The translations under genes and the position numbers were made by a program. The notes under the pieces are model-generated. The model was not told the origin of the DNA. It saw only the letters and a program-made list of their open reading frames with translations, and searched no databases. This document shows, one piece after another, positions 1 through 62,742 of a DNA stretch of 62,742 nucleotides (the first letter of the stretch is position 1; every line of letters starts with the position of its first letter). Source of the DNA: Selenomonadales bacterium (lineage in GTDB: Bacteria; Bacillota; UBA994); NCBI GenBank assembly GCA_018335585.1, contig JAGXRZ010000039.1:1-62742 (forward strand), written 5' to 3'.

Positions 1-165
1 ACCACGCACTACATCGAGGAAGCAGAAAAGTTCTGTCGTCGGGTAATAGTGATTGACAAGGGCAGGATAATCGCTGACGGCTCACCGGCAGAGCTTAAGG
101 CCAACGGTGAAAGAACACTAGAAGAAGTAATCCTAAAGCTAACCGGAAAGGAGCTTACTAAGTGA
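1..165 (+). CDS. ABC transporter ATP-binding protein, C-terminal fragment (cut by window edge)
   Basis: The first 54 codons are open in frame 1 and end at TGA 163-165. The residues begin THYIEEAEKFC and continue VIVIDKGRIIADG, which is the H-loop and the region after the Walker B strand in ABC-2 exporter ATPases. The H-loop histidine is the second residue seen. Walker A, signature and Walker B lie upstream of the window. The stop overlaps the GTG start of the permease at 162, so the two genes are translationally coupled and almost certainly form one exporter. The substrate cannot be told from this fragment. Confidence 0.85.
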   Translation, partial: TTHYIEEAEKFCRRVIVIDKGRIIADGSPAELKANGERTLEEVILKLTGKELTK

Positions 166-1241
166 GGAACTTGACAGCACTCCTAGGAATCATGCGCAAT
201 GAGATGCTGCTGCAACTAAAGACCAAGCTGTTTGTGATGTCACTCATAAACTCCATTCTAGTCGTGATTCTGTGGGGTTACTTGGCTGGCCTTCAGGCGC
301 AACCCATGAACCATCTGAAGGTTGGCGTCGTCGAAGGGAGCCCTATCGCCCAAACCATGCTTTCCTCAGGGAAAGTAGCAGCCGTAGTATTCCCCGACGC
401 AGACGCAGCAAAGGCGGCTGTCTTAGAGGGTAGAATTATAGCGATGGTATATGCTCCTGCAGGCACAGAAAGGATAACGGTGCTGCTTGACGACACGCAA
501 GGGGCGGCAGCGCGCGCAGCACTCGCGAACATCACCACTACAGTGCTTGACACCTTACAGGGCGGGCAAAACGCTTACGGCACAGCCTTCGCTATAGAGG
601 AGGCATGGGGTCTTGGCATGAATGACCCGACTTATCTGTTGCGTCTGCTTGGGTCGGGACTAGCGGCGATGGTAGTATTGTCAAACGCCTTTGTGTTCAG
701 CGGATTTACTTTAATCGCGGAGAAGACGTCCGGTACTATCTATTTTCTGGCGTTAGCCCCGATTAGCCGCCTCTGGGTCGTGTTAGGCAAACTTGTAGCT
801 AACACCCTCCTGATTTTGGCGTCAACTATCATGACGGTTCTCATTGCGGTCTACCTTTTTGGCATCACTCCCACTGGCTCGCTCTGGCTCCTCGTGCTAG
901 CGGCACTTCTTACCGGTGTTGGTCTGATGGGCCTCTGTTACGCCATCAGCGCTTACGTTAAAGACGAACGCACTTTTCGGATTGTGGCGGGCCTGCCGTT
1001 AATGATGCCGATGATGTTTCTCTCAGGCATTATGTACCCAGTGGCGATTTTCCCCACGTGGCTACAATCCCTTAGCGAGCTGTTTCCGCTCGCTTGGATG
1101 ATGGAGGTTTCACACGCTGTGTTCTTCAAGGGCGGCGGTTTCGCCGATGTTTGGCAGCCTCTGGCCCTGTTGGCGGCATTCGCGGCGACCATGGTGCTGT
1201 GGGGCGGGGTCGCGGTCTCTAGGTTAATGCGCGTTCAGTAG
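162..1241 (+). CDS. ABC-2 type transporter permease
   Basis: A 359-residue membrane protein with the layout of the ABC-2 permease family: one N-terminal membrane segment at about residues 23-42, an external domain of roughly 120 residues, then a block of five or six hydrophobic segments from about 165 to the end. The segment after the first hydrophobic helix of that block has the EKTSGTI motif typical of the coupling helix region. The start is GTG 162, which overlaps the stop of the upstream ATPase gene (GTGA overlap). Together they should form an ATP-driven exporter (drug, lipid or peptide); the substrate is unknown. The TetR regulator that follows at 1323 is a plausible controller. Confidence 0.85.
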   Translation: MRNLTALLGIMRNEMLLQLKTKLFVMSLINSILVVILWGYLAGLQAQPMNHLKVGVVEGSPIAQTMLSSGKVAAVVFPDADAAKAAVLEGRIIAMVYAPAGTERITVLLDDTQGAAARAALANITTTVLDTLQGGQNAYGTAFAIEEAWGLGMNDPTYLLRLLGSGLAAMVVLSNAFVFSGFTLIAEKTSGTIYFLALAPISRLWVVLGKLVANTLLILASTIMTVLIAVYLFGITPTGSLWLLVLAALLTGVGLMGLCYAISAYVKDERTFRIVAGLPLMMPMMFLSGIMYPVAIFPTWLQSLSELFPLAWMMEVSHAVFFKGGGFADVWQPLALLAAFAATMVLWGGVAVSRLMRVQ

Positions 1242-1263
1242 CTGGATTTTTCGTAAATGGGCA

Positions 1264-1293
1264 AGGGGTATGCTATTATGACAGCATACCCCT
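1264..1293. promoter_or_regulatory. Perfect inverted repeat (candidate TetR operator or terminator)
   Basis: AGGGGTATGCT (1264-1274) is repeated exactly as its reverse complement AGCATACCCCT (1283-1293) with an 8-base spacer. It sits between the permease stop and the TetR start. No clear T-run follows, which favours an operator bound by the TetR dimer over a Rho-independent terminator, but the 11-bp stem could also end the exporter transcript. Confidence 0.5.
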
Positions 1294-1322
1294 ACATTCT
1301 CTTTTGAAAGGAGCCCGCAGGT

Positions 1323-1955
1323 GTGGGTACAGCGAGCACATTCGGTAACCTCGACCCGAGCAAGCAAGCAATAATTCGCAACGCCTGCCTTAGGGAGTTC
1401 GCGCGTGCGGGTTACAGCGGTGCATCGACAAATGTTATGTGCAGTGAGGCCGGCATAGCCAAAGGATTACTTTTTTACTACTTTGGCAGCAAGAAGGGTC
1501 TATTTCTTTACCTCACAGAGCACTGCACGCAAGTCCTCAACGATAGTTTCTTGCACGGGCTTGAACTGAAGCGTGAAACAATCTTCGACCGCATAGTTAC
1601 CCTTACCTTGCGGAAGTGGGCCTTGACGGACCAACATCCCCTCGAATACGGCTTTTTGGCACAGCAGCTGTGTGACTGTCCCCCAGACGTCGAGCAAAAA
1701 ATCGCAGCGATGAAGAAGGTGAACGTGGAAAGATATCTGCAAATCCTAGTGCAGAACATCGACTTCTCTGATCTGCGGCCAGACCTTGATCCTGCCAAAG
1801 CTATCGACATAGTGCTCTTTGTCGTCGAAGGTTTTAGGGCTAGAAACATCGAGAAATACCGGTCTAATCCGCGCCCGCTAAGCGAGCTTCACTACGAGAT
1901 AATTATCGAGCTGCGAAAGTATCTTGATTTGTGTCGCACGGGGCTATGTCGCTAA
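1323..1955 (+). CDS. TetR/AcrR family transcriptional regulator
   Basis: A 210-residue protein. Residues 13-60 form a TetR-type helix-turn-helix: an alpha1 helix ending in REFARAGYSGAS, the turn TNVMCSEAGIAKGLLFYYFGSKKGLF, and the characteristic KGLFLYL of helix 4. The rest is an all-helical ligand and dimerisation domain without recognisable specificity. The start is GTG 1323, about nine bases after AAAGGAG. An 11-bp perfect inverted repeat lies just upstream, which suggests autoregulation and control of the preceding ABC exporter genes. The effector is unknown. Confidence 0.85.
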   Translation: MGTASTFGNLDPSKQAIIRNACLREFARAGYSGASTNVMCSEAGIAKGLLFYYFGSKKGLFLYLTEHCTQVLNDSFLHGLELKRETIFDRIVTLTLRKWALTDQHPLEYGFLAQQLCDCPPDVEQKIAAMKKVNVERYLQILVQNIDFSDLRPDLDPAKAIDIVLFVVEGFRARNIEKYRSNPRPLSELHYEIIIELRKYLDLCRTGLCR

Positions 1956-1989
1956 GGACTGAAAAGACCCGTCTCCTATTGCTTCTGCT

Positions 1990-2163
1990 TCACGCCTTGG
2001 GCATTTCAATCAAAGGATAGTGCGACTGGCTGCAAGCCTTGATCACGATTGTTTCATCTAAAATCTCCATCGCATCGTGCTGCGCGAGCTCCACGCCGTT
2101 GAGCGCAGAACTGCCCTCAACTTGCACTAGATATGCTTGCCGATTTGCTCTGATGGTCATGTC
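1990..2163 (-). pseudogene. Pirin family protein, C-terminal remnant
   Basis: On the minus strand a reading frame ending at 1990 encodes TIRANRQAYLVQVEGSS followed by NGVELAQHDAMEIL and HYPLIEMPKA. This matches the end of the second cupin domain of pirin/YhaK-type proteins (a quercetinase-like family of about 230 residues). Only the last 55 or so residues remain, so the gene is truncated. Upstream of the homologous part the frame reads MSHSSVPQRQ, which is encoded by a piece of the dispersed repeat that also occurs at 61.4-62.7 kb. The repeat therefore abuts or interrupts the remnant. No start or ribosome site fits a functional gene. Confidence 0.6.
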
Positions 2164-2276
2164 TAGAGTCTGGTCGGGCTGGCGTTGAGGGACGGAGGAG
2201 TGCGACATGCGTCCTAGTTAACTTAACTTGACACAAGCAGCAGTCAGCGGTATTATCTGGTTGAGGTGAGTTGGCA

Positions 2277-3035
2277 ATGGTCGATAATAGTTTGATCACC
2301 GCGCACATGTTGGCGAGGGAGCTTAATCTGTCGGTTGAGACTATCTGGCGCTACACGCGGGAGCAGAGGATTCCATTCATTGAGCTTAGTGGCAGGCAGT
2401 ACCGATACCGATTGTCTGAAGTTGTCAACGCGTTAAGCAGCGAGGTTCATGAGCGGGCTACGGAATACGCAGGAGACTTACCTAAGAAATTGACGTACGC
2501 AGACTATTGCTCACTACCCGAAGAGCCGGGAGTTCGCTTTGAGGTGCTCGACGGCTTCTTGGTGAAAGAGCCATCTGCTACCGTGTTGCACCAACGCGTG
2601 TCGCGTCGCCTGCAACGCATGTTAGAGGACTATTTCCTAGCGACAGATCCGGCGGGCGAGGTGTTTAATGCTCCGCTAGACCTCACGCTTGGCAATTATA
2701 CAGTAGTTCAGCCAGACATCTTCTATGTGTCTTCACGGCAGCGGGAGCAGGTCTTGCACGCGCGGGTCGACGGCGCACCAACCCTGGTTGTAGAAATTCT
2801 GTCGCCATCTAGTGGGCGCAAGGACCGGCTCCAAAAGATGCGCATCTACCAAAGCGCGGGTGTAGTGCATTATTGGATTGTTGACCCCGAAGAAAAGACC
2901 ATGGAATGCTTTAGTCTAACTGACGGGGTCTACGCACTTGTCGTCGGCGGTATGGATGACGAAGAACTAGTGCATCCAAGCTTGCCGAAGCTAAAGCTCG
3001 CGCTCGCGGCACTATGGCGTCGCCCGCCAGATTGA
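2277..3035 (+). CDS. Uma2-type (DUF820) PD-(D/E)XK nuclease-like protein with N-terminal HTH
   Basis: Residues 1-55 look like an excisionase/MerR-type helix-turn-helix (SLITAHMLARELNLSVETIWRY). Residues from about 80 on are a Uma2/DUF820 domain: RFEVLDGFLV, then the conserved VQPDIFYV and VVEILSPSS, and the YWIVDPE strand. D of QPD and E of VEILS fit the PD-(D/E)XK active site, with the following K in the RKDRLQK stretch. ATG 2277 is preferred over TTG 2271 because GAGGTG (2263-2268) is eight bases upstream of it. Uma2 proteins are abundant in some bacteria, and their biological role is not established. The 3' end overlaps the acetyltransferase gene on the other strand. Confidence 0.75.
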   Translation: MVDNSLITAHMLARELNLSVETIWRYTREQRIPFIELSGRQYRYRLSEVVNALSSEVHERATEYAGDLPKKLTYADYCSLPEEPGVRFEVLDGFLVKEPSATVLHQRVSRRLQRMLEDYFLATDPAGEVFNAPLDLTLGNYTVVQPDIFYVSSRQREQVLHARVDGAPTLVVEILSPSSGRKDRLQKMRIYQSAGVVHYWIVDPEEKTMECFSLTDGVYALVVGGMDDEELVHPSLPKLKLALAALWRRPPD

Positions 3036-3454
3036 GCGGCAGAGGGGGCAGGCAGGCACAGATAAAGAGTGTATTTCCGCATGCGGCTTCCCTTGGTCCA
3101 CCGGAAGCCTTGTCCAAAGAAAAGCCTAATTGAGGGGATATTGATGGGGCGAATGTAGGCATGACAGCTATCGGCCCCTCTTTCCCGTAACAGCTTGACG
3201 ACGTAAGTAACAGCGGCTCTCCCGATTCCGTGCTGTCGCGCTTCCGGCAGGACTGTTAAATGCTTTATCTCATATCGCCTTTTACCGACCCTCCTGTAGC
3301 CAATCCACCCCACGAGGGTGTTTTCCTCATATATGGCGTAGTGCGGCGAGCGCAGAATATCATTGGAAGTGCGTCGAACGAAGTTATGGCGCCACAAATG
3401 TCGGCAGATAAACACAGCCAGACTTTTCTCGGTGATTCGGACAAACGTCAACAA
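2930..3454 (-). CDS. GNAT family N-acetyltransferase
   Basis: A 174-residue frame on the minus strand. The central part carries the GNAT acetyl-CoA site: IKHLTVLPEARQHGIGRAAV (motif A, with the Q/R-x-x-G-x-G/A pyrophosphate loop) followed by helix VVKLLRERGAD and the strand/helix IRLFFGQGF (motif B). The acceptor substrate cannot be predicted. The last 40 or so residues are low complexity and antisense to the 3' end of the Uma2 gene (2930-3035), so the gene may have lost its original stop and read through. Start ATG at 3454 on the minus strand. Confidence 0.65.
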   Translation of the reverse strand: MLTFVRITEKSLAVFICRHLWRHNFVRRTSNDILRSPHYAIYEENTLVGWIGYRRVGKRRYEIKHLTVLPEARQHGIGRAAVTYVVKLLRERGADSCHAYIRPINIPSIRLFFGQGFRWTKGSRMRKYTLYLCLPAPSAAQSGGRRHSAASASFSFGKLGCTSSSSSIPPTTSA

Positions 3455-3582
3455 GGGTAATCACCCTCTCACACGATTGGTCTTTAATGTAGCTTATGTG
3501 ATTAGCGCGCTATTCTATCGGAACGTGACAAGCTGTGGCGTGGCTGTGGCGGGCACGTGGCAGGTGATGTATAATTGTGTTA

Positions 3583-3795
3583 GGGGTTGCTGGCTACTGG
3601 CTGCTGCTCACGCTCACAACTCACAACTCACAACTCACAGCGGAAAGCGGAAAGCCACTCCGCGGTTGCAGTTCACGATTCACGATTCATGATTCACGAT
3701 TGCCCCACCGCTCACCGCCCGTTCCCCTCACGCCTACAGCCTCAAGCCTAAAGCCTCTCCCCAAGCGACAAGCGACAAGCGACAAGCGACAATCC
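3583..3795. repeat. Mosaic of short tandem repeats before the lytS-like gene
   Basis: The 360 bases between the acetyltransferase and the kinase hold no credible gene. They contain tandem CACAACT-type units (3614-3640), CACGATT-type heptamers (3671-3701), TAAAGCC/CAAGCCT units (3735-3757) and AAGCGAC heptamers (3762-3792). The same blocks in the same order, or as the reverse complement, recur at 7.9 kb and 54.6 kb. Short frames across them are repeat translations, not proteins. Confidence 0.8.
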
Positions 3796-3814
3796 CCTAG
3801 CGGAGGCGAAGTCC

Positions 3815-5494
3815 ATGTCAGAAATCCACATCAAGATTATCCTTGGGCTGGTTAACAGCCTGTCCTTGATGTTCGTTATCGCCTTTTTGTTGTCTAACGC
3901 CAAGCCCTTTCGCCGCGCCATGTACGGCGACAAACAGACGTTGCGGGGCACAATCCTGCTGTCGGTCGTCTTCGGCTTGTTCGGTGTGCTAGGAACTTAC
4001 CATGGGTTTCCGGTAGACGGGGCCATCGCCAACTCCCGGGCTGTGGCGGTAGTCGCGGCAGGCTTGTGGGCCGGCCCGACAGTCGGCATCGGCGCGGGCT
4101 TAATTGCGGGTCTCCATCGTTACGCCATTGACATCGGCGGCTTTACGGCTTTTGCCTGCGGCTTGGCTACTGTGGTTAAGGGTCTTGTCGGCGCATTCGC
4201 GCACCGCTACTTTATTCGGGCCAAACATCGCGCCGTCGTGGGGTTTTGGGCGACTGTTATCGGTGAGTCGATGCAGATGCTAATTATCTTGGCTCTAGCC
4301 CGCCCGTTTGCGGCGGCCGTCTCCCTGGTAGAAAAAATCGGTCTGCCCATGATCTTTATGAACGCCGTCGGTGTGGCGCTCTTTGTGCTTTTGCAGGAGA
4401 CTATTTACCGCGACCGCGAGCGCGAAGCGGCCTACCAATCGGAGTTGGCGCTTAAAATTGCCAACAAGACACTGCCCATTTTAAGGCGCGGGCTTAGTAG
4501 TGCCACCGCTGCCGCGGCCTGCAAGATTATTTTTGCCGAAACCGAGGTCGACGCCGTTACTATTACCGAGGGGCGCGAGATACTGTCGCACGTCGGTGCC
4601 GGCGCGGACCATCACCGCGTGGGCGAAGAAATTCAGACCCATTTGACCGAGCTAGTGCTGGGCACCGGTCAGCGGCAGGAAGCGCAGATGGCGCACGAGA
4701 TTGGCTGTCCGCATCCGGGGTGTCCGCTACAGTCTGCAATCATCGTGCCGTTAACGCTAAAGGGAGCCGTAGTCGGTTCATTAAAGCTCTATCGCACCAA
4801 GAGCCAAGCAGTTACACCGGTGGAGCGGCAGTTAGCCGAAGGGTTAGGTAGCCTCTTCTCCACGCAGCTAGAGCTAGCTGAGAAGGACATGCAAGAGAAG
4901 CTACTAGCGAGCGCCGAGCTGCGGGCCCTGCAGGCGCAAATAAACCCGCACTTCCTGTTTAATGCGTTAAATACGGTAGTGTCCTTCTGTCGCACGCAGC
5001 CCGAGACGGCGCGGCGCCTGCTCCTTAACTTGGCAGACTTGTTGCGGCAAAACTTTGTGCATCCCCCGGATATGGTTACGCTCAGCAAAGAGCTTGAGCA
5101 TGTAGAAGCTTACCTCGAAATCGAGAAAGCGCGCTTTAGTAGCAAGCTGCAGGTAGAGTATGACCTTAAATCTGAAGACTTTCTCTTGCCGCCGTTTATC
5201 CTGCAGCCTCTGGTGGAAAACGCCGTGCGGCACGGCATCCAACCACATCCGCGCGGCGGTGTGCTGCATATTGCTTCCGAGACTAACGGCGCCTGTCACA
5301 TCGTCACTATCCAAGATTCGGGCGTAGGGTTTGACGTTAACAACGCAGTCTACAGCGGTAACGGCATTGGGCTAAGCAACGTCAGCCAGCGCTTGCGCAG
5401 CCTCTATGGGCCACATTTTGGCCTAGACATCCAGTCAGTACCTGGGCTCGGGACGACGTGTCAAGTGCGTATTCCGCGACGCGAGGTGGCCTAG
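3815..5494 (+). CDS. LytS/BtsS-type sensor histidine kinase
   Basis: A 559-residue membrane kinase. Residues 1-200 have six hydrophobic segments of the 5TMR-LYT sensor type (with the NSRAVAVVAAGLWAGP signature near 73-88). Residues 210-345 form a GAF-like domain, which includes HEIGCPHPGCPLQ, a possible metal or redox Cys motif. The phosphoacceptor region of the LytS family, QINPHFLFN, has its histidine at about 379. A HATPase_c domain follows with the N-box VENAVRHG and GNGIGL. It autophosphorylates and should pass phosphate to the LytTR regulator encoded directly downstream (stop and start adjacent). A cstA-type transporter follows, as in the pyruvate-sensing BtsSR-BtsT and LytSR circuits; ligand identity is inference. 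Confidence 0.9.
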   Translation: MSEIHIKIILGLVNSLSLMFVIAFLLSNAKPFRRAMYGDKQTLRGTILLSVVFGLFGVLGTYHGFPVDGAIANSRAVAVVAAGLWAGPTVGIGAGLIAGLHRYAIDIGGFTAFACGLATVVKGLVGAFAHRYFIRAKHRAVVGFWATVIGESMQMLIILALARPFAAAVSLVEKIGLPMIFMNAVGVALFVLLQETIYRDREREAAYQSELALKIANKTLPILRRGLSSATAAAACKIIFAETEVDAVTITEGREILSHVGAGADHHRVGEEIQTHLTELVLGTGQRQEAQMAHEIGCPHPGCPLQSAIIVPLTLKGAVVGSLKLYRTKSQAVTPVERQLAEGLGSLFSTQLELAEKDMQEKLLASAELRALQAQINPHFLFNALNTVVSFCRTQPETARRLLLNLADLLRQNFVHPPDMVTLSKELEHVEAYLEIEKARFSSKLQVEYDLKSEDFLLPPFILQPLVENAVRHGIQPHPRGGVLHIASETNGACHIVTIQDSGVGFDVNNAVYSGNGIGLSNVSQRLRSLYGPHFGLDIQSVPGLGTTCQVRIPRREVA

Positions 5495-6220
5495 GTGGCC
5501 ATTCGCGCAATCATTATTGACGACGAGCAGCCGGCGCGCCAAGAGCTGTCGTTCCTCCTTAGGCAGCTTGGGTGGCTCGAAGTAGTAGGGGAGGCCGAGA
5601 CGGCTGACGAAGGGTTGGCCGTAATTCTCGCCCTTTGCCCCGAGCTCGTGTTTCTTGACATTAAGCTCCCGGGGGTCAATGGTCTAGAGCTGGCTAAGGA
5701 AATAGCCCAGCTGCCGGACAAGCCCCACGTGGTGTTTACCACCGCTTACGACAGCTACGCCATCGCGGCGTTTGAAGTTAACGCCTTGGACTACATTCTT
5801 AAGCCTTACCACGAAGCCCGCGTCCTCAAGGCTGCGCACAAGGCGCGAGTCGCACTCGACAAAGGGAAAGCGCAGGTCGCGCGTCCCGCCAAGGACAGAT
5901 TACCCGTGCGGCGAGATGAGAAGGTCTACATTTTGCCCTTTGAAGACATTTCCCTAGCCTTTGCCGACGGGCGCGACATACTGGTCGGCGCTAAGCAGGC
6001 GGTATATAGGAGTGAGCTTTCCCTGCAGGAGCTCGAGGATAAGTTTGCCACCCACAACTTTTTCCGGTGTCACCGCGGCTACCTCATCAACTTAGACAAA
6101 ATAAAGGAGATTTCTCCCTGGTTTAGCGGCGGCTACGTGCTCAAGCTAGAGGGCTTTGCGGCGGATGTCCCCGTAAGCCGCAAACAGGTGAAGGAGTTTC
6201 GACTGCGCGTAGGTATCTAG
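5495..6220 (+). CDS. LytTR family response regulator
   Basis: A 241-residue protein. Residues 1-120 are a receiver domain with the acidic pair DDE near 9-11, phosphoacceptor D55 in VFLDIKLPG, and the conserved TAYDSYAIAAFEVNALDY and K of LKPY. Residues 135-241 are a LytTR DNA-binding domain (DISLAFADGRDI, FFRCHRGYLINLDKI, PVSRKQVKEFR). The GTG start at 5495 immediately follows the kinase stop, so the two are cotranscribed. It most likely activates the cstA-type gene that starts at 6331, by analogy with BtsR/YpdB and LytR systems. A strong terminator separates it from cstA. Confidence 0.92.
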   Translation: MAIRAIIIDDEQPARQELSFLLRQLGWLEVVGEAETADEGLAVILALCPELVFLDIKLPGVNGLELAKEIAQLPDKPHVVFTTAYDSYAIAAFEVNALDYILKPYHEARVLKAAHKARVALDKGKAQVARPAKDRLPVRRDEKVYILPFEDISLAFADGRDILVGAKQAVYRSELSLQELEDKFATHNFFRCHRGYLINLDKIKEISPWFSGGYVLKLEGFAADVPVSRKQVKEFRLRVGI

Positions 6221-6225
6221 ACGCC

Positions 6226-6252
6226 AAAACAGGCCATTCAGGCCTGTTTTTT
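6226..6252 (+). terminator. Rho-independent terminator after the two-component system
   Basis: AAAACAGGCC (6226-6235), loop ATTCA, then GGCCTGTTTT (6241-6250) form a perfect 10-bp stem followed by further T residues. It ends the lytSR transcript, so cstA needs its own promoter. Confidence 0.9.
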
Positions 6253-6330
6253 GACTGCTTAGCCGCAAATTATGCACACCTGAGAAAAATAAGCATAATA
6301 TTTAAGTATCTTAAAAGGGGAGGGGTAATA

Positions 6331-7800
6331 GTGCTTACATTTCTACTGGCGGTAGCTCTGCTAATCGGTGGTTACGTAGTCTACGGCGCGTTCGTCGAGA
6401 AAGTCTTTGGCATTGATGAAAACCGCCCAACGCCGGCGACTACGATGGCCGACGGAGTCGACTTTGCTCCTATCGAATGGAAACGCATCTTCCTTATCCA
6501 GTTTCTTAACATTGCCGGACTCGGCCCTATCTTTGGTGCGATACTAGGCGCGCTGTGGGGGCCGGTGTCGCTTCTTTGGATTGTCTTCGGCTGTATCTTT
6601 GCCGGAGCGGTGCATGACTACTTCTCAGGCATGCTGTCCCTGCGGCACAAAGGCGCCTCTGTTTCGGAGCTCGTAGGGTTCTACCTCGGCGACGTAGCCA
6701 AACAGGTAATGCGCGTTTTCTCCGTCATCCTCCTTGTCCTTGTGGGTGTTGTGTTTATTACAGGCCCGGCCAATCTACTAGGCAGGCTTACCCCTGAGAG
6801 ACTTACCCCTGCCGTGTGGGTGTGGGTAATTATCGCGTACTATATTTTGGCTACCATGCTGCCCATAGATAAGTTCATAGCTAAGATTTACCCAGTGTTT
6901 GGCTTGGCCCTCTTGTTTATGGCCGTTGGAATTGGTGGTGCTATGATTTGGGGACACCTAGCCGGTACGATGGTTATTCCGGAGATGACACTGGCAAACC
7001 TGCATCCCCGCAACTTGCCGATTTGGCCCCTAATGTTCATTACTATTGCCTGCGGCGCAATTTCCGGTTTCCATGCCACGCAGTCGCCGATGATGGCGCG
7101 TTGCATGACTAACGAGAAGTATGGGCACCGCGTTTTCTACGGCTCCATGATTGCTGAAGGTTTTATTGCCCTTATTTGGGCGACTATTGCCTTCACCTTC
7201 TTTGGCGGCACGCCTCAGCTACAAGCTGGCCTTGGTCAACTTGGTGCGCAAGCCGGTGTCGTGCATCATGTCTCCGTACAACTACTTGGCGCCCTCGGCG
7301 GAGTGTTAGCAGTACTTGGCGTCGTGGCTTGCCCGATAACCAGCGGCGACACAGCCTTCCGCAGCGCCCGTTTGACGATTGCTGATGTATTTAAGATCAA
7401 CCAGACACCAATTGTTAACCGATTCGCCATTGCTCTTCCGCTATTCGCTGTCGGTTACTGGCTGACGACCATCAACTTTCAGATTGTGTGGCGGTACTTC
7501 GCTTGGTCTAACCAGACATTAGCCATGCTCATGCTCTGGGCCGCGGCAGTTTACCTTAAGAAAATGGGTAAGCTCCACTGGATCTGCACCGCGCCTGCTA
7601 CCTTTATGACTGCCGTGTCCATAACCTATATCCTACAAGCTCCCGAAGGATTCGGGCTGGCCACCTCCATTTCCTACCCGGTTGGTGCACTCGCAGCTGT
7701 CCTAGCGCTAGCGTACTTTATGTATGTCAAGTTCGCTCCTATGCCGATAGAGCCGGGGCTTGCGGCCAGCGGCCCGAAGCCACCAAGTCAGCTCTGCTAA
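6331..7800 (+). CDS. cstA: CstA family carbon-starvation transporter (pyruvate/peptide)
   Basis: A 489-residue protein with about 13 hydrophobic segments, starting at GTG 6331 after AGGGGAGGGG. It has the CstA hallmarks RPTPA near 32, DGVDF, and the LNIAGLGPIFGAILGALWGP segment, followed by HDYFSGMLSLRHKG and PITSGDTAFRSAR. The length is that of the short clostridial CstA forms; E. coli CstA is about 700 residues. CstA/BtsT proteins import pyruvate or peptides during carbon limitation. Its position directly after a LytS/LytTR pair mirrors BtsSR-BtsT, so induction by that system is likely. Substrate choice between pyruvate and peptides is not decidable here. Confidence 0.88.
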   Translation: MLTFLLAVALLIGGYVVYGAFVEKVFGIDENRPTPATTMADGVDFAPIEWKRIFLIQFLNIAGLGPIFGAILGALWGPVSLLWIVFGCIFAGAVHDYFSGMLSLRHKGASVSELVGFYLGDVAKQVMRVFSVILLVLVGVVFITGPANLLGRLTPERLTPAVWVWVIIAYYILATMLPIDKFIAKIYPVFGLALLFMAVGIGGAMIWGHLAGTMVIPEMTLANLHPRNLPIWPLMFITIACGAISGFHATQSPMMARCMTNEKYGHRVFYGSMIAEGFIALIWATIAFTFFGGTPQLQAGLGQLGAQAGVVHHVSVQLLGALGGVLAVLGVVACPITSGDTAFRSARLTIADVFKINQTPIVNRFAIALPLFAVGYWLTTINFQIVWRYFAWSNQTLAMLMLWAAAVYLKKMGKLHWICTAPATFMTAVSITYILQAPEGFGLATSISYPVGALAAVLALAYFMYVKFAPMPIEPGLAASGPKPPSQLC

Positions 7801-7817
7801 TCTAGCTCGGTCTGTGA

Positions 7818-7858
7818 AAAGGGCTGTCTCGCCGCAATGGCGGGATGGCTCTTTTTGT
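7818..7858 (+). terminator. Terminator after cstA
   Basis: AGGGCTGTCTCGCC pairs imperfectly with GGCGGGATGGCTCTT across a short loop, followed by TTTTTG. This is a typical intrinsic terminator placed 20 bases after the cstA stop. Confidence 0.75.
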
Positions 7859-7860
7859 TG

Positions 7861-8078
7861 AGCCGCCGGCCGCCAGGCGCCAGCCGCCAGGGGACTGTGG
7901 CTTGTCGCTTGTCGCTTGGGGAGAGGCTTTAGGCTTGAGGCTGTAGGCGTGAGGGGAACGGGCGGAGCACGAAGCACGCTCCTTTCTACGAGCCGCCAGC
8001 CTCTCCGCCGTAAGCTGTACGCTGTAAGCCGTGAGCAGGTAGCGACGTGAAGCAAAAAGCTCCGTCCCTTTTGCTTCT
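7861..8078. repeat. Mosaic of short tandem repeats between cstA and the EamA gene
   Basis: The region holds GCCGCCAG/GCCAGCC units, GCTTGTC heptamers (7898-7919), TTAGGCTTGAGGC units, and the hairpin AAGCAAAAAGCTCCGTCCC at 8050-8077. This hairpin recurs in reverse orientation at 55.54 kb. The block order is the reverse complement of that at 3.6-3.8 kb. I see no gene between 7801 and 8160. Confidence 0.75.
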
Positions 8079-8160
8079 CTAAGTCGGCAGGTACTACATA
8101 CCCGCGCGGCGAATTATACATAGTTAGCTACCCTTGTCAGCAGAGAATGGAGTTGTAACG

Positions 8161-8994
8161 ATGAAGCGCAACACCGCCGTATTCATGTTAGCCGCAGCCG
8201 CAGTGCTGTGGAGCTTGGGGGGGGTTTTAATTAAATCTGTGGAGCTACACCCGCTGGCCATCGCTGGCACCCGTAGCGCCATTGCCCTCTTGGTTATCTG
8301 GGGCTTTGTCGGCAGGCCGAAGTTCACGTGGAGTAAGGCGCAGCTAGGCGGAGCGCTTGCTTATGCGGCGACGGTCATGCTGTTTGTGGCCGCCAATCGG
8401 CTTACTACGGCGGCTAATGCGATTATGTTGCAGTTTACCGCCCCGATCTATGTCGCGCTCCTCGCGCAAAAGTTTCTCAATGAGAAGAACTCGGCCCTCG
8501 ACTGGGTAGCCATTGTCACTACCTTTGTGGGTATTGCCATGTTCTTTGTCGACTTCCTCAGTCCCGCCGGCATGCTCGGGAACGTTTTTGCCTTGCTGAG
8601 CGGCGTAAGCTTTGCCTGCCTCGTCATATTTTTGCGCTACCAGAAAGAGGGCTCGCCTATCCTGTCTATTTTGTTGGGTAACGCCTTGACAGCCTTAATC
8701 GGCCTCCCGTTCGTAGCCTTTGGCCCACCGGCCGCTGCCGATTGGCTGCCCCTGATTGTGCTCGGCGTAGTGCAGCTTGGCATTCCATACATTTTGTACT
8801 CTCTCGCCATTAAGCACGTCAGCGCGCTAGACGCCATTCTTATCCCCGTCCTGGAGCCCCTTCTTAACCCTGTGTGGGCATTCCTGCTGCTGCGCGAAAC
8901 TCCCGGCCAGTGGGCTCTCCTCGGAGGATTTGTCGTTTTAGCCTCGGTTACGATGCGGCATGTTTTCGTTTCCAAAGAGGCTGCCCCTGCCTAG
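8161..8994 (+). CDS. EamA/DMT family transporter
   Basis: A 277-residue protein with ten hydrophobic segments in two repeated halves, as in the drug/metabolite transporter superfamily. The first EamA repeat begins near AAAAVLWSLGGVLIK and the second near GNVFALLSGVSFACLV. The C-terminal LIPVLEPLLNPVWAFLLLRE is the typical EamA signature before the last helix. ATG 8161 is chosen because GGAG (8147-8150) lies ten bases upstream; a TTG at 8134 is in frame but lacks a ribosome site. Family members export amino acids, purines or other metabolites; the substrate is unknown. Confidence 0.85.
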   Translation: MKRNTAVFMLAAAAVLWSLGGVLIKSVELHPLAIAGTRSAIALLVIWGFVGRPKFTWSKAQLGGALAYAATVMLFVAANRLTTAANAIMLQFTAPIYVALLAQKFLNEKNSALDWVAIVTTFVGIAMFFVDFLSPAGMLGNVFALLSGVSFACLVIFLRYQKEGSPILSILLGNALTALIGLPFVAFGPPAAADWLPLIVLGVVQLGIPYILYSLAIKHVSALDAILIPVLEPLLNPVWAFLLLRETPGQWALLGGFVVLASVTMRHVFVSKEAAPA

Positions 8995-9029
8995 CACAAC
9001 ATTCTTTGACAGCATGGGAGGACTTGGCC

Positions 9030-9719
9030 TTGATTAGCCTAATCGACGTAAGCAAGCGCTATCCCGGAGGCAGAGAGACCGCGCTCTGTGGCGTTAACAT
9101 GACGATTGAAAATGGGGAGTTCGTGTTCCTCGTAGGCCAGAGCGGCGCTGGCAAGAGCACACTTTTGCGCTTGCTGTTTCGCGAGTACCTGCCGACGAAC
9201 GGCGTCATAACCTATCGTGGGCGAAATCTCGCGCGCTTAAGCGGGGGAGAGCTGCTGCGCTACCGGCGCAAGATTGGCATGGTGTTTCAGGACTTTCGCC
9301 TCCTTAAGCAAAAGACCGTCTTTGAAAACGTCGCCTTTGCTCTGGAAGTAGTCGGCCAGTCGCCGGAGGCTATACGGAAAGCAGTGCCGGAAGCGCTCGC
9401 GGAGGTAGGGCTGCTTGACCGTGCGCAGGCCTTTCCGGCGGAGCTCTCGGGTGGCGAGCAACAGCGCGTAGGCATTGCGCGGGCTATGGTGCGCAAGCCC
9501 CAGCTAATACTAGCCGATGAGCCTACCGGCAACGTCGACCCAGACAACGCCTGGCAACTGATGGAGCTGTTTGCCGCCATCAACCGAGCCGGTACTACCG
9601 TAGTTATTGCCACCCATGCCTCAGATATAGTAGACCGCCTGCAGAGGCGCGTTGTGCAGCTCGAGAAGGGACGGGTCGTGCGCGATATAAAACGAGGGGG
9701 TTACGGAAGTGAACATTAA
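9030..9719 (+). CDS. ftsE: Cell division ATP-binding protein FtsE
   Basis: A 229-residue ABC ATPase: Walker A GQSGAGKST near residue 36, Q-loop VFQDFRLL, signature LSGGEQQR and Walker B LILADEPTGNVDP, the last being diagnostic for FtsE. FtsE pairs with FtsX at the septum, and ATP hydrolysis drives activation of murein hydrolases outside the membrane. The start is TTG 9030, preceded at eight bases by GGGAGG; the longer frame upstream overlaps the EamA gene and is not homologous. It overlaps ftsX by 11 bases and is followed by a coiled-coil exported protein, the usual position for the hydrolase activator. Confidence 0.93.
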   Translation: MISLIDVSKRYPGGRETALCGVNMTIENGEFVFLVGQSGAGKSTLLRLLFREYLPTNGVITYRGRNLARLSGGELLRYRRKIGMVFQDFRLLKQKTVFENVAFALEVVGQSPEAIRKAVPEALAEVGLLDRAQAFPAELSGGEQQRVGIARAMVRKPQLILADEPTGNVDPDNAWQLMELFAAINRAGTTVVIATHASDIVDRLQRRVVQLEKGRVVRDIKRGGYGSEH

Positions 9720-10593
9720 CTCCTTGCGCTACAGCCTCAGGCAGGGCGTGGTGTCGCTACGGCGGAACGCCCTGTTGGTACTGGTCACTACCAGCATGGT
9801 TGCCGTTTCGCTCGCTATTCTCGGGGGGTTTATGCTGCTTTCGGCTAACGTGCGCCAGATGGTGCGTACGATTGAAACCAATGTAGAGATAGCCGTATTT
9901 GCCCGCATGGATGCGGACGTTAACGCGCTTAGGGCAAAACTCAACCAAGTGCCGGGTGTAAGCGAGATAGTCTTTGTCCCGCGTGCCCAAGGGCTGCGGG
10001 AGCTCGGGCAGTCGCTAGGCGACCCGGAGCTGTTCCAAGTGTTTACAGCACAGAACAACCCGCTGCCGGATGTCTTTAGACTCCGCGTACAAGCGGCAGA
10101 CCAAGTTAGCTCCGTAGCCGACGCTATCCGCGCCATCAACGGAGTAGACGCGGTTGATTACGGCGAGGAGCTTATAACGCAGCTTCTGGCATTTACGCGT
10201 TGGGTGAGTGGATTGCTTGTGGCCACTAGTGCGCTGCTTGGACTAGGCGCCATCTTCCTCGTGATTGCCATTATTCGCTTGTCGGTGATTGCGCGGCAAG
10301 AGGAAATCGGCGTAATGAAGTACCTTGGTGCCAGCAACGGCTTTATCCGGCTTCCCTTTGTGTTCGAAGGCACGGTGATGGGTTTTTGCGGCGCGCTGCT
10401 CGCGAGCTTTGCCCTGTGGGCACTTTACGGCTCTCTGGTCGGTAGCCTCGGCGAAATGGCCTTGCCGCTATTACTTACCCCTGTCACAGGTGTGGTACAG
10501 CTCGGCTCCGTCTTTGGCACGATGCTTGTCCTAGGTACGCTAGTTGGCGCGTTGGGGAGCCTTTTGGCTGTCCGCAAATACCTGCGCCACTAG
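9709..10593 (+). CDS. ftsX: Cell division protein FtsX
   Basis: A 294-residue membrane protein starting at GTG 9709 inside the end of ftsE. Topology is one N-terminal membrane helix (about 22-45), an extracellular domain of about 110 residues (with the FVPRAQGLRELGQSLGDPELF helix), then three membrane helices. This is the FtsX/MacB-like layout with the permease-like domain in the second half. The extracellular loop is the part that contacts PcsB/EnvC/RipC-type activators. The next gene supplies an exported coiled-coil protein that fits that role. Confidence 0.93.
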   Translation: MNINSLRYSLRQGVVSLRRNALLVLVTTSMVAVSLAILGGFMLLSANVRQMVRTIETNVEIAVFARMDADVNALRAKLNQVPGVSEIVFVPRAQGLRELGQSLGDPELFQVFTAQNNPLPDVFRLRVQAADQVSSVADAIRAINGVDAVDYGEELITQLLAFTRWVSGLLVATSALLGLGAIFLVIAIIRLSVIARQEEIGVMKYLGASNGFIRLPFVFEGTVMGFCGALLASFALWALYGSLVGSLGEMALPLLLTPVTGVVQLGSVFGTMLVLGTLVGALGSLLAVRKYLRH

Positions 10594-10735
10594 GGAAGGG
10601 CACCAGCCGCCAGCTTTGAGCTTTGAGCTGTGAGCTGTGAGCGGTGAGAAAAAAGGGTGGAAAGGTACGAGGTAAAAGGTCAAAGGGGAACTGGCGCCAC
10701 CGCGATACCGTTCTACTGAGCACTGTGCACTGTGC
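10594..10735. repeat. Short tandem repeat mosaic between ftsX and the coiled-coil gene
   Basis: Contains GAGCTTT/GAGCTGT heptamers (10617-10642), an AAAGGT-type run (10657-10682) and GTGCACT units (10718-10738). Close variants occur at 45.16-45.23 kb and 47.98-48.02 kb. It lies inside what would otherwise be a three-gene ftsEX operon. Confidence 0.7.
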
Positions 10736-10760
10736 ACAAAAACCCCTAGGAGGGTGTGAC

Positions 10761-12191
10761 ATGAGAAAAGTCGTCTTATGCGCAATAATAGTCGCTTTCC
10801 TGATGCTGTCTATTGCAGGCGAGCCGACTAGGCGCGCGCTTGGCAACCCGCTCGACCCGCGCCAAAGGGCTGAGCAGTCGGCCCGCGAAGTGCGCGAACT
10901 TGAGGCCGCGCTTAATGCTATGGAAGAGTCGATTGCCTCACGGCAAGAACGCGTGCGGGAGGTTGACAATGAGCTCACAAGGGTGCGAAACACACTAGTA
11001 TATACACGCGCGAGGGAGCGCCAAGCAGAAGCAAAGCTCGCGTCTCTAACAGCTAGTTTAGGGCAACGCGTGCGCATGGTGTATATGCGGGGCGGAGCTT
11101 CTTACATTTCCCTCTTGCTGCGCGCCGAGAGCTTTGGCGACCTCTTTATTCGCCTTGCTTACATGGCGCGGCTGTTTCGCCACGATGCCACACTTATTGA
11201 CTCCGTGCGGGCCGAGCAGACAGTACTGCGGGAGAGCCGGCGCGTTCTGCAGGCAGAGCAGCAGCGCCTTACGAGCCTCGAACAGCAGCGCGCGGCCGAG
11301 CAGCGGAACCTCGCCAGCGAAAAACGCGAGCTGGCGCGCCTCTTAGAGAGGGCACGTGCCAAGCTCGCCGGTGACCTCGCCCTTGTTTCGCCGCGCGCCG
11401 AGCGCCTGCCTGTTTACGGCGTGGTCATTGACAACATCGCCCAAGCTCGCCCGCAGTGGGGCCTTGCGCAGGCCGGCATGATTTACGAGTACGAAGTAGA
11501 GGGGCGCATTACCCGCTACTTAGCGATTTTTGGCACATTGCCGGAACGCGTGGGCCCGGTGCGCAGTGCGCGCGCGCACAGCGCTATGCTAGCACTTGAG
11601 AACGGCGCACACTTCGTGTACTCGGGCGGCGGCGCCGACGTTCTCGACCTATTGCGGCAGTGGGAAGTAACGGGCACCGACGCTATTCGCAGTCGCAGCC
11701 CTAGCTTCACGCGCGATGCCGCCAGACGCGCGCCGCACAACCTGTTTGTGAATTTGGCGACGCTAGGCAGCAGAGCGCCGTCAGACGACGTCCAGATACG
11801 TCCCGCTTATTTGCCCTTTACAGGTGAAGAGGCTCTGCGCATCGAACTTGCGTATTCCAGGGAGCATGCTGTATCCTACGTATATGTACCCGAGCAGGGA
11901 GCTTACCGGCGCTACGTTAACGGCACCGTGCACCGCGACGCGAGCGGCGCGACGATTATGGCGCGAAACGTGTTCGTGCAGTTTGTGCCCCACCGTACCG
12001 ACCTCCTTGGACGCCCCACACCACAGCTAGTGGGGAGCGGCACGATGCATTATTACGCCTTAGGGCAGCGTTTTACGGGCACCTGGCAGAAAGATTCACC
12101 TGAGTCGCCCACGCGCTTTTACTACGCGGACGGGACTCCGGTAGAGCGCATTTTCGGCCAGACTTGGGTGCAGATAGTGCGACCAGAGTAA
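10761..12191 (+). CDS. Exported coiled-coil protein fused to a DUF3048 (YerB-like) domain
   Basis: A 476-residue protein starting at ATG 10761 after TAGGAGGGTG. Residues 1-20 form a signal peptide or anchor. Residues about 30-210 are a long coiled coil rich in E, R, L and Q, resembling the N-terminal half of PcsB/CwlO/EnvC-type proteins, with the break LRAESFGDLFIRLAYMARLF typical of that family. From about 220 to the end there is a DUF3048 domain (VYGVVIDNIAQARPQ, RYLAIFGTLPERVGPVRSAR, HNLFVNLATL). PcsB-like partners of FtsEX normally end in CHAP, NlpC/P60 or LytM domains; here that place is taken by DUF3048. It is probably the FtsEX-controlled cell wall factor, but the C-terminal activity is unknown. 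Confidence 0.8.
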   Translation: MRKVVLCAIIVAFLMLSIAGEPTRRALGNPLDPRQRAEQSAREVRELEAALNAMEESIASRQERVREVDNELTRVRNTLVYTRARERQAEAKLASLTASLGQRVRMVYMRGGASYISLLLRAESFGDLFIRLAYMARLFRHDATLIDSVRAEQTVLRESRRVLQAEQQRLTSLEQQRAAEQRNLASEKRELARLLERARAKLAGDLALVSPRAERLPVYGVVIDNIAQARPQWGLAQAGMIYEYEVEGRITRYLAIFGTLPERVGPVRSARAHSAMLALENGAHFVYSGGGADVLDLLRQWEVTGTDAIRSRSPSFTRDAARRAPHNLFVNLATLGSRAPSDDVQIRPAYLPFTGEEALRIELAYSREHAVSYVYVPEQGAYRRYVNGTVHRDASGATIMARNVFVQFVPHRTDLLGRPTPQLVGSGTMHYYALGQRFTGTWQKDSPESPTRFYYADGTPVERIFGQTWVQIVRPE

Positions 12192-12224
12192 GCGGCAAAC
12201 CGGGGACTGCGGGGGAGTAGGTAC

Positions 12225-13112
12225 ATGGGTCAAGTGGAGGACTGCCAAACGCGCCAAGCCGTTCACGCCTTTTTTGCGGGGCGCGTGGGTGTGCTGGCCA
12301 CTATGCACGGCAAAGAGCAGGTCATCGCACCGCTTCTCTGCCCGGCCTTAGGCATTACCCTTAAGGTGCCGCAGGGCTTTAACACCGACCGGTTTGGCAC
12401 CTTTACCGGTGATATCCCGCGCGCCGGAAATCAGGTCGAAGCGTTACGGGCCAAAGCTTTAGCGGCAGCCGAGCAATGTGCCCTCACAATTGGAGTGGCG
12501 AGCGAAGGCTCCTTTAGCCCGCATCCGCTCTTGCCGTTTGCCACCCTGAATTTGGAGCTAGTCTTGTTGCTCGACCGGGAGAGGCGACTTGAGCTGATTG
12601 GGGAAGCGGCCACCACGGAAACAAACTACGCGCGGCGCGCAGTAAAGAGCTTTGCGGAGGCCTTAGAGTTTGCTTATCAGGCAGGTTTCCCGGCGCACGG
12701 CATGGTGATTAAAGCGCATGAGCTCCACAATCAACCGGAAGACCTCGCCAAGGGACTTAACACAGAAGCGCGCTTAGAACAGGCCGTGCAGCTGGCCTTA
12801 GATAAGTCTGCCACAGGCCAGACTTTTGTCGAAACGGACATGCGGGCGCACTTCAACCCGCTGCGCATGAAATGCATTGCCGCCGCTACACAGAACTTAG
12901 TCGACAAGGTGTACAACCTGTGCCCCGCATGCGGTTATCCGGGCAGAACCAAGACTTTTGTTCGAGGACTACCCTGTGGTCTGTGCGGGGAAGCTACCGA
13001 ACAAGTACAGGGCGTAGAGCATAGCTGCTCGCGTTGTGGGCACAAAACGTACGAGGCAGACCTAACCCACAGTGCAGCCGACCCGCGTTGGTGCGCGCAT
13101 TGTAACCCGTAG
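12225..13112 (+). CDS. DUF6671-like protein with C-terminal zinc-binding region
   Basis: A 295-residue protein. The N-terminal FFAGRVGVLATMHGKEQVIAP segment and the following FNTDRFGTFTGDIPR fit the DUF6671 family as I remember it. The C-terminal part has several Cys pairs, CPACGYPG, CGLCGE, CSRCGHKT and CAHC, which look like two treble-clef or rubredoxin-like zinc knuckles. No enzymatic motif is recognised and the function is unknown. ATG 12225 follows GGGGGAG. It stands 33 bases after the coiled-coil/DUF3048 gene, so the two may be cotranscribed. Confidence 0.6.
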   Translation: MGQVEDCQTRQAVHAFFAGRVGVLATMHGKEQVIAPLLCPALGITLKVPQGFNTDRFGTFTGDIPRAGNQVEALRAKALAAAEQCALTIGVASEGSFSPHPLLPFATLNLELVLLLDRERRLELIGEAATTETNYARRAVKSFAEALEFAYQAGFPAHGMVIKAHELHNQPEDLAKGLNTEARLEQAVQLALDKSATGQTFVETDMRAHFNPLRMKCIAAATQNLVDKVYNLCPACGYPGRTKTFVRGLPCGLCGEATEQVQGVEHSCSRCGHKTYEADLTHSAADPRWCAHCNP

Positions 13113-13232
13113 CCGCTAATTTCAGGTTTTGGTATTTAATTCGTAATACTGAATACAAAAAAACAGCAGGACTTTTTGTGTTTGTGACGAAATGATACAA
13201 GACGTATGTCTCTAATGTAATTCAACGGGGGG

Positions 13233-13811
13233 ATGATTTTGACGAAGTATCGTGTATTGGCAGGCCCGGAAGGGTATCTGCCGCCGGCGGCGGCCTGTGT
13301 GGGCATTACGCTGCCGGAAGTTGGAGGCGCGCTGATTGAGGGGCGTCACGTTCCCGAACAGGAAGCGCTTTCAGCCATCGTGGACAAGCTCCTGAGCGCT
13401 AAACGGCCGTTCTTTTTCCCTGGGCCAAACCTCTTGTGGGAGTGGAAAGAAGGCGTAGCGGAGAAAGCCGCTGCCCTGCGTAAACTAGCCGACACCGCTG
13501 GCGCACGCGTAATTCCAATGCCTGACTACCGTCCTAAGTACCCCATGATTAACCCAGCCATCGAAATTAACCCAAACCATCCTAACCTCACTATCTGGCA
13601 CAACAAAATAGATGTCTGTGTGTTTGCCGGCGTACATTGCCATTACGCTAACGTGGCGCTAAAGATTATCCGCGGCGGCACAGACTGCTACACCATCGCT
13701 ATCTGCGGCGAGGCAGGGCACGAGGATGCCAACATCACCCTGCGCAATGCCGGTATTCCCCAAATCGAGGCTCTAACCGCTATGGTAGCCGAGCGAAGGA
13801 GGCTTAGCTGA
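13233..13811 (+). CDS. CODH/ACDS epsilon-like subunit in a 2-oxoacid oxidoreductase operon
   Basis: A 192-residue protein resembling the small CdhB/epsilon-type subunits of CO dehydrogenase complexes, which adopt a DHS-like nucleotide-binding fold: LLSAKRPFFFPGPNLL, then ALRKLADTAGARVIP, the DVCVFAGVHCHY strand and IAICGEAGHEDANIT. NCBI-style names for such proteins are carbon monoxide dehydrogenase beta subunit family. No CODH catalytic gene is nearby. It is the first gene of a tight operon with alpha, beta, gamma and ferredoxin subunits of an oxoacid:ferredoxin oxidoreductase, and overlaps the next gene. It may be an extra structural or nucleotide-binding subunit. The ATG follows GGGGGG. 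Confidence 0.65.
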   Translation: MILTKYRVLAGPEGYLPPAAACVGITLPEVGGALIEGRHVPEQEALSAIVDKLLSAKRPFFFPGPNLLWEWKEGVAEKAAALRKLADTAGARVIPMPDYRPKYPMINPAIEINPNHPNLTIWHNKIDVCVFAGVHCHYANVALKIIRGGTDCYTIAICGEAGHEDANITLRNAGIPQIEALTAMVAERRRLS

Positions 13812-14956
13812 TGCCGGAACAAAGAGTAGTTTCTCCTGAGTTCATGTTTGGGGAGGCGCCCCGCGAAGAGCAGTTTATTACCGGCAGCGAAGCCGTGCGC
13901 GAGGCCATCAAGCGTGCCAATGTGGACATGGCAATTTCCTACCCCATTACGCCGCAATCGGAGAGCATGCACCTTGTCGGCGACATCTTTGCCGAAGGGT
14001 ACGTAAAAGAGTACTACCGCGGCGAAAACGAGTTCGCGGTTATGTCCTCTGTCGCCGGTGCGGCCATGGGCGGCGTGCGCGTGTTTACCGCCACCGGCGG
14101 CCCGGGCACGATGCGCGCGCTAGAGATGTTCCCGACGTGGGTCGGCGCACGGCTCCCCATTGTCTGCGCGTTCTTTACCCGCGGCATTAACTCTCCTCTC
14201 ACTATCCAGCCCGACACCATCGAAATGGCCCATCTCTTGGATACCGGCATGATTATGCTGCACGCCGAAGATGCGCAAGACCTCTACGACATGATTCTCA
14301 AGGCGTTTATTATCGCCGAGCAGACCGAAGTGCATATTCCTGTCGGCGTATTTGCGGACGGCTTCTTTGTTACTCACACCCGCGACAAAGTGCGCGTGGC
14401 CCCAGTCGACATTAAGCTGCCCCCGTACCTGCCCTACAGCGCACCCGTACCGGTCATGGACATGGAAAATGTCCCCTTTAGACAAATGCGCGACCCCTTC
14501 GTAATGAAGAGCAACTACGTGAGCTACGCCGCCCATGCCTCTTGGCAGCAGGAAGTGCTAGCGGCCGCAGAGCGCGCCCGCCCCTTCATCCATAAGTATC
14601 TCGGTGGCTTAATTGAGGTCGAGAACCCGGACGCCGACATCTTGCTGGTAGCCGGCGGCACGGCCGTATGTCAAAGCCGCGAGGCCATGGCCGCAGCGCG
14701 CGAGGAAGGTATCGAAGTCGGGCTTATTAAGGTTAAGAGCGTACGGCCATTCCCCGGGGACGAGATTAGAGCCCTAACAGCTAAGGCTAAGGCCGTAATT
14801 GTGCCGGAGTTTAACCGCGTCGGCTGGCTCAGCCGTGAGATCCGCAATGTGGTGCAGAACCCGGATCGCATCGTGGCAGGCCCCCGGGTCTTCGGCGGCA
14901 TGACTATGCCTCCGGACCTCATTCTGGCCGAAATCAGGAGGTATGCACGTGAGTAA
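13811..14956 (+). CDS. 2-oxoacid:ferredoxin oxidoreductase, alpha subunit
   Basis: A 381-residue protein with the alpha-subunit layout: domain I with TGSEAVREAIKRANVDMAIS and YPITPQSE (the substrate-binding YPITP motif), then GPGTMRALEMFPTWVGARLP, and a transketolase C-terminal-like domain from about residue 255 (ILLVAGGTAVCQSREAM, VKSVRPFPGDEI). The enzyme oxidatively decarboxylates a 2-oxoacid to acyl-CoA, CO2 and reduced ferredoxin in the cytoplasm. Pyruvate, 2-oxoisovalerate and indolepyruvate types share these motifs, so the substrate is not assigned. It overlaps the gene before it by one base and the beta gene after it by eight. Confidence 0.88.
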   Translation: MPEQRVVSPEFMFGEAPREEQFITGSEAVREAIKRANVDMAISYPITPQSESMHLVGDIFAEGYVKEYYRGENEFAVMSSVAGAAMGGVRVFTATGGPGTMRALEMFPTWVGARLPIVCAFFTRGINSPLTIQPDTIEMAHLLDTGMIMLHAEDAQDLYDMILKAFIIAEQTEVHIPVGVFADGFFVTHTRDKVRVAPVDIKLPPYLPYSAPVPVMDMENVPFRQMRDPFVMKSNYVSYAAHASWQQEVLAAAERARPFIHKYLGGLIEVENPDADILLVAGGTAVCQSREAMAAAREEGIEVGLIKVKSVRPFPGDEIRALTAKAKAVIVPEFNRVGWLSREIRNVVQNPDRIVAGPRVFGGMTMPPDLILAEIRRYARE

Positions 14957-15812
14957 GCGTATGCTTAAGATGACCACAGCCTTTGCCGATGTCATGCCGG
15001 CAGAGTATGTGGAGCTGGTGGAGTCGGGCCCCTTTGGCAAGGGCTATGGGGTAGCCGACTTAGGCAGCTTCAAGGAGTTAATTGAGGAGCATCCTCTGTG
15101 CGCCGGTTGCGGTTTGGCACTGGCTGTTCGCTTGATTATAGCTTCTTTGCCGACACCGGAAGATACAGTTGTAGTCGGCTCAACCGGCTGCAGTTCGCTC
15201 GCTTTCCCGCAAATTGCGCTGCAGAACATTCACTCGCTGTTCGGTAACCAAAATGCCGTAGCCTCGGGCCTTAAGCGCGCGCTCAAGCTACGCTTCCCGG
15301 ATAAGCACAAAGATGTCTTGGTAGTTGCCGGCGACGGCGCGACAGCCGACATCGGCCTAGATATGGTCATGCACTCGTGGTTCCGCGGCGAAAAGCTCGC
15401 CACGATCATGCTTGACAACGAAGCCTATGCCAATACCGGCGGCCAAGAGAGCGGCATGTCGCCCGAAGGTTGCGTGCTGAACATGGCCCCCACGGGCAAG
15501 AAGTTCAAAAAGATTGCCCTGCCCGAAATTGCCCGCGAGTCAGGCTGCGCCTATGTCGCCTCCGTGACGCCCGTACAACCACGCAAGCTCGAAAAGGCTG
15601 TGCGCCGCGCTATCCTCGTGGCGAGGGAAGTTGGGCCGACTTATGTGCAGGTCTTTGTCCCCTGTCCCACGAACTACAAGTTTAAGCCGCAGGAGACTTT
15701 GTCTCGCGCTAAACAAAAAGAAAAAGACCTTACCTATCCGCTGCGCGAGTTCATTACCCCGGAGGCGCAAGCCTACTTGACCGCAGTTGAGGGAGGTGGC
15801 AAGCGTGACTAA
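14949..15812 (+). CDS. 2-oxoacid:ferredoxin oxidoreductase, beta (TPP-binding) subunit
   Basis: A 287-residue subunit with the TPP-binding motif starting GDGATADIGLDM and ending LDNEAYANTGGQ, and the conserved HPLCAGCGLALAVRL and GSTGCSS Cys motifs that hold a [4Fe-4S] cluster together with a later Cys. GTG 14949 is favoured because AGGAGG ends eight bases before it; ATG 14943 is in frame but too close to that site. It forms the catalytic core with the alpha subunit. The gene overlaps both neighbours by a few bases. Confidence 0.88.
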   Translation: MSKRMLKMTTAFADVMPAEYVELVESGPFGKGYGVADLGSFKELIEEHPLCAGCGLALAVRLIIASLPTPEDTVVVGSTGCSSLAFPQIALQNIHSLFGNQNAVASGLKRALKLRFPDKHKDVLVVAGDGATADIGLDMVMHSWFRGEKLATIMLDNEAYANTGGQESGMSPEGCVLNMAPTGKKFKKIALPEIARESGCAYVASVTPVQPRKLEKAVRRAILVAREVGPTYVQVFVPCPTNYKFKPQETLSRAKQKEKDLTYPLREFITPEAQAYLTAVEGGGKRD

Positions 15813-16473
15813 GAAGACTAGCATTCGTATGTCGGGCCTTGGCGGACAAGGCGTTGTAACGGCTGCGCATATTCTCGGCGCCGCAGCCACGCGCGACGGC
15901 TTAGTCAGCACGGTAAACCCCTTCTTTGGCGCGGAAAAGCGTTTGGCACCCGCCGAGAGCTACGTGCGCATCAGCTCTAGCCGCATCTTTGAACGGGGAG
16001 AAATCCTCTTCCCAAACGTGATTATGATTTTCCACCCCCACGTTATCTCACTCGGCAAGTGCTACACCATGCCTTTCTTTGCCGGGTTACAGCCTGGCGG
16101 CCTAATGCTTGTCAATGGCGAGACCGCTCCCGAGCTGTCGGCCGACGAGTGCGAGGCCTTAAAGCGCCTAGACGCCAAAATGTACTACTTCCCGGCCACC
16201 AAGCTAGCGCTTGAAGTCGGGGGGACAGACCTCGCTACCAACATGGCCATGCTAGGCGGCCTAATGGAAGTTACCGGCATCGTGTCATGGAAGGGAATTA
16301 CCGATGCCTTAGCCGAACGTTTTGGCGGCGGCGGCAAATTCGTCGCTTCAGCTACCACCGCGGCGCTTGACGATGCCTTAAAGAGCAAGTACGATAAGAT
16401 TAGCCAGTTGCTCGAACAAAACATGGCTGTCATGCGGGCAGCTGGGCCGACCATTAAGGAAGTCACGTTCTAA
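15805..16473 (+). CDS. 2-oxoacid:ferredoxin oxidoreductase, gamma subunit
   Basis: A 222-residue protein opening with the gamma-subunit signature RMSGLGGQGVVTAAHILG, followed by NPFFGAEKRLAPAESYVRIS. This is the CoA-binding gamma domain found in POR/VOR/IOR enzymes (here about 200 residues plus a C-terminal helix). The GTG start at 15805 has GGGAGGTGG upstream and overlaps the beta stop. With alpha, beta and the ferredoxin gene at 16488 it completes a four-subunit complex. Confidence 0.88.
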   Translation: MTKKTSIRMSGLGGQGVVTAAHILGAAATRDGLVSTVNPFFGAEKRLAPAESYVRISSSRIFERGEILFPNVIMIFHPHVISLGKCYTMPFFAGLQPGGLMLVNGETAPELSADECEALKRLDAKMYYFPATKLALEVGGTDLATNMAMLGGLMEVTGIVSWKGITDALAERFGGGGKFVASATTAALDDALKSKYDKISQLLEQNMAVMRAAGPTIKEVTF

Positions 16474-16487
16474 GGAGGTTAGATGCT

Positions 16488-16682
16488 GTGTACGTAACCG
16501 CTAAAGTCGACGAACCTAAGTGCATCGGGTGCAAGCTCTGCATCTTTGCGTGTCCGGATCCTAACGTCTTTTCGTTTATCAAGGACAAGAAGAAGGTCGC
16601 TGTCAATCCTGCCCGGTGCAAGGGCTGCGGGTTGTGCGTGTCTGTCTGTCCCAAAGACGCGCTGGCTGTAGGCAATGCCTAG
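16488..16682 (+). CDS. 2[4Fe-4S] ferredoxin, delta subunit of the oxidoreductase
   Basis: A 64-residue ferredoxin with two clusters: CIGCKLCIFACPD and CKGCGLCVSVCPK, each CxxCxxCxxxCP. It should be the electron-accepting delta subunit of the oxoacid oxidoreductase and pass electrons to free ferredoxin. GTG 16488 is preceded by AAGGAGG (16472-16478). Last gene of the operon, followed at once by a strong terminator. Confidence 0.9.
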   Translation: MYVTAKVDEPKCIGCKLCIFACPDPNVFSFIKDKKKVAVNPARCKGCGLCVSVCPKDALAVGNA

Positions 16683-16689
16683 ATAAAGA

Positions 16690-16721
16690 GCGAGGGGGCG
16701 TTCTGCCCCCTCGCTTTTTTT
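16690..16721 (+). terminator. Rho-independent terminator of the oxidoreductase operon
   Basis: GCGAGGGGGC (16690-16699), loop GTTCT, GCCCCCTCGC (16705-16714) and a run of eight T: a perfect 10-bp stem. It lies between convergent genes and may also slow transcription from the VanY-like gene on the minus strand. Confidence 0.93.
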
Positions 16722-16733
16722 CAGCCTCTACTA

Positions 16734-17534
16734 TCAATACCCGAACTTTTGCTGAAAGTACTCCTCTAACGTGATGTTATGCGTAAAGAGATATTCCGCC
16801 ACTTCCACACCTACATAGCGGATATGCCAAGGCTCGTAGCTGTAGCCGGTAATATGTTCTTTGCCTTCCGGGTACCTGACAATAAAGCCAAAGCGGTGGG
16901 AGTTAGCTGCAAGCCACTTGCCTTCGGCAGTGGCACCGAAATCTACCGTAAGCGAAAACCCAACTTCGCGGCTGGTAATATCCATGGCCAGACCCGTCTG
17001 ATGCTCGCTTTGCCCGGCGCGCGCGACAGTGCGGTTCGCTTCGACTTCACCTACACGTTGCACCTGAGCGGCAAAAATAGCGTACTGCCTTTCAAAAGCG
17101 CGAAAGCCTGAGAGCGCATAGGGGCGAAGTCCCTCGGCTTGTGCGGCGGCAAACAGTTGTTCTAGCGCTAATGCTGCCTCTCTCTGCATAAACCTGCGCG
17201 GTTCGTGTGCCGTAAATGGAAAGGGTACTTGTGGCGCAACCAAGTCCTCTGGCACAAAGTCGGCAGGCAAGTTTCTTGTTTTGTTAACTAATACTAGGAT
17301 ATGGTCGGGGTTTGTGACGACTTGGCGCCCTTCCTCGTCAAGGCGGGTGGTCATTTCGAACGACAACGGGTGAGGCGCAGGCTTGTCCGCTACGACAGGC
17401 TCCTGCGGCTGTGGTTTGGCCGGCTCTGGCCACAGAGGTGCCCCGCCGCTAAACCAAATCACCGATGCTACCAGAAGACCTGCACCAGTAATAGAAGCCA
17501 CAATTTTCCTCATGTATGCATCATCTTTTTTCAT
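16734..17534 (-). CDS. D-alanyl-D-alanine carboxypeptidase, VanY/M15B family
   Basis: A 266-residue exported or membrane-anchored peptidase. Residues 8-27 form a hydrophobic signal/anchor, followed by a proline-rich linker. The M15B zinc motif appears as SEHQTGLAMDI (HxxxxxxD ligands) and EPWHIRYVG (third ligand His); LSGFRAFERQ precedes them. It trims the terminal D-Ala from peptidoglycan stem peptides outside the membrane. Two starts are possible, ATG 17534 and ATG 17513; neither has a strong ribosome site. It is monocistronic and convergent with the oxidoreductase operon. No vancomycin resistance genes are near, so a housekeeping role is likely. Confidence 0.87.
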   Translation of the reverse strand: MKKDDAYMRKIVASITGAGLLVASVIWFSGGAPLWPEPAKPQPQEPVVADKPAPHPLSFEMTTRLDEEGRQVVTNPDHILVLVNKTRNLPADFVPEDLVAPQVPFPFTAHEPRRFMQREAALALEQLFAAAQAEGLRPYALSGFRAFERQYAIFAAQVQRVGEVEANRTVARAGQSEHQTGLAMDITSREVGFSLTVDFGATAEGKWLAANSHRFGFIVRYPEGKEHITGYSYEPWHIRYVGVEVAEYLFTHNITLEEYFQQKFGY

Positions 17535-17629
17535 CTCTTTTCACAGGTCTTAGCTTCATCATAGCCCGCTTAGTGTTCGTAGTCAACTTAGTGTCCACAG
17601 TCAAATAGTAGATCGGGAGTGATTTGGTC

Positions 17630-18337
17630 ATGAAGCCAACGCCACACATCGGAGCCGCCACGCGCGAAGCCATTGCCGAGACAGTCCTCTTGCCGGGTGA
17701 TCCGCTGCGTGCCAAGCATATCGCGGAACGGTTTCTTACGGGAGCCGTGCAGTTTAACGCCGTGCGCAACATGTTTGGCTACACCGGCACTTATCAAGGG
17801 AAGCCCGTTTCAGTTATGGGTTCGGGCATGGGTATCCCTTCAATTGGGATTTACTCCTACGAACTCATTCACTTCTACGGTGCCAAGAAGCTTATCCGCG
17901 TCGGCTCATGCGGTTCATTTCAAGCCGACGTAAAGATTCGCGACGTGGTCATTGGCCTTTCGGCTTCCACTAACTCTGACTACGCGCGCCAATACAACTT
18001 GCCGGGAACGTATGCTCCTAGCGCTTCGTGGCGCCTGCTAAGACAGGTAGTCGAAGTGGCCGAGCGTAAAGGCATCAATGTCAGAGTCGGGAACATCCTT
18101 TCCTCCGACGTTTTCTACGATGACAACCCTGACGCGTGGAAGCAATGGGCCAAAATGGGCGTGCTAGCAGTGGAAATGGAAGCGGCCGCGCTGTACATGA
18201 ATGCAGCGCGGGCCGGCGTCGAAGCTTTGTGTATTCTCACTGTGTCGGACTCGCTCGTCACGCACGAAGCCACTACGGCCGCGGAGCGCCAAACGTCGTT
18301 TGAACAGATGGTGGAGATAGCGCTGGAGTTGGCGTAG
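17630..18337 (+). CDS. deoD: Purine nucleoside phosphorylase DeoD
   Basis: A 235-residue enzyme of the hexameric (low molecular mass) PNP type: TPHIGA at the N-terminus, VLLPGDPLRAKHIAE, GSGMGIPSIGIYSYEL, RVGSCG, and VEMEAAALYMNA followed by ILTVSDSLVTHE, which contains the catalytic Asp of the family. It cleaves purine (deoxy)nucleosides with phosphate to free base and (deoxy)ribose-1-phosphate. ATG 17630 is preferred over TTG 17624 since GGGAG (17615-17619) sits at the better distance. It stands alone and is followed by short repeats. Confidence 0.93.
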   Translation: MKPTPHIGAATREAIAETVLLPGDPLRAKHIAERFLTGAVQFNAVRNMFGYTGTYQGKPVSVMGSGMGIPSIGIYSYELIHFYGAKKLIRVGSCGSFQADVKIRDVVIGLSASTNSDYARQYNLPGTYAPSASWRLLRQVVEVAERKGINVRVGNILSSDVFYDDNPDAWKQWAKMGVLAVEMEAAALYMNAARAGVEALCILTVSDSLVTHEATTAAERQTSFEQMVEIALELA

Positions 18338-18340
18338 AAA

Positions 18341-18500
18341 GTGCCTAGTGCTCAGTGCCTAGTGCCCAGTGCCTAGTGCCCAGTAGAGCCACTAACAGCC
18401 CTCTCCCTGCCCCTGCAGTTCATGATTCACGATTGCTCCGCGGCTCACAGCTCACAGCTCAAGGCTGGCGGCTGGCGGCTGGCGGCCGGCGGCTGGCGCC
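18341..18500. repeat. Short tandem repeat mosaic after deoD
   Basis: GTGCCTA/GTGCCCA octamers (18342-18385), CACGATT remnants (18419-18433), then CAGCTCA and GGCTGGC heptamers (18445-18497). Same vocabulary as the other intergenic mosaics. Confidence 0.75.
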
Positions 18501-18507
18501 CTCGCCT

Positions 18508-20520
18508 TCACACTATCCCCAGCATCCTCGCTCCCTGCGCCACTATCACGCACACAACTATCCCGGTCACGGTCGGCACAAGGAAGGACAACCACGTCCA
18601 TTTGGAGCTTAACGTCTCCTTGCGGATGGTTAGGAGCGTGGTGCCGCAGGGAAAGTGATTTAGGGCAAAGAGCATGGTGCACACGGCGGTGAGCCAAGTC
18701 CAGCCGTTAGCTACGAAGAGCTGCCGCAGCGCGTCTAGGCTGTCAAGCTCAAGCATGGTTGTCGCGCGCAGGTAACTCATAATCAGAATCGGGATCACTA
18801 TCTCGTTCGCGGGTAGCCCCAAGATAAAGGCCATCAGGATAAACCCATCGAGCCCCATCAGGCGCCCCAGGGGGTCGAGCGCGCCGGCGGTGAGATTAAG
18901 CAGTGAAGCGTCGCCGACAGTAATATTCGCCATCGCCCAAATCACTACGCCCGCCGGAGCGGCTACCATTACGGCGCGCGCCAACACAAACAGAGTTCTG
19001 TCTAAGAGGGAGCGCACAATTACCTTCCCTATTTGCGGCAGGCGATAGGGAGGGAGTTCGAGCGTAAACGAGGACGGCAGGCCCTTTAGGACGGTGACAG
19101 ACAGCAGTTTGGAGACCGCGAGCGTAATACCTACCCCGAGTACGACGCTAAGTAGCACGGCTAGTGCGGCAGTAACACTGGCAAAGGCCCCGTTGTCTGC
19201 GGCCAAAAACATGGCCGAAACCGCAATTAAGATGGGGAAGCGACCGTTGCAGGGGACAAAGTTGTTCGTTATAGTCGCAATCAGCCGCTCGCGCGGCGAT
19301 TCAATAATTCGCGCCGAGATAACGCCCGCGGCATTGCAGCCAAACCCCATGCACATGGTCAACGCTTGCTTGCCGTGGGCACCTGCCTTCTTGAACAGGG
19401 CGTCGAGGTTAAACGCCACGCGCGGCAGATACCCTAAGTCCTCGAGCAGGGTAAAGAGAGGGAAGAAAATGGCCATGGGCGGGAGCATGACCGAGACTAC
19501 CCAGGCTAGCGTGCGGTAAACGCCTGTCACCAGGAGTCCGTAGAGCCAAGCCGGTGCTCCGAGCGCGGTCATCCAGAGAGAGAATTGGGTTTCGACCCAA
19601 AAGAGGCCCGTAGCGATTAACTCCCCCGGCACGTTAGCACCCGCGATAGTAAGCCAAAATACGGCGCCAAGCAGGGTCAACATAATAGGTAGACCGAAGA
19701 GCCTGCTTGTTAAAATGCGGTCTAGCTTGCGGTCTGTGGCGTGCGGTGCCGTCCTGTGCTCTGTCACTACTGCGGCAGCAATTGCTTCGGCGCACTTTAC
19801 CGTACCTTCGGCGACGAGATTGCGGCAGTCCGCGGGGCCGATTCCCTTTTCCCAAAGATACGACCTCGCCAAAGCGACAGGAGACGCTTCGCCGTCAGCG
19901 CTCGGCTCCCTGCACAAGAGGTCGAGCGCGCTAAAGCGCGGCAAATCCCCCGTAAGAGCAAGGGCGTGTTCGAGGCGCTCGTCGTAGCGCACCTGTAGGG
20001 GATTGGTCTCTAGTTCTTGCTGCGCTACGCTAAGTACGGCGTCCTTTAGCTTTTCTAGGCCGACGCCGGAGCGCGCCGCAGTGCCGATAACCGGCACGCC
20101 GAGCTGCCGCTCTAGCTCCTTTACCTCGACAACAATGCCTTTGCGCTTGGCCTCGTCGATTAAGTTAACGCAGACTACGGCGCGGCGGGTAAGCGCGAGC
20201 ACCTGCAAAGCCAAGTAAAGGTTGCGCTCTAAGCAGGTAGCGTCCACCACGACAACCGTGCAGTCGGGCGAGGCCTGCAGGATAAAGTTGCGCGCAATTT
20301 CTTCCTCTGCGGAGTCGGCATAGAGGGAATATGAGCCGGGCAGGTCAACTACTAAGTGGTTGGCCTGTTTGTAGCTGTAGCGGCCTTCCGCAGATACTAC
20401 GGTTTTTCCGGGCCAGTTGCCGGTGTGCTGTTTTAGCCCGGTTAAGCTGTTAAAGATAGTGCTCTTGCCCGTGTTAGGGTTGCCGGCCAGTGCCACGATG
20501 AAGGCGTCGGTCAGTCCCAT
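18508..20520 (-). CDS. feoB: Ferrous iron transporter FeoB
   Basis: A 670-residue inner membrane protein. The N-terminal G domain has G1 GNPNTGKST, G3 DLPGSYSL, G4 NLIDE and a G5-like region, followed by the helical GDI-like spacer. From about residue 280 come the Gate and core membrane domains (CMGFGCNAAGV and NNFVPCNGRFP motifs with the conserved Cys). It imports Fe(II) under anaerobic conditions. The start ATG at 20520 has GGTGAGGG upstream on the minus strand; the longer frame to 20565 only overlaps feoA. The gene forms an operon with feoA, seven bases away, and is divergent from a DtxR-type regulator. Confidence 0.93.
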   Translation of the reverse strand: MGLTDAFIVALAGNPNTGKSTIFNSLTGLKQHTGNWPGKTVVSAEGRYSYKQANHLVVDLPGSYSLYADSAEEEIARNFILQASPDCTVVVVDATCLERNLYLALQVLALTRRAVVCVNLIDEAKRKGIVVEVKELERQLGVPVIGTAARSGVGLEKLKDAVLSVAQQELETNPLQVRYDERLEHALALTGDLPRFSALDLLCREPSADGEASPVALARSYLWEKGIGPADCRNLVAEGTVKCAEAIAAAVVTEHRTAPHATDRKLDRILTSRLFGLPIMLTLLGAVFWLTIAGANVPGELIATGLFWVETQFSLWMTALGAPAWLYGLLVTGVYRTLAWVVSVMLPPMAIFFPLFTLLEDLGYLPRVAFNLDALFKKAGAHGKQALTMCMGFGCNAAGVISARIIESPRERLIATITNNFVPCNGRFPILIAVSAMFLAADNGAFASVTAALAVLLSVVLGVGITLAVSKLLSVTVLKGLPSSFTLELPPYRLPQIGKVIVRSLLDRTLFVLARAVMVAAPAGVVIWAMANITVGDASLLNLTAGALDPLGRLMGLDGFILMAFILGLPANEIVIPILIMSYLRATTMLELDSLDALRQLFVANGWTWLTAVCTMLFALNHFPCGTTLLTIRKETLSSKWTWLSFLVPTVTGIVVCVIVAQGARMLGIV

Positions 20521-20527
20521 TTTGCCC

Positions 20528-20773
20528 TCACCGGCAGTCAAGCTCGACGATGACTGTATTGGCATCTTCCGACCTTAGGGCAATGACGGCCCCGCGAATG
20601 CAGTAGGCTTTGGGGTCGTGTGCGGGGCTCTCGTGCAGAGCCTCTACTTGTGTGGCCTGCGTGAGACCGAAGTCAAGCATTCTTTGCCGCAGCCTGTCTT
20701 TTGCGCCCAGAGACACCACCTTCGCGCGCTGACCCACACTTAGTTTTGCCAGTGACATAAGTTCTGCTCCCAT
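20528..20773 (-). CDS. feoA: Ferrous iron transport protein FeoA
   Basis: An 81-residue SH3-like FeoA protein: LAKLSVGQRAKVVSLG, RLRQRMLDFGLTQATQVEALH, and IALRSEDANTVIVEL. It is a small cytoplasmic partner of FeoB. The ATG at 20773 is preceded on the minus strand by AAGGAGGGTGACC, so the longer upstream frame is rejected. Located directly upstream of feoB. Confidence 0.92.
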   Translation of the reverse strand: MGAELMSLAKLSVGQRAKVVSLGAKDRLRQRMLDFGLTQATQVEALHESPAHDPKAYCIRGAVIALRSEDANTVIVELDCR

Positions 20774-20822
20774 GGTCACCCTCCTTGTTCTTTGCCTCGA
20801 CCTACTCTCATAGGCTAGAGGT

Positions 20823-20855
20823 AGGCAAGCTACCCTCGGGGTAGCAGAGTTGCCT
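20823..20855. promoter_or_regulatory. Interrupted dyad between feoA and dtxR (candidate metal-responsive operator)
   Basis: AGGCAA-GCTACC (20823-20834) pairs with GGTAGC (20840-20845) and TTGCCT (20850-20855), separated by a four-base bulge. It lies in the divergent promoter region of feoAB and the DtxR-type gene, where an Fe/Mn operator is expected. It does not match a known box closely. Confidence 0.3.
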
Positions 20856-20979
20856 TGGGCTAACATATGAAGCCGCGGGTAAAGTGGTGCAGATAGGGGA
20901 GGGAGGCGGCATTACGCAGAAGGGGCAGCAGTTTCACACTTATCGGGGGTATCATTTGCTCAGGCAAGAGGGGCAAGCC

Positions 20980-21393
20980 GTGCTGACTCCTAGCCAAGAA
21001 GACTACCTAGAAATGATCTATAGGCAGTGCCAAGCCGAAACCTACGTGCGCAGCAAAGGGCTGGCGGAGCAACTTAGTGTTGCCGCCCCTTCCGTTACGC
21101 GCACCGTCAAGAAGCTTGCGGCGCTAGGCTTTATTAAGTACAGCCCCTATGGCTTAATTACGCTTACCGAGGCAGGGCGCACTGCGGGCGAGTTTCTGCT
21201 CGACCGGCACAACACCGTAGACGCCTTCCTGCGCTTACTTGGTGTGGAAGAGTCGCGCTTCGTTGAAACCGAGTTAATCGAACACCACGTCAGCGCCTAT
21301 ACGCTTGTTTTGATTAAGCAATGGGTGGAGTTTTTGCGGCAGCACCCGGACATTTTGGCTATGTTTTACGAGAAGTGTCGTCAATTTAGCTAA
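20980..21393 (+). CDS. DtxR/MntR family metal-dependent regulator
   Basis: A 137-residue protein beginning LTPSQEDYLEMIY, the standard N-terminus of MntR/DtxR winged-helix proteins; the helix-turn-helix is VRSKGLAEQLSVAAPSVTRTVKKL. The dimerisation and metal-binding part follows (RHNTVDAFLRLLGV, ETELIEHHVSAYTL with the Glu/His ligands). There is no SH3 domain, so it resembles MntR. GTG 20980 has GAGGGG six bases upstream; an in-frame GTG at 20884 would add 32 low-quality residues. Divergent to feoAB, which it may repress in the presence of Fe(II) or Mn(II). Confidence 0.83.
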   Translation: MLTPSQEDYLEMIYRQCQAETYVRSKGLAEQLSVAAPSVTRTVKKLAALGFIKYSPYGLITLTEAGRTAGEFLLDRHNTVDAFLRLLGVEESRFVETELIEHHVSAYTLVLIKQWVEFLRQHPDILAMFYEKCRQFS

Positions 21394-21459
21394 GAATGCA
21401 GGAATTCAGTTAGAAGTGGGCGAACTACTAGACGCAGAGAGAGCGGTGGAGGGGAAGTT

Positions 21460-23532
21460 GTGTCTTTGCGCCGGATTACCACGGTGTTTTTTATTGGCTA
21501 CACAGCGGTAGCCCTTGCTCTGTTGCTCGCGAGCGATGTGCCGCTCTGGCCGCAGGGAATGCTTCTTGTCGCGCTGTATGGCGCGTTTATGGTGGTGGTG
21601 CTCTCTTCCCTACACCATTACGTACTCCTACCTATTCACCGCCTCACGGATTTTATCTCACGCAGTTCTATCGCCACTGCTACGCCGCTTGGGGAGCGAA
21701 CAAGAGGTAGTGCCGTCCTCCACATCGAGCAGGTCGTCAAGGACACGTTTGACAGGCTGCAGCACTTTCAGCTCCTCTACGCCAGCATGCGCGAAGGTGT
21801 GGCCGTGCGCGAGCTTATCCTTGACGCTGACGGTAAGCCGTGGGACTATCGCTTTCTTGAGGTCAACCCCGCCTACGAAAAGATACTGGCGTTTACGCGC
21901 GAGCAGATAATCGGGAAAACGTGGCGTGAGCTAGCGGGGGTTCATGAGGCCGACTGGCCTAAGGAGTTTGATGATTACGTCGACGTAGCACTTAGAGGTG
22001 TCGTGCGGCGCTTTACACGGGAGCATGACGGAAGATACTATGAAGTACAAGCTTACCAGCCGCGGCCGCTGCAGTTCGCCTGTATATACACCGACATTAC
22101 CGAGCAACTACAGGCCGAAAAGCAAACGTGGGAGAACTACGACGACTTAGTGCGACTTGTTACTACCATGGGGGACATGCTGTTTATTTTCGACGCGACG
22201 GGGCGGATTCTGCATGTGAATAGCGCTGTTGAAGCCACCTTAGGCTTTAGCGCGCCCGAGCTTTTGGGGAGGGCCGTCGTCGAGCTTCACCCCGCCGACC
22301 TGCTACAGGAGACGGAAGAGAACGTGCAGGAAGTGCTTTTAGGTAGACCTACGACCCGCTCCATACCTTTAGTGGCTAAAGACGGCACATTAATTGACGT
22401 CGAAACCCGCTCTACGCGCGGCAAGTGGCGCGGGCAAGAGGCCGTGTTTGCGGTGGTGAGAGATGTGCGCGAGCGGCTCTTGGCAGAGAAGCAGCTGCGT
22501 TACCTGAGCCTGCACGACCAGCTTACCGATATCTATAACCGCGCCTTCTTTTCTACGGAGCTTGAGCGCCTCCAAGGCAGCCGCGAATACCCTATTTCCA
22601 TAATTGTGGCTGACGCTAACGGCCTTAAGCTAATAAACGACGTGCTCGGGCATCGCGAGGGTGACGATTTCCTTAAGGCCTGCGCAGATGTTCTTAAGAG
22701 CGTGCTGCGTAAGTCAGACATCTTGGCGCGCGTGGGCGGCGACGAGTTTGCCGTTATCTTGCCGCGGACGGGGGAGGAAGCAGCCGCGGGTGTGCTTGCG
22801 CGTGTTCGCGCGGCGGGCGCGAGTTTTAGCTCCGAAGACTGCGTGCTGCCCATGAGCCTAAGCATCGGTGTGGCCACCGCTAACAGCCCGAGCATTATGC
22901 TCGACGATGTCTACAAACTTGCCGACCACCTCATGTACCGCGACAAACTAGCGGAACGCTCTCTGGCGCACCGCAACATTCTTAACGCTCTGCTGCGAGT
23001 ACTTGCGGAGCGCGACTTTGGAGCCGTGGGCCACACTATGCGCCTTAGGGAAACCTGCCTGCGCTTAGGTAAGAGCTTCGACTTCTCTGCGAAGCAGCTA
23101 GAAGCGCTAGCGCTATTTGCCGATGTGCATGACCTAGGCTTAGTCGGCGTGAGTCCGGCCATCATGAGTAGCCGCGCGCGCCTCACCGAAGAGGAGTATG
23201 GGTTGATTAAGCAGCACCCTGAGCGGGGCCTGCGCATTGCCTATACCTTCCCCGAAGTGGCCCCGGTAGCCGACCTGATTCTCGCGCACCACGAACACTA
23301 CGACGGCAGCGGCTATCCACTGGGGTTAAAGGAGACAGAGATTCCGCTGGAATGCCGCATTCTAGCTGTGGCCGACGCCTATGAAGTTATGACCGCAGGC
23401 AGGCCTTACCGCGACCCGCTTGCGCCGGCCGAGGCTCTAGCCGAGCTTAAGCGCTGCGCAGGTTGGCAATTTGACCCACACGTGGTAGAGCGGTTTATTA
23501 GAGAACACGAGGTAGGGGGACTATTTGAGTGA
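21460..23532 (+). CDS. PAS-GGDEF-HD-GYP cyclic-di-GMP signalling protein
   Basis: A 690-residue protein. Two membrane helices (about 5-60) are followed by a short linker, PAS domain 1 (about 105-225), PAS domain 2 (about 235-345), a GGDEF domain with intact RVGGDEF signature near 425, and an HD-GYP domain with HDLGLVG and HHEHYDGSGYPLGL. It can in principle both make and hydrolyse c-di-GMP; the HD residues HD and the GYP motif are present. GTG 21460 follows GAGGGGAA. It overlaps the MFS gene by four bases. The PAS ligand is unknown. Confidence 0.9.
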   Translation: MSLRRITTVFFIGYTAVALALLLASDVPLWPQGMLLVALYGAFMVVVLSSLHHYVLLPIHRLTDFISRSSIATATPLGERTRGSAVLHIEQVVKDTFDRLQHFQLLYASMREGVAVRELILDADGKPWDYRFLEVNPAYEKILAFTREQIIGKTWRELAGVHEADWPKEFDDYVDVALRGVVRRFTREHDGRYYEVQAYQPRPLQFACIYTDITEQLQAEKQTWENYDDLVRLVTTMGDMLFIFDATGRILHVNSAVEATLGFSAPELLGRAVVELHPADLLQETEENVQEVLLGRPTTRSIPLVAKDGTLIDVETRSTRGKWRGQEAVFAVVRDVRERLLAEKQLRYLSLHDQLTDIYNRAFFSTELERLQGSREYPISIIVADANGLKLINDVLGHREGDDFLKACADVLKSVLRKSDILARVGGDEFAVILPRTGEEAAAGVLARVRAAGASFSSEDCVLPMSLSIGVATANSPSIMLDDVYKLADHLMYRDKLAERSLAHRNILNALLRVLAERDFGAVGHTMRLRETCLRLGKSFDFSAKQLEALALFADVHDLGLVGVSPAIMSSRARLTEEEYGLIKQHPERGLRIAYTFPEVAPVADLILAHHEHYDGSGYPLGLKETEIPLECRILAVADAYEVMTAGRPYRDPLAPAEALAELKRCAGWQFDPHVVERFIREHEVGGLFE

Positions 23533-24773
23533 GCGCGACAAACGATGTGCCGGTGCTAAAGAACAGGACTTTTCTTATCCTTTGGGGCGGGCAGATAGTC
23601 TCCATGCTAGGCGATGCGCTGTTTAGCCTCGCGCTAATGTGGTGGGTAGTGAGCGAAACGGGGAGCGGCGTCGCGGTGTCGTTTGTGGCGCTGGCCACAT
23701 CCGTGCCGCGCTTGGTGCTAGCGCCAATCGTCGGCGTGTACGTCGACAGAGTAGACAAGCGCCGCATGATGCTTTTTGCCGACACTTTGCTTGGGGTTAT
23801 AACGCTAGGCATGACAATTCTGTTCTGGCGCGGTCACTTCTCGTTACCACTCATTATTGGCGCCGCCGCCATTCTTGGGGCAGCGTCTTCACTCGATGGC
23901 CCGGCCTACGAGGCGACTATCCCGACGGTCGTGGGGAAGAGCCAGCTAGTAAGGGCAAACTCCCTTATGCAGACAGCAAACAGCGTCATCGGATTACTTG
24001 CGCCGGCGCTTAGCGGCGTGGTAATTGCCTTCGCCGGTGTAGGAGTCGCAATTCTTGCCAACTCCATCTCCTTTTTCATTGCCGCTCTTTCACTGCTCTT
24101 AATTCGCTTGCCGGTGCAGCTTCGCGTTGTAAAGCAGCGCTCTTTCGGTCGCGACTTAAAGGAAGGCGCAAAGTTTATCTTGGGACACAGCCTGCTGTTT
24201 CCCATGCTTTTATACGCCGCGCTAATTAACCTTTGCCTTGCGCCAATTAGCGTCTCTATGCCGCTCTTGGTGACGGGCGTGCTGCGGGGCGGCCCACAGC
24301 TTCTCGGTTTGTTTGGGAGCTTCCAATCAGGCGGTGTGCTTGTTGCTTCCCTGCTCCTCTCGGCTAAGCCCGCGCTGCTTGCGGCTACCGGCAAAGTAAT
24401 GATTCTTTCGCTTATCGCCTTAGGTCTCTTTACGGTGGTTATCGCGCGCGCAAATACAGCGCCGCATCTTCTGCTCGGCGGCGCTGCTGTCGGTTTTGTT
24501 TTGGTGGTGGCGAATGTCGCCTCACGCACTATCTGGCAACGTGAAGTGCCCGAGGAACTAAGAGGCAGGGCTTTTACCGCGCGTGATGCCGTGAGCGGGG
24601 CGCTGCGACCGATGGGGCAAGCAATGGCAGGCCCGCTGGTCGACTCCGTCGGGCCGGTCTGGCTGATTGCCGGTGCCGGCGTGCTGTGCGCCGTAGGCGG
24701 CCTCCTTGGCTTAGGGGTGCGGAGCATAATTGCTTACCCGGAGAAGACTAAGCGGGTTTCGGCTACTATGTAA
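23529..24773 (+). CDS. MFS transporter
   Basis: A 414-residue protein with about twelve hydrophobic segments. The N-terminal FLILWGGQIVSMLGDALFSL and the loop VYVDRVDKRRMM are typical of MFS efflux proteins of the Bcr/EntS-like (MFS_3) group. It probably exports a drug or siderophore-like compound, but no substrate evidence exists. The GTG start overlaps the stop of the c-di-GMP gene. It is convergent with the next gene and overlaps it by eight bases at the 3' end. Confidence 0.85.
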   Translation: MSATNDVPVLKNRTFLILWGGQIVSMLGDALFSLALMWWVVSETGSGVAVSFVALATSVPRLVLAPIVGVYVDRVDKRRMMLFADTLLGVITLGMTILFWRGHFSLPLIIGAAAILGAASSLDGPAYEATIPTVVGKSQLVRANSLMQTANSVIGLLAPALSGVVIAFAGVGVAILANSISFFIAALSLLLIRLPVQLRVVKQRSFGRDLKEGAKFILGHSLLFPMLLYAALINLCLAPISVSMPLLVTGVLRGGPQLLGLFGSFQSGGVLVASLLLSAKPALLAATGKVMILSLIALGLFTVVIARANTAPHLLLGGAAVGFVLVVANVASRTIWQREVPEELRGRAFTARDAVSGALRPMGQAMAGPLVDSVGPVWLIAGAGVLCAVGGLLGLGVRSIIAYPEKTKRVSATM

Positions 24774-26070
24774 TTGCCTCAAGGAGAGGGTTATCGTTTG
24801 GCTGTCGCCCTTGTTTGCCTAACGGCTGCCAGACGCCGCCCACTTTGACGCGCACAATGTCCGCGGTAAAGTCGGTGGTGTTGCCACGGGAGTTCTCAAG
24901 GAGCGACGACCCCACGCCGTACATATCGACCGGCACACCTTCCGCTTCAAAGCGACGGATGCGGGCCACGTCAAAGCCGCCTGTCACCACGATTTTTACG
25001 CCGCGGCAGTAGCTTTCGGCTAAGTGCCTGTGTTCTGCCGGGATGTCCCAGCTCTCATGCGCCGTGTCGAGTCCCTGGCGAATGTTTCTAACCAGCCGCG
25101 GGTTAACCCCGAGGTCTGCCTCTCTGTCGCCCGTTTCCGGAACGGAGACGTCGCGCATGTTGCCGGCGGTGTCCGGACGCACGCCAAAGAGGCGATACAT
25201 CTCTGCTCTCTGTTCGTCGCCGCCGAGTACCGCCTCTAAATATAGCGGGAACATGGCTGACAGGACTTTGCGGGCCTCGCCTACGCAGTCATTGTGAAAG
25301 TCAATCAGGGCGATGCGCGGCACGTCGGGAGGCATAATGCGGCAAAACTGCAGCATGGTTTCGACCGTGTCGCCAAGGAAACAGGCGATACTGGCGTGGC
25401 TAATGGTGCCGCCGCCCCTGCCGCCAAAATACGCGCCTTGGGCATGGGTCGAGACGAAGACGCGCGCTTCTGTGCGGTGGTGCCGGTTATAGGCGTCCAC
25501 CGCCGTTTTATAGGCATACCCGTGCAACGGCTGCACTTTATAGTGGGCAAAGCGGGCAGGGAAGAACAAAATATCCTTGCCGCGTGCGGCCGCAAGAGTG
25601 TTGTAGACATTAGTCGCGATGCGCGAGCCTTCGGTGAGTAGGCCTAAGATAGGCGTTTCCAGCTGGCCGTAGTAGCGATACTTGCCGCGCACTTTGAGGA
25701 CGGGTGTGACATCTTTGGAATCGCCCCCGTAAGGCACTAAGGCCCCATCGTGCGCTGCCTCGACCTCGAGCTCGCGAAACATGTTGACAAAGCCTCTATC
25801 TAAGTCCCAAAAACCTGTGCATTCCCGCAGGATATGTACTGCCTCATCTACTCCCACGAGCACGGCAAAAGGTTGACGGCGAGGGAAAAACTGCATTTCC
25901 ACCTCGATATCCCCGACAGCTACGCCGTTATAGTCGTAGCCTGCGCGCGCGAGCTCGGCTAAAATGGCAGTTGTGTTGGAAAAGTAAGCGTCGGTATAAT
26001 AGCCTTGACGCAGCCGCTCTACATCTGTTTCCGTAACCTGCGGCGGGAGACGCCTCTGTATATCTTCCAT
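24766..26070 (-). CDS. pncB: Nicotinate phosphoribosyltransferase
   Basis: A 434-residue enzyme of the NAPRTase family (PncB-like, ATP-dependent). Recognisable parts are LRQGYYTDAYF near the N-terminus, the GLLTEGSRIATNVYN helix, the FVSTHAQGAYFGGRGGGTISHA segment and the C-terminal VVTGGFDVARIRRFEAEGVPVDMYGVGSSLL, which is the phosphoribosyl-phosphate-binding region. It makes nicotinate mononucleotide from nicotinate and PRPP in NAD salvage. It is monocistronic on the minus strand. Confidence 0.88.
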   Translation of the reverse strand: MEDIQRRLPPQVTETDVERLRQGYYTDAYFSNTTAILAELARAGYDYNGVAVGDIEVEMQFFPRRQPFAVLVGVDEAVHILRECTGFWDLDRGFVNMFRELEVEAAHDGALVPYGGDSKDVTPVLKVRGKYRYYGQLETPILGLLTEGSRIATNVYNTLAAARGKDILFFPARFAHYKVQPLHGYAYKTAVDAYNRHHRTEARVFVSTHAQGAYFGGRGGGTISHASIACFLGDTVETMLQFCRIMPPDVPRIALIDFHNDCVGEARKVLSAMFPLYLEAVLGGDEQRAEMYRLFGVRPDTAGNMRDVSVPETGDREADLGVNPRLVRNIRQGLDTAHESWDIPAEHRHLAESYCRGVKIVVTGGFDVARIRRFEAEGVPVDMYGVGSSLLENSRGNTTDFTADIVRVKVGGVWQPLGKQGRQPNDNPLLEAIT

Positions 26071-26112
26071 AATGTGCCTCCTAGTCGATGATCCGTTACC
26101 TCTCCGTTGTGT

Positions 26113-26140
26113 GTAGGGACGTGCCTTGGCACGTCCGCAA
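26113..26140. repeat. Half copy of the dispersed double-hairpin palindrome
   Basis: GTAGGGACGTGCC-TT-GGCACGTCCGC: one of the two hairpins of the 51-bp element found complete at nine other places in the window. Lies upstream of the ThiF/MoeB gene. Confidence 0.75.
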
Positions 26141-26206
26141 ACTATCCGCCGCTATCATAAGATATTTCGCGCCTTTGCGCCATAGCCAGAGCATAGGAGG
26201 TGTTCC

Positions 26207-27214
26207 ATGGAACGCTACGCACGCCAAATCGTACTGCCCTTCGTTGGGCCAGAAGGCCAAGCGAAGCTCGCCGCGGCAAAAGTTACGGTAGTCGGCTGCG
26301 GAGCCCTCGGCACCGTGTCAGCCGAGCTTTTGGTGCGCGCCGGAGTGGGTTGTGTGCAGGTCATCGACCGAGATGTCGTCGAGCTCTCGAACCTGCAGCG
26401 GCAGCTGCTCTACACCGAGCGCGATGCCGCCCTGCGACTGCCTAAGGCCGTAGCCTTGACGGCGCATCTTAAGGCGATTAACAGCTCAGTCGAGGTCTTA
26501 GGCGTCGTAGCCGACTTTAGCGGCAGTAAAGCCAAAAAGTTGCTCGCCGGGAGCACGGCCGTCATTGACGCCACGGACAACTACGCCACGCGTTTTACCA
26601 TTAACGACGCTTGCCTGGAGTTAGGGTTACCGTGGGCCTACGGCGGGGCGCTCGGCAGTCGCGGCATGACGGCCACGTTTCGCCCCGGCGGCGCATGCTT
26701 TCGCTGTCTTTTTAGCGAGCTTCCGGCCTTAGGAGCAGGCGACAGCTGTGAACTTACGGGCGTGTTGGCCTCGGTCACCGCCATTGTAGGCTCGCTGCAG
26801 GTGACGGAAGCGATTAAGCTGATTGTGGCGCCGGAGCTTGTGCGGGGGAACGTGCTCGAGTTTGATGTGTGGCAAGGTGGTTTCCACACATTCTCACTAA
26901 AGCGTGACGCAGCCTGTCCGGCTTGCCAAGGCGGCCAGCGCCTGTTTCTGGCGGACGACTCCGCCGCCCAGACTAGCGTCATCTGCGGGCGCAACAGCGT
27001 GCTTCTTTACTCCGGCACGGACGAAGTAGATTTGCCCGCACTCTCCCGCGTGTTGGCGGCGAAAGGGCTAGAGGTTAAAGAGACGAAGTATAGCTTGCGC
27101 GTTGAGTTTCTGGAACGCGAGGTGATTGTTTTCTCCGACGGACGTGCCCTAGTTAACGGGACTAGCGACGTGCACGAGGCCCGCCGCGTTTTTCAGGCTG
27201 CCCTAGGTACTTGA
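26207..27214 (+). CDS. ThiF/MoeB/HesA family adenylyltransferase
   Basis: A 335-residue E1-like enzyme. Residues 1-240 are a ThiF fold: RYARQIVLP at the start, GCGALGTVSAELLVRAG (nucleotide-binding), IDRDVVELSNLQRQ, DATDNYATRF, and two Cys pairs, CFRC and CPAC, that bind zinc. Such enzymes adenylate the C-terminal Gly-Gly of a sulfur carrier (ThiS, MoaD). The last 80 residues resemble a small beta-alpha domain, perhaps a ThiS/MoaD-related ubiquitin fold. No thi or moa gene flanks it, so the pathway is open. ATG 26207 follows AGGAGGTG. Confidence 0.85.
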   Translation: MERYARQIVLPFVGPEGQAKLAAAKVTVVGCGALGTVSAELLVRAGVGCVQVIDRDVVELSNLQRQLLYTERDAALRLPKAVALTAHLKAINSSVEVLGVVADFSGSKAKKLLAGSTAVIDATDNYATRFTINDACLELGLPWAYGGALGSRGMTATFRPGGACFRCLFSELPALGAGDSCELTGVLASVTAIVGSLQVTEAIKLIVAPELVRGNVLEFDVWQGGFHTFSLKRDAACPACQGGQRLFLADDSAAQTSVICGRNSVLLYSGTDEVDLPALSRVLAAKGLEVKETKYSLRVEFLEREVIVFSDGRALVNGTSDVHEARRVFQAALGT

Positions 27215-27330
27215 GCGAGTGCGCGCGTCCATAGATTTTACATCTAAAATAGCAGGAATTAGCGTATTCAAGCAGAAGAAGAACAAGTAATGCCTTCGGC
27301 TTGATTTTTCCTAGTCAGGAGTGAACACGC

Positions 27331-28695
27331 ATCGCTAAGCGCATTCTTCTGGTGGACGACGACCCGCTGACACTTGATGCTCTGCGGGCTAGTTGCGAGG
27401 CGGCGGGCTTTGAGCTAATTAACGCCCAGGATGGACCAAGTGCGCTCCGCCTCGCCATGCGCGAGCGCCCCGACCTCATTATCCTTAACGGGTTGCTGCC
27501 GGCAACCTCGCGCTTAGAGGTTGTGCGCGAGGTGCGACGCAACACGCTTGTTTCCCATGTGCCGATTATGATTCTCGCCTCCGGCAGCACGACGGAAGAC
27601 GTCGTGGCAGCACTCGACGCCGGCGCCGACGATTTCTTACATAAACCCTTCGACTTGTGTGAGTTAATGGCCAGGATAAAGTCGCAGCTTAGGCGGTCCT
27701 GTCAGGAGCGCTCCCTTAACCCCTTGACCGGGCTTCCCGGCAATGTCACTATTGAAGCCGAGTTTAAGCGACTCGTGGCAGCCAAGAAGCCTTTCGCGGT
27801 AATCTACGCCGACATCGACAACTTTAAATCCGTCAATGACGCCTACGGATTTCTGCAGGGCGATGAAGGGATAAAACTGCTGGCGGCGATTCTCCTTGAC
27901 GCCGTGCGTAGGTTTGGCCACCCCTACGATTTTGTGGGGCACGTAGGCGGAGACGACTTTGTCGTCTGTACCACGCCCGACAAAGCAGATGCGGTCTGCC
28001 AACACATTATTCGTTTGTTTACGGCCCAAGTGCCTTTTCTCTATCATCCCCTCGACCGCGCGCGCGGCTATATTGCCGGCGTCAATCGACAAGGGCAGGC
28101 AGTCCGCCACACCGTCGCCACCATCAGCCTGGCCGTAGTTACGAACGAGCGTCGGGCGATTGAGTCGCACTGGGAGATTGGCGAGATTGCCGCAGAGCTT
28201 AAGCGCGCCGGCAAGCAGATTCCGCACAGCATCTATATTAAGGACCTGCGCGGCACGGGAGAGGGGCAGGAGGCGCCCCCGGCTGAGCGTCCGGATTTCT
28301 CGTCCTTACCGCCGACGGCACTCGTTACGGACGACCCGGTGCTTAGGGTGGTCAGTCCCACTATCTTTAGGCGCCATGGCTTTACGGTGCGCATTTGCGA
28401 CACCTTAGCTGAGGCGACGAGTCTCTGCCCGGCTGTGCTGATTATAGACACAGAGACGCGCGCCGTCGACAGCGAAGCCGTTTTGGCTTGGGCAAGGACG
28501 GGTAGGCCGGTTATTCTGCTAGGCTTCCTGCTTGACGACTCTTTGCGCGGCGTAGCTTCCGGGGCGGTAGCCAAACTAGAGAAACCGGTCGACCTTTCGA
28601 CATGTGCGGAACACCTCGGTTACCTGTATAGGCAGCTGCTGTCGCGCGCTAAGGCGAGCAAGTTCCATGCCGCGGCCGTCAGCGGCGAAGAGTGA
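27331..28695 (+). CDS. REC-GGDEF-REC protein with degenerate receiver and GGDDF motif
   Basis: About 454 residues. Residues 1-125 are a receiver fold (RILLVDDDP) whose phosphoacceptor position reads ILNGLLP, with Asn replacing Asp, although the K of HKPFD is kept. Residues 130-300 are a GGDEF domain with the altered motif GGDDF. Residues 320-440 form a second receiver-like domain. The start is uncertain: GTG 27352 would remove the first beta strand, while no ATG, GTG or TTG exists upstream before TGA 27322. AGGAG at 27317-27321 is correctly spaced for ATC 27331, an uncommon start codon. It may be a c-di-GMP cyclase with relaxed motif or a non-phosphorylated scaffold. Confidence 0.75.
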   Translation: MAKRILLVDDDPLTLDALRASCEAAGFELINAQDGPSALRLAMRERPDLIILNGLLPATSRLEVVREVRRNTLVSHVPIMILASGSTTEDVVAALDAGADDFLHKPFDLCELMARIKSQLRRSCQERSLNPLTGLPGNVTIEAEFKRLVAAKKPFAVIYADIDNFKSVNDAYGFLQGDEGIKLLAAILLDAVRRFGHPYDFVGHVGGDDFVVCTTPDKADAVCQHIIRLFTAQVPFLYHPLDRARGYIAGVNRQGQAVRHTVATISLAVVTNERRAIESHWEIGEIAAELKRAGKQIPHSIYIKDLRGTGEGQEAPPAERPDFSSLPPTALVTDDPVLRVVSPTIFRRHGFTVRICDTLAEATSLCPAVLIIDTETRAVDSEAVLAWARTGRPVILLGFLLDDSLRGVASGAVAKLEKPVDLSTCAEHLGYLYRQLLSRAKASKFHAAAVSGEE

Positions 28696-28765
28696 CGCGC
28701 GACTTGACAGCGCTAAACGAGAGTGTCATTCTAAGTACATCAAACAAAAGTTGAGGTGTGCCGTA

Positions 28766-29221
28766 TTGCTCGAACACTCTGTGGTGGAGGAAGTCCGCGA
28801 CATCCTAAAGGAACGCGAGTTTAGGCTGACTCCGCAGCGCGAAGCGATTCTTAAGATTTTGCTTGACCATAAAGATACACATTTGACCGCGGAAGACATA
28901 TACCAGATGACGCGCGACAAGAACCCCGAAATTGGGCTGGCCACCGTATACCGCACCTTAGACCTATTTGCGGGGCTAGGCATCCTCTCGCGTTTAGACT
29001 TTGGCGAGGGCGGCAGAAAGTACGAGCTCGCCGGGGAGCGCGAAAAGCATTACCACCACCACCTGCTTTGCCTAGGCTGCGGCGACATAATTGAGTTTAA
29101 CGAAGACTTGCTGGAAGAACTAGAGGAGCGCATTTCAGCCAGTAAGAACTTCAAAATAGTTGACCACAGCTTGCGCTTCTTTGGCTTCTGCCACGCTTGC
29201 CGGGACAAGCATGAAAGCTAA
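28766..29221 (+). CDS. Fur/PerR family metalloregulator
   Basis: A 151-residue Fur-family repressor: winged helix with RLTPQREAILKILLDHKDTHLTAEDIY and the recognition segment IGLATVYRTLDLF, then the metal-rich KHYHHHLLCLGCGDIIEF and the C-terminal CHAC pair (structural zinc site CxxC...CxxC). TTG 28766 has GAGGTG seven bases upstream; the longer frame from 28604 overlaps the previous gene. Whether it is Fur, Zur or PerR cannot be told with certainty. It is followed directly by a copper-type CsoR gene (11-base overlap), so it belongs to a metal/selenium gene cluster. Confidence 0.88.
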   Translation: MLEHSVVEEVRDILKEREFRLTPQREAILKILLDHKDTHLTAEDIYQMTRDKNPEIGLATVYRTLDLFAGLGILSRLDFGEGGRKYELAGEREKHYHHHLLCLGCGDIIEFNEDLLEELEERISASKNFKIVDHSLRFFGFCHACRDKHES

Positions 29222-29474
29222 TCGCGACGCGGTTCTGCGCCGTTTGCGCCGCATCGAAGGTCAGGTGCGGGGCCTAGCGCGCATGGTGGAGGAAGACCGC
29301 TATTGCATCGATGTTTTGACGCAGTTAGCCGCCATTCGCGCGGCCCTAGCACAGGTAGGCGTCGAGGTGCTAGACGCACACGCACGCGGTTGTCTCACCG
29401 CCGCCGTGCAGTCCGGTCAGTCTGACGCAGCCATTGACGAGTTTTTAGACGCGCTGGAAAGATTCATGAAATAG
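29211..29474 (+). CDS. csoR: CsoR family copper-sensing repressor
   Basis: An 87-residue all-helical protein: RRLRRIEGQVRGLARMVEEDRYCIDVLTQ is the standard CsoR/RcnR N-terminus. The Cu(I) ligands are present as C32, H57 and C61 (DAHARGC), the Cys-His-Cys pattern of true CsoR. The ATG at 29211 overlaps the end of the Fur gene. The next gene, 12 bases on, encodes a CopZ-like metal-binding protein, the usual CsoR target. Confidence 0.88.
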   Translation: MKANRDAVLRRLRRIEGQVRGLARMVEEDRYCIDVLTQLAAIRAALAQVGVEVLDAHARGCLTAAVQSGQSDAAIDEFLDALERFMK

Positions 29475-29486
29475 GGAGGTCTTAGC

Positions 29487-29696
29487 ATGCAGGAAGTAAT
29501 CTTTACCGTAACCGGGATGACGTGAGGCCACTGCAAAGCGGCCGTGAGTCGAGCGTTATCGGCGTTACCTGGTGTACGAACCGTCGCGGTAGATTTAGCT
29601 AACCGCAAAGTGACCGTCTCTTACGACCCGGGGCTCGTGTCTTTAGCGGCCATGCGCGGCGCTATTTCGTCCGCAGGCTACGAAGCCGAGGCCTAG
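29487..29696 (+). CDS. CopZ-like heavy-metal-associated (HMA) protein with UGA (Sec) in the metal site
   Basis: ATG 29487 after AGGGAGG opens a 69-residue frame if the TGA at 29523-29525 (codon 13) is read through. It reads EVIFTVTGMT-U-GHCKAA, then a ferredoxin-like HMA fold (VRTVAVDLANRKVTVSYDP, SAGYEAEA). HMA proteins carry GMTCxxC to bind Cu(I) between two Cys; here the first Cys is UGA. In-frame homology continues on both sides, and the selA, selB and selC genes follow directly, so Sec is far more likely than a nonsense mutation. GGCC/GGCC arms right after the UGA could form a small bSECIS hairpin. Cotranscribed with csoR. Confidence 0.83.
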
Positions 29697-29722
29697 GAAA
29701 GAAACAAAAGGGGACGTCAAAA

Positions 29723-29790
29723 CAAAAGGGACGGTTCTTTTTGTTCTAGAAACAGAAACCAGAACAAAAGGGACGGTTCTTTTTGTTTCA
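29723..29790. repeat. Two copies of a AACAAAAGGGACGGTTC hairpin repeat
   Basis: AACAAAAGGGACGGTTCTTT followed by TTGTT occurs at 29723-29748 and again at 29763-29788; a variant is at 61.35 kb and a related AAGCAAAAGGGACGGAGC form at 8.06 and 55.54 kb. The arms AACAAAA/TTTTGTT pair and are followed by T residues, so they may act as weak terminators. They separate the HMA gene from trxB. Confidence 0.65.
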
Positions 29791-29818
29791 GACTACTAAA
29801 TGAGTAGGGGGAATTATT

Positions 29819-30754
29819 CTGCCTGAGGTATATGATGTGCTTGTTATCGGCGGCGGACCGGCCGGCCTCACCGCCGCACTCTACACGGCGCGCGCTAGGC
29901 TGCGTACGCTTTTGCTCGAACGCTTAGCCCCGGGCGGCCAAATGGCGACTACCGCGCACGTAGAAAACTACCCCGGCTTTCCAGAAGGCCTGAACGGGGT
30001 AGACCTTTCGCTACGCATGCTAGAGCAAGCCGAGCGCTTTAATGCCGAGATTGTCTATGACGAAGCGCAAAGCCTAGAGCTTAGCGGGCCCGTCAAAGTT
30101 GTGCGCGGCCTCGGAGGGACATATGAAGCGCGAGCGGTTATCGTAGCCGCAGGCGCATCTCCGCGCCGCCTCGGTGTACCGGGGGAAGAGAAATTTATCG
30201 GCGCGGGTGTCTCTTATTGCGCGACCTGTGACGGCGCGCTGTACACCGGCAAGCGCGTGGTGGTGGTAGGCGGCGCGGATTCAGCCGTGGAGGAAGCATC
30301 GTTCCTAACGCGTTTCGCCGCGCAGGTGACGATTGTCCACCGCCGCGACCGCTTGCGCGCTACCCCGATTATTGTCGAGCGTGCGCTAGGTAACCCCAAA
30401 ATCCAAGTAATGTACGATACCGTGGTCGAAGCCATCTACGGCGAGCGAGCGGTGACGAGTGTTATGGTGCGCAACGTCAAGTCGAACGCCACAGAGACAA
30501 TCGCTGCCGACGGGGTGTTTGTCTACATCGGGCTAGTGCCAAACGCCGAGTTCGTGCGCGATAGCCTGCCTAAAGACCAAAGCGGGTATTTGCTGGCTAA
30601 CGAACACGACCTTTCGACTGCGGTTCCGGGCGTATTTGTGGCCGGCGACGTGCGCCCCAAAGGCCTGCGTCAGGTAGCGACAGCAGTAGGGGACGGGGCC
30701 TTAGCCGCTAATAGCGTGGAAAAGTACCTGAGCGGAGTACCTAACCATGGGTGA
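29819..30754 (+). CDS. trxB: Thioredoxin reductase
   Basis: About 311 residues with FAD-binding GGGPAGLTAALYTARA, redox-active CATC (in SYCATCDGAL), NADPH-binding VVVVGGADSAVEEA, and the C-terminal FVAGDVRPKGLRQVATAVGDGA. The natural N-terminus EVYDVLVIGGG begins upstream of GTG 29837; the best ribosome site, AGGGGG at 29806-29811, fits CTG 29819, a rare start codon, and no ATG/GTG/TTG is available there. It overlaps selA by eight bases, so it is part of the Sec operon. It may reduce selenium compounds or the HMA selenoprotein; a second TrxB is encoded in the grd operon. Confidence 0.88.
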   Translation: MPEVYDVLVIGGGPAGLTAALYTARARLRTLLLERLAPGGQMATTAHVENYPGFPEGLNGVDLSLRMLEQAERFNAEIVYDEAQSLELSGPVKVVRGLGGTYEARAVIVAAGASPRRLGVPGEEKFIGAGVSYCATCDGALYTGKRVVVVGGADSAVEEASFLTRFAAQVTIVHRRDRLRATPIIVERALGNPKIQVMYDTVVEAIYGERAVTSVMVRNVKSNATETIAADGVFVYIGLVPNAEFVRDSLPKDQSGYLLANEHDLSTAVPGVFVAGDVRPKGLRQVATAVGDGALAANSVEKYLSGVPNHG

Positions 30755-32144
30755 CGAGCTGTATCGTCTGCTGCCGCAGGTTGACGAAGTGCTGCGCACG
30801 CCGACCTTTGCCGCGCTCAGCGCGCAGTTTGGCCGTTCGGCTGTGCAACAGGCACTGCGGGAGGAGCTGCAGCATTTGCGCCAAACTATTGCCGCAGGTA
30901 AGACTAAGGCTAGCGACATTGCGCTCGCTATAGATAATCTCAAAGACGCGTTGCCAAAGCGGATTCTTAAGCACGCGCGCCAAAGCCTGCGGCGGGTAGT
31001 TAACGGCACAGGCGTCCTGCTTCACACTAACCTTGGACGCGCTCCCTTAGCCCCTAGCGCTATCCAGGCAATTGTTGAGGCCGCGCGCGGGTATTCGACA
31101 CTTGAGTACAACCTAGAACAAAAGGAGCGCGGCTCGCGCCAAGACCACGTGCGCGATCTCCTTACGGAACTGACCGGCGCCGAAGACGCCTACGTCGTCA
31201 ACAATAACGCCGCCGCCGTGCTCCTAGTGTTGTCGGCATTAACCGCTAAGCGCGAAGTCGTAGTGTCGCGGGGCGAACTTGTAGAGGTAGGCGGCTCCTT
31301 TCGGATTCCGGAAATTATCGAGCAGGGCGGCGCCCGGCTTAAAGAAGTGGGCTCTACTAACAAAACGCATCTCTGCGACTACGAGCGGGCAATTTCGTCC
31401 GAGACTGCGGCACTGCTTAAGGTACATACCAGCAACTACCGCATCGTCGGGTTTACTGCGGCAGTAGAGGCGTCGGACCTAGTGGCCTTAGCGCGCGCGC
31501 ACGGACTCCTCGCTATCTGGGACCTTGGCAGCGGGGTTCTGGTGCCCGACTTTGCCGAGCCGACAGTCAAAGACGCGGTGGCGCAAGGGCTAGACCTCGT
31601 CACCTTTAGCGGCGACAAGCTGATGGGTGGACCGCAGGCGGGGGTTATTGTAGGCCGGCGCGCGCATATCGAAGTTATCAAGCGGCATCCGCTCGCGCGT
31701 GCGCTGCGCATAGATAAGCTCACGCTAGCGGCCTTGGAGGCGACGTTGCGCCTCTACCGCTACAGCGAAACAGAAGACCAAGTGCCGCTCCTCGGCATGT
31801 ACAGACGCAGCACAGCAGAGCTGCAAACTGCGGCAGAATCCCTCGTGGCGGCCATCAACGGCATGGATTGCCTGCGCGCGAAAGCTGTAGCCTCAGTCGG
31901 GCAGATGGGCGGAGGCGCCATGCCCACACAGGAGATACCAAGCGTGGCGGTGGCTATCACCTCGGACAAACTGAGCGCCACACAGCTCGAAGAGAGTTTG
32001 CGCAACGCCGCCGTCCCGGTCATCGCGCGCTTGGTGCAGGATGAAGTATGGCTGGACATGCGCACAATTCTAGCCGGCGAGGCGGACGACATATTGTCCG
32101 CTTTAGCCGCAGCACACAGCGCTTGCAGGGACCGGCAGGCATGA
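30747..32144 (+). CDS. selA: L-seryl-tRNA(Sec) selenium transferase SelA
   Basis: A 465-residue PLP enzyme with the SelA landmarks [34 protein letters not shown], and [14 protein letters not shown], in which K291 binds PLP. It converts seryl-tRNA(Sec) to selenocysteinyl-tRNA(Sec) using selenophosphate made by SelD. ATG 30747 overlaps the trxB stop, and the TGA overlaps the selB ATG. Together with selB, selC and selD within 7 kb it gives a full bacterial Sec system. Confidence 0.96.
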
Positions 32145-34042
32145 AGCATCTTATTGTAGGCACCGCCGGCCACATTGACCACGGCAAGACAACGTTAATT
32201 AAGGCCCTAACCGGCATCGACTGCGACCGCCTCAAGGAAGAGAAGGAGCGCGGCATCACCATTGACCTCGGCTTCGCCTACTTTGATTTGCCCAGTGGCA
32301 GGCGGGCGGGCATTGTCGATGTCCCCGGGCATGAGCGCTTCATCAAGAACATGCTAGCCGGCGTTGGGGGCATGGATTTGGTGCTCTTGGTCGTGGCCGC
32401 CGACGAGGGAGTAATGCCGCAAACCACCGAACACCTGCACATTTTGTCGCTCTTGCAGGTAAAGCGCGGTATTGTCGTAATTACCAAAGCCGACTTAGTA
32501 GAACCCGACTGGCTCGATCTAGTGATGCTCGACATCGAAGAGAAGGTGCGCGGCACGGTCATGGCCGATGCACCGGTGATTGCGGTTTCGGCCCATACAG
32601 GCGAGGGTCTGGCGGAACTAACCGCGGCCATCGACCGCCTAGGTGAGGATTTGGCCGAGCGCGACGCCCACCTGCCGTTTCGGCTGCCCGTAGACCGCGT
32701 TTTTACACTGCAGGGCTTTGGCACGGTAGTAACCGGCACCTTGCTTTCCGGCACTGCCCGGGTAGGCGACCAGGTTCTGCTCTATCCGGCCGAATTGCCG
32801 CTGCGCGTGCGCGGTGTGGGCGTGCATGGAGTGCAAGTTGAGTCAGCGCAGGCCGGACAGCGCGTGGCGCTAAACCTCGCGTCCGTTACTGTCGACGCCA
32901 TTTCGCGCGGCGACGTATTAGCGGCCAAGGGGTATCTTTCGCCAAGCATGATGCTCGATGTCCGCCTCTCTCTCCTGCCTGATGTCGACAAGCTGCTGGC
33001 TAATCGCGCGCGTTTGCGCCTCTATGTCGGCACGGCAGAAATCCTCTGCCGCGCCGTGTTGCTTGACCGCGATGAGCTTCTCCCGGGCGAAAGCGCTTAC
33101 GCGCAGCTGCGCCTGGAGGCGCCGACGGCTGTTTTGGCGGGCGACAGGTTTGTTTTGCGCTCGTATTCACCTCTGGTCACTTTAGGCGGCGGCACTATTC
33201 TCGACCCGAACCCAAAAAAGCGCAAGCGGTTTCGCGAGCGTGGCCTAGCCGAGCTAGCCGTACTAGAAAGCGGCAGTACGGAGGAGATTGTAAGTCAGTA
33301 TCTGCTTGAGCACAGCGACAAGCTCTACACGCGCGAGACGTTACTGCGCGTAATTACGCGGGCGGACTGCGAGGAAGCGCTAGAAAAGCTCTTAACCGAC
33401 GACTACGTAGTCAGCGTACACGCTGACGATGCCGAATACCTGTTTCATCGCGCTCGCCTCAAGTCCTTAACCGACCAAGTAGCAACCGCAGTCGGCGAAT
33501 ACCACCGCCGCTTCCCACTCCGCGCGGGCATACCGCGCGAGGAGCTCAGGCATAGGGTGTTAAGCGGTGCTAGTAGTCGAGTCTTTGCTGCTGTACTCCT
33601 AGAGCTACAAGCGGAGTCACCCCTAAACCTGACGACAAAATCTGTGGCCCTGCCTGACTTTCGCGTGGAGTTTACGGGCAAGTGGAGTCGCGCCCGCGAG
33701 GCAGTTATCGCCGCGCTCTTAGCGCAGCCGTTCTCCCCACCTTCGCCTGAGGAGCTAAGACCCGAACTGCGTCTGTCTCCGGAAGACATGAAGGAGCTCC
33801 TAGACGCCCTGGCAGATACACAGGAAATAGTTAAGGTGGCGGAAGGCATGTACTTTCACGCCTCGGCCGTGAGCCGCGCGCGCGAGCTCCTAATCGCGCA
33901 TTTTGGCACTGAGGGGGAACTCTCCCTTGCCGCATTTCGAACCTACATCGACAGCAGCCGCAAATACGCTCTACCGCTGCTTGAGTACTTCGACCAACAG
34001 CGCGTCACCTACCGTGTCGGGGAAACACGCAGGCTGCATTAG
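32141..34042 (+). CDS. selB: Selenocysteine-specific elongation factor SelB
   Basis: A 633-residue translation GTPase: G1 [14 protein letters not shown]2 region [10 protein letters not shown]3 DVPGHERF, G4 TKAD, followed by EF-Tu-like domains 2 and 3 ([19 protein letters not shown]) and a C-terminal winged-helix region (from about residue 375) that binds the bSECIS hairpin. It delivers Sec-tRNA to UGA codons. The ATG overlaps the selA stop (ATGA). Four candidate UGA targets lie in this window. Confidence 0.96.
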
Positions 34043-34054
34043 GGAGGATATGAG

Positions 34055-34486
34055 ATGAAACTAGACCTATCTTCGCTGCATAAGGCTATAGCCCAATTAG
34101 TGGAAGCCCTAGCTTACTGCGATTCTGAGCTAGCACGCCGAGACCAACGCCTTGCCTTTCATTTGCGAGCTGGTGCCATTCAGGCGTTTGAGTTTACTTA
34201 CGAGCTTGCGGTCAAAATGCTGCGCCGATTTCTGGAGATGACAGAAAGCAACCCTTCAGCAGTCAGTGAAATGAGCTTCAATGACCTCATACGCCTAGGT
34301 GCCCAGCGTGGACTCGTAAGCAGAGAGCTAGCGGACTGGCAGCAGTTTCGCAAGGACCGGGGGACCACTAGTCATACGTATGACGAAGCAAAAGCACAAG
34401 AGGTATATAAGTCCATCCCCAAGTTCCTTACCGAAGCGAGGTATTTGGCGGCGCAAATCGCGAAAAGGCAGGAGGGCCAAGCATGA
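34055..34486 (+). CDS. hepT: HepT-like HEPN ribonuclease toxin (nucleotidyltransferase substrate-binding family)
   Basis: A 143-residue helical protein of the HI0074/HEPN family. The HEPN catalytic motif RX4HXY is exact: R102, H107, Y109 (KDRGTTSHTYD). In HepT/MntA modules this motif is the RNase site, and the Tyr is AMPylated by the antitoxin. ATG 34055 follows GGGAGGA, twelve bases after selB. It overlaps the mntA-like gene by four bases. The unusual feature is its position: the pair stands between selB and selC. Confidence 0.82.
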   Translation: MKLDLSSLHKAIAQLVEALAYCDSELARRDQRLAFHLRAGAIQAFEFTYELAVKMLRRFLEMTESNPSAVSEMSFNDLIRLGAQRGLVSRELADWQQFRKDRGTTSHTYDEAKAQEVYKSIPKFLTEARYLAAQIAKRQEGQA

Positions 34487-34845
34487 ATGCAGAGTCTGTT
34501 GATGTTCGGCCGATTGATCTGGCTATTATCTGGCAAATACTCAGAGCCGTCCTGCCCCCCAAAGCAGTTGTCTGGGTGTTTGGCTCACGTGCTAAGCGGA
34601 CGGCTCGCGCATTCTCGGACTTGGACTTGGTCGTTGATGCCGGACGCCCCTTAACCCATGGCGAAACGACACAGCTAAGCATTCAGTTCGAGGAGTCAAG
34701 CCTTCCCTACACGGTAGATGTCGTCGATTGGCGTGCTGTTTCCGCGAGTTTTCGAGAGGCTATAGGGCAGGACCGCGTGTTACTGCCGCAGGAAACTGCC
34801 CCCGCCGCTTTTGACAGCCGCAACCCAAGCGTGGTAGACTTGTAG
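34483..34845 (+). CDS. mntA: MntA-like minimal nucleotidyltransferase antitoxin
   Basis: A 120-residue protein with the pol-beta superfamily signature: G34-S35-R followed by SDLDLVVDA with D46 and D48 (GSx10DxD), then the third acidic residue in VDVVDW. Type VII antitoxins of this kind inactivate HepT by adding AMP to the Tyr of its RX4HXY motif. It overlaps hepT (ATGA). Its TAG stop ends only one base before the tRNA-Sec gene, so the tRNA is likely cotranscribed with the toxin-antitoxin pair. Confidence 0.82.
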   Translation: MNAESVDVRPIDLAIIWQILRAVLPPKAVVWVFGSRAKRTARAFSDLDLVVDAGRPLTHGETTQLSIQFEESSLPYTVDVVDWRAVSASFREAIGQDRVLLPQETAPAAFDSRNPSVVDL

Positions 34846-34846
34846 C

Positions 34847-34943
34847 GGGAGTAGATAGGTTCTGGTGTGCCTTCCGGACTTCAAATCCGTCAGCGGTCTC
34901 TAGAACAGGCCGCGGTGGGTTCGATTCCCACATACTCCCGCCA
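34847..34943 (+). tRNA. selC: tRNA-Sec (anticodon UCA)
   Basis: The 97-base sequence begins GGGAGTAG and ends ATACTCCCG plus an encoded CCA, with discriminator G. The acceptor arm pairs over at least seven bases (the eighth is G opposite A). The anticodon arm CGGACTTCAAATCCG carries TCA at 34881-34883. A long variable arm (GCGGTC...GGCCGC) and the T arm GTGGGTTCGATTCCCAC follow. Length, long variable arm and UCA anticodon identify tRNA-Sec. It is flanked by selA/selB and selD. Confidence 0.95.
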
Positions 34944-34972
34944 ATTGAGCATCCTGTCATCCCCCTGCTCTA

Positions 34973-35006
34973 CCCCGGGCCTTGCGGCTCGGGGCTTTTT
35001 GTTCTT
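34973..35006 (+). terminator. Terminator after selC
   Basis: CCCCGGGCC, loop TTGC, GGCTCGGGG (one G-U pair) followed by CTTTTTG and more T residues. It ends the selAB-hepT-mntA-selC transcript. Confidence 0.88.
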
Positions 35007-35067
35007 TTTTGCACGGCAGGAAAGGGCCTGTCTGTGGAGAAACTTAAAGTGCAAGGGAGGGGTACGC

Positions 35068-36000
35068 GTGAACGTCAACTACTTTCGCACGTTTCTCTGC
35101 GTGATTGAGGCTGGGTCCTTTTCGGCCGCCGCCAGGCAGCTAGGCCTGACGCAACCGGCTGTAAGTATGCAGATACAGGCCCTCGAAGACTACTTCGGCA
35201 CTAAACTAATTGAGCGACAGGGGCGTACCCTCGAACTGACGCGGGCCGGGGAAGAGGCTGCGGTGAATATCGGCCTGTTTGTCGAGTCGCTCGACGCGAC
35301 GCGCAAGCAGATAGACGAGATGTCTACAGAAATTGCCGGTCCCGTACTGCTCGGTGCGAGTACCGTGCCGGGCGAGCAGCTCTGTCCGCTCTTGTTTAGC
35401 ATGCTTATCAAGCGGTTTCCGCGCGTGCGCCCGCGCCTGATAGTGGACAGCACCACCAGCATTCTCGAAAAGCTCGAGCGGCGCGAGCTCGACCTGGCCT
35501 TGGTGGGCGCCCAGCCAAAAAGTGCGAGCCTTCGCGCCGAACCGGTTTACACCGATGAAATTGTCTTGCTCCTGCATCCCACCAATCCACTCGCCCTGCA
35601 AAAGACAGTGCGCGGCGAGGCGCTCTACCGCGAGCCGTTTGTCGGCCGGGTAGCCGGTTCCGGCAGTCGCATTGTTTACGAGCGCGAGTTAGCCGCCGCA
35701 GGCATAATCCCCGGCCGCCTGCATGCTGTGGTGGAGGTAGGCTCGGCCGTAGCGGCGGTAAACGCCGTCGAGGCGGGGATTGGGGTTGCGCTTGTCTCTG
35801 TCTTTGCCGCGGAAGGCGCCCTGCGGCAGAACACAGTTGTTGCGCGACGCCTCGCTGGGTTGACAATGTTGCGCCCTATCTATCTAGTAACCAACAATCG
35901 CTATTTAAGCCGCGCCGTGGCAGAAACCGCCGCCGTGTTGCGTTCGGCGGAAGCGCGGCAAGCCATAGAAGGGAGGAGAGGGCTGTGGCCTTTAGAATAA
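35068..36000 (+). CDS. LysR family regulator associated with selenium metabolism
   Basis: A 310-residue LysR protein: N-terminal helix-turn-helix VNYFRTFLCVIEAGSFSAAARQLGLTQPAVSMQIQALE and a periplasmic-binding-protein-like effector domain (VLLGASTVPGEQLCP, LDLALVGAQP). GTG 35068 follows AAGGGAGGGG; the frame upstream of it runs through selC and is not real. Its 3' end overlaps the selD start. LysR proteins in this genomic position are known from other selenium-using Clostridia; the ligand has not been defined here. The position suggests control of selD and perhaps of Sec synthesis. Confidence 0.87.
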   Translation: MNVNYFRTFLCVIEAGSFSAAARQLGLTQPAVSMQIQALEDYFGTKLIERQGRTLELTRAGEEAAVNIGLFVESLDATRKQIDEMSTEIAGPVLLGASTVPGEQLCPLLFSMLIKRFPRVRPRLIVDSTTSILEKLERRELDLALVGAQPKSASLRAEPVYTDEIVLLLHPTNPLALQKTVRGEALYREPFVGRVAGSGSRIVYERELAAAGIIPGRLHAVVEVGSAVAAVNAVEAGIGVALVSVFAAEGALRQNTVVARRLAGLTMLRPIYLVTNNRYLSRAVAETAAVLRSAEARQAIEGRRGLWPLE

Positions 36001-37040
36001 CTGCGTTGTCGTCGGGCGGCGGCTGAGCCAGCAAGCTAGGGCCGGGTGCCCTAAGTAGCCTCTTGGCCAACTTGCCTGAGCCACAAGACCCACGCATTCT
36101 CGTCGGGCTTGAGACCAGTGACGACGCTGGCGTCTATCTGCTCGGCGACGACTGCGCCTTAGTCCAAACGCTAGATTTCTTCTCTCCGCTGACGGACGAC
36201 CCCTATCTGTTTGGCCAAATTGCCGCAGCTAACTCCTTAAGCGACGTCTACGCCATGGGAGGAAAGCCCCTTACCGCTCTAAATATCGCGTGTTACGCGC
36301 CGTGCGTGCCGCTACCCTTGATGGGCGAGGTGCTGCGTGGCGGTGCGGATAAGGCGGCGGAAGCTGGTGTCGTCATCCTAGGCGGCCACACGGTAGAGAA
36401 TGCCGATATGAAATACGGATTAGCCGTCACCGGCACCGTTAATCCAAAGAAGATAGTAAAAAACAGCGGGGCCAGGGCTGGCGACAGCATTATCCTCACG
36501 AAGCCCCTCGGGACCGGCATTATTACGACAGCCTACAAGGCCGAGCTGGCTGATGATACGCACCTGCAGGCCGCACTTAACAGCATGGCCGAGCTTAACA
36601 AGACTGCCGCGGAGGTTTTCTCTGCCTACACCGTGCACGGCGGCACAGATGTTACCGGGTTTGGGCTGCTCGGACACGCCGTTGAAGTCGCGCGCGCCAG
36701 CAAAGTAGAACTTGTGCTCACCGCCGACGCCATCCCACTCCTCCCCGGCACGCTTGACTACGCCGCCATGGGCCTAATCCCGGCCGGGGCTTACCGTAAC
36801 GCCGAGTACTTCGGCAGCTCCGTATCCATCGACCCGGCCATCCCCGAAGCTCTAGTCGACGCCCTCTACGACCCGCAAACGAGCGGCGGGCTGTTCTTTA
36901 CGCTGCCGCCCGCCGAGGCCGCGCGTGCCCTAGCCGCCCTCCGGCAAGCCGGCGTTCCTGCGGCAATTGTCGGCCGCTGCGAAGCCGGCGCAGCGGGAAG
37001 GGTGAGAGGCGAGAGGCGAGAGGTGAGAGGTGAGAGGTGA
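35985..37040 (+). CDS. selD: Selenide, water dikinase SelD (selenoprotein, Sec at residue 14)
   Basis: GTG 35985 (after GGGAGGAGAGG) opens a frame with TGA at 36024-36026. The reading is ALSSGGG-U-ASKLGPGAL, in which U stands at the catalytic Cys/Sec position of SelD (GCxxK motif). Downstream are LVGLETSDDAGVYLL, TLDFFSPLTDDPYLFG, ANSLSDVYAMGGKP, GGHTVENADMKYG and TDVTGFGLLGHA. It makes selenophosphate from selenide and ATP. About 351 residues. The last 13 codons are made of the GAGAGGT heptamer repeat, so the natural C-terminus has been replaced or extended by repeat DNA. Confidence 0.94.
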
Positions 37041-37060
37041 GAGGTGAGAGGACACTGGGC
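37004..37060. repeat. GAGAGGT heptamer array at the left edge of the six-gene cassette
   Basis: Six or seven copies of GAGAGGT/GAGAGGC at 37004-37050, then GGCACTGAGCACT units. The same heptamer occurs at 45056-45080, immediately after the last gene of the cassette, in the same orientation. Confidence 0.8.
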
Positions 37061-37094
37061 ACTGAGCACTAGCAAAATGGGGGTGGTAGTATCA

Positions 37095-38897
37095 ATGAGT
37101 GGTCCTAAGTGCGACGGCATTACGCTGTCTCCGGCCGCCATGGAGTGGATTCGACAGCAACGCCAGCAGCAACTGCAAGTACACAGGCACGAATTGCTCA
37201 GAGTGCTGGAGCAAGATGTCGTTAATCAAAATCTAAGAGACGTCTTATCATTGCGGCAGGCTATGGCCAATTATCCCGTCGAAAGCATCAAAGCCACCTT
37301 GAATGACCCTACACTGCAGAAAGCCCTGCTTGATATAGCAGACCAAAGGCCAGACTGGATAGCGGAGATTGACCGGTTGGCAGACATTCCCATGCCGACG
37401 GTTTATCAGGCTTTGGTGGGGTTTTCGCGGCAGCTAAAGTCATGTTTGCATAGCATACGGACATCGTTTGACGAGGCTAGAAGGGGAATCGATGTCCACA
37501 GGTTAACGCTTGCAGCGAAAATGTTAAACGACGCTCTAGTAGACACCCTAAAAACCGTTTCAACCTTTTATAAGCTTGAGATTGCCGGTGACTACATGGA
37601 TTTGCCCCCTGCGGCAGACCGCATAGAGCAGCTCGCCCGCATTCTCGCGTGGCCTCTGCCAAATGACAGTGAGGATCTATTACAGAAAATGGACTCCGTA
37701 AGAGGCGAGACCCTTACTTTATCTAACGAGCTTAAGGCCCATGCCGCGGGCGGAGAGCAGGCTATCACTATAGTCGGCTGTTCGCGCTCACACGTAGCCT
37801 TGGTTGCCACCAAGGAGAAATGGCGGGCATACCTAGACGAAATGTGTGCCCAATCCTTACCGCTTGAGCCCGCCGCGATGTTGGCGCAAGCAGGTCGGCT
37901 TATGCATGAGATGGCACAGGTTAGGGAGAATGCCCGCAGAGAAGTTCTTGCTGCAACTGAGAGACTAAAGAATTTCTCTGCTTCAGCTGAAGTCTTGGAG
38001 CGGCACGAGCAGCATATACAGCGCATTGCTGTAAGTCCCCAAAGGTGCGAACCATTAGCTGAGCTTGTCTTTGGCGGTGGTATGAGCGGCGACTCGCAGC
38101 CCTTGAGTGAAGAGATGCGCCTGCTGCAGGATAAGCTCGACCAATACTTGACTGACACCATAGTTAGCACTGAGGATAAGTCGGAACTGCAGGCCATCAT
38201 GCGCGAAAAGGATTTCATTCTTAGGGACGAAACTAGGACGTCGGATGAACAACGCCGCGCTCTAAACAGGGTCAAGGGAATGTTTGCCTTCCTCCGCCAG
38301 CGCATAGAAAGCAGAAAAGAGGCCTTCGCTGAGAAGTATACGGAGTACTTGGTAGAGTGTTCGGCGGCTGGCATTAACGGCAAGCAGGCAAGTGGGTTTG
38401 CCTCTTTGGACGAACTCACATTGGAAGTAGAAGGGCTTAGAGCAAAGGCCATGCACAAGATGACGCAGGACTACGTTAGGCAACAGGTCGATGAGGTAAT
38501 GCAGGAGCATGGCTACAACGTCATTCTCAGCGAAGTACTTACGGCGCTTCCTGAAGGCATGCGGCAGTTATACGAGTTTGATGCGGGCAGTGCCATTAGC
38601 GTCTACCAGTCACAGCAAGGAACCGTCATGCTAGAGGTAGTGGCTACCGGGCAGACGACCGATATGACACATAATGAAAGACTAGTCATGGTAGAAAAAC
38701 AGCGCCAGTTCTGCAGTGTGTATGCGACGATACGGTCGGCCCTGTGTAGGCGGGGCGTTGTGCTCTCGGCTCTAGATCATAAAGCGCCAGATATTAGCTT
38801 TTCGCGCAAGATAAAACTTAGAACACACACTGATTCAAGTCAGTCGAGAGCACCGCTGAAAGCCTACGACAGAAAGCGAGCGATGTACATTGAGTGA
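37095..38897 (+). CDS. Large uncharacterised protein, first gene of the kinase/AAA+/radical-SAM cassette
   Basis: A 600-residue soluble protein with no family that I recognise. It starts MSGPKCDGITLS; GGGGTGG at 37079-37085 is at the right distance for ATG 37095. It is rich in charged and Gln residues with several predicted coiled-coil stretches (about 10-45, 180-215, 265-320, 345-455). No Walker motif or membrane segment is seen. A more globular, beta-rich region is at about 510-560 (SAISVYQSQQGTVMLEVVA). It overlaps the FHA gene by eight bases and so is cotranscribed with the five following genes. It may be the substrate or scaffold of the associated kinase and ATPase; that is inference. 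Confidence 0.75.
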   Translation: MSGPKCDGITLSPAAMEWIRQQRQQQLQVHRHELLRVLEQDVVNQNLRDVLSLRQAMANYPVESIKATLNDPTLQKALLDIADQRPDWIAEIDRLADIPMPTVYQALVGFSRQLKSCLHSIRTSFDEARRGIDVHRLTLAAKMLNDALVDTLKTVSTFYKLEIAGDYMDLPPAADRIEQLARILAWPLPNDSEDLLQKMDSVRGETLTLSNELKAHAAGGEQAITIVGCSRSHVALVATKEKWRAYLDEMCAQSLPLEPAAMLAQAGRLMHEMAQVRENARREVLAATERLKNFSASAEVLERHEQHIQRIAVSPQRCEPLAELVFGGGMSGDSQPLSEEMRLLQDKLDQYLTDTIVSTEDKSELQAIMREKDFILRDETRTSDEQRRALNRVKGMFAFLRQRIESRKEAFAEKYTEYLVECSAAGINGKQASGFASLDELTLEVEGLRAKAMHKMTQDYVRQQVDEVMQEHGYNVILSEVLTALPEGMRQLYEFDAGSAISVYQSQQGTVMLEVVATGQTTDMTHNERLVMVEKQRQFCSVYATIRSALCRRGVVLSALDHKAPDISFSRKIKLRTHTDSSQSRAPLKAYDRKRAMYIE

Positions 38898-39372
38898 CCA
38901 GGAGACGTCTGCCTACCGCATCTGCGGGGAGTGCGATGGGCGTAACCCGGTGGAAAGCCGCGTTCACGCCCTGAATAGGTGCGTGTACTGCGGCAATACA
39001 GAAATTATGAGCGGGCGGTTCGTGCCAAAGGCCCCACCGGCTCAGTCCGTCCCAGCTGAAAGCGCTCCCCCGGAAAATAAGACCCTTACATTAGTGGAGC
39101 TCCACCAAAAACACAGAATTATGGTGCCTCCGTCCGGCGGAATAATCGGTCGCCATGGTGATTTAGACCCGCAGTTTTTTGCTAGATGCCCGCACGTTTC
39201 CGGTACACACTGTCGGCTGTACATAACCCAGGGAGACTGGTATGTGCGGGACTTAGGCAGCATGAACCACACTTATATAAACGGCAATAGGCTCGGCACT
39301 GAGGCAACCAAACTGACGGCAAAATCCATCCTGCAAATAGCTGATGTTAAGTTTGACATAGAAATCATCTAA
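38890..39372 (+). CDS. Zinc-ribbon FHA domain protein
   Basis: A 160-residue protein. Residues 12-34 form a Cys4 zinc ribbon (CGEC and CVYCG). A proline-rich linker is followed by an FHA domain (about 66-160): IIGRHGD, the Ser-x-x-His in VSGTHCRL and the Asn-rich DLGSMNHTYINGNRL, all of which make up the phosphothreonine-binding surface. Such domains read Ser/Thr phosphorylation, and a kinase is encoded three genes on. TTG 38890 overlaps the previous gene's stop. The stop is directly adjacent to the next ATG. Confidence 0.88.
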   Translation: MSDQETSAYRICGECDGRNPVESRVHALNRCVYCGNTEIMSGRFVPKAPPAQSVPAESAPPENKTLTLVELHQKHRIMVPPSGGIIGRHGDLDPQFFARCPHVSGTHCRLYITQGDWYVRDLGSMNHTYINGNRLGTEATKLTAKSILQIADVKFDIEII

Positions 39373-39936
39373 ATGCTAATAGATAGACTTATATATCCCA
39401 TTTCCAGTTTGGGACCAGGCAGGCGTCTGGTTATATGGACTATGGGCTGCAGCAAGCGCTGTCCCGGCTGCGCCAACCCAGAGCTTTGGCCACACGACCC
39501 GAGCAAGGACATAGATGTGAACGTGCTATACGGTATGGTGCGTGAACTAGTGCGTCATCATCCCGTAGACGGCCTTACGATCACCGGTGGCGACCCCCTG
39601 GAGCAACCCAAGGATTTGCTCGCGTTCCTTAAGCTTTGCCGCCCCATTTTTGACGACATTCTCTTATACACTGGTTTCTACAGAGAAGAGATTAAGAACG
39701 ACGACCTGCGCCAAAGAATTCTGGGCTATGTCGATGTACTCATCGATGGCCCCTACGTTGAAGAACTGAACGACAACAAGTGTGTACTTCGCGGTTCCGG
39801 CAATCAGCGCATATGGATTACGGACGCAAGGTTAAGGGATTTGTACGCAACTTACGAAGCCGGCGGCAGGCTGGTGCAAAACGTATACTACAATAATCGC
39901 CTTATATCTGTCGGCATTCACAATAGAAGCGAGTGA
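39373..39936 (+). CDS. Radical SAM / 4Fe-4S single-cluster protein (NrdG-like)
   Basis: A 187-residue protein with the cluster motif CxxxCxxC at C26, C30 and C33 (MGCSKRCPGCANPE) and the following TITGGDPLEQP (GGDP, SAM-binding). Size and motifs match NrdG/PflA-type minimal activases. No anaerobic ribonucleotide reductase or glycyl-radical enzyme is encoded in the window, so it probably acts within the cassette. Candidate roles are activation or modification of another cassette protein. ATG 39373 follows directly the FHA gene stop. Confidence 0.85.
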   Translation: MLIDRLIYPISSLGPGRRLVIWTMGCSKRCPGCANPELWPHDPSKDIDVNVLYGMVRELVRHHPVDGLTITGGDPLEQPKDLLAFLKLCRPIFDDILLYTGFYREEIKNDDLRQRILGYVDVLIDGPYVEELNDNKCVLRGSGNQRIWITDARLRDLYATYEAGGRLVQNVYYNNRLISVGIHNRSE

Positions 39937-39937
39937 T

Positions 39938-41836
39938 GTGATGATGTACACCGAGGATAGCATTGCCAAATGGCAAAAAGACCTGCGAATCTATCGCGGC
40001 ATCAAGAGCCTTTTCCTAATCGAGGGTAACGTGCACGATATCTATCCTCGCTTTACGCGAACCGAACACGGTTATGCCGTAAGCGGCTTCTCACCCCTTA
40101 GCCATATCATCTACGATACCCTGAATGAGTCTGAGTTGAACCCAAGCTACGATTTTCTCTACTGCAACCCCGTGAGTGGTCTCTACAACCCAGTGTTGGA
40201 AGTAGACATTGAACCCCTGCTTAAAGAGTTTGCCGGACAAAGTACGCGTTATGCTCGCCGCGATAACGAGGGAATTAGCTACCAGTATGTAGTGGACGAC
40301 CCGCTGGCTGTAAGCGCGTTTGTTAAGACCGCCCTTACCAGTAATCGGCGGGCTCTCAAGGAATCCGAACGGCGACCTGTCGCGGTGGTGTTGAGCTTCG
40401 CTTCGCGCTATCTGCAGTCGCCTTCACATCTGTCGGAGCGTGAAACGCAGTTCTTTATGAACCTGCAGGTAGCCTGTCTTGAGGCAAGACGAATCAATAG
40501 CTTGCGCAGCGCCTTATTCCTGCTTGTCGACAAGGTTAATGACTTGCCCGCTTGGTTCTACTTGAACAACCCTCAGGCCAAGATTATCACTATCCCCGTA
40601 CCCGACCGCAAAGCCAGAGGCGTGTTTATCGAGCGCAATTTCGGCTTACCCCCGCACGAATACAGGAGCGGTCGTCTGGCGGATATCACGGAAGGGCTGC
40701 GCACATTAGAGCTGCGGCAGTTACACTCGCTGGCGGGGGAAAACGCTACAGGGCCCGGCTCTATTGAGAACGCGGTTGCGCTCTACAAGTATGGCGTCAA
40801 GGAAAGCCCTTGGGAGAGCGCAGATTTAACCGAGCGCATACGAGCGAGCGAGGCCATCATCAAAGGACGCGTGATTGGCCAAGACCGCGCAGTCAAGAAG
40901 GCTGTAGATGTACTCAAGCGGGCTGTCAGCGGCATGTCTGGCTTGCAGCACTCTTCTAGCTCCAGCAAACCTAAAGGCGTATTGTTCTTGGCGGGGCCGA
41001 CCGGTACGGGAAAGACCGAGCTGACTAAGGCCCTAGCGGAAAGGCTTTTCGGAGATGAAAGAAGTTGCATCCGCTTTGATATGAGCGAGTATCAGCAGCC
41101 GCATTCCGATCAAAAGCTATTGGGAGCCCCGCCCGGGTACATAGGCTATGAGAGCGGTGGGCAGTTAACCAATGCCATTAAGGAGCGGCCGTTTTCTATC
41201 CTCTTGTTTGACGAAATAGAAAAAGCGCATCCGTCTATATTGGATAAGTTTCTGCAAATACTTGAGGACGGCAGGATGACCGACGGGCAGGGGAACACAG
41301 TCTACTTCTCGGAGTGCGTTATCATCTTTACCAGCAACCTAGGAACCTTCCGCTCGGTACGTGACAAATACGGCAATGTCAGCAAGGTACCCACCATATC
41401 TGTTGACGACAACTACGAAACTGTCGAACGCGTCGTTTCTGCGGGGGTAAAGGATTACTTTACGGTTGAGCTCGGGCGCCCAGAGCTTTTGAATCGCATA
41501 GGGGACTACAATATTGTCGTCTTTGACCACATCCAAGAACAAGCGGCAATGGACATAGCAGAGATGAAAATGAAAAAAGTCGTAGAGTCCATTAAGGAAA
41601 GTCGCAGAATTGACGTCTGCGTGCTGGAAGCAAAGGAATACTTTCTCGAGCAGGCCAAGCAGGAGAGAGATAAAGGCGGCAGAGGAATTGGCAACATGAT
41701 CGAGAATCTCTTTATTAACCCAGTGGCCGCATACATTTGTGATAACTCACTTAGCCCTGGGTCAACTGTAAGGCTATGCTGGTGCCCTAAGCTTCACGAG
41801 CTGTCTATCACCCATGTAGACGGCCGTCCCCGTTAA
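39938..41836 (+). CDS. Clp-type AAA+ ATPase with degenerate first AAA domain
   Basis: A 632-residue protein. Residues 1-260 look like an AAA+ module lacking Walker A (KSLFLIEGNVHDIYP, ALFLLVDKVNDLPAWFYL, then PVPDRKAR). Residues 310-620 are a ClpA/ClpB D2-like AAA+ domain: GQDRAVKKAVD, Walker A GPTGTGKT at 353-360, pore loop GYIGYESG near 400, Walker B ILLFDEIEKAHP at 421, sensor FTSNLG and arginine finger region ELLNRIGDY. No Clp N domain, M domain or ClpP-binding loop is seen, so it may be a protein-remodelling motor dedicated to the cassette. GTG 39938 and ATG 39941/39944 are all possible starts. Confidence 0.88.
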   Translation: MMMYTEDSIAKWQKDLRIYRGIKSLFLIEGNVHDIYPRFTRTEHGYAVSGFSPLSHIIYDTLNESELNPSYDFLYCNPVSGLYNPVLEVDIEPLLKEFAGQSTRYARRDNEGISYQYVVDDPLAVSAFVKTALTSNRRALKESERRPVAVVLSFASRYLQSPSHLSERETQFFMNLQVACLEARRINSLRSALFLLVDKVNDLPAWFYLNNPQAKIITIPVPDRKARGVFIERNFGLPPHEYRSGRLADITEGLRTLELRQLHSLAGENATGPGSIENAVALYKYGVKESPWESADLTERIRASEAIIKGRVIGQDRAVKKAVDVLKRAVSGMSGLQHSSSSSKPKGVLFLAGPTGTGKTELTKALAERLFGDERSCIRFDMSEYQQPHSDQKLLGAPPGYIGYESGGQLTNAIKERPFSILLFDEIEKAHPSILDKFLQILEDGRMTDGQGNTVYFSECVIIFTSNLGTFRSVRDKYGNVSKVPTISVDDNYETVERVVSAGVKDYFTVELGRPELLNRIGDYNIVVFDHIQEQAAMDIAEMKMKKVVESIKESRRIDVCVLEAKEYFLEQAKQERDKGGRGIGNMIENLFINPVAAYICDNSLSPGSTVRLCWCPKLHELSITHVDGRPR

Positions 41837-41858
41837 AGTGCATGAAGGGGGGAGTAGA

Positions 41859-43931
41859 ATGGTTAGCCAAAGAGAAACTGAGTTGCTTTTATCGCCGCAG
41901 ACAAAGCCACTGGCACGGGCTACCCGGTTGTTACATAACGACCCCACGCAAGGGCCCTACACTCCACGGATATCGCGTGTAGGTAGCGTACTACAAGGAG
42001 ACAAAGCTGACTTTGTCATTGTTGATGAGTTGGCGAGTCACGGTGGCGAGGCCATGCTCTATCTCTGCCATGTGGCCGACAATCCGTCAACGCGGTACGT
42101 GGCCAAGATATACATGGTACAAGCCCGTTCCGTTAACCAAAAGCGGCGGCAGAGACTGGTGGAATTCCTGTCCCGGGTGAACCCGGACAGCAGCTTCGTT
42201 ATGCCCCTCGTTGACCACGGCCTGATTGAGGACGTCTTTTTTGACATCCTACCTTACTATCCGGAAGGCGACCTCAGTACCAAGGGTGGTTTCACCTTCG
42301 ACCAGCTAAAAAACATTATTGTTCCGGCAGCCAATGCCGCGCTAAGAGAAATCCATGTAAGTGGCTTTATTCATCGAGATATTAAGCCTGGCAACCTCTA
42401 TCTTCATCACGGTCGTGTAATACTCGGGGATTTTGGTATTTCGAGCATGATCGACCCCGAAACAGATGTAGCTTATACCCGTAACATCAGTGGTACCCTT
42501 GGCTATGTTGCGCCCGAAGTAGGGCAGGGCATTGCCCACCCCAAATCCGACTACTTTGCGCTAGGCATGACGCTGGCCAGCTTGTACAAGGGTAGTGACA
42601 TATGGCAAGGCTTAAGCGAGCAAGTCATTTATCGCTGTCTAGTAAAGAAGGAACTGCCTTTCGACATTCCTGAGAAAGACAAACGCCTGAGAGATCTTAT
42701 CCGCGGACTAACCACCATGGACGTTGAGCGCAGATTCGGATCGGAAGAAGTCGGCAAATGGTGCCGCGGTGAGCCTGTCGCAGTACGCGATACAGGGTAC
42801 ATCTTCGACGAAAACGACCCAATCGAAGATGCAGAGGTATTAGCCGAGCGCTTTTTGCAGCAGTGGGAGAAAGGTGTCAAGCACTTATACCATGAAAGCG
42901 CCCCGCTACAGAGCTATTTCCAACCCATTAACCAAGAATTAGCCCTCTGCATCAGCGATATCGTCACGAAGGATTGCACGAACAACAAGGATCTTGGCTT
43001 GTTCCGCTTTCTTTACTTCCTTAACAACAAGTTGTTTCTGTGCTGGCAAGGGATACACTACGACAGCCTCACGAGTATAGCCTTGTGCATGCAGCAGGCA
43101 CTGCCAAACCCCTTGCCCGAAATCATGGCGATGCTTAAGAGCAAGGCAGTTTCTTGGAGGTTTGAACAGCCTAAACAAAGGTCACCAGAAGAACAACAAC
43201 TGCTTAACGCAGTGCGTAAGGTAGAAGCCTGGATTGATGCCGAGGCAGTGGGCCTTGCCTACTACTTGTTCATGTATATGTTCTTGCCCGCGGGCGCAAC
43301 CCGTGTCTATGAACTAGAGGGAAGTGCCCATACGTCCATAGACTCAGTCTTTGCGCACGTGACGAGCGACGCCAAGCTACTGCACAGCGCTGCCGACAAC
43401 CTGTGGCGAGACGACCGATTTATTGCTTTTGCCTGCGCTCTAGGTTTTGAGGGAACTGCCACACGACTAAGAAGTGACCAGGACGCGTCAATGCATGGGC
43501 GCATCAGAAGCCTATTTATTTTCTTTGAGGAAGCAGTCAGGGATACCGCTGCTGTGCATTTGGCCTACCTTAAGTATTGCAGGGGTGCACCTGCGTACTG
43601 GTTGCAGCAGAACCTTCATCTCTATGTTTTTAGCGGGTACGAGGCCGTGAGGGTTCGCAGAGATATTTCCAGTGTAAAGGTCGACGGTGCAGCTAGCATC
43701 TTGCAGCTTGACAAGGCCCTGCTGCAGTTAGAAGACATGAAGAACGAATTCTTGCGTTTATTGCAGAACAACATCCTCATGGCATCAATAGGCATCTACG
43801 ACGGCAGAGACCGTGCCGGTATCACTGCAGTAAGCTCCGATGCTTACTTCTTGTATGATTTTTATGGTATCGAGTCACCTCTAGGATATGCCCGCAGCAT
43901 AGGCCTAAGCGGAAGCGGGAGAGTGGAATAG
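41859..43931 (+). CDS. Serine/threonine protein kinase with long uncharacterised C-terminal region
   Basis: A 690-residue protein. The kinase domain spans about 40-300: RYVAKIY with K83 of the VAIK motif, catalytic loop FIHRDIKPGN (172-179), DFG at 191-193, TLGYVAPE (APE 218-220) and SDYFALGMTL. From 300 to 690 there is an all-helical region I do not recognise. There are no PASTA repeats and no obvious membrane span, so it differs from PrkC/PknB. ATG 41859 is chosen because GGGGGGAG precedes it; GTG 41838 is in frame but has no ribosome site. The FHA protein in the operon is the likely reader of its phosphorylation. Confidence 0.88.
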   Translation: MVSQRETELLLSPQTKPLARATRLLHNDPTQGPYTPRISRVGSVLQGDKADFVIVDELASHGGEAMLYLCHVADNPSTRYVAKIYMVQARSVNQKRRQRLVEFLSRVNPDSSFVMPLVDHGLIEDVFFDILPYYPEGDLSTKGGFTFDQLKNIIVPAANAALREIHVSGFIHRDIKPGNLYLHHGRVILGDFGISSMIDPETDVAYTRNISGTLGYVAPEVGQGIAHPKSDYFALGMTLASLYKGSDIWQGLSEQVIYRCLVKKELPFDIPEKDKRLRDLIRGLTTMDVERRFGSEEVGKWCRGEPVAVRDTGYIFDENDPIEDAEVLAERFLQQWEKGVKHLYHESAPLQSYFQPINQELALCISDIVTKDCTNNKDLGLFRFLYFLNNKLFLCWQGIHYDSLTSIALCMQQALPNPLPEIMAMLKSKAVSWRFEQPKQRSPEEQQLLNAVRKVEAWIDAEAVGLAYYLFMYMFLPAGATRVYELEGSAHTSIDSVFAHVTSDAKLLHSAADNLWRDDRFIAFACALGFEGTATRLRSDQDASMHGRIRSLFIFFEEAVRDTAAVHLAYLKYCRGAPAYWLQQNLHLYVFSGYEAVRVRRDISSVKVDGAASILQLDKALLQLEDMKNEFLRLLQNNILMASIGIYDGRDRAGITAVSSDAYFLYDFYGIESPLGYARSIGLSGSGRVE

Positions 43932-43934
43932 GGC

Positions 43935-45059
43935 ATGCCAAGGGATCTCTTGTCTGAGACATACGCCGCGGTGGATCGCAGACTCGTGCAAGCAGAGGAT
44001 GTGCAGGTGCGTTGCAGACAGCTGCAAGCGCAGCTGACGGTAATGCGGCAGGTTCTTGCGTTGTTGTTCTTTGTCGCGCTACTAGGTGCCACCTTTACGT
44101 ATAACTCGTTAATCCTAGACCGGATAAACGCTGTGCTGCCGCCTCTGCTAACAGCTGACGCTCCGCTCGAGGCTGTAACCATCAATAACAGAAGTGTTCC
44201 GCTTGAGGAACGCACAGGTGTCATCGGTAATAGGGCGGTTGTTTCTATCAGAGGTGTTTTGGATGCCCTGCGGGCAACTGTAAGGTGGGACGACAGCACT
44301 GGCACTGTGACGGGTCAAGCTCAAGGCGTGTTAATAGAGGTCACCAACAATTCACAGCGTGCCCGTATAAACGATGAATGGGTTGTGCTCGATATTCCGG
44401 CGCAGGTAGTCGAGGGTAAAACCATGGTGCCGCTTAACCTTGTTGAGGCAATCCCCGGGGCGCGCGTAGAATGGGCTGGCCCGCGTCAGCCTACGCGGCT
44501 AGCCGTGCTCCTTGTACACGGCGTGCTCTACCTCTTACGTTTCACCTTAGCGCTTGGCGCAGCGTCTTCATTAGTCCAAGCTGCCTGCCTTAACGGCCTT
44601 AGTGCGTGCGCCGCTCGGGCGGAGCGCTTAAAGCACCATTTGACAGAACAACGCGCTGGCCTTGCCTCCCTTAATGACAAGTATCAGCGTGCCACTGCCG
44701 ACGGGGAGACGATTAAGTTAGCTCCGCGCCTCAATGTGGATCAGGTTCTGCAGGCATGCGAGCGGCAGTTGGCCAGTACATACGATCCTAAAATGCTACT
44801 CCTAGTGCGAATGGTTAGCCCCTGTACGAAGGCTACCGTGTTAGCTGCCACGACTTTAGGCGCCTTGACAGTTGGCGACTTGGCGCACAGAGAACTAGCG
44901 AGGGCCTATGCACTGCCTTTTGCGCGCTCTGACTACGCAGTTATCGGGGTAGTCACTGTACTCAGTACGCTGTTGATTTACCATTTCCTAAAGGAGACCC
45001 CAGAGCCAAAGCCACGACAAGGTTCGAGAACCCGCTCGGCACCACCTGCCGCTGGCTGA
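43935..45059 (+). CDS. Membrane protein with copper amine oxidase-like stalk domain
   Basis: A 374-residue protein, the last of the cassette. A helical N-terminus (1-35) leads to a membrane segment (about 37-56). An extracellular part (78-182) with the stalk-domain pattern ITINNRSVPLEER, GNRAVVSIRGVLDALRATVRWDDSTGTV, INDEWVVLDIPAQVVEGKTMVPLNLV follows. A second hydrophobic stretch lies at about 188-215, a cytoplasmic helical segment after it, and further hydrophobic segments near 305-325 and 335-352. The architecture suggests a cell-surface sensor or anchor linked to the cytoplasmic kinase. ATG 43935 is three bases after the kinase stop. Confidence 0.75.
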   Translation: MPRDLLSETYAAVDRRLVQAEDVQVRCRQLQAQLTVMRQVLALLFFVALLGATFTYNSLILDRINAVLPPLLTADAPLEAVTINNRSVPLEERTGVIGNRAVVSIRGVLDALRATVRWDDSTGTVTGQAQGVLIEVTNNSQRARINDEWVVLDIPAQVVEGKTMVPLNLVEAIPGARVEWAGPRQPTRLAVLLVHGVLYLLRFTLALGAASSLVQAACLNGLSACAARAERLKHHLTEQRAGLASLNDKYQRATADGETIKLAPRLNVDQVLQACERQLASTYDPKMLLLVRMVSPCTKATVLAATTLGALTVGDLAHRELARAYALPFARSDYAVIGVVTVLSTLLIYHFLKETPEPKPRQGSRTRSAPPAAG

Positions 45060-45735
45060 GAGAGGTGAGAGGAGAGAGGGCTACCAGCCGCCAGCCGCCA
45101 GCCGCCAGCCGCCAGCCGCCAGCCGCCAGCCGCCAGCCGCCAGCCGCCAGCCGCCAGCTTTGAGCTGTGAGCTGTGAGCGTTGAGCAGAACGGGCGGAAA
45201 GGTGGAAAGGTGGAAAGGTCAAGGGGGAACGCCCCTTGAGCGTAGGGACGTGCCACAGGCACGTCCGCGGACGTGCGAACGCACGTCCCTACAGCCTGCG
45301 TGGCTACAAAGTGCAAGGTGCTAAGTGCGATCCCCTCTTCCAAGAGCCAGCAGCCGGCAGCCCCCCGTTCTACTGGGCACTGGGCACTGAGCACTGGGCA
45401 CTCCCTCTGGTACCAAGTGCTTCTTGCTTCCTGCCTCTTGCCTCTTGCTTCTTGTAAAGGGGGAACGCCCCTTGAGCGTAGGGACGTGCCACAGGCACGT
45501 CCGCGGACGTGCGAACGCACGTCCCTACAGCCTACGTGGCTACAAAGTGCAAAGTGCAAAGTGCTAAGTGCGATCCCCTCTTCCAAGAGCCAGCAGCCGG
45601 CAGCCCCCCGCTCTACTGGGCACTGAGCACCCCCTCTACCAGGAGCCAGGAGCCAGCAGCCCCTCATTCTACTAGGCACTACGCACTTCCTGCTTCCTAC
45701 TTCTTGCCTCCTGCCTCTTGCCTCTTGCTTCTTGT
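45056..45735. repeat. Large repeat tract: GAGAGGT and GCCAGCC heptamers, two palindromes and a 236-bp tandem duplication
   Basis: GAGAGGT-type units occur at 45056-45080, then about ten CCAGCCG heptamers (45084-45157). The segment starting GGGGGAACGCCCC at 45223 is repeated at 45459 (period 236 bp); each copy includes one 51-bp palindrome (45242-45292 and 45478-45528) followed by AAAGTGC and GGGCACT units. CTTGCCT/CTCTTGC units end the tract just before the grd promoter. Frames across it are repeat translations. Confidence 0.85.
45242..45292. repeat. Dispersed 51-bp double-hairpin palindrome (type copy)
   Basis: GTAGGGACGTGCC-ACA-GGCACGTCC, a GCGG-like joint, then GGACGTGCG-AA-CGCACGTCCCTAC. 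Each half forms a hairpin of about nine base pairs, and the two ends also pair with each other. Full copies are at 45242, 45478, 49763, 54786, 61450, 62180, 62322, 62464 and 62606, in both orientations, and a half copy is at 26113. The structure is of the REP/BIME kind. Confidence 0.85.
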
Positions 45736-45746
45736 AATGTTATGCT
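45718..45746 (+). promoter_or_regulatory. Candidate promoter of the glycine-riboswitch/grd operon
   Basis: TTGCCT (45718-45723), a 17-base spacer and TATGCT (45741-45746) resemble a sigma-A promoter, placed about 30 bases before the first riboswitch helix. The -35 element is part of the CTCTTGC repeat. Confidence 0.4.
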
Positions 45747-45775
45747 AATCACAACAACCGAATATCTGCTGAATG

Positions 45776-45967
45776 AAGCTAGCGGAAGAGACCCCGGCGG
45801 GGCGCCGAAGGAGCACGCTTGCAGCTCGCCAGTTGCACAGCTAAACTCTCAGGCAAAAGGACCGCTCAGCGGACAGCACTCTGGAAAGCCAATGGGTGGC
45901 ACCGAAGGAGCAAGCGGGCACTGTTCTACCCCGCGAAATCTCTCAGGTCAGTCAGGACAGAGAATGG
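45776..45967 (+). promoter_or_regulatory. Tandem glycine riboswitch
   Basis: Two glycine aptamers in series. The first contains GCGGAAGAGACC, GCCGAAGGAGCA and AAACTCTCAGGCAAAAGGAC (45842-45861). The second contains GGCACCGAAGGAGCAA (45898-45913) and ATCTCTCAGGTCAGTCAGGA (45939-45958). They lie ahead of the glycine reductase operon, so glycine should control the enzymes that consume it. A hairpin with T-rich tail follows directly as expression platform. Confidence 0.93.
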
Positions 45968-45968
45968 G

Positions 45969-45995
45969 CGGCAGGCTTTGCCGTTCATTTTTTAT
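45969..45995 (+). terminator. Expression-platform terminator of the glycine riboswitch
   Basis: CGGCA (45969-45973), loop GGCTT, TGCCG (45979-45983) and a T-rich tail (TTCATTTTTTA). Binding of glycine would be expected to prevent this hairpin and turn the operon on, as in other catabolic glycine switches; the direction is inferred. Confidence 0.6.
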
Positions 45996-46020
45996 TTCAC
46001 GTGCGAAAGGCGGTCTGCTC

Positions 46021-46305
46021 GTGTTACTTAGAAACGTCACCCAAGACATTGTGTTCGAGAAACTCGGCGAAATCCTGCGCTGCCACCCGGAGATTTGCCC
46101 CTGCGCGCGTTGCCAGCTAGATATGGCCGCGATTGCCCTTAATCACTTGCCGCCGCGCTATGTAGTCACCGACATCGGAGAAGTTATCACGCGCACCGGC
46201 ACCCTTGACGCTCAGATTTCTGTCGACACCATGCTCGAACTAACTAAGGCCATAGCTATTGTCAGCCGCGCACCCAGACATGCAGAAAATACTGATCGTC
46301 AGTAA
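46021..46305 (+). CDS. ComFB-like small protein, first gene of the glycine reductase operon
   Basis: A 94-residue protein resembling ComFB: LRNVTQDIVFEKLGEIL, the Cys motif CPCARCQLD, then MAAIALNHLPPRYVVTDIGEV, a ComFB hallmark. ComFB proteins have been linked to competence operons and, in cyanobacteria, to c-di-GMP binding. GTG 46021 has AAAGGCGG upstream at eight bases; earlier codons fall inside the riboswitch. It overlaps grdX by 26 bases and lies behind the glycine riboswitch, which makes a role in glycine metabolism or its control likely, but the function here is unknown. Confidence 0.75.
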   Translation: MLLRNVTQDIVFEKLGEILRCHPEICPCARCQLDMAAIALNHLPPRYVVTDIGEVITRTGTLDAQISVDTMLELTKAIAIVSRAPRHAENTDRQ

Positions 46306-46666
46306 TAACCCCAAAGTTTCCTTAAGCGCGGACGACTGCTTTGTGCCCGCGGAGAGTGTGCTGCCGGTGCTTGAGAGAGTGCGCGACCTCATCCACCTTG
46401 GTCACAATTTGCTCACGCATCCTTTGGCAGGCAGCCTAAAGCCTAACGAAAACCCATTCCGCTCCATCGTGATTACCAAAGACGCCTTAGGCGTAGACTA
46501 CCAATCAGTACAACTGGTAGAAGGCGCTATCGCTGTCGCGCGCCGCATGCTGCAGGAGCGACCGTATCGAACCTGCAGTGACGCTGTGCGCGCGGACTTG
46601 CAGCTAATCGATAAATCGCTCTTAGACAGCGCGCTAGACTCATTAGGAAAAGGCATATTAAGTTAA
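46280..46666 (+). CDS. grdX: GrdX protein
   Basis: A 128-residue protein found at the start of glycine/sarcosine/betaine reductase operons. It begins MQKILIVSNNPKV and contains VLERVRDLIHLGHNLLTHPLAGSLKPNENPFRSI, which is the typical GrdX core. The function is not established. ATG 46280 is inside the 3' end of the comFB-like gene and is preferred over the upstream TTG at 46259. Followed by trxB-trx. Confidence 0.87.
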   Translation: MQKILIVSNNPKVSLSADDCFVPAESVLPVLERVRDLIHLGHNLLTHPLAGSLKPNENPFRSIVITKDALGVDYQSVQLVEGAIAVARRMLQERPYRTCSDAVRADLQLIDKSLLDSALDSLGKGILS

Positions 46667-46680
46667 GGGGTGTGACTTCA

Positions 46681-47913
46681 TTGACAGACATGTGGGACAT
46701 TTTAATCGTGGGCGGCGGGCCGGGCGGGTTAGCTGCGGCCATTTACGGGGCGCGTGCCAAGCAAAAGACTTTGCTAATCGAGAAAGGCAAAACAGGCGGA
46801 CAAGCTGCCACGACTTGGGATATGGAGAACTATCCTGGGTTTGCTAAAGGCACCACCGGCCCCGGGCTGATGCAGGCCTTTACAGACCACGCTACTTCGT
46901 TCGGCGCGGAGATTCTGCGCGGCGAGGTAGTAGACGTAGACGCAGAAGAGAAGGTCGTTACGCTAAAAGATGGCACAAAGCACCATGGGCGCACGCTTAT
47001 CTTCGCGCCGGGAGCCGTGCCCCGCACGCTAGGCGTGAAGGGCGAAAGCACTCTGCGTGGCAAAGGCGTATCATACTGTGCGACCTGCGATGCCGACTTC
47101 TTTACCGACCTCGATATCGTGGTTATCGGCAACGGCGACGCCGCGATTGAAGAGGGCAACTACCTCACGAAGTTTGCTAATTCCGTGACCGTAATCGTCA
47201 TTCACGATGAGGGCGTGCTAGATGCGGCCCCCATGCTGCAGGAGCGTGCCTTCCGCAACCCAAAAATGAAGTTCGTGTGGAATTCCACCCTGCAGGAGAT
47301 TCGCGGCGAGGGCATTGTCGAGAGCGTAGTGTTGCGTAACGTCAAAACGAACGAGCTTACCGAGATGGAGACAAACGGCGTGTTTATCTACGTCGGCACC
47401 ATCCCGCAAACCGGCTTCCTCAAGGGTAAAGTGAACCTCGACGAGCGCGGCTACATTATTACTAACGAACAGATGGAAACTAACGTAGACGGCGTGTTTG
47501 GCGTAGGCGACGCGCGCGTTACCTACTTGCGCCAAGTCATCACTGCGGCTGCCGACGGTGCCGTCGCGGCGGTAGCGGCCGAGAAGTATATTATCGAAGA
47601 AGAGGGCTTTAAGGATTCTGTCCTCGCCGAAACCCGCCCCGTAGCCGTCGTTTTCTGGACGCCGATGAGCCAGACTTGCCTCGAGATGATGCCCGGCATA
47701 GAATCGGCGCTGTCGGCCTTCGGTGACCAAGTTAAGACCTGGAAGCTAGACACTTACCGCAACCGCCGCGTGGCTTCACGCTACGGTGTCACTCAGAACC
47801 CGACGATTGTAGTGTTCCACAAGGGCCAAGTCGCAGCCCGCCTCGTCGACCAAGAGATTACCGCCGCGGCGATTGAGCAGGCGATTGGGGCGCTACTGGC
47901 TGCTGGCTCCTAG
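46681..47913 (+). CDS. Thioredoxin reductase fused to a thioredoxin-like domain
   Basis: A 410-residue protein. Residues 1-305 are a TrxB: GGGPGGLAAAIYGARAKQ, GQAATTWDMENYPGF, redox pair CATC (SYCATCDADF), NADPH site VVIGNGDAAIEE and VFGVGDARVTYLRQ. Residues 320-410 are a thioredoxin fold (VAVVFWTPMSQTCLEMMP, NPTIVVFHKGQ) whose active site reads WTPMSQTC: the first Cys is Ser and only the second remains. It supplies electrons to glycine reductase through thioredoxin. TTG 46681 fits AAGGGG at ten bases; ATG 46690 and GTG 46672 are alternatives. Confidence 0.85.
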   Translation: MTDMWDILIVGGGPGGLAAAIYGARAKQKTLLIEKGKTGGQAATTWDMENYPGFAKGTTGPGLMQAFTDHATSFGAEILRGEVVDVDAEEKVVTLKDGTKHHGRTLIFAPGAVPRTLGVKGESTLRGKGVSYCATCDADFFTDLDIVVIGNGDAAIEEGNYLTKFANSVTVIVIHDEGVLDAAPMLQERAFRNPKMKFVWNSTLQEIRGEGIVESVVLRNVKTNELTEMETNGVFIYVGTIPQTGFLKGKVNLDERGYIITNEQMETNVDGVFGVGDARVTYLRQVITAAADGAVAAVAAEKYIIEEEGFKDSVLAETRPVAVVFWTPMSQTCLEMMPGIESALSAFGDQVKTWKLDTYRNRRVASRYGVTQNPTIVVFHKGQVAARLVDQEITAAAIEQAIGALLAAGS

Positions 47914-47924
47914 CTCCTGGAGAG

Positions 47925-48075
47925 AAGGTGCCTAGTGCTCAGTGCTCAGTGCCCAGTAGAGCCGTGTCGCAGTGGCACCCGTTCCCCTTCGACCTTTTAC
48001 CTTGTACCTTTCCACCCTTCCGCCCACCGCTCACGCCCCACCTAGTTCACGATTCAAGATTCACGATTCACGATT
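47925..48075. repeat. Short tandem repeat mosaic inside the grd operon (trxB to trxA)
   Basis: GTGCTCA/GTGCCCA octamers (47930-47955), an ACCTTTT/ACCTTTC run (47991-48015) and CACGATT heptamers (48048-48075). It sits within the operon without a terminator. Confidence 0.75.
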
Positions 48076-48095
48076 TCTCTAAGGAGGTGAAAAAA

Positions 48096-48413
48096 TTGAT
48101 TGAAGTCCACAAAGATAACTTTGACCAAGAAGTGCTGCAAAGCGAAGGCCTGATCGTCGTCGATTTTTGGGGACCCAAGTGCGAGAAATGCTTGGCGCTG
48201 ATGCCGGACTTCGCCCGCATCGCGGAGACCTACGCAGACAAAGCTAAGTTCTGCAAGCTCGACACCTCGGGCAACCGCCGTCTCGCTATTGCCCAGAAGG
48301 TGTTGGGCCTGCCCGTAATCGCCTTCTATCGCGGCGGGGAGAAGATTGCCGAGCTCGGACCGACCGAGTGCAGTGCCGAAAGCATCGAAGCAAAAGTCAA
48401 AGAACTAATTTAG
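48096..48413 (+). CDS. trxA: Thioredoxin of the glycine reductase operon
   Basis: A 105-residue thioredoxin with active site WGPKCEKC instead of WCGPC; LPVIAFYRGGEKI carries the cis-Pro. It is the electron donor for glycine reductase, reducing the selenosulfide on GrdA. TTG 48096 follows AAGGAGGTG. The grd-type thioredoxins often have atypical active sites, and here both Cys are present, unlike in the domain fused to the upstream TrxB. Twelve bases ahead of grdE. Confidence 0.9.
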   Translation: MIEVHKDNFDQEVLQSEGLIVVDFWGPKCEKCLALMPDFARIAETYADKAKFCKLDTSGNRRLAIAQKVLGLPVIAFYRGGEKIAELGPTECSAESIEAKVKELI

Positions 48414-48424
48414 GAGGTGACGGC

Positions 48425-49708
48425 ATGCGTTTGGAATTACGCAACATCGCAATTAAAGACGTGCGCTTTGGCGCGCGCACGGAAGTACAGGGAGATGTGC
48501 TGTACGTCAACAAACAAGAGATGGTCGACCATCTCAAAGACGAGCGCCTGGTTTCCATTGATGTTGACCTCGCTAAGCCTAACGAGTCTGTCCGCATCGT
48601 GCCGGTGAAGGACGTGATTGAGCCGCGCGTTAAAGTCGAAGGCAGCGGCGGCGTATTCCCGGGGTTCGTCAGCAAGGTCGACATGGTCGGGAGCGGCGTA
48701 ACTCACGTGCTTAAGGGCGTGGCAGTAGTCACTGCCGGCAAAATCGTCGGTTTCCAGGAAGGCATTATCGACATGAGCGGACCCGGCGCGCAGTACACCC
48801 CGTTCTCGGAAACGCTTAACGTCGTCGTTGTAGCCGAACCCGTAGAAGGTTTGCTGCAGCACGACCACGAGGCGGCACTGCGCACCATGGGGCTTAAGGC
48901 CGCCGCTTACTTAGGCGAGGCAGGCAGGCACGCTAACCCGACGCAAACAGAAGTCTTCGATTGCCCGCCCTTACCGCTGGCGCTTAAGCAGTTCCCGACG
49001 CTCCCAAAGGTTGCCTACGTGTACATGCTGCAGAGCCAAGGCTTACTGCACGATACTTATGTCTATGGCATCGACGCCAAGCGCACTCTGCCGACCTTTA
49101 TCTATCCGACGGAAGTTATGGACGGCGCGATTATCTCGGGCAACTGCGTGTCAGCCTGCGACAAGAACACGACTTTCCACCACCAGAACAGCCCTGTCAT
49201 TCACGAACTGCTCGCGCGCCACGGCAAGGACTACAACTTTATCGGCGTAGTCGTCACCAACGAGAACGTGACTCTCTCCGACAAAGAGCGCTCCTCTAAC
49301 TTTACCGCCAAGTTAATCGAGTGGTTAGGCGTTGATGCCGCCATTATCTCTGAAGAAGGCTTCGGCAACCCCGATGCCGACCTGATGATGAACTGCGTCA
49401 AGCTCGAGAAGAAGGGCATTAAGACCGTATTGGTGACCGACGAGTACGCCGGACAAGACGGCGCTTCGCAGTCCTTAGCCGACGCCGACCCGCTCGCCGA
49501 CGCCGTCGTAACCGCCGGCAACGCCAACGAGGTAATCGTTCTCCCGCCGATGCAGAAGGTTATCGGGCACAAGCAAGTCGCCGATGTCATCGCCGGCGGC
49601 TGGCACGGTTCGCTCGCCGCAGACGGCTCCATTACTGCCGAAATCCAAGTGATTACCGGCGCGACGAATGAGCTGGGCTTTAGCAAGTTGACGGCGAAGG
49701 GAGTTTAG
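48425..49708 (+). CDS. grdE: Glycine reductase proprotein GrdE (protein B, pyruvoyl-forming)
   Basis: A 427-residue proprotein. The autocleavage site is visible as SGN-CVSACDKNTT, with N240 and C241; cleavage there yields two subunits, the C-terminal one carrying the pyruvoyl-type carbonyl that binds glycine as a Schiff base. Conserved blocks include FPGFVSKVDMVGSG, FNFIGVVVTNENVTLSDKER-like HNSPVI region and the C-terminal GATNELGFSKLTAKG. Partner of GrdB in protein B of the complex. ATG 48425 follows GGAGGTG. Confidence 0.94.
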   Translation: MRLELRNIAIKDVRFGARTEVQGDVLYVNKQEMVDHLKDERLVSIDVDLAKPNESVRIVPVKDVIEPRVKVEGSGGVFPGFVSKVDMVGSGVTHVLKGVAVVTAGKIVGFQEGIIDMSGPGAQYTPFSETLNVVVVAEPVEGLLQHDHEAALRTMGLKAAAYLGEAGRHANPTQTEVFDCPPLPLALKQFPTLPKVAYVYMLQSQGLLHDTYVYGIDAKRTLPTFIYPTEVMDGAIISGNCVSACDKNTTFHHQNSPVIHELLARHGKDYNFIGVVVTNENVTLSDKERSSNFTAKLIEWLGVDAAIISEEGFGNPDADLMMNCVKLEKKGIKTVLVTDEYAGQDGASQSLADADPLADAVVTAGNANEVIVLPPMQKVIGHKQVADVIAGGWHGSLAADGSITAEIQVITGATNELGFSKLTAKGV

Positions 49709-49911
49709 GGAGAACGGGGGGCAGTTGGCTCCTGGCTCCTAGTAGAGAGTGCCCACGGCGATGTAGGGACGTGCGTTCGCACGTCCGCGGACGTGCCAGA
49801 GGCACGTCCCTACACTCACAGCTCATGGCTCAAAGCTCACAGCCGCTCCCGGCGGCTGGCGGCCGGCGGCTGGCGGCTCCCGCAAGCGACAAGCGACAAG
49901 CGACCAGTGAC
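49709..49911. repeat. Repeat block with full palindrome between grdE and grdA
   Basis: Contains a complete double-hairpin palindrome (49763-49813), CACAGCTC and GGCTGGC units (49813-49878) and AAGCGAC heptamers (49881-49902), all inside the operon and 20-200 bases upstream of the grdA ribosome site. Confidence 0.8.
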
Positions 49912-49939
49912 ATCAGTATAACAAAGGAGGTTCAACCCA

Positions 49940-50404
49940 ATGCTTAAGGGCAAGAAAGTGGTCATCCTCGGTGACCGCGACGGAGTGCCCGGTCCCGCCA
50001 TCGAAGAATGCGTTAAGTCCGCCGGCGGGGACGTGGTGTTTTCCGTTACCGAGTGCTTTGTCTGAACGGCCGCAGGTGCCATGGACCTAGAGAATCAACG
50101 TAGGGTAAAAGAAATTGCCGAGAAGAACGGCGCCGAGAACGTGATCGTGGTTCTCGGTGGCGCAGAAGCAGAGGCCGCAGGCCTTGCTGCCGAAACCGTT
50201 ACCGCCGGCGACCCTACCTACGCAGGTCCTTTGGCCGGAGTCCAGTTAGGACTCGCAGTTTATCACATTTTCGAACTTAAAGACCACGTTGACGCCGGTG
50301 TCTACGACGAGCAAATCAGCATGATGGAAATGGTGCTTGACGTCGACGCCATCACGGCCGAAGTCAGCGGCATGCGTAAGGCACACAGCAAATACGGACA
50401 GTAA
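49940..50404 (+). CDS. grdA: Glycine reductase selenoprotein A (Sec at residue 42)
   Basis: A 154-residue protein when TGA 50063-50065 is decoded as Sec: [18 protein letters not shown], the invariant CxxU redox motif with C39 and U42. The start [19 protein letters not shown] is typical. The selenol accepts the carboxymethyl group from protein B and passes it to protein C as a thioester-forming intermediate; the resulting selenosulfide is reduced by thioredoxin. ATG 49940 follows AAAGGAGG. GC-rich sequence after the UGA could form the bSECIS. Standard annotators would report only the part from 50081. Confidence 0.96.
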
Positions 50405-50434
50405 CCGTCGCTCCTATCAGAAGGGGGGAAGAAC

Positions 50435-51748
50435 ATGAGCAACCAGAAACTCAAGGTAGTTCACTACCTGAACCAGTTCTACGGTGGTATCGGCGGTGAA
50501 GATAAAGCCGACCATCAGCCGGAAGAGCGCGCGGGGGCGCTAGGCCCGGGACAGGCGCTGCAGGCAGCGCTTGGCACCGAGGCCGAGATTGTGGCCACCG
50601 TCATTTGCGGCGACGGTTATTTCGCCGAGAACCTTGACGCAGCCTTGCACACCGTCCTCAAGATGATTAAGGCCCACACCCCGGATATCGTCGTTACCGG
50701 TCCCGCGTTTAACGCCGGCCGCTATGGCGTAGCTTGCGGCGCAGTGGCTAAAGCCATTTTCGAGGAGCTGCACATTCCCGTTGTCAGCGGCATGTACCAT
50801 GAGAACCCCGGCGTAGAAATGTACCACCGCTTTGCCTACATTGCCAAGACCGGCAACAGCGCAGCCGACATGCGCAAAGCTATCCCGGCTATCGCTAACT
50901 TAGTTAAGGCGCTCGGCAAAGGTGAAGAAGTAACGCCCGAAACGCACGCCTACCTACCCCAAGGCTTGCGCAAGAATTACTTCCACACTGAGCGCGGTGC
51001 CAAGCGCGCCGTGGACATGCTGGTAGCCAAAATCAACGCGCAACCCTTCACCACCGAGTACCCCATGCCGCACTTTGACCGTGTGGCCCCCAATATGCCG
51101 ATTGCCGACGCTAGGAAAGCAAAGATTGCCCTAGTTACCTCCGGCGGCATCGTGCCTAAGGGCAACCCCGACCATATTGAGTCCTCTAGTGCTAGCCACT
51201 ACGGCAAGTACGACATTCGCGACGTAGCCGATTTAACACCGGAGAAGTATGCCACCGCGCACGGCGGGTACGACCCCGTCTACGCTAATCTCGATTCCGA
51301 CAGGGTGCTCCCGGTAGATGTACTGCGCGAAATGGAGCAAGCCGGTGAAATCGGCGAACTCCACCGCTACTTCTACACCACCGTCGGCAACGGCACTTCG
51401 GTCGCCAACTGCGCCGCTTTTGCCAAGAAGTTTGCGCAGGAACTAGTTAACGACGGAGTGCAAGCGGTCATCCTTACCAGTACCTGAGGTACCTGTACGC
51501 GTTGCGGTGCAACGATGGTAAAGGAAATTGAGCGCGCCGGCCTGCCTGTAGTGCATATGTGCACTGTAGTCCCCATTTCGTTGACTGTAGGAGCCAATAG
51601 GATTGTCCCGACTGTGTCTATTCCGCACCCGCTCGGCAATCCTCAGATGCCTCCCGCCGAGGAAAAGGAGCTGCGCCGTCGCCTAGTGCAGAAGGCCCTC
51701 CGCGCCCTCGAGACCGAGATTCACGGCCAGGTAGTTTTCGACAAGTAG
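50435..51748 (+). CDS. grdB: Glycine reductase complex component B, gamma subunit (Sec at residue 351)
   Basis: A 437-residue selenoprotein. TGA 51485-51487 lies in the conserved LTST-U-GTCTRCGATMVKEIERAG, the UxxCxxC motif of GrdB/PrdB proteins. The frame on both sides is homologous (VVHYLNQFYGGIGGEDKA at the start; GLPVVHMCTV and VPTVSIPHPLG at the end). With processed GrdE it forms protein B, which activates glycine. ATG 50435 follows AAGGGGGG. A strong hairpin terminator lies just beyond its stop. Confidence 0.96.
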
Positions 51749-51759
51749 CCGCTATGATT

Positions 51760-51786
51760 GCGGGCGGGTAACCCGCCCGCTTTTTA
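51760..51786 (+). terminator. Terminator-like hairpin between grdB and grdC
   Basis: GCGGGCGGG (51760-51768), loop TAA, CCCGCCCGC (51772-51780), then TTTTTAA. A perfect 9-bp GC stem with T-run, located inside the grd gene cluster. It may end most transcripts and lower grdCD expression, or grdCD may have its own promoter. Confidence 0.88.
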
Positions 51787-51830
51787 ATCTTCACGCGACC
51801 CCACATCCAAGAATGAGGTGACCGAGGAAC

Positions 51831-53372
51831 ATGTTTCCAGTAATTAAAGGTGCAGCGTATACGCTCTTTCATTGCCCTAACGTGCTGCTTGACCACGGTA
51901 CGACACAAACCGTAGAGCGCGAGAAAAACCCCGCCAGCGAGTATCTAAAAAAGCTTCCCACCCAGTTAAGGAGTTTCGAGGATTGCGTTGCTTACCCGCC
52001 AAACCAGGCGTATATCGGTGGCTTGCCGGTGCGGGAGCTTGACGCTTTGCCTAAGCCCTGGTACCAAAACGGCGTTGAAGGCGCATCGCGCTTTGCCCAG
52101 TACGGCGAAATTATGCCCGAGGACGAGTTCTACGGCGTAATGAAGCTTGTCGACTCCTTCGATTTGGTGCTGCTCGATACAGATTTTGCCGCCGCTGTGC
52201 GCGAAAAGCTGGCCGTGCATCCCGCTTTCCAGGGGACAGACCTTAGCAAGCTACAGAAAACTTCCGACCAGGCCACCATCGCGCAACTAGTCGCTGACCA
52301 TGTAGCCGAACCGCTGCGCCTTGGCGACAAGGTTGTCGGGTGTGTGCGCCAAGCGCATGACACAGATAAAGCCTTAACCGCGCACATTATCTATGAGAAT
52401 CTCTCCGCCATGGCTTCCGCAGTCGTTTCGATGCGCCAGCTGTTCCTAAAGACCGGACTTGACCCGAAGCAAGTCGACTACATCGTCGAGTGCAGCGAAG
52501 AGGCCTGCGGCGACATGAACCAACGCGGTGGCGGCAACTTTGCCAAGGCTATCGGCGAAGTCGTGGGCTGCGTTAACGCTACCGGCAGTGACACACGCGG
52601 CTTCTGTGCGGCACCTGCTCACGCCATGATTGTCGCCTCATCGCTTGTGCAGTCTGGCGTCTTTAAAAACGTAGTCGTCGTGGCGGGCGGCGCGGTCGCT
52701 AAGCTCGGCATGAACGGCAAAGACCACGTTAACAAGAACTTGCCGGTGCTGGAGGATGTCTTAGGCGGCTTCGCCGTATGGGTATCCGAAAACGACGGCA
52801 TAAACCCTGTCGTGCGGACAGATATAGTGGGGCGCCACACCATCGGTTCCGGCGCGAGCCCGCAGGCCGTAATCCAAGCCCTAGTGACTGACCCGCTTGA
52901 GCGCAAGGAACTTAAAATTACCGACGTCGACCAATACGGCGTGGAAATGCAGAACCCGGAAATCACGGTTCCGGCGGGTGCCGGTAATGTGCCCGAAGCT
53001 AACTACAAGATGATTGCCGCACTTGGCGTAAAGCGCGGCGAGCTCGAGCGCGCGCAGATTATGGACTTTGTGGCTAAGCACGGCATGCCCGGCTTTGCGC
53101 CTACACAAGGTCATATCCCCTCGGGTATGCCGGTAATCGGGCCTGCGCGCGATGCTATGTTGGCGGGCGAGATTAAGCGTGCCATGATTATCGGCAAAGG
53201 CAGCCTATTCTTAGCCCGCATGACCAACCTCTTTGACGGCGTATCCTTTGTCATGGAAGCTAACCCCGGCTTAGCACAAGCCAAACCGGCAGGTTTAGAC
53301 GAAGCCGAAGTGCGTAAGCTTATCGGCCAAGCGATGCGCGCTCTGGCGACTTCTCTGACCGAGCAGGAGTAG
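51831..53372 (+). CDS. grdC: Glycine reductase complex component C, beta subunit
   Basis: A 513-residue protein of the GrdC/FabH-like thiolase fold: VLLDHGTTQTVERE near the start, VDYIVECSEEACGDMNQRGGGNFAK and CAAPAHAMIVASSLVQSG in the centre. With GrdD it forms protein C, which converts the carboxymethyl-selenoether on GrdA into an acetyl thioester and, with phosphate, acetyl phosphate. ATG 51831 follows GAGGTGACCGAGG. It ends seven bases before grdD. Confidence 0.93.
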   Translation: MFPVIKGAAYTLFHCPNVLLDHGTTQTVEREKNPASEYLKKLPTQLRSFEDCVAYPPNQAYIGGLPVRELDALPKPWYQNGVEGASRFAQYGEIMPEDEFYGVMKLVDSFDLVLLDTDFAAAVREKLAVHPAFQGTDLSKLQKTSDQATIAQLVADHVAEPLRLGDKVVGCVRQAHDTDKALTAHIIYENLSAMASAVVSMRQLFLKTGLDPKQVDYIVECSEEACGDMNQRGGGNFAKAIGEVVGCVNATGSDTRGFCAAPAHAMIVASSLVQSGVFKNVVVVAGGAVAKLGMNGKDHVNKNLPVLEDVLGGFAVWVSENDGINPVVRTDIVGRHTIGSGASPQAVIQALVTDPLERKELKITDVDQYGVEMQNPEITVPAGAGNVPEANYKMIAALGVKRGELERAQIMDFVAKHGMPGFAPTQGHIPSGMPVIGPARDAMLAGEIKRAMIIGKGSLFLARMTNLFDGVSFVMEANPGLAQAKPAGLDEAEVRKLIGQAMRALATSLTEQE

Positions 53373-53379
53373 TGCGGCC

Positions 53380-54537
53380 ATGAAAGAGACAAAAAAGCTG
53401 GTCGCCAAAGTCTTTAACGAAATTGCCGATGCGCTGGAGACAGGTGTTTTCGGGGCACGCACGCGCATAGGCATTACCTTACTTGGCAGTGAACACGGTG
53501 TAGCGGAAGTCGTGCGCGGCGCAGAACTAGCCGCGCAGGCTAACCCAAACTTAGAAGTAGTGCTAATTGGACCGGCGGTCGACAGCAAACTGACACACGT
53601 GTTAGCCCAAACGGAAAAAGAGCAGCACGCCCTAATGGAGAAAATGCTGCTCGCCGGCGACATTGCCGCGGCTGTCACCATGCACTACAACTTCCCCATC
53701 GGTGTATCCACGGTAGGGCGGGTCATCACCCCGGGGCGGGGCAGGGAGCTTTTCTTGGCCACGACCACCGGCACGTCCGACACCGACCGCGTCCTGGCCA
53801 TGGTTAAGAACGCCATCTACGGCATTGCCGTGGCCAAGGCCAGCGGCATTGCCGAACCTGCGGTCGGCATCCTAAACCTTGACGGAGCGCGGGCCGTAGA
53901 GCGGCATCTGCAAAAGCTAAAGGACAACGGCTATGGCTTTAAGTTCGCCCAGTCTGTGCGCCAGGACGGCGGTTCCGTTATGCGCGGCAACGACCTTTTG
54001 GTCGGCGCGCCCGATGTCATGGTCACAGACACACTGACCGGCAATGTCCTAATGAAGGTGTTTTCGGCCTACACCACCGGCGGCGACTACGAAGCCTTAG
54101 GCTACGGCTATGGCCCCGGCGTAGGCGAGGGGTACGACAAGATTGTCCTAATTCTCTCGCGCGCCTCAGGTGCGCCGGTAATCGCAGGCGCGATTAAATT
54201 CGCGGGCGATGTAGCGCAGGGCAAGTTGCTCGACGTGGTGGCAGGGGAGTTCGCCGCGGCCCGCAAAGCCGGCTTAATGGAGCTCTGGGCTAAGGAGCAA
54301 AAGACAGAGGCAGCCGCGCCTGCCAAGGACATTGCGCCGCCGCCCGCAAAGGTAGTTACCGAAGAAATCGCCGGCATCGAGATTCTCGACCTCGAAACAG
54401 CCGTGCGCGAAGTTTGGCAAGCCGGTATCTTCGCTAGCACCGGCATGGGTTGCACCGGCCCCGTAATCCTCGTCGCCAAAGAAGACCTTGCCCGCGCCAC
54501 CGAGATTTTGGTCAAGGCAGGGTACGTGACCGCGTAG
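53380..54537 (+). CDS. grdD: Glycine reductase complex component C, alpha subunit
   Basis: A 385-residue PlsX-like (phosphate acyltransferase) protein: LLGSEHGVAEVVRGAELA near the start and VMVTDTLTGNVLMKVFSA in the core. The C-terminal STGMGCTGPVI contains the conserved Cys (C358) that carries the acetyl thioester released as acetyl phosphate. The product can be used by acetate kinase to make ATP. Start ATG 53380. Last gene of the operon; a long repeat tract follows. Confidence 0.93.
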   Translation: MKETKKLVAKVFNEIADALETGVFGARTRIGITLLGSEHGVAEVVRGAELAAQANPNLEVVLIGPAVDSKLTHVLAQTEKEQHALMEKMLLAGDIAAAVTMHYNFPIGVSTVGRVITPGRGRELFLATTTGTSDTDRVLAMVKNAIYGIAVAKASGIAEPAVGILNLDGARAVERHLQKLKDNGYGFKFAQSVRQDGGSVMRGNDLLVGAPDVMVTDTLTGNVLMKVFSAYTTGGDYEALGYGYGPGVGEGYDKIVLILSRASGAPVIAGAIKFAGDVAQGKLLDVVAGEFAAARKAGLMELWAKEQKTEAAAPAKDIAPPPAKVVTEEIAGIEILDLETAVREVWQAGIFASTGMGCTGPVILVAKEDLARATEILVKAGYVTA

Positions 54538-54540
54538 TGT

Positions 54541-55005
54541 TGAGTGCCGCCAGGCGCCAGGCGCCAGGGGATTGTCGCTTGTCGCTTGTCGCTTGGGGAG
54601 AGGCTCTAGGCTTGAGGCTTTAGGCGTGAGGGGAACGGGCGGTGAGCGGTGGGGCAATCGTGAATCATGAATCGTGAACTCGGGGCCGGGGATTAGGCGT
54701 TAGGCGTTAGGCTTTAGGCGTTAGGCGTCAGTAGAGCGGTGAGCGGTGAAGGGGCTGTTGGCTGACTAGGGAACGGGCGGTGAGCGTAGGGACGTGCCTA
54801 TGGCAGGTCCGCGGACGTGCGAACGCACGTCCCTACAACGTAGAGGCGAGCGAATACGCCCTCCCCAGAGCGTCACTCTTGCCTCTTGCCTCTGTCCTCT
54901 TGCCTCTTGTATGCTAGGAGCCAGCCGCCCCCACCTCCACGCGGTACCAAGTGCGAAGTGCTAAGTGCTAAGTGCTAAGTGCTAAGTGCTAAGTGCGATA
55001 TGCAA
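54541..55005. repeat. Long repeat mosaic between grdD and argR
   Basis: No gene is seen in 54538-55057. It contains GCCAGGC units, GCTTGTC heptamers (54573-54593), TTAGGC-type units (54601-54625 and 54690-54729), ATCGTGA heptamers (54656-54680), a full palindrome (54786-54836) with slight changes, CTCTTGC units (54876-54908) and five AAGTGCT octamers (54958-54998). Order matches the reverse complement of the block at 3.6-3.8 kb. Confidence 0.8.
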
Positions 55006-55015
55006 ATGCATCTTC

Positions 55016-55034
55016 TCATGATAAAATATTCATG
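55016..55034. promoter_or_regulatory. Candidate ARG box upstream of argR
   Basis: CATGATAAAATATTCATG is an imperfect palindrome close to the ARG box half-site pattern (TGAATWWWWATTCA), 25 bases before argR, consistent with autoregulation. It also overlaps a possible -10 element (GATAAAAT). Confidence 0.45.
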
Positions 55035-55057
55035 CAGAAAGACGCTGGAGGTGTGCG

Positions 55058-55525
55058 GTGAAAGAGCAGCGGCAGGCGAGAATCTTAGAGATAGTCACTC
55101 GACAAGAGGTAGAGACCCAAGAGGAGTTAGGTCGCCTGTTAGAGGCTGAGGGTCACAAGGCCACGCAGGCGACTGTTTCCCGCGACATTAAGGAACTCGG
55201 GTTAATTAAAGTCCAAGGCCGCTCCGGTCGGCAAGTCTATATACAGTCGCCCGGGAACGGCAGCGATAACCTTACAGACAGGCTCGTTCGCATCTTGCGT
55301 AACGCCGTCACCGGCATCGATTACACCGGCAACTTAGTAGTCCTTAAGACCTTCGCCGGGGGAGGAAACGCGGCCGCCGCCGCACTTGACAGCCTAGAAC
55401 TAGAAGGCGTTATGGGCACCATTGCGGGTGACGACACCATCTTGCTTATTGCCCGCGAAGCGAGCGATACTCCAGCACTTGTAGACCGCCTCGGTCGCAT
55501 GTTGGTGCTACCCCCGCGCCGCTGA
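55058..55525 (+). CDS. argR: Arginine repressor ArgR
   Basis: A 155-residue regulator: N-terminal winged helix with RQARILEIVTRQEVETQEELGRLL and KATQATVSRDIKELGLIKV, and a C-terminal hexamerisation/arginine-binding domain with TFAGGGNAAAAALDSLELEGVMGTIAGDDTILLIA (the GTIAGDDT motif binds arginine). It controls arginine synthesis and catabolism. GTG 55058 has GGAGGTG six bases upstream. Monocistronic here. Confidence 0.93.
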   Translation: MKEQRQARILEIVTRQEVETQEELGRLLEAEGHKATQATVSRDIKELGLIKVQGRSGRQVYIQSPGNGSDNLTDRLVRILRNAVTGIDYTGNLVVLKTFAGGGNAAAAALDSLELEGVMGTIAGDDTILLIAREASDTPALVDRLGRMLVLPPRR

Positions 55526-55537
55526 AGCAAAAGGGAA

Positions 55538-55780
55538 GCAAAAGGGACGGAGCTTTTTGCTTCACAATTGGCACTTAGCACTTGGCCTCTTGGTAGAGGG
55601 GACCGTGCTTCGTGCTTCGTAGAATCGGGGGGCTAAGTGCTTACAGCTTAGAGCATGCAGCGTACAGCCCAAGCACAAAGCGGACAGCGGATAGCCCGAG
55701 TTCACGATTCACGATTCATGATTCACGATGGCCCCACAGCTCACAGCTCACAGCTCATAGCTCAAAGCTCACTGCCACAT
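55538..55780. repeat. Repeat mosaic between argR and the TPP riboswitch
   Basis: Starts with the hairpin AAGCAAAAGGGACGGAGC/GCTTTTTGCTTC (55538-55563), a likely argR terminator, then GGCACTTA octamers, GTGCTTC units, CACGATT heptamers (55702-55729) and CAGCTCA heptamers (55737-55772). Confidence 0.75.
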
Positions 55781-55787
55781 TTCAATA

Positions 55788-55882
55788 TTCAGCTAGGGGA
55801 GCCCGTGAAATCGGGCTGAGAAGGGGATAACCCCTGACCCTTTGAACCTGATCTGGGTAACGCCAGCGTAGGGAAGCAGCGA
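55788..55882 (+). promoter_or_regulatory. TPP (thiamine pyrophosphate) riboswitch
   Basis: Carries the thi-box: GGGGAGCCCGTGAAATCGGG, CTGAGAAGGGG, the signature ACCCTTTGAACCTGATCTGG and GTAACGCCAGCGTAGGGAAG (55858-55877). It lies upstream of thiT, which it should repress when TPP is abundant. A GC hairpin CGCGCC...GGGGCGCG follows at 55889-55912 and may act as expression platform. Confidence 0.95.
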
Positions 55883-55948
55883 CGCCTAGCGCGCCCTGTT
55901 TCCGGGGCGCGTGTTGCGTTAAGAAGTAAAACAAACGGAGGCGAGTAC

Positions 55949-56707
55949 ATGAAGAACAAACAGACGCTTATGCTAGTCGAAACCGCTGTAATGGTGGCCT
56001 TTGCTTATGTGTTGAGCTTGTTTAGAGTCGTGGAGATGCCACAGGGCGGCTCGGTTTCGCTCGCCATGCTCCCTATCTTCGTCATTGCCCTGCGCTGGGG
56101 AGGAGTCCCGGGCATGGTGGCCGGGCTGTTGTTTAGCGCAACTAAGCTCCTCACCGAACCCTACATCGTGCACCCCATCCAAGCTTTGCTAGACTACCCC
56201 CTAGCCTTTGCCTCGATTGGCCTTGCGGGGTTCTTCAAAGATAAACCGCTCGCGGGCATCACCGTGGGCGGCCTGTCGCGTCTGCTTTGCCATTTCCTCT
56301 CCGGCGTAGTCTTTTTTGCCGCCTACGCACCGGCGGGACAGAGTATCTATTTGTATTCGTTTGTTTACAACATCACCTACATTGGCCCGGAGATACTCAT
56401 TGCGCTAATAGTAGCTCCGCTGGTTATGGCCAAAGTTATGCCTATGGCTTCGCAGGAGTTTGACCTGCGCCGCAACCTCGTCGAAATCGTGTCCTTTGTC
56501 GTGCCGCTGGCTGCAATGGCTGTTATGCTTACATTAGAAGCAGCAACGCCTGCAACGTACGCCGCACTAGCGTTTTGGGGCCTTTTGGCCGCACACCACG
56601 CTCTTACCTTCCGCCGCGACTTCTCCGCCGCTAAGCGCGGCCTGCTCCTCGTAACCGTGCCCCCAGCCGTCGTCTATATAGTGCATTTGCTTATTACTGT
56701 TTTTTGA
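55949..56707 (+). CDS. thiT: Energy-coupled thiamine transporter ThiT
   Basis: A 252-residue membrane protein. Residues 1-175 match ThiT (ECF S-component): MLVETAVMVAFAYVLSLFRVVEMPQGGSVSLAMLPIFVIALRWG region with W near 50, GLLFSATKLLTEPYIVHPIQALLDYPLAF. The extra 75 C-terminal residues add two hydrophobic segments. It binds thiamine and works with a shared EcfAAT module encoded elsewhere. ATG 55949 follows ACGGAGGCG. The part from 56435 on is duplicated at 60.3 kb. Confidence 0.9.
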   Translation: MKNKQTLMLVETAVMVAFAYVLSLFRVVEMPQGGSVSLAMLPIFVIALRWGGVPGMVAGLLFSATKLLTEPYIVHPIQALLDYPLAFASIGLAGFFKDKPLAGITVGGLSRLLCHFLSGVVFFAAYAPAGQSIYLYSFVYNITYIGPEILIALIVAPLVMAKVMPMASQEFDLRRNLVEIVSFVVPLAAMAVMLTLEAATPATYAALAFWGLLAAHHALTFRRDFSAAKRGLLLVTVPPAVVYIVHLLITVF

Positions 56708-56822
56708 TTAGCCACCGGCCGCCAGGCGCCAGCCGCCAGGGTAGAATGTCCCTTGTCCCTTGTCCCTTGTCCCTTGTCCCTTGTCCCTTGTCCCTTGTCC
56801 CTTGTCCCTTGTCCCTTGTCGC
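56708..56822. repeat. GTCCCTT heptamer array after thiT
   Basis: About ten uninterrupted GTCCCTT units (56748-56820), preceded by GCCAGGC units. The purity suggests recent expansion. Confidence 0.9.
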
Positions 56823-56843
56823 CTGTGGCAGGGGAGCCCGTGT

Positions 56844-56868
56844 ATTGCTAATGATTATCATTTGCAAT
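56844..56868. promoter_or_regulatory. Fur box
   Basis: ATTGCTAATGATTATCATTT followed by GCAAT is a palindrome whose core ATGATTATCAT matches the Fur consensus closely. It stands 48 bases upstream of the YbaN-like gene, so that gene and the NOSP gene are probably iron-regulated. Confidence 0.7.
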
Positions 56869-56915
56869 ACAATGATTCTAGTAGGCTAAGTGACGGCATA
56901 GGCGGGGAATTTAGC

Positions 56916-57290
56916 ATGCAACAATACACACGATTACTTCTGGCAGTAGGCGGGACAATCGCGCTTGCTTTGGGCATAGTCGGCATTTTTTTGCCCGGGT
57001 TACCCACCACTCCTTTTCTGCTACTTAGTGCATGGTGCTATGCGCGAAGCTCGCCACGCCTCTATACATGGCTGATGCAGCACCCCGTCCTTGGGACATA
57101 CATCCGCGATTACTTAGAGCGGCGAGGAGTCCCCTTGCGGGCAAAAATCCTTGCCCTAGCTCTCCTTTGGCCAAGCATCATCGTGACAGCTGTTTTTGCG
57201 ACGCGGCTTCTGCATGCGCGTTTGGCCTTGTTTTTCATTGCTGCCGCCGTGAGCGTGCACATCTTAAAACTAAAGACGCTGCGACCATAA
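56916..57290 (+). CDS. YbaN family (DUF454) small membrane protein
   Basis: A 124-residue protein with three or four hydrophobic segments and the DUF454 signature LGIVGIFLPGLPTTPFLLLSAWCYARSSPRLYTWLMQHP. The function is not established; homologues often lie near haem or iron genes. ATG 56916 follows GGCGGGGA. A Fur box is upstream, and the NOSP-type gene follows after 17 bases. Confidence 0.88.
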   Translation: MQQYTRLLLAVGGTIALALGIVGIFLPGLPTTPFLLLSAWCYARSSPRLYTWLMQHPVLGTYIRDYLERRGVPLRAKILALALLWPSIIVTAVFATRLLHARLALFFIAAAVSVHILKLKTLRP

Positions 57291-57307
57291 GGAGGAGGGT
57301 TGCGCAG

Positions 57308-57613
57308 GTGGGGCAACTAGATCGCCAAGTGAAAACGCTTTTCCTCATGGTTCGCCTTTACTGCCAAAGACACCATCACTTTGGAACGTCCCTGTGCCCT
57401 GAATGCCGGGAGCTATACGATTACGCCAACATTCGGCTACAGAAGTGCCGCTATCAGCCGCACAAGCCGCCCTGCAGTAAGTGCGCTACGAGCTGTTACA
57501 ACCAGAACATGCGCCGCCGGATGCGCGCTGTCATGAAGTACGCCGGTCCGCGCATGCTCCTCACACACCCCATACTGGCCATAGAGCACCTGTTAGGATA
57601 CATTAGGAACTGA
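57308..57613 (+). CDS. Nitrous oxide-stimulated promoter (NOSP) family protein
   Basis: A 101-residue Cys-rich protein: LFLMVRLYCQRHHH, LCPECRELYDYANIRLQKCRY, KPPCSKCATSCY and the C-terminal MRAVMKYAGPRMLLTHPILAIEHLL. The C-x2-C, C-x5-C-x2-C pattern suggests zinc or Fe-S binding. GTG 57308 has AGGAGGGTT upstream at the right distance. The family name comes from a promoter study in another organism; its role is unknown. In an operon with the YbaN-like gene under a Fur box. Confidence 0.82.
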   Translation: MGQLDRQVKTLFLMVRLYCQRHHHFGTSLCPECRELYDYANIRLQKCRYQPHKPPCSKCATSCYNQNMRRRMRAVMKYAGPRMLLTHPILAIEHLLGYIRN

Positions 57614-57616
57614 AAG

Positions 57617-57646
57617 TCAAGACGCCGCCCTTAGGCAGCGTCTTAG
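57617..57646 (+). terminator. Terminator after the NOSP gene
   Basis: AAGACGC, loop of about twelve bases (CGCCCTTAGGCA, itself able to pair CC/GG), GCGTCTT, then TAGTCATTTTG. Stem of seven to nine bases; the T-run is short. Confidence 0.6.
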
Positions 57647-57745
57647 TCATTTTGGCCTTGCGAGAAAGGAGTAATGCTTGCTCAGCTCTTGATCCGGCTG
57701 GTGTGCGGTGTTAAAGTAGGCGAAATACTCTGTGGAGGTGGCGAG

Positions 57746-58744
57746 ATGAGGGCGATACAGGTCGAAAACCTACGCAAGGAATTCCGTGTGAGAAGAAGCA
57801 TGGGCTGGCTAAGCGGCTTGCTCAGGCCGAGTTACACCGACGTGGCGGCGGTACGGGGCATTTCCTTTGCTGTCGAAAAGGGGGAGACGGTGGCTTTTAT
57901 TGGCCCTAACGGCGCCGGTAAGTCCACAACCATCAAAATGTTGACAGGAATCCTCTATCCGACCTCCGGCCAGGTCAGCGTGCTATCCCTGACCCCTTGG
58001 GCGGAAAGACAAAAGCTGGCTATGCGAATCGGCTCAGTTTTCGGGCAGAAGTCGCAGTTGTGGTTCCATCTTCCCCCAAGGGATACATTTCGCCTGCTGT
58101 CGCACATCTACGAGGTGGAGGAGGAGAAGTACAAGCAGCGGCTAGGCCATCTAAGCGAGGTGTTTGAGCTAGACGAGCTTCTACATATCCCTGTCCGCAA
58201 GCTATCCCTTGGGCAACGCATGCGCTGCGAAATAGCGGCCTGCCTGCTCCATAAACCGGAAGTTTTATTCTTGGACGAACCTACCATTGGGCTTGACGTT
58301 GTGGCCAAGCGGAAAATTCGGGAGCTGATTACCCTCATCAACCGGGAGGAAGGCGTTACCGTATTCCTTACTTCCCACGATACAGGGGATATAGAGAGCC
58401 TATGTAAGCGGGTTATGGTCATCAACCATGGAGAAGTGATTCTGGATGAGAGTCCTCAAGTCTTGCGCCGCGAATTTCTCCAGTCAAAGACAGCCGGCGT
58501 TCGCTTAGAGGAAGATATCGAGTGCTTTACTCATCCCGGCGTTACTGTCCTCAAGCATAAGGGTGCGGGTCTAAAGCTTAGAATCGATACGGCTATAACC
58601 ACAGTAGACGACGTCTACGCCGCTTTGCGAGAGCACTCCCGCTTAGCCGATATCTACATTGCCGACCCGTCACTCGATGAGGTCATTGAGGAGATTTATA
58701 GACATACCGGGCGCATTATTCTGGGGGGCGGCAAGGATGTTTAG
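57746..58744 (+). CDS. ABC-2 type transporter, ATP-binding protein
   Basis: A 332-residue ATPase with a long segment before Walker A (MGWLSGLLRPSYTDVAAV), as in the YbhF/NatA-like subfamily. Walker A GPNGAGKST, Q-loop GSVFGQKSQLWFHLP, signature LSLGQRMRCE, Walker B LFLDEPTIGLD and H-loop TSHDTGD are all present. ATG 57746 follows GGAGGTGG. Overlaps the first permease gene by eight bases. Forms a three-gene exporter of unknown substrate with two permeases; such trios sometimes include viologen or antibiotic exporters. Confidence 0.88.
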   Translation: MRAIQVENLRKEFRVRRSMGWLSGLLRPSYTDVAAVRGISFAVEKGETVAFIGPNGAGKSTTIKMLTGILYPTSGQVSVLSLTPWAERQKLAMRIGSVFGQKSQLWFHLPPRDTFRLLSHIYEVEEEKYKQRLGHLSEVFELDELLHIPVRKLSLGQRMRCEIAACLLHKPEVLFLDEPTIGLDVVAKRKIRELITLINREEGVTVFLTSHDTGDIESLCKRVMVINHGEVILDESPQVLRREFLQSKTAGVRLEEDIECFTHPGVTVLKHKGAGLKLRIDTAITTVDDVYAALREHSRLADIYIADPSLDEVIEEIYRHTGRIILGGGKDV

Positions 58745-59534
58745 CCATGCCATTAAGAAGTACACTCTGCTTGCTTCAACGAGCCTAGCCAGCAAACTGG
58801 CGTATCCGCTCGACGCACTCGTGCGCTCCATCTTTTTCGCTATGGTCTTGTTCATTTTTACTAAGCTGTGGTCAACACTTCTTGGCGCTGATAGGGCCAT
58901 CCTTGGCTTCTCGCGCGCCCAGATGGTCTGGTATCTTATGGCCACCGAGAGCATCATGCTCTCTAACGCGCGCATAGAGAGGCGCATAGAAGATGAAGTG
59001 AAGAGCGGTGCAGTAGCCTACACCCTAGTGCGTCCACTGCATTTCGTATGGTACCAGTGCGCAATCTTCTGCGGCGAAACACTTGGGCATTTTCTACTTA
59101 ATGCCATAGTGGGCGCAGCAGTAGCTTTCGCGCTCGTTGGCCTTCCCCCTGCATCCTTGGCCTCAATCCCCGCAGTCTTGCTGGTGGCCGCGATGGCTTT
59201 CCTTATGCAGTTCTTTATAAAAGTAACCATAGCCATGCTAGCTTTCTGGGTAGAGGATACACAGCCCTTCTTTTGGGTCTATTCAAAGATCCTCTTTACT
59301 CTTGGTGGTTTGTTTGTTCCCATTGACGTTTACCCGGAGTGGCTAAAGCGCATAGCAGAGATACTACCATTCAACTACGTGCTCTACCAACCGGCGCGGT
59401 TATTTGTGTCTTTTGACAAAGAGGCTTTTCTTAGGGCTGCAGGTATGCAGGTGCTATGGGTAGTGGCGCTAGTGGTGTTAGCTTTCTTTACATTCAGGCG
59501 GGGGGTGAAAAAGGTCAGTGTCAACGGTGGCTAA
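58737..59534 (+). CDS. ABC-2 type transporter permease 1
   Basis: A 265-residue protein with six hydrophobic segments (first at about 22-44, last near 240-258). It is similar in layout to the ABC-2 permease group with paired subunits: FAMVLFIFTKLW, AVAYTLVRPLHFVWYQC, and LPFNYVLYQPARLFVSF before the last helix. ATG 58737 follows GGGGGGCGG and overlaps the ATPase gene. The last 17 bases overlap permease 2. Confidence 0.83.
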   Translation: MFSHAIKKYTLLASTSLASKLAYPLDALVRSIFFAMVLFIFTKLWSTLLGADRAILGFSRAQMVWYLMATESIMLSNARIERRIEDEVKSGAVAYTLVRPLHFVWYQCAIFCGETLGHFLLNAIVGAAVAFALVGLPPASLASIPAVLLVAAMAFLMQFFIKVTIAMLAFWVEDTQPFFWVYSKILFTLGGLFVPIDVYPEWLKRIAEILPFNYVLYQPARLFVSFDKEAFLRAAGMQVLWVVALVVLAFFTFRRGVKKVSVNGG

Positions 59535-60309
59535 AACAGCTCGTTTTGTTTGGGAGCAGATGAAGGTCAATGTCCTGGCGGCGATGGAATACAGAGTTTC
59601 TTTTCTAACGCAAGTGGTGTTTATGCTGCTTAATGATATCTTGCTGTTATTTTTCTGGTGGGTGCTGTTTCAGCGTTTTGACGAGGTGGCTGGGTGGCAA
59701 CAACACGATGTCTTCCTTCTGTACGCGATGGTGGCCGGAACATTCGGGCTAGCTTCAGCAATTTTCGGCAATACTGGGCGGCTGAGTACCATTATTGCAG
59801 AAGGACAGCTCGACTATTATCTAGCACTGCCTAAGGACGTGTGGCTCAATGTGCTGATTTCACGGTCTTCCGCTTCTGCCATCGGAGACTTTGTCTTCGC
59901 GTTTACGCTCTGTATCTTCCTACTAGGATTTTCGGTTCAGGTACTCCTGGCAGTTCTGTGTATGTTAATTGCCGCAGTCTTGTACACTGCACTCGTTGCC
60001 ATGGCGCACAGCCTAAGTTTTTACTTGGGCAACGCCGAACAAATCGCCTCGCTGTTTTCTGAAGCAATCATGAACTTTGGGCTTTACCCCATATCAATTT
60101 TCTCGCTGACCGTGCGGGTTCTGTTTTTCACCGTGATACCCGTAGCGTTTATTAGTTATGTTCCTGTCACGTTGGTGCGGAACTTCACTTGGCCGCTTTT
60201 CGCCCTTTTTCTGGCAGCTACCGTATTAGGCGTGTCGCTTTCGCGTTGGGTGTTCTATGCGGGGCTTAGGAGGTACGAATCCGGCAACTTGGTCGCCCCG
60301 AGAATGTAA
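59518..60309 (+). CDS. ABC-2 type transporter permease 2
   Basis: A 263-residue membrane protein with six hydrophobic segments, related to permease 1 in layout (LLFFWWVLFQRFDEVAGW, EGQLDYYLALPKDVWLNVL, MNFGLYPISIF). GTG 59518 has GGGGTGAAAAAGG upstream. It ends two bases before the start of the thiT duplicate at 60312. The pair probably forms a heterodimeric channel for the ATPase at 57746. Confidence 0.83.
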   Translation: MSTVAKTARFVWEQMKVNVLAAMEYRVSFLTQVVFMLLNDILLLFFWWVLFQRFDEVAGWQQHDVFLLYAMVAGTFGLASAIFGNTGRLSTIIAEGQLDYYLALPKDVWLNVLISRSSASAIGDFVFAFTLCIFLLGFSVQVLLAVLCMLIAAVLYTALVAMAHSLSFYLGNAEQIASLFSEAIMNFGLYPISIFSLTVRVLFFTVIPVAFISYVPVTLVRNFTWPLFALFLAATVLGVSLSRWVFYAGLRRYESGNLVAPRM

Positions 60310-60311
60310 GG

Positions 60312-60545
60312 GTTATGCCTATGGCTTCGCAGGAGTTTGACCTGCGCCGCAACCTGCTCGAAATCGTGTCCTTTGTCGTGCCGCTGGCCGCAATGGCTGT
60401 TATACTTACGTTAGAAGCAGCAACGCCTGCAACGTACGCACCACGCTCTTACCTTCCGTCGCGACTTCTCCGCCGCTAAGCGCGGCCTTCTCCTCGTAAC
60501 CGTGCCCCCAGCCGTCGTCTATATAGTGCATTTGCTTATTACTGT
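60312..60545 (+). pseudogene. thiT: Truncated duplicate of the thiT 3' end
   Basis: This 234-base stretch repeats 56435-56700 at a high level of identity (a few substitutions), with one internal deletion of 32 bases after AACGTACGC. The deletion shifts the frame, and there is no start, so it is a dead copy. It begins right after the permease 2 stop and ends where the methyltransferase stop begins. The YbaN/NOSP/ABC block is thus flanked by direct copies of the thiT end. Confidence 0.93.
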
Positions 60546-60546
60546 C

Positions 60547-61332
60547 TCAAGACTCTCTTCTTAGGCGCACCACTAGGGCTGGCGGGATATCAGCCCATTC
60601 CGTAGTCTGCTCCGCGGAGTAAGCAGGTTCTAGAAGTCCATCAATGACGAACCCTGACTCTAGGCTAATGCCGAAAAGGATGGACAGGGGGCGATGGTAG
60701 TAGATGTGCGGCACGGGCTGCCGGGGCAGTGCCAATCCTTCGTGAGCGAGGGGTGTAAGGTACTGAAAAGTGAGTATGCCGTGGCGGACCCTGAATTCAG
60801 TGCCAATATCTTCCTTTTCTACGATACTTCGCATGTGTGGAGTCTGAAAACAGGGGTGGCTAATAGAAAAGACAAAGTGACCTTGCGGTTTGATTAGTGA
60901 GTGCAGCGCGCGCAGCAGGGGAGAAATGTCCGCGATGTCCATCAGCGCCATGTTAGCTACGGCCTTGTCGAAAGGGGCATCTGTGCGGAGCGTAAGCATT
61001 TGCTCGTAGTTGGTGGCGTCGAGCACGTGGAAGCTAATCTGGCTAGCATACTCCTTAGCACGCTCCTTCGCCCTCGCAATCATGGTAGGACTATAGTCGA
61101 AGGCTACCACCTTTGCGCCGTGCTGTGCTAAGTGACGCGAGAAATTGCCGTTGCCACATGCTATATCGAGGACTTTGTCGCCGGCATGCAGTTCTAGTAG
61201 CCTTTCGGTTGCAGGCCGAATTATCTCGCGGTGAAACCTGTTGCTGTGTTCACCCATCTGATTGTCCCAGTATTCGGCGTTCTGCTCCCAGCGCTTCAGA
61301 CTTTCAGATGTCGTAAGTTTCCAATCCTGCAC
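60547..61332 (-). CDS. Class I SAM-dependent methyltransferase
   Basis: A 261-residue methyltransferase: motif I KVLDIACGNGNFSRHLAQHG, motif II VVAFDYSPTMIARAKERA, motif post-I/III FDKAVANMALMDIADISPLL (the acidic loop of small-molecule methyltransferases), and FVFSISHPCF. The substrate is not predictable; similar proteins methylate ubiquinone-like or small metabolites. The start is GTG 61332 on the minus strand after GAGGAG at eight bases. Monocistronic; its 3' end touches the thiT duplicate. Confidence 0.87.
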   Translation of the reverse strand: MQDWKLTTSESLKRWEQNAEYWDNQMGEHSNRFHREIIRPATERLLELHAGDKVLDIACGNGNFSRHLAQHGAKVVAFDYSPTMIARAKERAKEYASQISFHVLDATNYEQMLTLRTDAPFDKAVANMALMDIADISPLLRALHSLIKPQGHFVFSISHPCFQTPHMRSIVEKEDIGTEFRVRHGILTFQYLTPLAHEGLALPRQPVPHIYYHRPLSILFGISLESGFVIDGLLEPAYSAEQTTEWADIPPALVVRLRRES

Positions 61333-61345
61333 AATCTCAACTCCT

Positions 61346-61590
61346 CATGTAAGATGCCAGAACAGAAGGGACGGTTCTTTCTGTGAATATCCTGTCCCTA
61401 TAGAGTGTCGCTTTCCTCCGTCCGACTGTGCGAAAAGCCTTGATCCAGTGTAGGGACGTGCCATGGCACGTCCGCGGACGTGCGAAACGCACGTCCCTAC
61501 AACCATTCTGTCACCTCCTGCTTTCTGCCAGTGAGAGGTAGCTGTGTTTTCGCACAGTCTGCCGTCCCTCAGCGACAGTCCTTATACGAC
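61346..61590. repeat. Diverged repeat unit with palindrome upstream of ppa
   Basis: An AGAAGGGACGGTTC hairpin variant (61353-61384), a diverged copy of the 142-bp unit's left part (TCGCTTTCCTCCGTCCGACTG from 61410), a full palindrome (61450-61500), then the same left part inverted (61507-61577). The two outer parts form long inverted repeats around the palindrome, as in a miniature element. Confidence 0.7.
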
Positions 61591-61617
61591 CCTCTAATAA
61601 AGAAAGGAACGATATAC

Positions 61618-62100
61618 ATGGAGCAAGTAGTCGAAGCATTTATTGAGATTCCCAAGGGCAGCACCAACAAGTATGAGTACGACGAAAAACGCAAGTTGTT
61701 CTTTCTGGACCGCGCGCTGTTTTCTCCCATGCATTATCCCGCCGACTATGGGTTTATTCCAAATACGCTGGCCGACGACGGCGACCCTATGGACATCATG
61801 GTCCTGATGGCTAACCCTACTTTCCCCGGGTGCGTTATCCGCTCGCGCGTAATCGGTGCCTTTCTCATGTCGGACGACAAAGGCAACGATGTAAAGATTA
61901 TCGCTGTGCCGCTTAACGACCCGCGCTTTGCCGAGATTACCGAGATTGAACATATGGGCTCTCACCTGCGCAAAGAGTTTGAGCACTTTTTCTCGCAGTA
62001 TAAACAGCTGGAAGGTAAAATTGTGACGGTGCGCGGGTGGGCTAGTCGTCAAGAGGCTTGTGAAGAAATCGCTGCCGCGAAGGCAAACTACGCCCCGTAG
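61618..62100 (+). CDS. ppa: Inorganic pyrophosphatase (family I)
   Basis: A 160-residue soluble PPase: EIPKGSTNKYEYDEKRKLFFLDR (with the conserved Lys), YPADYGFIPNTLADDGDPMDIMVL (the DxDPxD metal site as DGDPMD) and the HFFSQYKQLEGK helix. It hydrolyses PPi to phosphate and drives biosynthetic reactions. ATG 61618 follows AGAAAGGAA. The repeat array starts right after its stop. Confidence 0.94.
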   Translation: MEQVVEAFIEIPKGSTNKYEYDEKRKLFFLDRALFSPMHYPADYGFIPNTLADDGDPMDIMVLMANPTFPGCVIRSRVIGAFLMSDDKGNDVKIIAVPLNDPRFAEITEIEHMGSHLRKEFEHFFSQYKQLEGKIVTVRGWASRQEACEEIAAAKANYAP

Positions 62101-62742
62101 CATGTCGCACTCCTCCGTCAGACCGCGCGAAAACATAGATGTCTCTTGCTGGTAGAAAGCAGGCGGCGACAGAAACCCTGTAGGGACGTGCGTTCGCACG
62201 TCCGCGGACGTGCCACAGGCACGTCCCTACACCTGAGGAAGACATGTCGCACTCCTCCGTCAGACCGCGCGAAAACATAGATGTCTCTTGCTGGTAGAAA
62301 GCAGGCGGCGACAGAAACCCTGTAGGGACGTGCGTTCGCACGTCCGCGGACGTGCCACAGGCACGTCCCTACACCTGAGGAAGACATGTCGCACTCCTCC
62401 GTCAGACCGCGCGAAAACATAGATGTCTCTTGCTGGTAGAAAGCAGGCGGCGACAGAAACCCTGTAGGGACGTGCGTTCGCACGTCCGCGGACGTGCCAC
62501 AGGCACGTCCCTACACCTGAGGAAGACATGTCGCACTCCTCCGTCAGACCGCGCGAAAACATAGATGTCTCTTGCTGGTAGAAAGCAGGCGGCGACAGAA
62601 ACCCTGTAGGGACGTGCGTTCGCACGTCCGCGGACGTGCCACAGGCACGTCCCTACACCTGAGGAAGACATGTCGCACTCCTCCGTCAGACCGCGCGAAA
62701 ACATAGATGTCTCTTGCTGGTAGAAAGCAGGCGGCGACAGAA
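62101..62742. repeat. 142-bp tandem repeat array running off the window end
   Basis: Units start at 62101, 62243, 62385, 62527 and 62669 (period 142). The copies seem identical by eye. Each unit has a non-palindromic part (CATGTCGCACTCCTCCGTCA and on to about base 79) and a full 51-bp palindrome (62180-62230, 62322-62372, 62464-62514, 62606-62656). The minus-strand reading frames over the array are repeat translations. Confidence 0.95.

Follow-up and report, generated by a model that had tools for sequence, protein, structure and literature searches.

The locus between csoR and the sel genes of a Selenomonadales contig (62,742 nucleotides, referred to here as the window) raises the question of whether a small metal-binding protein is made with selenocysteine (Sec) in place of one of its two metal-ligating cysteines. 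A first-pass annotation of this DNA had read GMT-U-GHC at the site where HMA proteins carry GMTCxxC, and the coordinates, the frame and the motif all proved exact, with a Pfam HMA match to the translated product (Table 1). The read-through product of this gene, sec-copZ, begins MQEVIFTVTGMT-U-GHCKAAV, and with TGA translated as U the full sequence is MQEVIFTVTGMTUGHCKAAVSRALSALPGVRTVAVDLANRKVTVSYDPGLVSLAAMRGAISSAGYEAEA. The TGA is the sole defect of the open reading frame and falls exactly at the first metal-binding Cys; the CxxC pair of HMA chaperones is thereby absent, and would be UxxC if Sec is inserted. As had been anticipated, gene calling with table 11 misses the gene: all it returns is a fragment of 50 residues that starts at an internal GTG (29544). 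Because TGA acts as an ordinary stop in the window, where it terminates 16 of the 48 genes, the genetic code is standard, and a reassigned code at sec-copZ is ruled out. Judged from the reading frame and its relatives, the observation that sec-copZ encodes a predicted selenoprotein form of HMA/CopZ is real.

Table 1. Features of the sec-copZ locus, in window coordinates.
Feature	Position	Strand	Basis or remark
Fur-family regulator	28604..29221 (listed ORF; the actual start is probably near 28767)	+	NF051892; conserved upstream of csoR
csoR, copper-type repressor, C32-x24-H57-x3-C61	29211..29474	+	NF052430 RicR best match
Ribosome-binding-site-like GGAGG stretch (GGGAGG), before the sec-copZ ATG	29475..29480	+	sequence
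sec-copZ, 69-residue HMA (CopZ-type) protein, GMTUGHC	29487..29696	+	translation with TGA as U; ATG at 29487, TGA as codon 13, stop TAG (29694-29696) included
Probable bSECIS region, -6 to +30 around the UGA	29517..29552	+	synonymous conservation; two candidate folds
In-frame TGA, Sec13, first metal-ligand position of CxxC	29523..29525	+	same codon in all ten homologues
trxB, thioredoxin reductase	29837..30754 (start maybe a few codons upstream)	+	TIGR01292 above cut-off; conserved position
selA	30747..32144	+	TIGR00474, 573.7 bits
selB	32141..34042	+	TIGR00475, 371.5 bits; ORF listed from 32048, profile match from 32150
selC, tRNA-Sec, anticodon TCA	34847..34943	+	ARAGORN; Rfam RF01852, 72.8 bits

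The Pfam HMA model spans residues 6-66 (E 4.7e-20), i.e., the whole of this short protein, and the residues that make up the HMA signature near the metal loop have been retained. Among the 15 NCBIfam families compared, the best match was the CopZ family NF033795, at 76.9 bits, short of its cut-off (91 bits); another CopZ model came second and NF041115 next, with the MerP and MerT/CopZ models lower. An AlphaFold model, computed with C substituted for U, had a pLDDT of 92 and the beta-alpha-beta-beta-alpha-beta order of HMA domains, with residue 13 immediately preceding helix 1; the closest solved folds found by Foldseek were CopZ 6ff2 and Bacillus subtilis CopZ 2qif (TM 0.94-0.95). In the genome from which the window comes (G000), no other stand-alone HMA protein was found. 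The remaining HMA domains sit in P-type ATPases, which include a CopA with two Cys-type HMA domains, encoded outside the sec-copZ operon on contig C20.

To ask how widely the UGA is kept, we used a class set of G000 (2.34 Mb) and 14 other genomes. Nine of the others carry one TGA at the same codon in a frame that is otherwise intact, at 49-82% identity: three are of the same genus, four come from the rest of family f1, and family f3 supplies two. The first-pass annotation had pointed to UGA-bearing homologues in organisms lacking selB or selC as the finding that would speak against Sec; within the class, both genes are present in every member, with selB and tRNA-Sec scoring above their cut-offs in 15/15 genomes. 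When a profile of the ten Sec-CopZ sequences was searched against 398 genomes of the phylum, matches were obtained in 235. Among the best matches listed, the stop is present in the ten class sequences alone, and it aligns to Cys in the others. Comparative evidence of this sort is the usual basis for recognising a selenoprotein. This distribution bears on the reading of the UGA as a genuine stop, through a pseudogene, a sequencing error, or an arrangement of a 12-residue leader followed by a 50-residue internal-start product. The GTG at 29544 would indeed yield 50 residues, and the copy in G005 (L184, G005:C130, about 1085-1180) has decayed, being intact for some 20 codons including the UGA and then interrupted by stops; the copy in G006, of the same genus, is intact. 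However, ten genomes in two families keep the TGA together with constrained sequence on both sides of it, and neutral decay would not spare that stop alone. Thus, the conservation across ten genomes disposes of both the error and the pseudogene explanations, and termination at this codon, which we consider very improbable, is already largely refuted by these comparisons.

For signs of a bSECIS in the RNA, conservation was analyzed at the level of codons. Synonymous identity, counted over sequence pairs sharing the amino acid, was 95% at codons 18-22 versus 51% at the other informative codons of the eight f1 sequences. Counting from the UGA's first base, these codons lie 15-29 bases on, so that the peak falls 5-9 codons past the UGA. 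In permutations, codons 18-22 gave p 0.0002 and the best run of five codons anywhere gave p 0.007; since codons 18-22 were picked after the data had been seen, the latter is the fair figure. This is consistent with selection acting on the RNA after the UGA, as a bSECIS demands, and such a signal is probable here. Its fold can be drawn in two competing registers. In the first, folded over bases -6 to +30, a hairpin of approximately -4 to +28 has the UGA inside it; its stability exceeds that of synonymous shuffles clearly in G012 and G013 (p 0.003-0.004) and weakly in others, with a mean z of -1.5. Covariation in the UGA-enclosing hairpin is weak, with three pairs changed on both sides and 11 of 500 shuffles equally good. 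A hairpin lying wholly downstream, looped at about +20 to +24, fits all ten sequences by eye, with no covariation among them and no unusual stability. The first-pass annotation had proposed looking for a simple hairpin after the UGA, and folding energy gave it no support: from +12 to +36 the stability was no greater than that of synonymous shuffles. A search of the sec-copZ region with the Rfam SECIS families at a permissive threshold gave no match.

The neighbours of sec-copZ form a run in one direction, comprising a Fur-family regulator, csoR, sec-copZ, trxB, selA, selB, two small genes and tRNA-Sec. The placement of the gene between csoR and selA/selB, as first described, is borne out, with csoR ending 12 bases upstream and selA, selB and selC downstream; trxB, which had gone unmentioned, intervenes. 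The description of a U-containing HMA protein beside a copper regulator likewise stands: this CsoR is of the copper type, its C-x24-H-x3-C triad, which has the spacing of the Cu(I) site in the CsoR family, being kept in 12 of the 12 relatives examined. The order fur-csoR-copZ(U)-trxB-selA recurs in eight genomes spanning two families (G000, G004, G008-G012 and G014), with selB next after selA in seven of them and the contig of G011 ending within selA. G013, in which the contig edge falls at copZ, is a ninth genome with a copper-type csoR directly upstream. As a separate observation, a 33-base repeat, CAAAACAAAAGGGACGGTTCTTTTTGTTCTAGA, occurs twice in near-identical form (91%) in the gap between sec-copZ and trxB, at 29718-29792; both copies are roughly self-complementary and may represent a REP-like element or an attenuator.

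With trxB as the next gene in eight genomes, the main rival to a copper-binding function is a selenol/thiol redox protein, in which a UxxC selenenylsulfide would be reduced by the adjacent TrxB and metal binding would be secondary or lost. Among selenoproteins, UxxC is often encountered as a redox motif (PMC13188914). Set against a redox role are the copper type of the CsoR, the retention of the HMA signature around the metal loop, a copy in another family that sits with copA instead (G117, described below), and the gene order of three genomes, G005, G006 and G007 (L126, L128 and L127), in which fur-csoR-trxB-selA-selB is found without copZ, the Sec gene of G006 lying elsewhere. That the block persists without copZ indicates that csoR and trxB are not there solely for copZ; a dedicated partnership of trxB with CopZ is weakened by the same observation. 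We regard the redox reading as unlikely. In two further genomes, G002 and G003, a Cys-type CopZ (GMSCMHC) is encoded directly before selA (L124 6925-7104 and L125 5422-5601, respectively), so the linkage of CopZ to the sel genes is either older than the Cys/Sec state or independent of it.

The same arrangement could mean that Sec is inserted for the sake of selenium economy, the protein acting as a gauge of selenium status or as a carrier and tying the sel operon to copper sensing. The gene does lie within a csoR-trxB-selA-selB-selC run, still headed by csoR where copZ is gone; but the copies in G006 and G117 are away from sel genes, and we give this explanation a low probability. The three genomes in which csoR heads trxB-selA-selB without copZ suggest that copper may control the Sec machinery itself. 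An extended circuit, in which a Cu(I)-responsive CsoR runs an operon of the Sec chaperone with trxB, selA, selB and selC, such that copper would raise Sec synthesis and copper export would need selenium, is a tentative proposal that we hold to be doubtful.

To find other HMA proteins with Sec, the 398 phylum genomes were searched by pattern and the matches were filtered by frame; most of those outside HMA frames were due to chance. A second stand-alone Sec-CopZ (MNTVVLKVSGMTUNHCVGV...) was obtained in G117, a genome of another family, directly downstream of a copA whose HMA domain is of the Cys type. As to UGA homologues without Sec machinery beyond the class, G117 has a tRNA-Sec (67.3 bits) and no match to selA or selB. 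Given that this genome is 81% complete and that another member of its family has selB, the absent matches probably reflect missing contigs and are not read as a counterexample. In four further genomes the UGA falls in a P-type ATPase, where it takes the place of the first Cys in one HMA domain: domain 2 in G002 (L119, C67) and G003 (L120, C193), with the motifs GMTUAAC and GMTUASC, and domain 1 in G085 (L161 and L191, C74) and G092 (L160, C336), both of which have selB. In all four, the other HMA domain of the ATPase keeps Cys, and in G002 and G003, where Sec is in the ATPase instead, CopZ is of the Cys type. On the origin of the Sec form, a tree built on 69 columns is too weak to choose between one and several; three changes are the most parsimonious, and a single origin is possible.

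Which metal would such a protein bind? The copper-type CsoR, the copA-copZ(U) pair of G117 and the predicted CopZ fold make a Cu(I) chaperone the most likely function, and Sec-CopZ is probably a cytosolic Cu(I) chaperone with an Se/S ligand pair that serves a Cys-type CopA. SelB and tRNA-Sec would decode the UGA at codon 13, aided by an RNA signal around and just after it, as its conservation suggests. In the modelled ferredoxin-like domain, the loop would present the selenol of Sec13 and the thiol of Cys16 in place of two thiols. Bound by Se and S together, Cu(I) would then be held in the cytosol and delivered for export to CopA, at its Cys-type metal-binding domains, with the adjacent Cu(I)-type CsoR presumably controlling sec-copZ. 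A selenol is ionised at neutral pH and is a softer ligand, and on this chemistry it may raise Cu(I) capture or speed transfer. Selenols also bind Hg(II) very tightly, and the annotations of known Sec-HMA relatives point to mercuric or heavy-metal transport, which is what can be said for a trap for mercury, silver or another soft metal, resembling MerP or the MerT/CopZ fusion selenoprotein. Yet no mer gene was recognised among the conserved neighbours, the upstream CsoR is of the copper type, the G117 copy is beside copA, and Sec-CopZ opens directly with its HMA domain and lacks the signal peptide that MerP has. A soft-metal trap is accordingly improbable in our estimation.

We compared the predicted copper chaperone with known systems, of which the HMA selenoproteins had gone unmentioned in the first-pass annotation. 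B. subtilis CopZ (2qif), CopZ 6ff2 and NF033795 share its length, HMA fold, GMT-x-xxC loop and CsoR neighbour, and presumably its delivery of Cu(I) to CopA; they differ in that here the first Cys is replaced by Sec and the gene keeps company with a sel operon instead of copA. NF041115, reported as a putative mercuric reductase, is also a small HMA-like selenoprotein of about 70 residues, but has two Sec (UxxU) versus one here (UxxC), and Sec-CopZ scores 59.9 bits against its cut-off of 95. NF045683, a MerT/CopZ fusion-like heavy metal transport selenoprotein, has a CopZ-like HMA domain in common, whereas it is a MerT fusion of 235 positions and Sec-CopZ is a free soluble domain (32.1 bits against a cut-off of 375). 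For the E1-E2 cation-transporting ATPase selenoproteins (e.g., ABB15669.1), the motif given is UxxC (PMC13188914), with which the four ATPases found here agree, Sec in these four taking the place of the first Cys in an HMA domain; those are large P-type pumps, whereas at the present locus the chaperone has Sec and CopA keeps Cys. A MerP selenoprotein of the HMA family was reported in 2008 from two GOS marine metagenome sequences (PMC2398784); as described there it is by label a mercuric transport protein. The cd10141 CopZ-family (2Fe-2S) selenoproteins share the name CopZ and the presence of Sec, but contain a BFD-like iron-sulfur domain in place of the HMA domain (PMC13188914).

The table of 119 prokaryotic selenoprotein families in a 2026 review (PMC13188914) includes the cation-transporting ATPase (UxxC), a MerT-like protein, NF041115 and two CopZ-family BFD-like [2Fe-2S] entries; it has no entry for an HMA-type CopZ with UxxC. 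A search among openly accessible papers returned no description of an HMA CopZ selenoprotein. The UxxC form of HMA-type CopZ is thus an addition to the HMA selenoproteins already known. If the proposed function is correct, this would be a metallochaperone in which selenium serves as a metal ligand and not as a redox catalyst. The Cys form of CopZ is among the best-studied metal-transfer systems, and the effect of exchanging S for Se on Cu(I) affinity and transfer would be directly measurable. CopZ and CopA-type HMA domains show a recurrent exchange of Cys and Sec at one shared position, offering a natural series on the cost and worth of selenium. Short HMA reading frames broken by UGA in Sec-using genomes are, moreover, a class of genes dropped by annotation.

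For two genomes of the class set, the same proteins are also encoded on public contigs: QLUS01000019.1 (Bacillota bacterium HKB212) those of G013, and QLUB01000023.1 (labelled candidate division NPL-UPA2 GPS119) those of G012. Judging by the record names, their habitats may be the serpentinite springs of Hakuba and The Cedars. Firmicutes with glycine reductase have been described from these springs (PMC9751293), in a study that does not name the isolates of the two contigs. In the window itself, standard ORF calling splits two genes of glycine reductase, grdA (49940-50404, + strand; Sec TGA at 50063-50065) and grdB (50435-51748, + strand; Sec TGA at 51485-51487, with an Rfam SECIS_4 match just after it), and two more genes of glycine reductase type lie downstream. 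Since both grdA and grdB carry Sec codons, Sec is in use in this organism.
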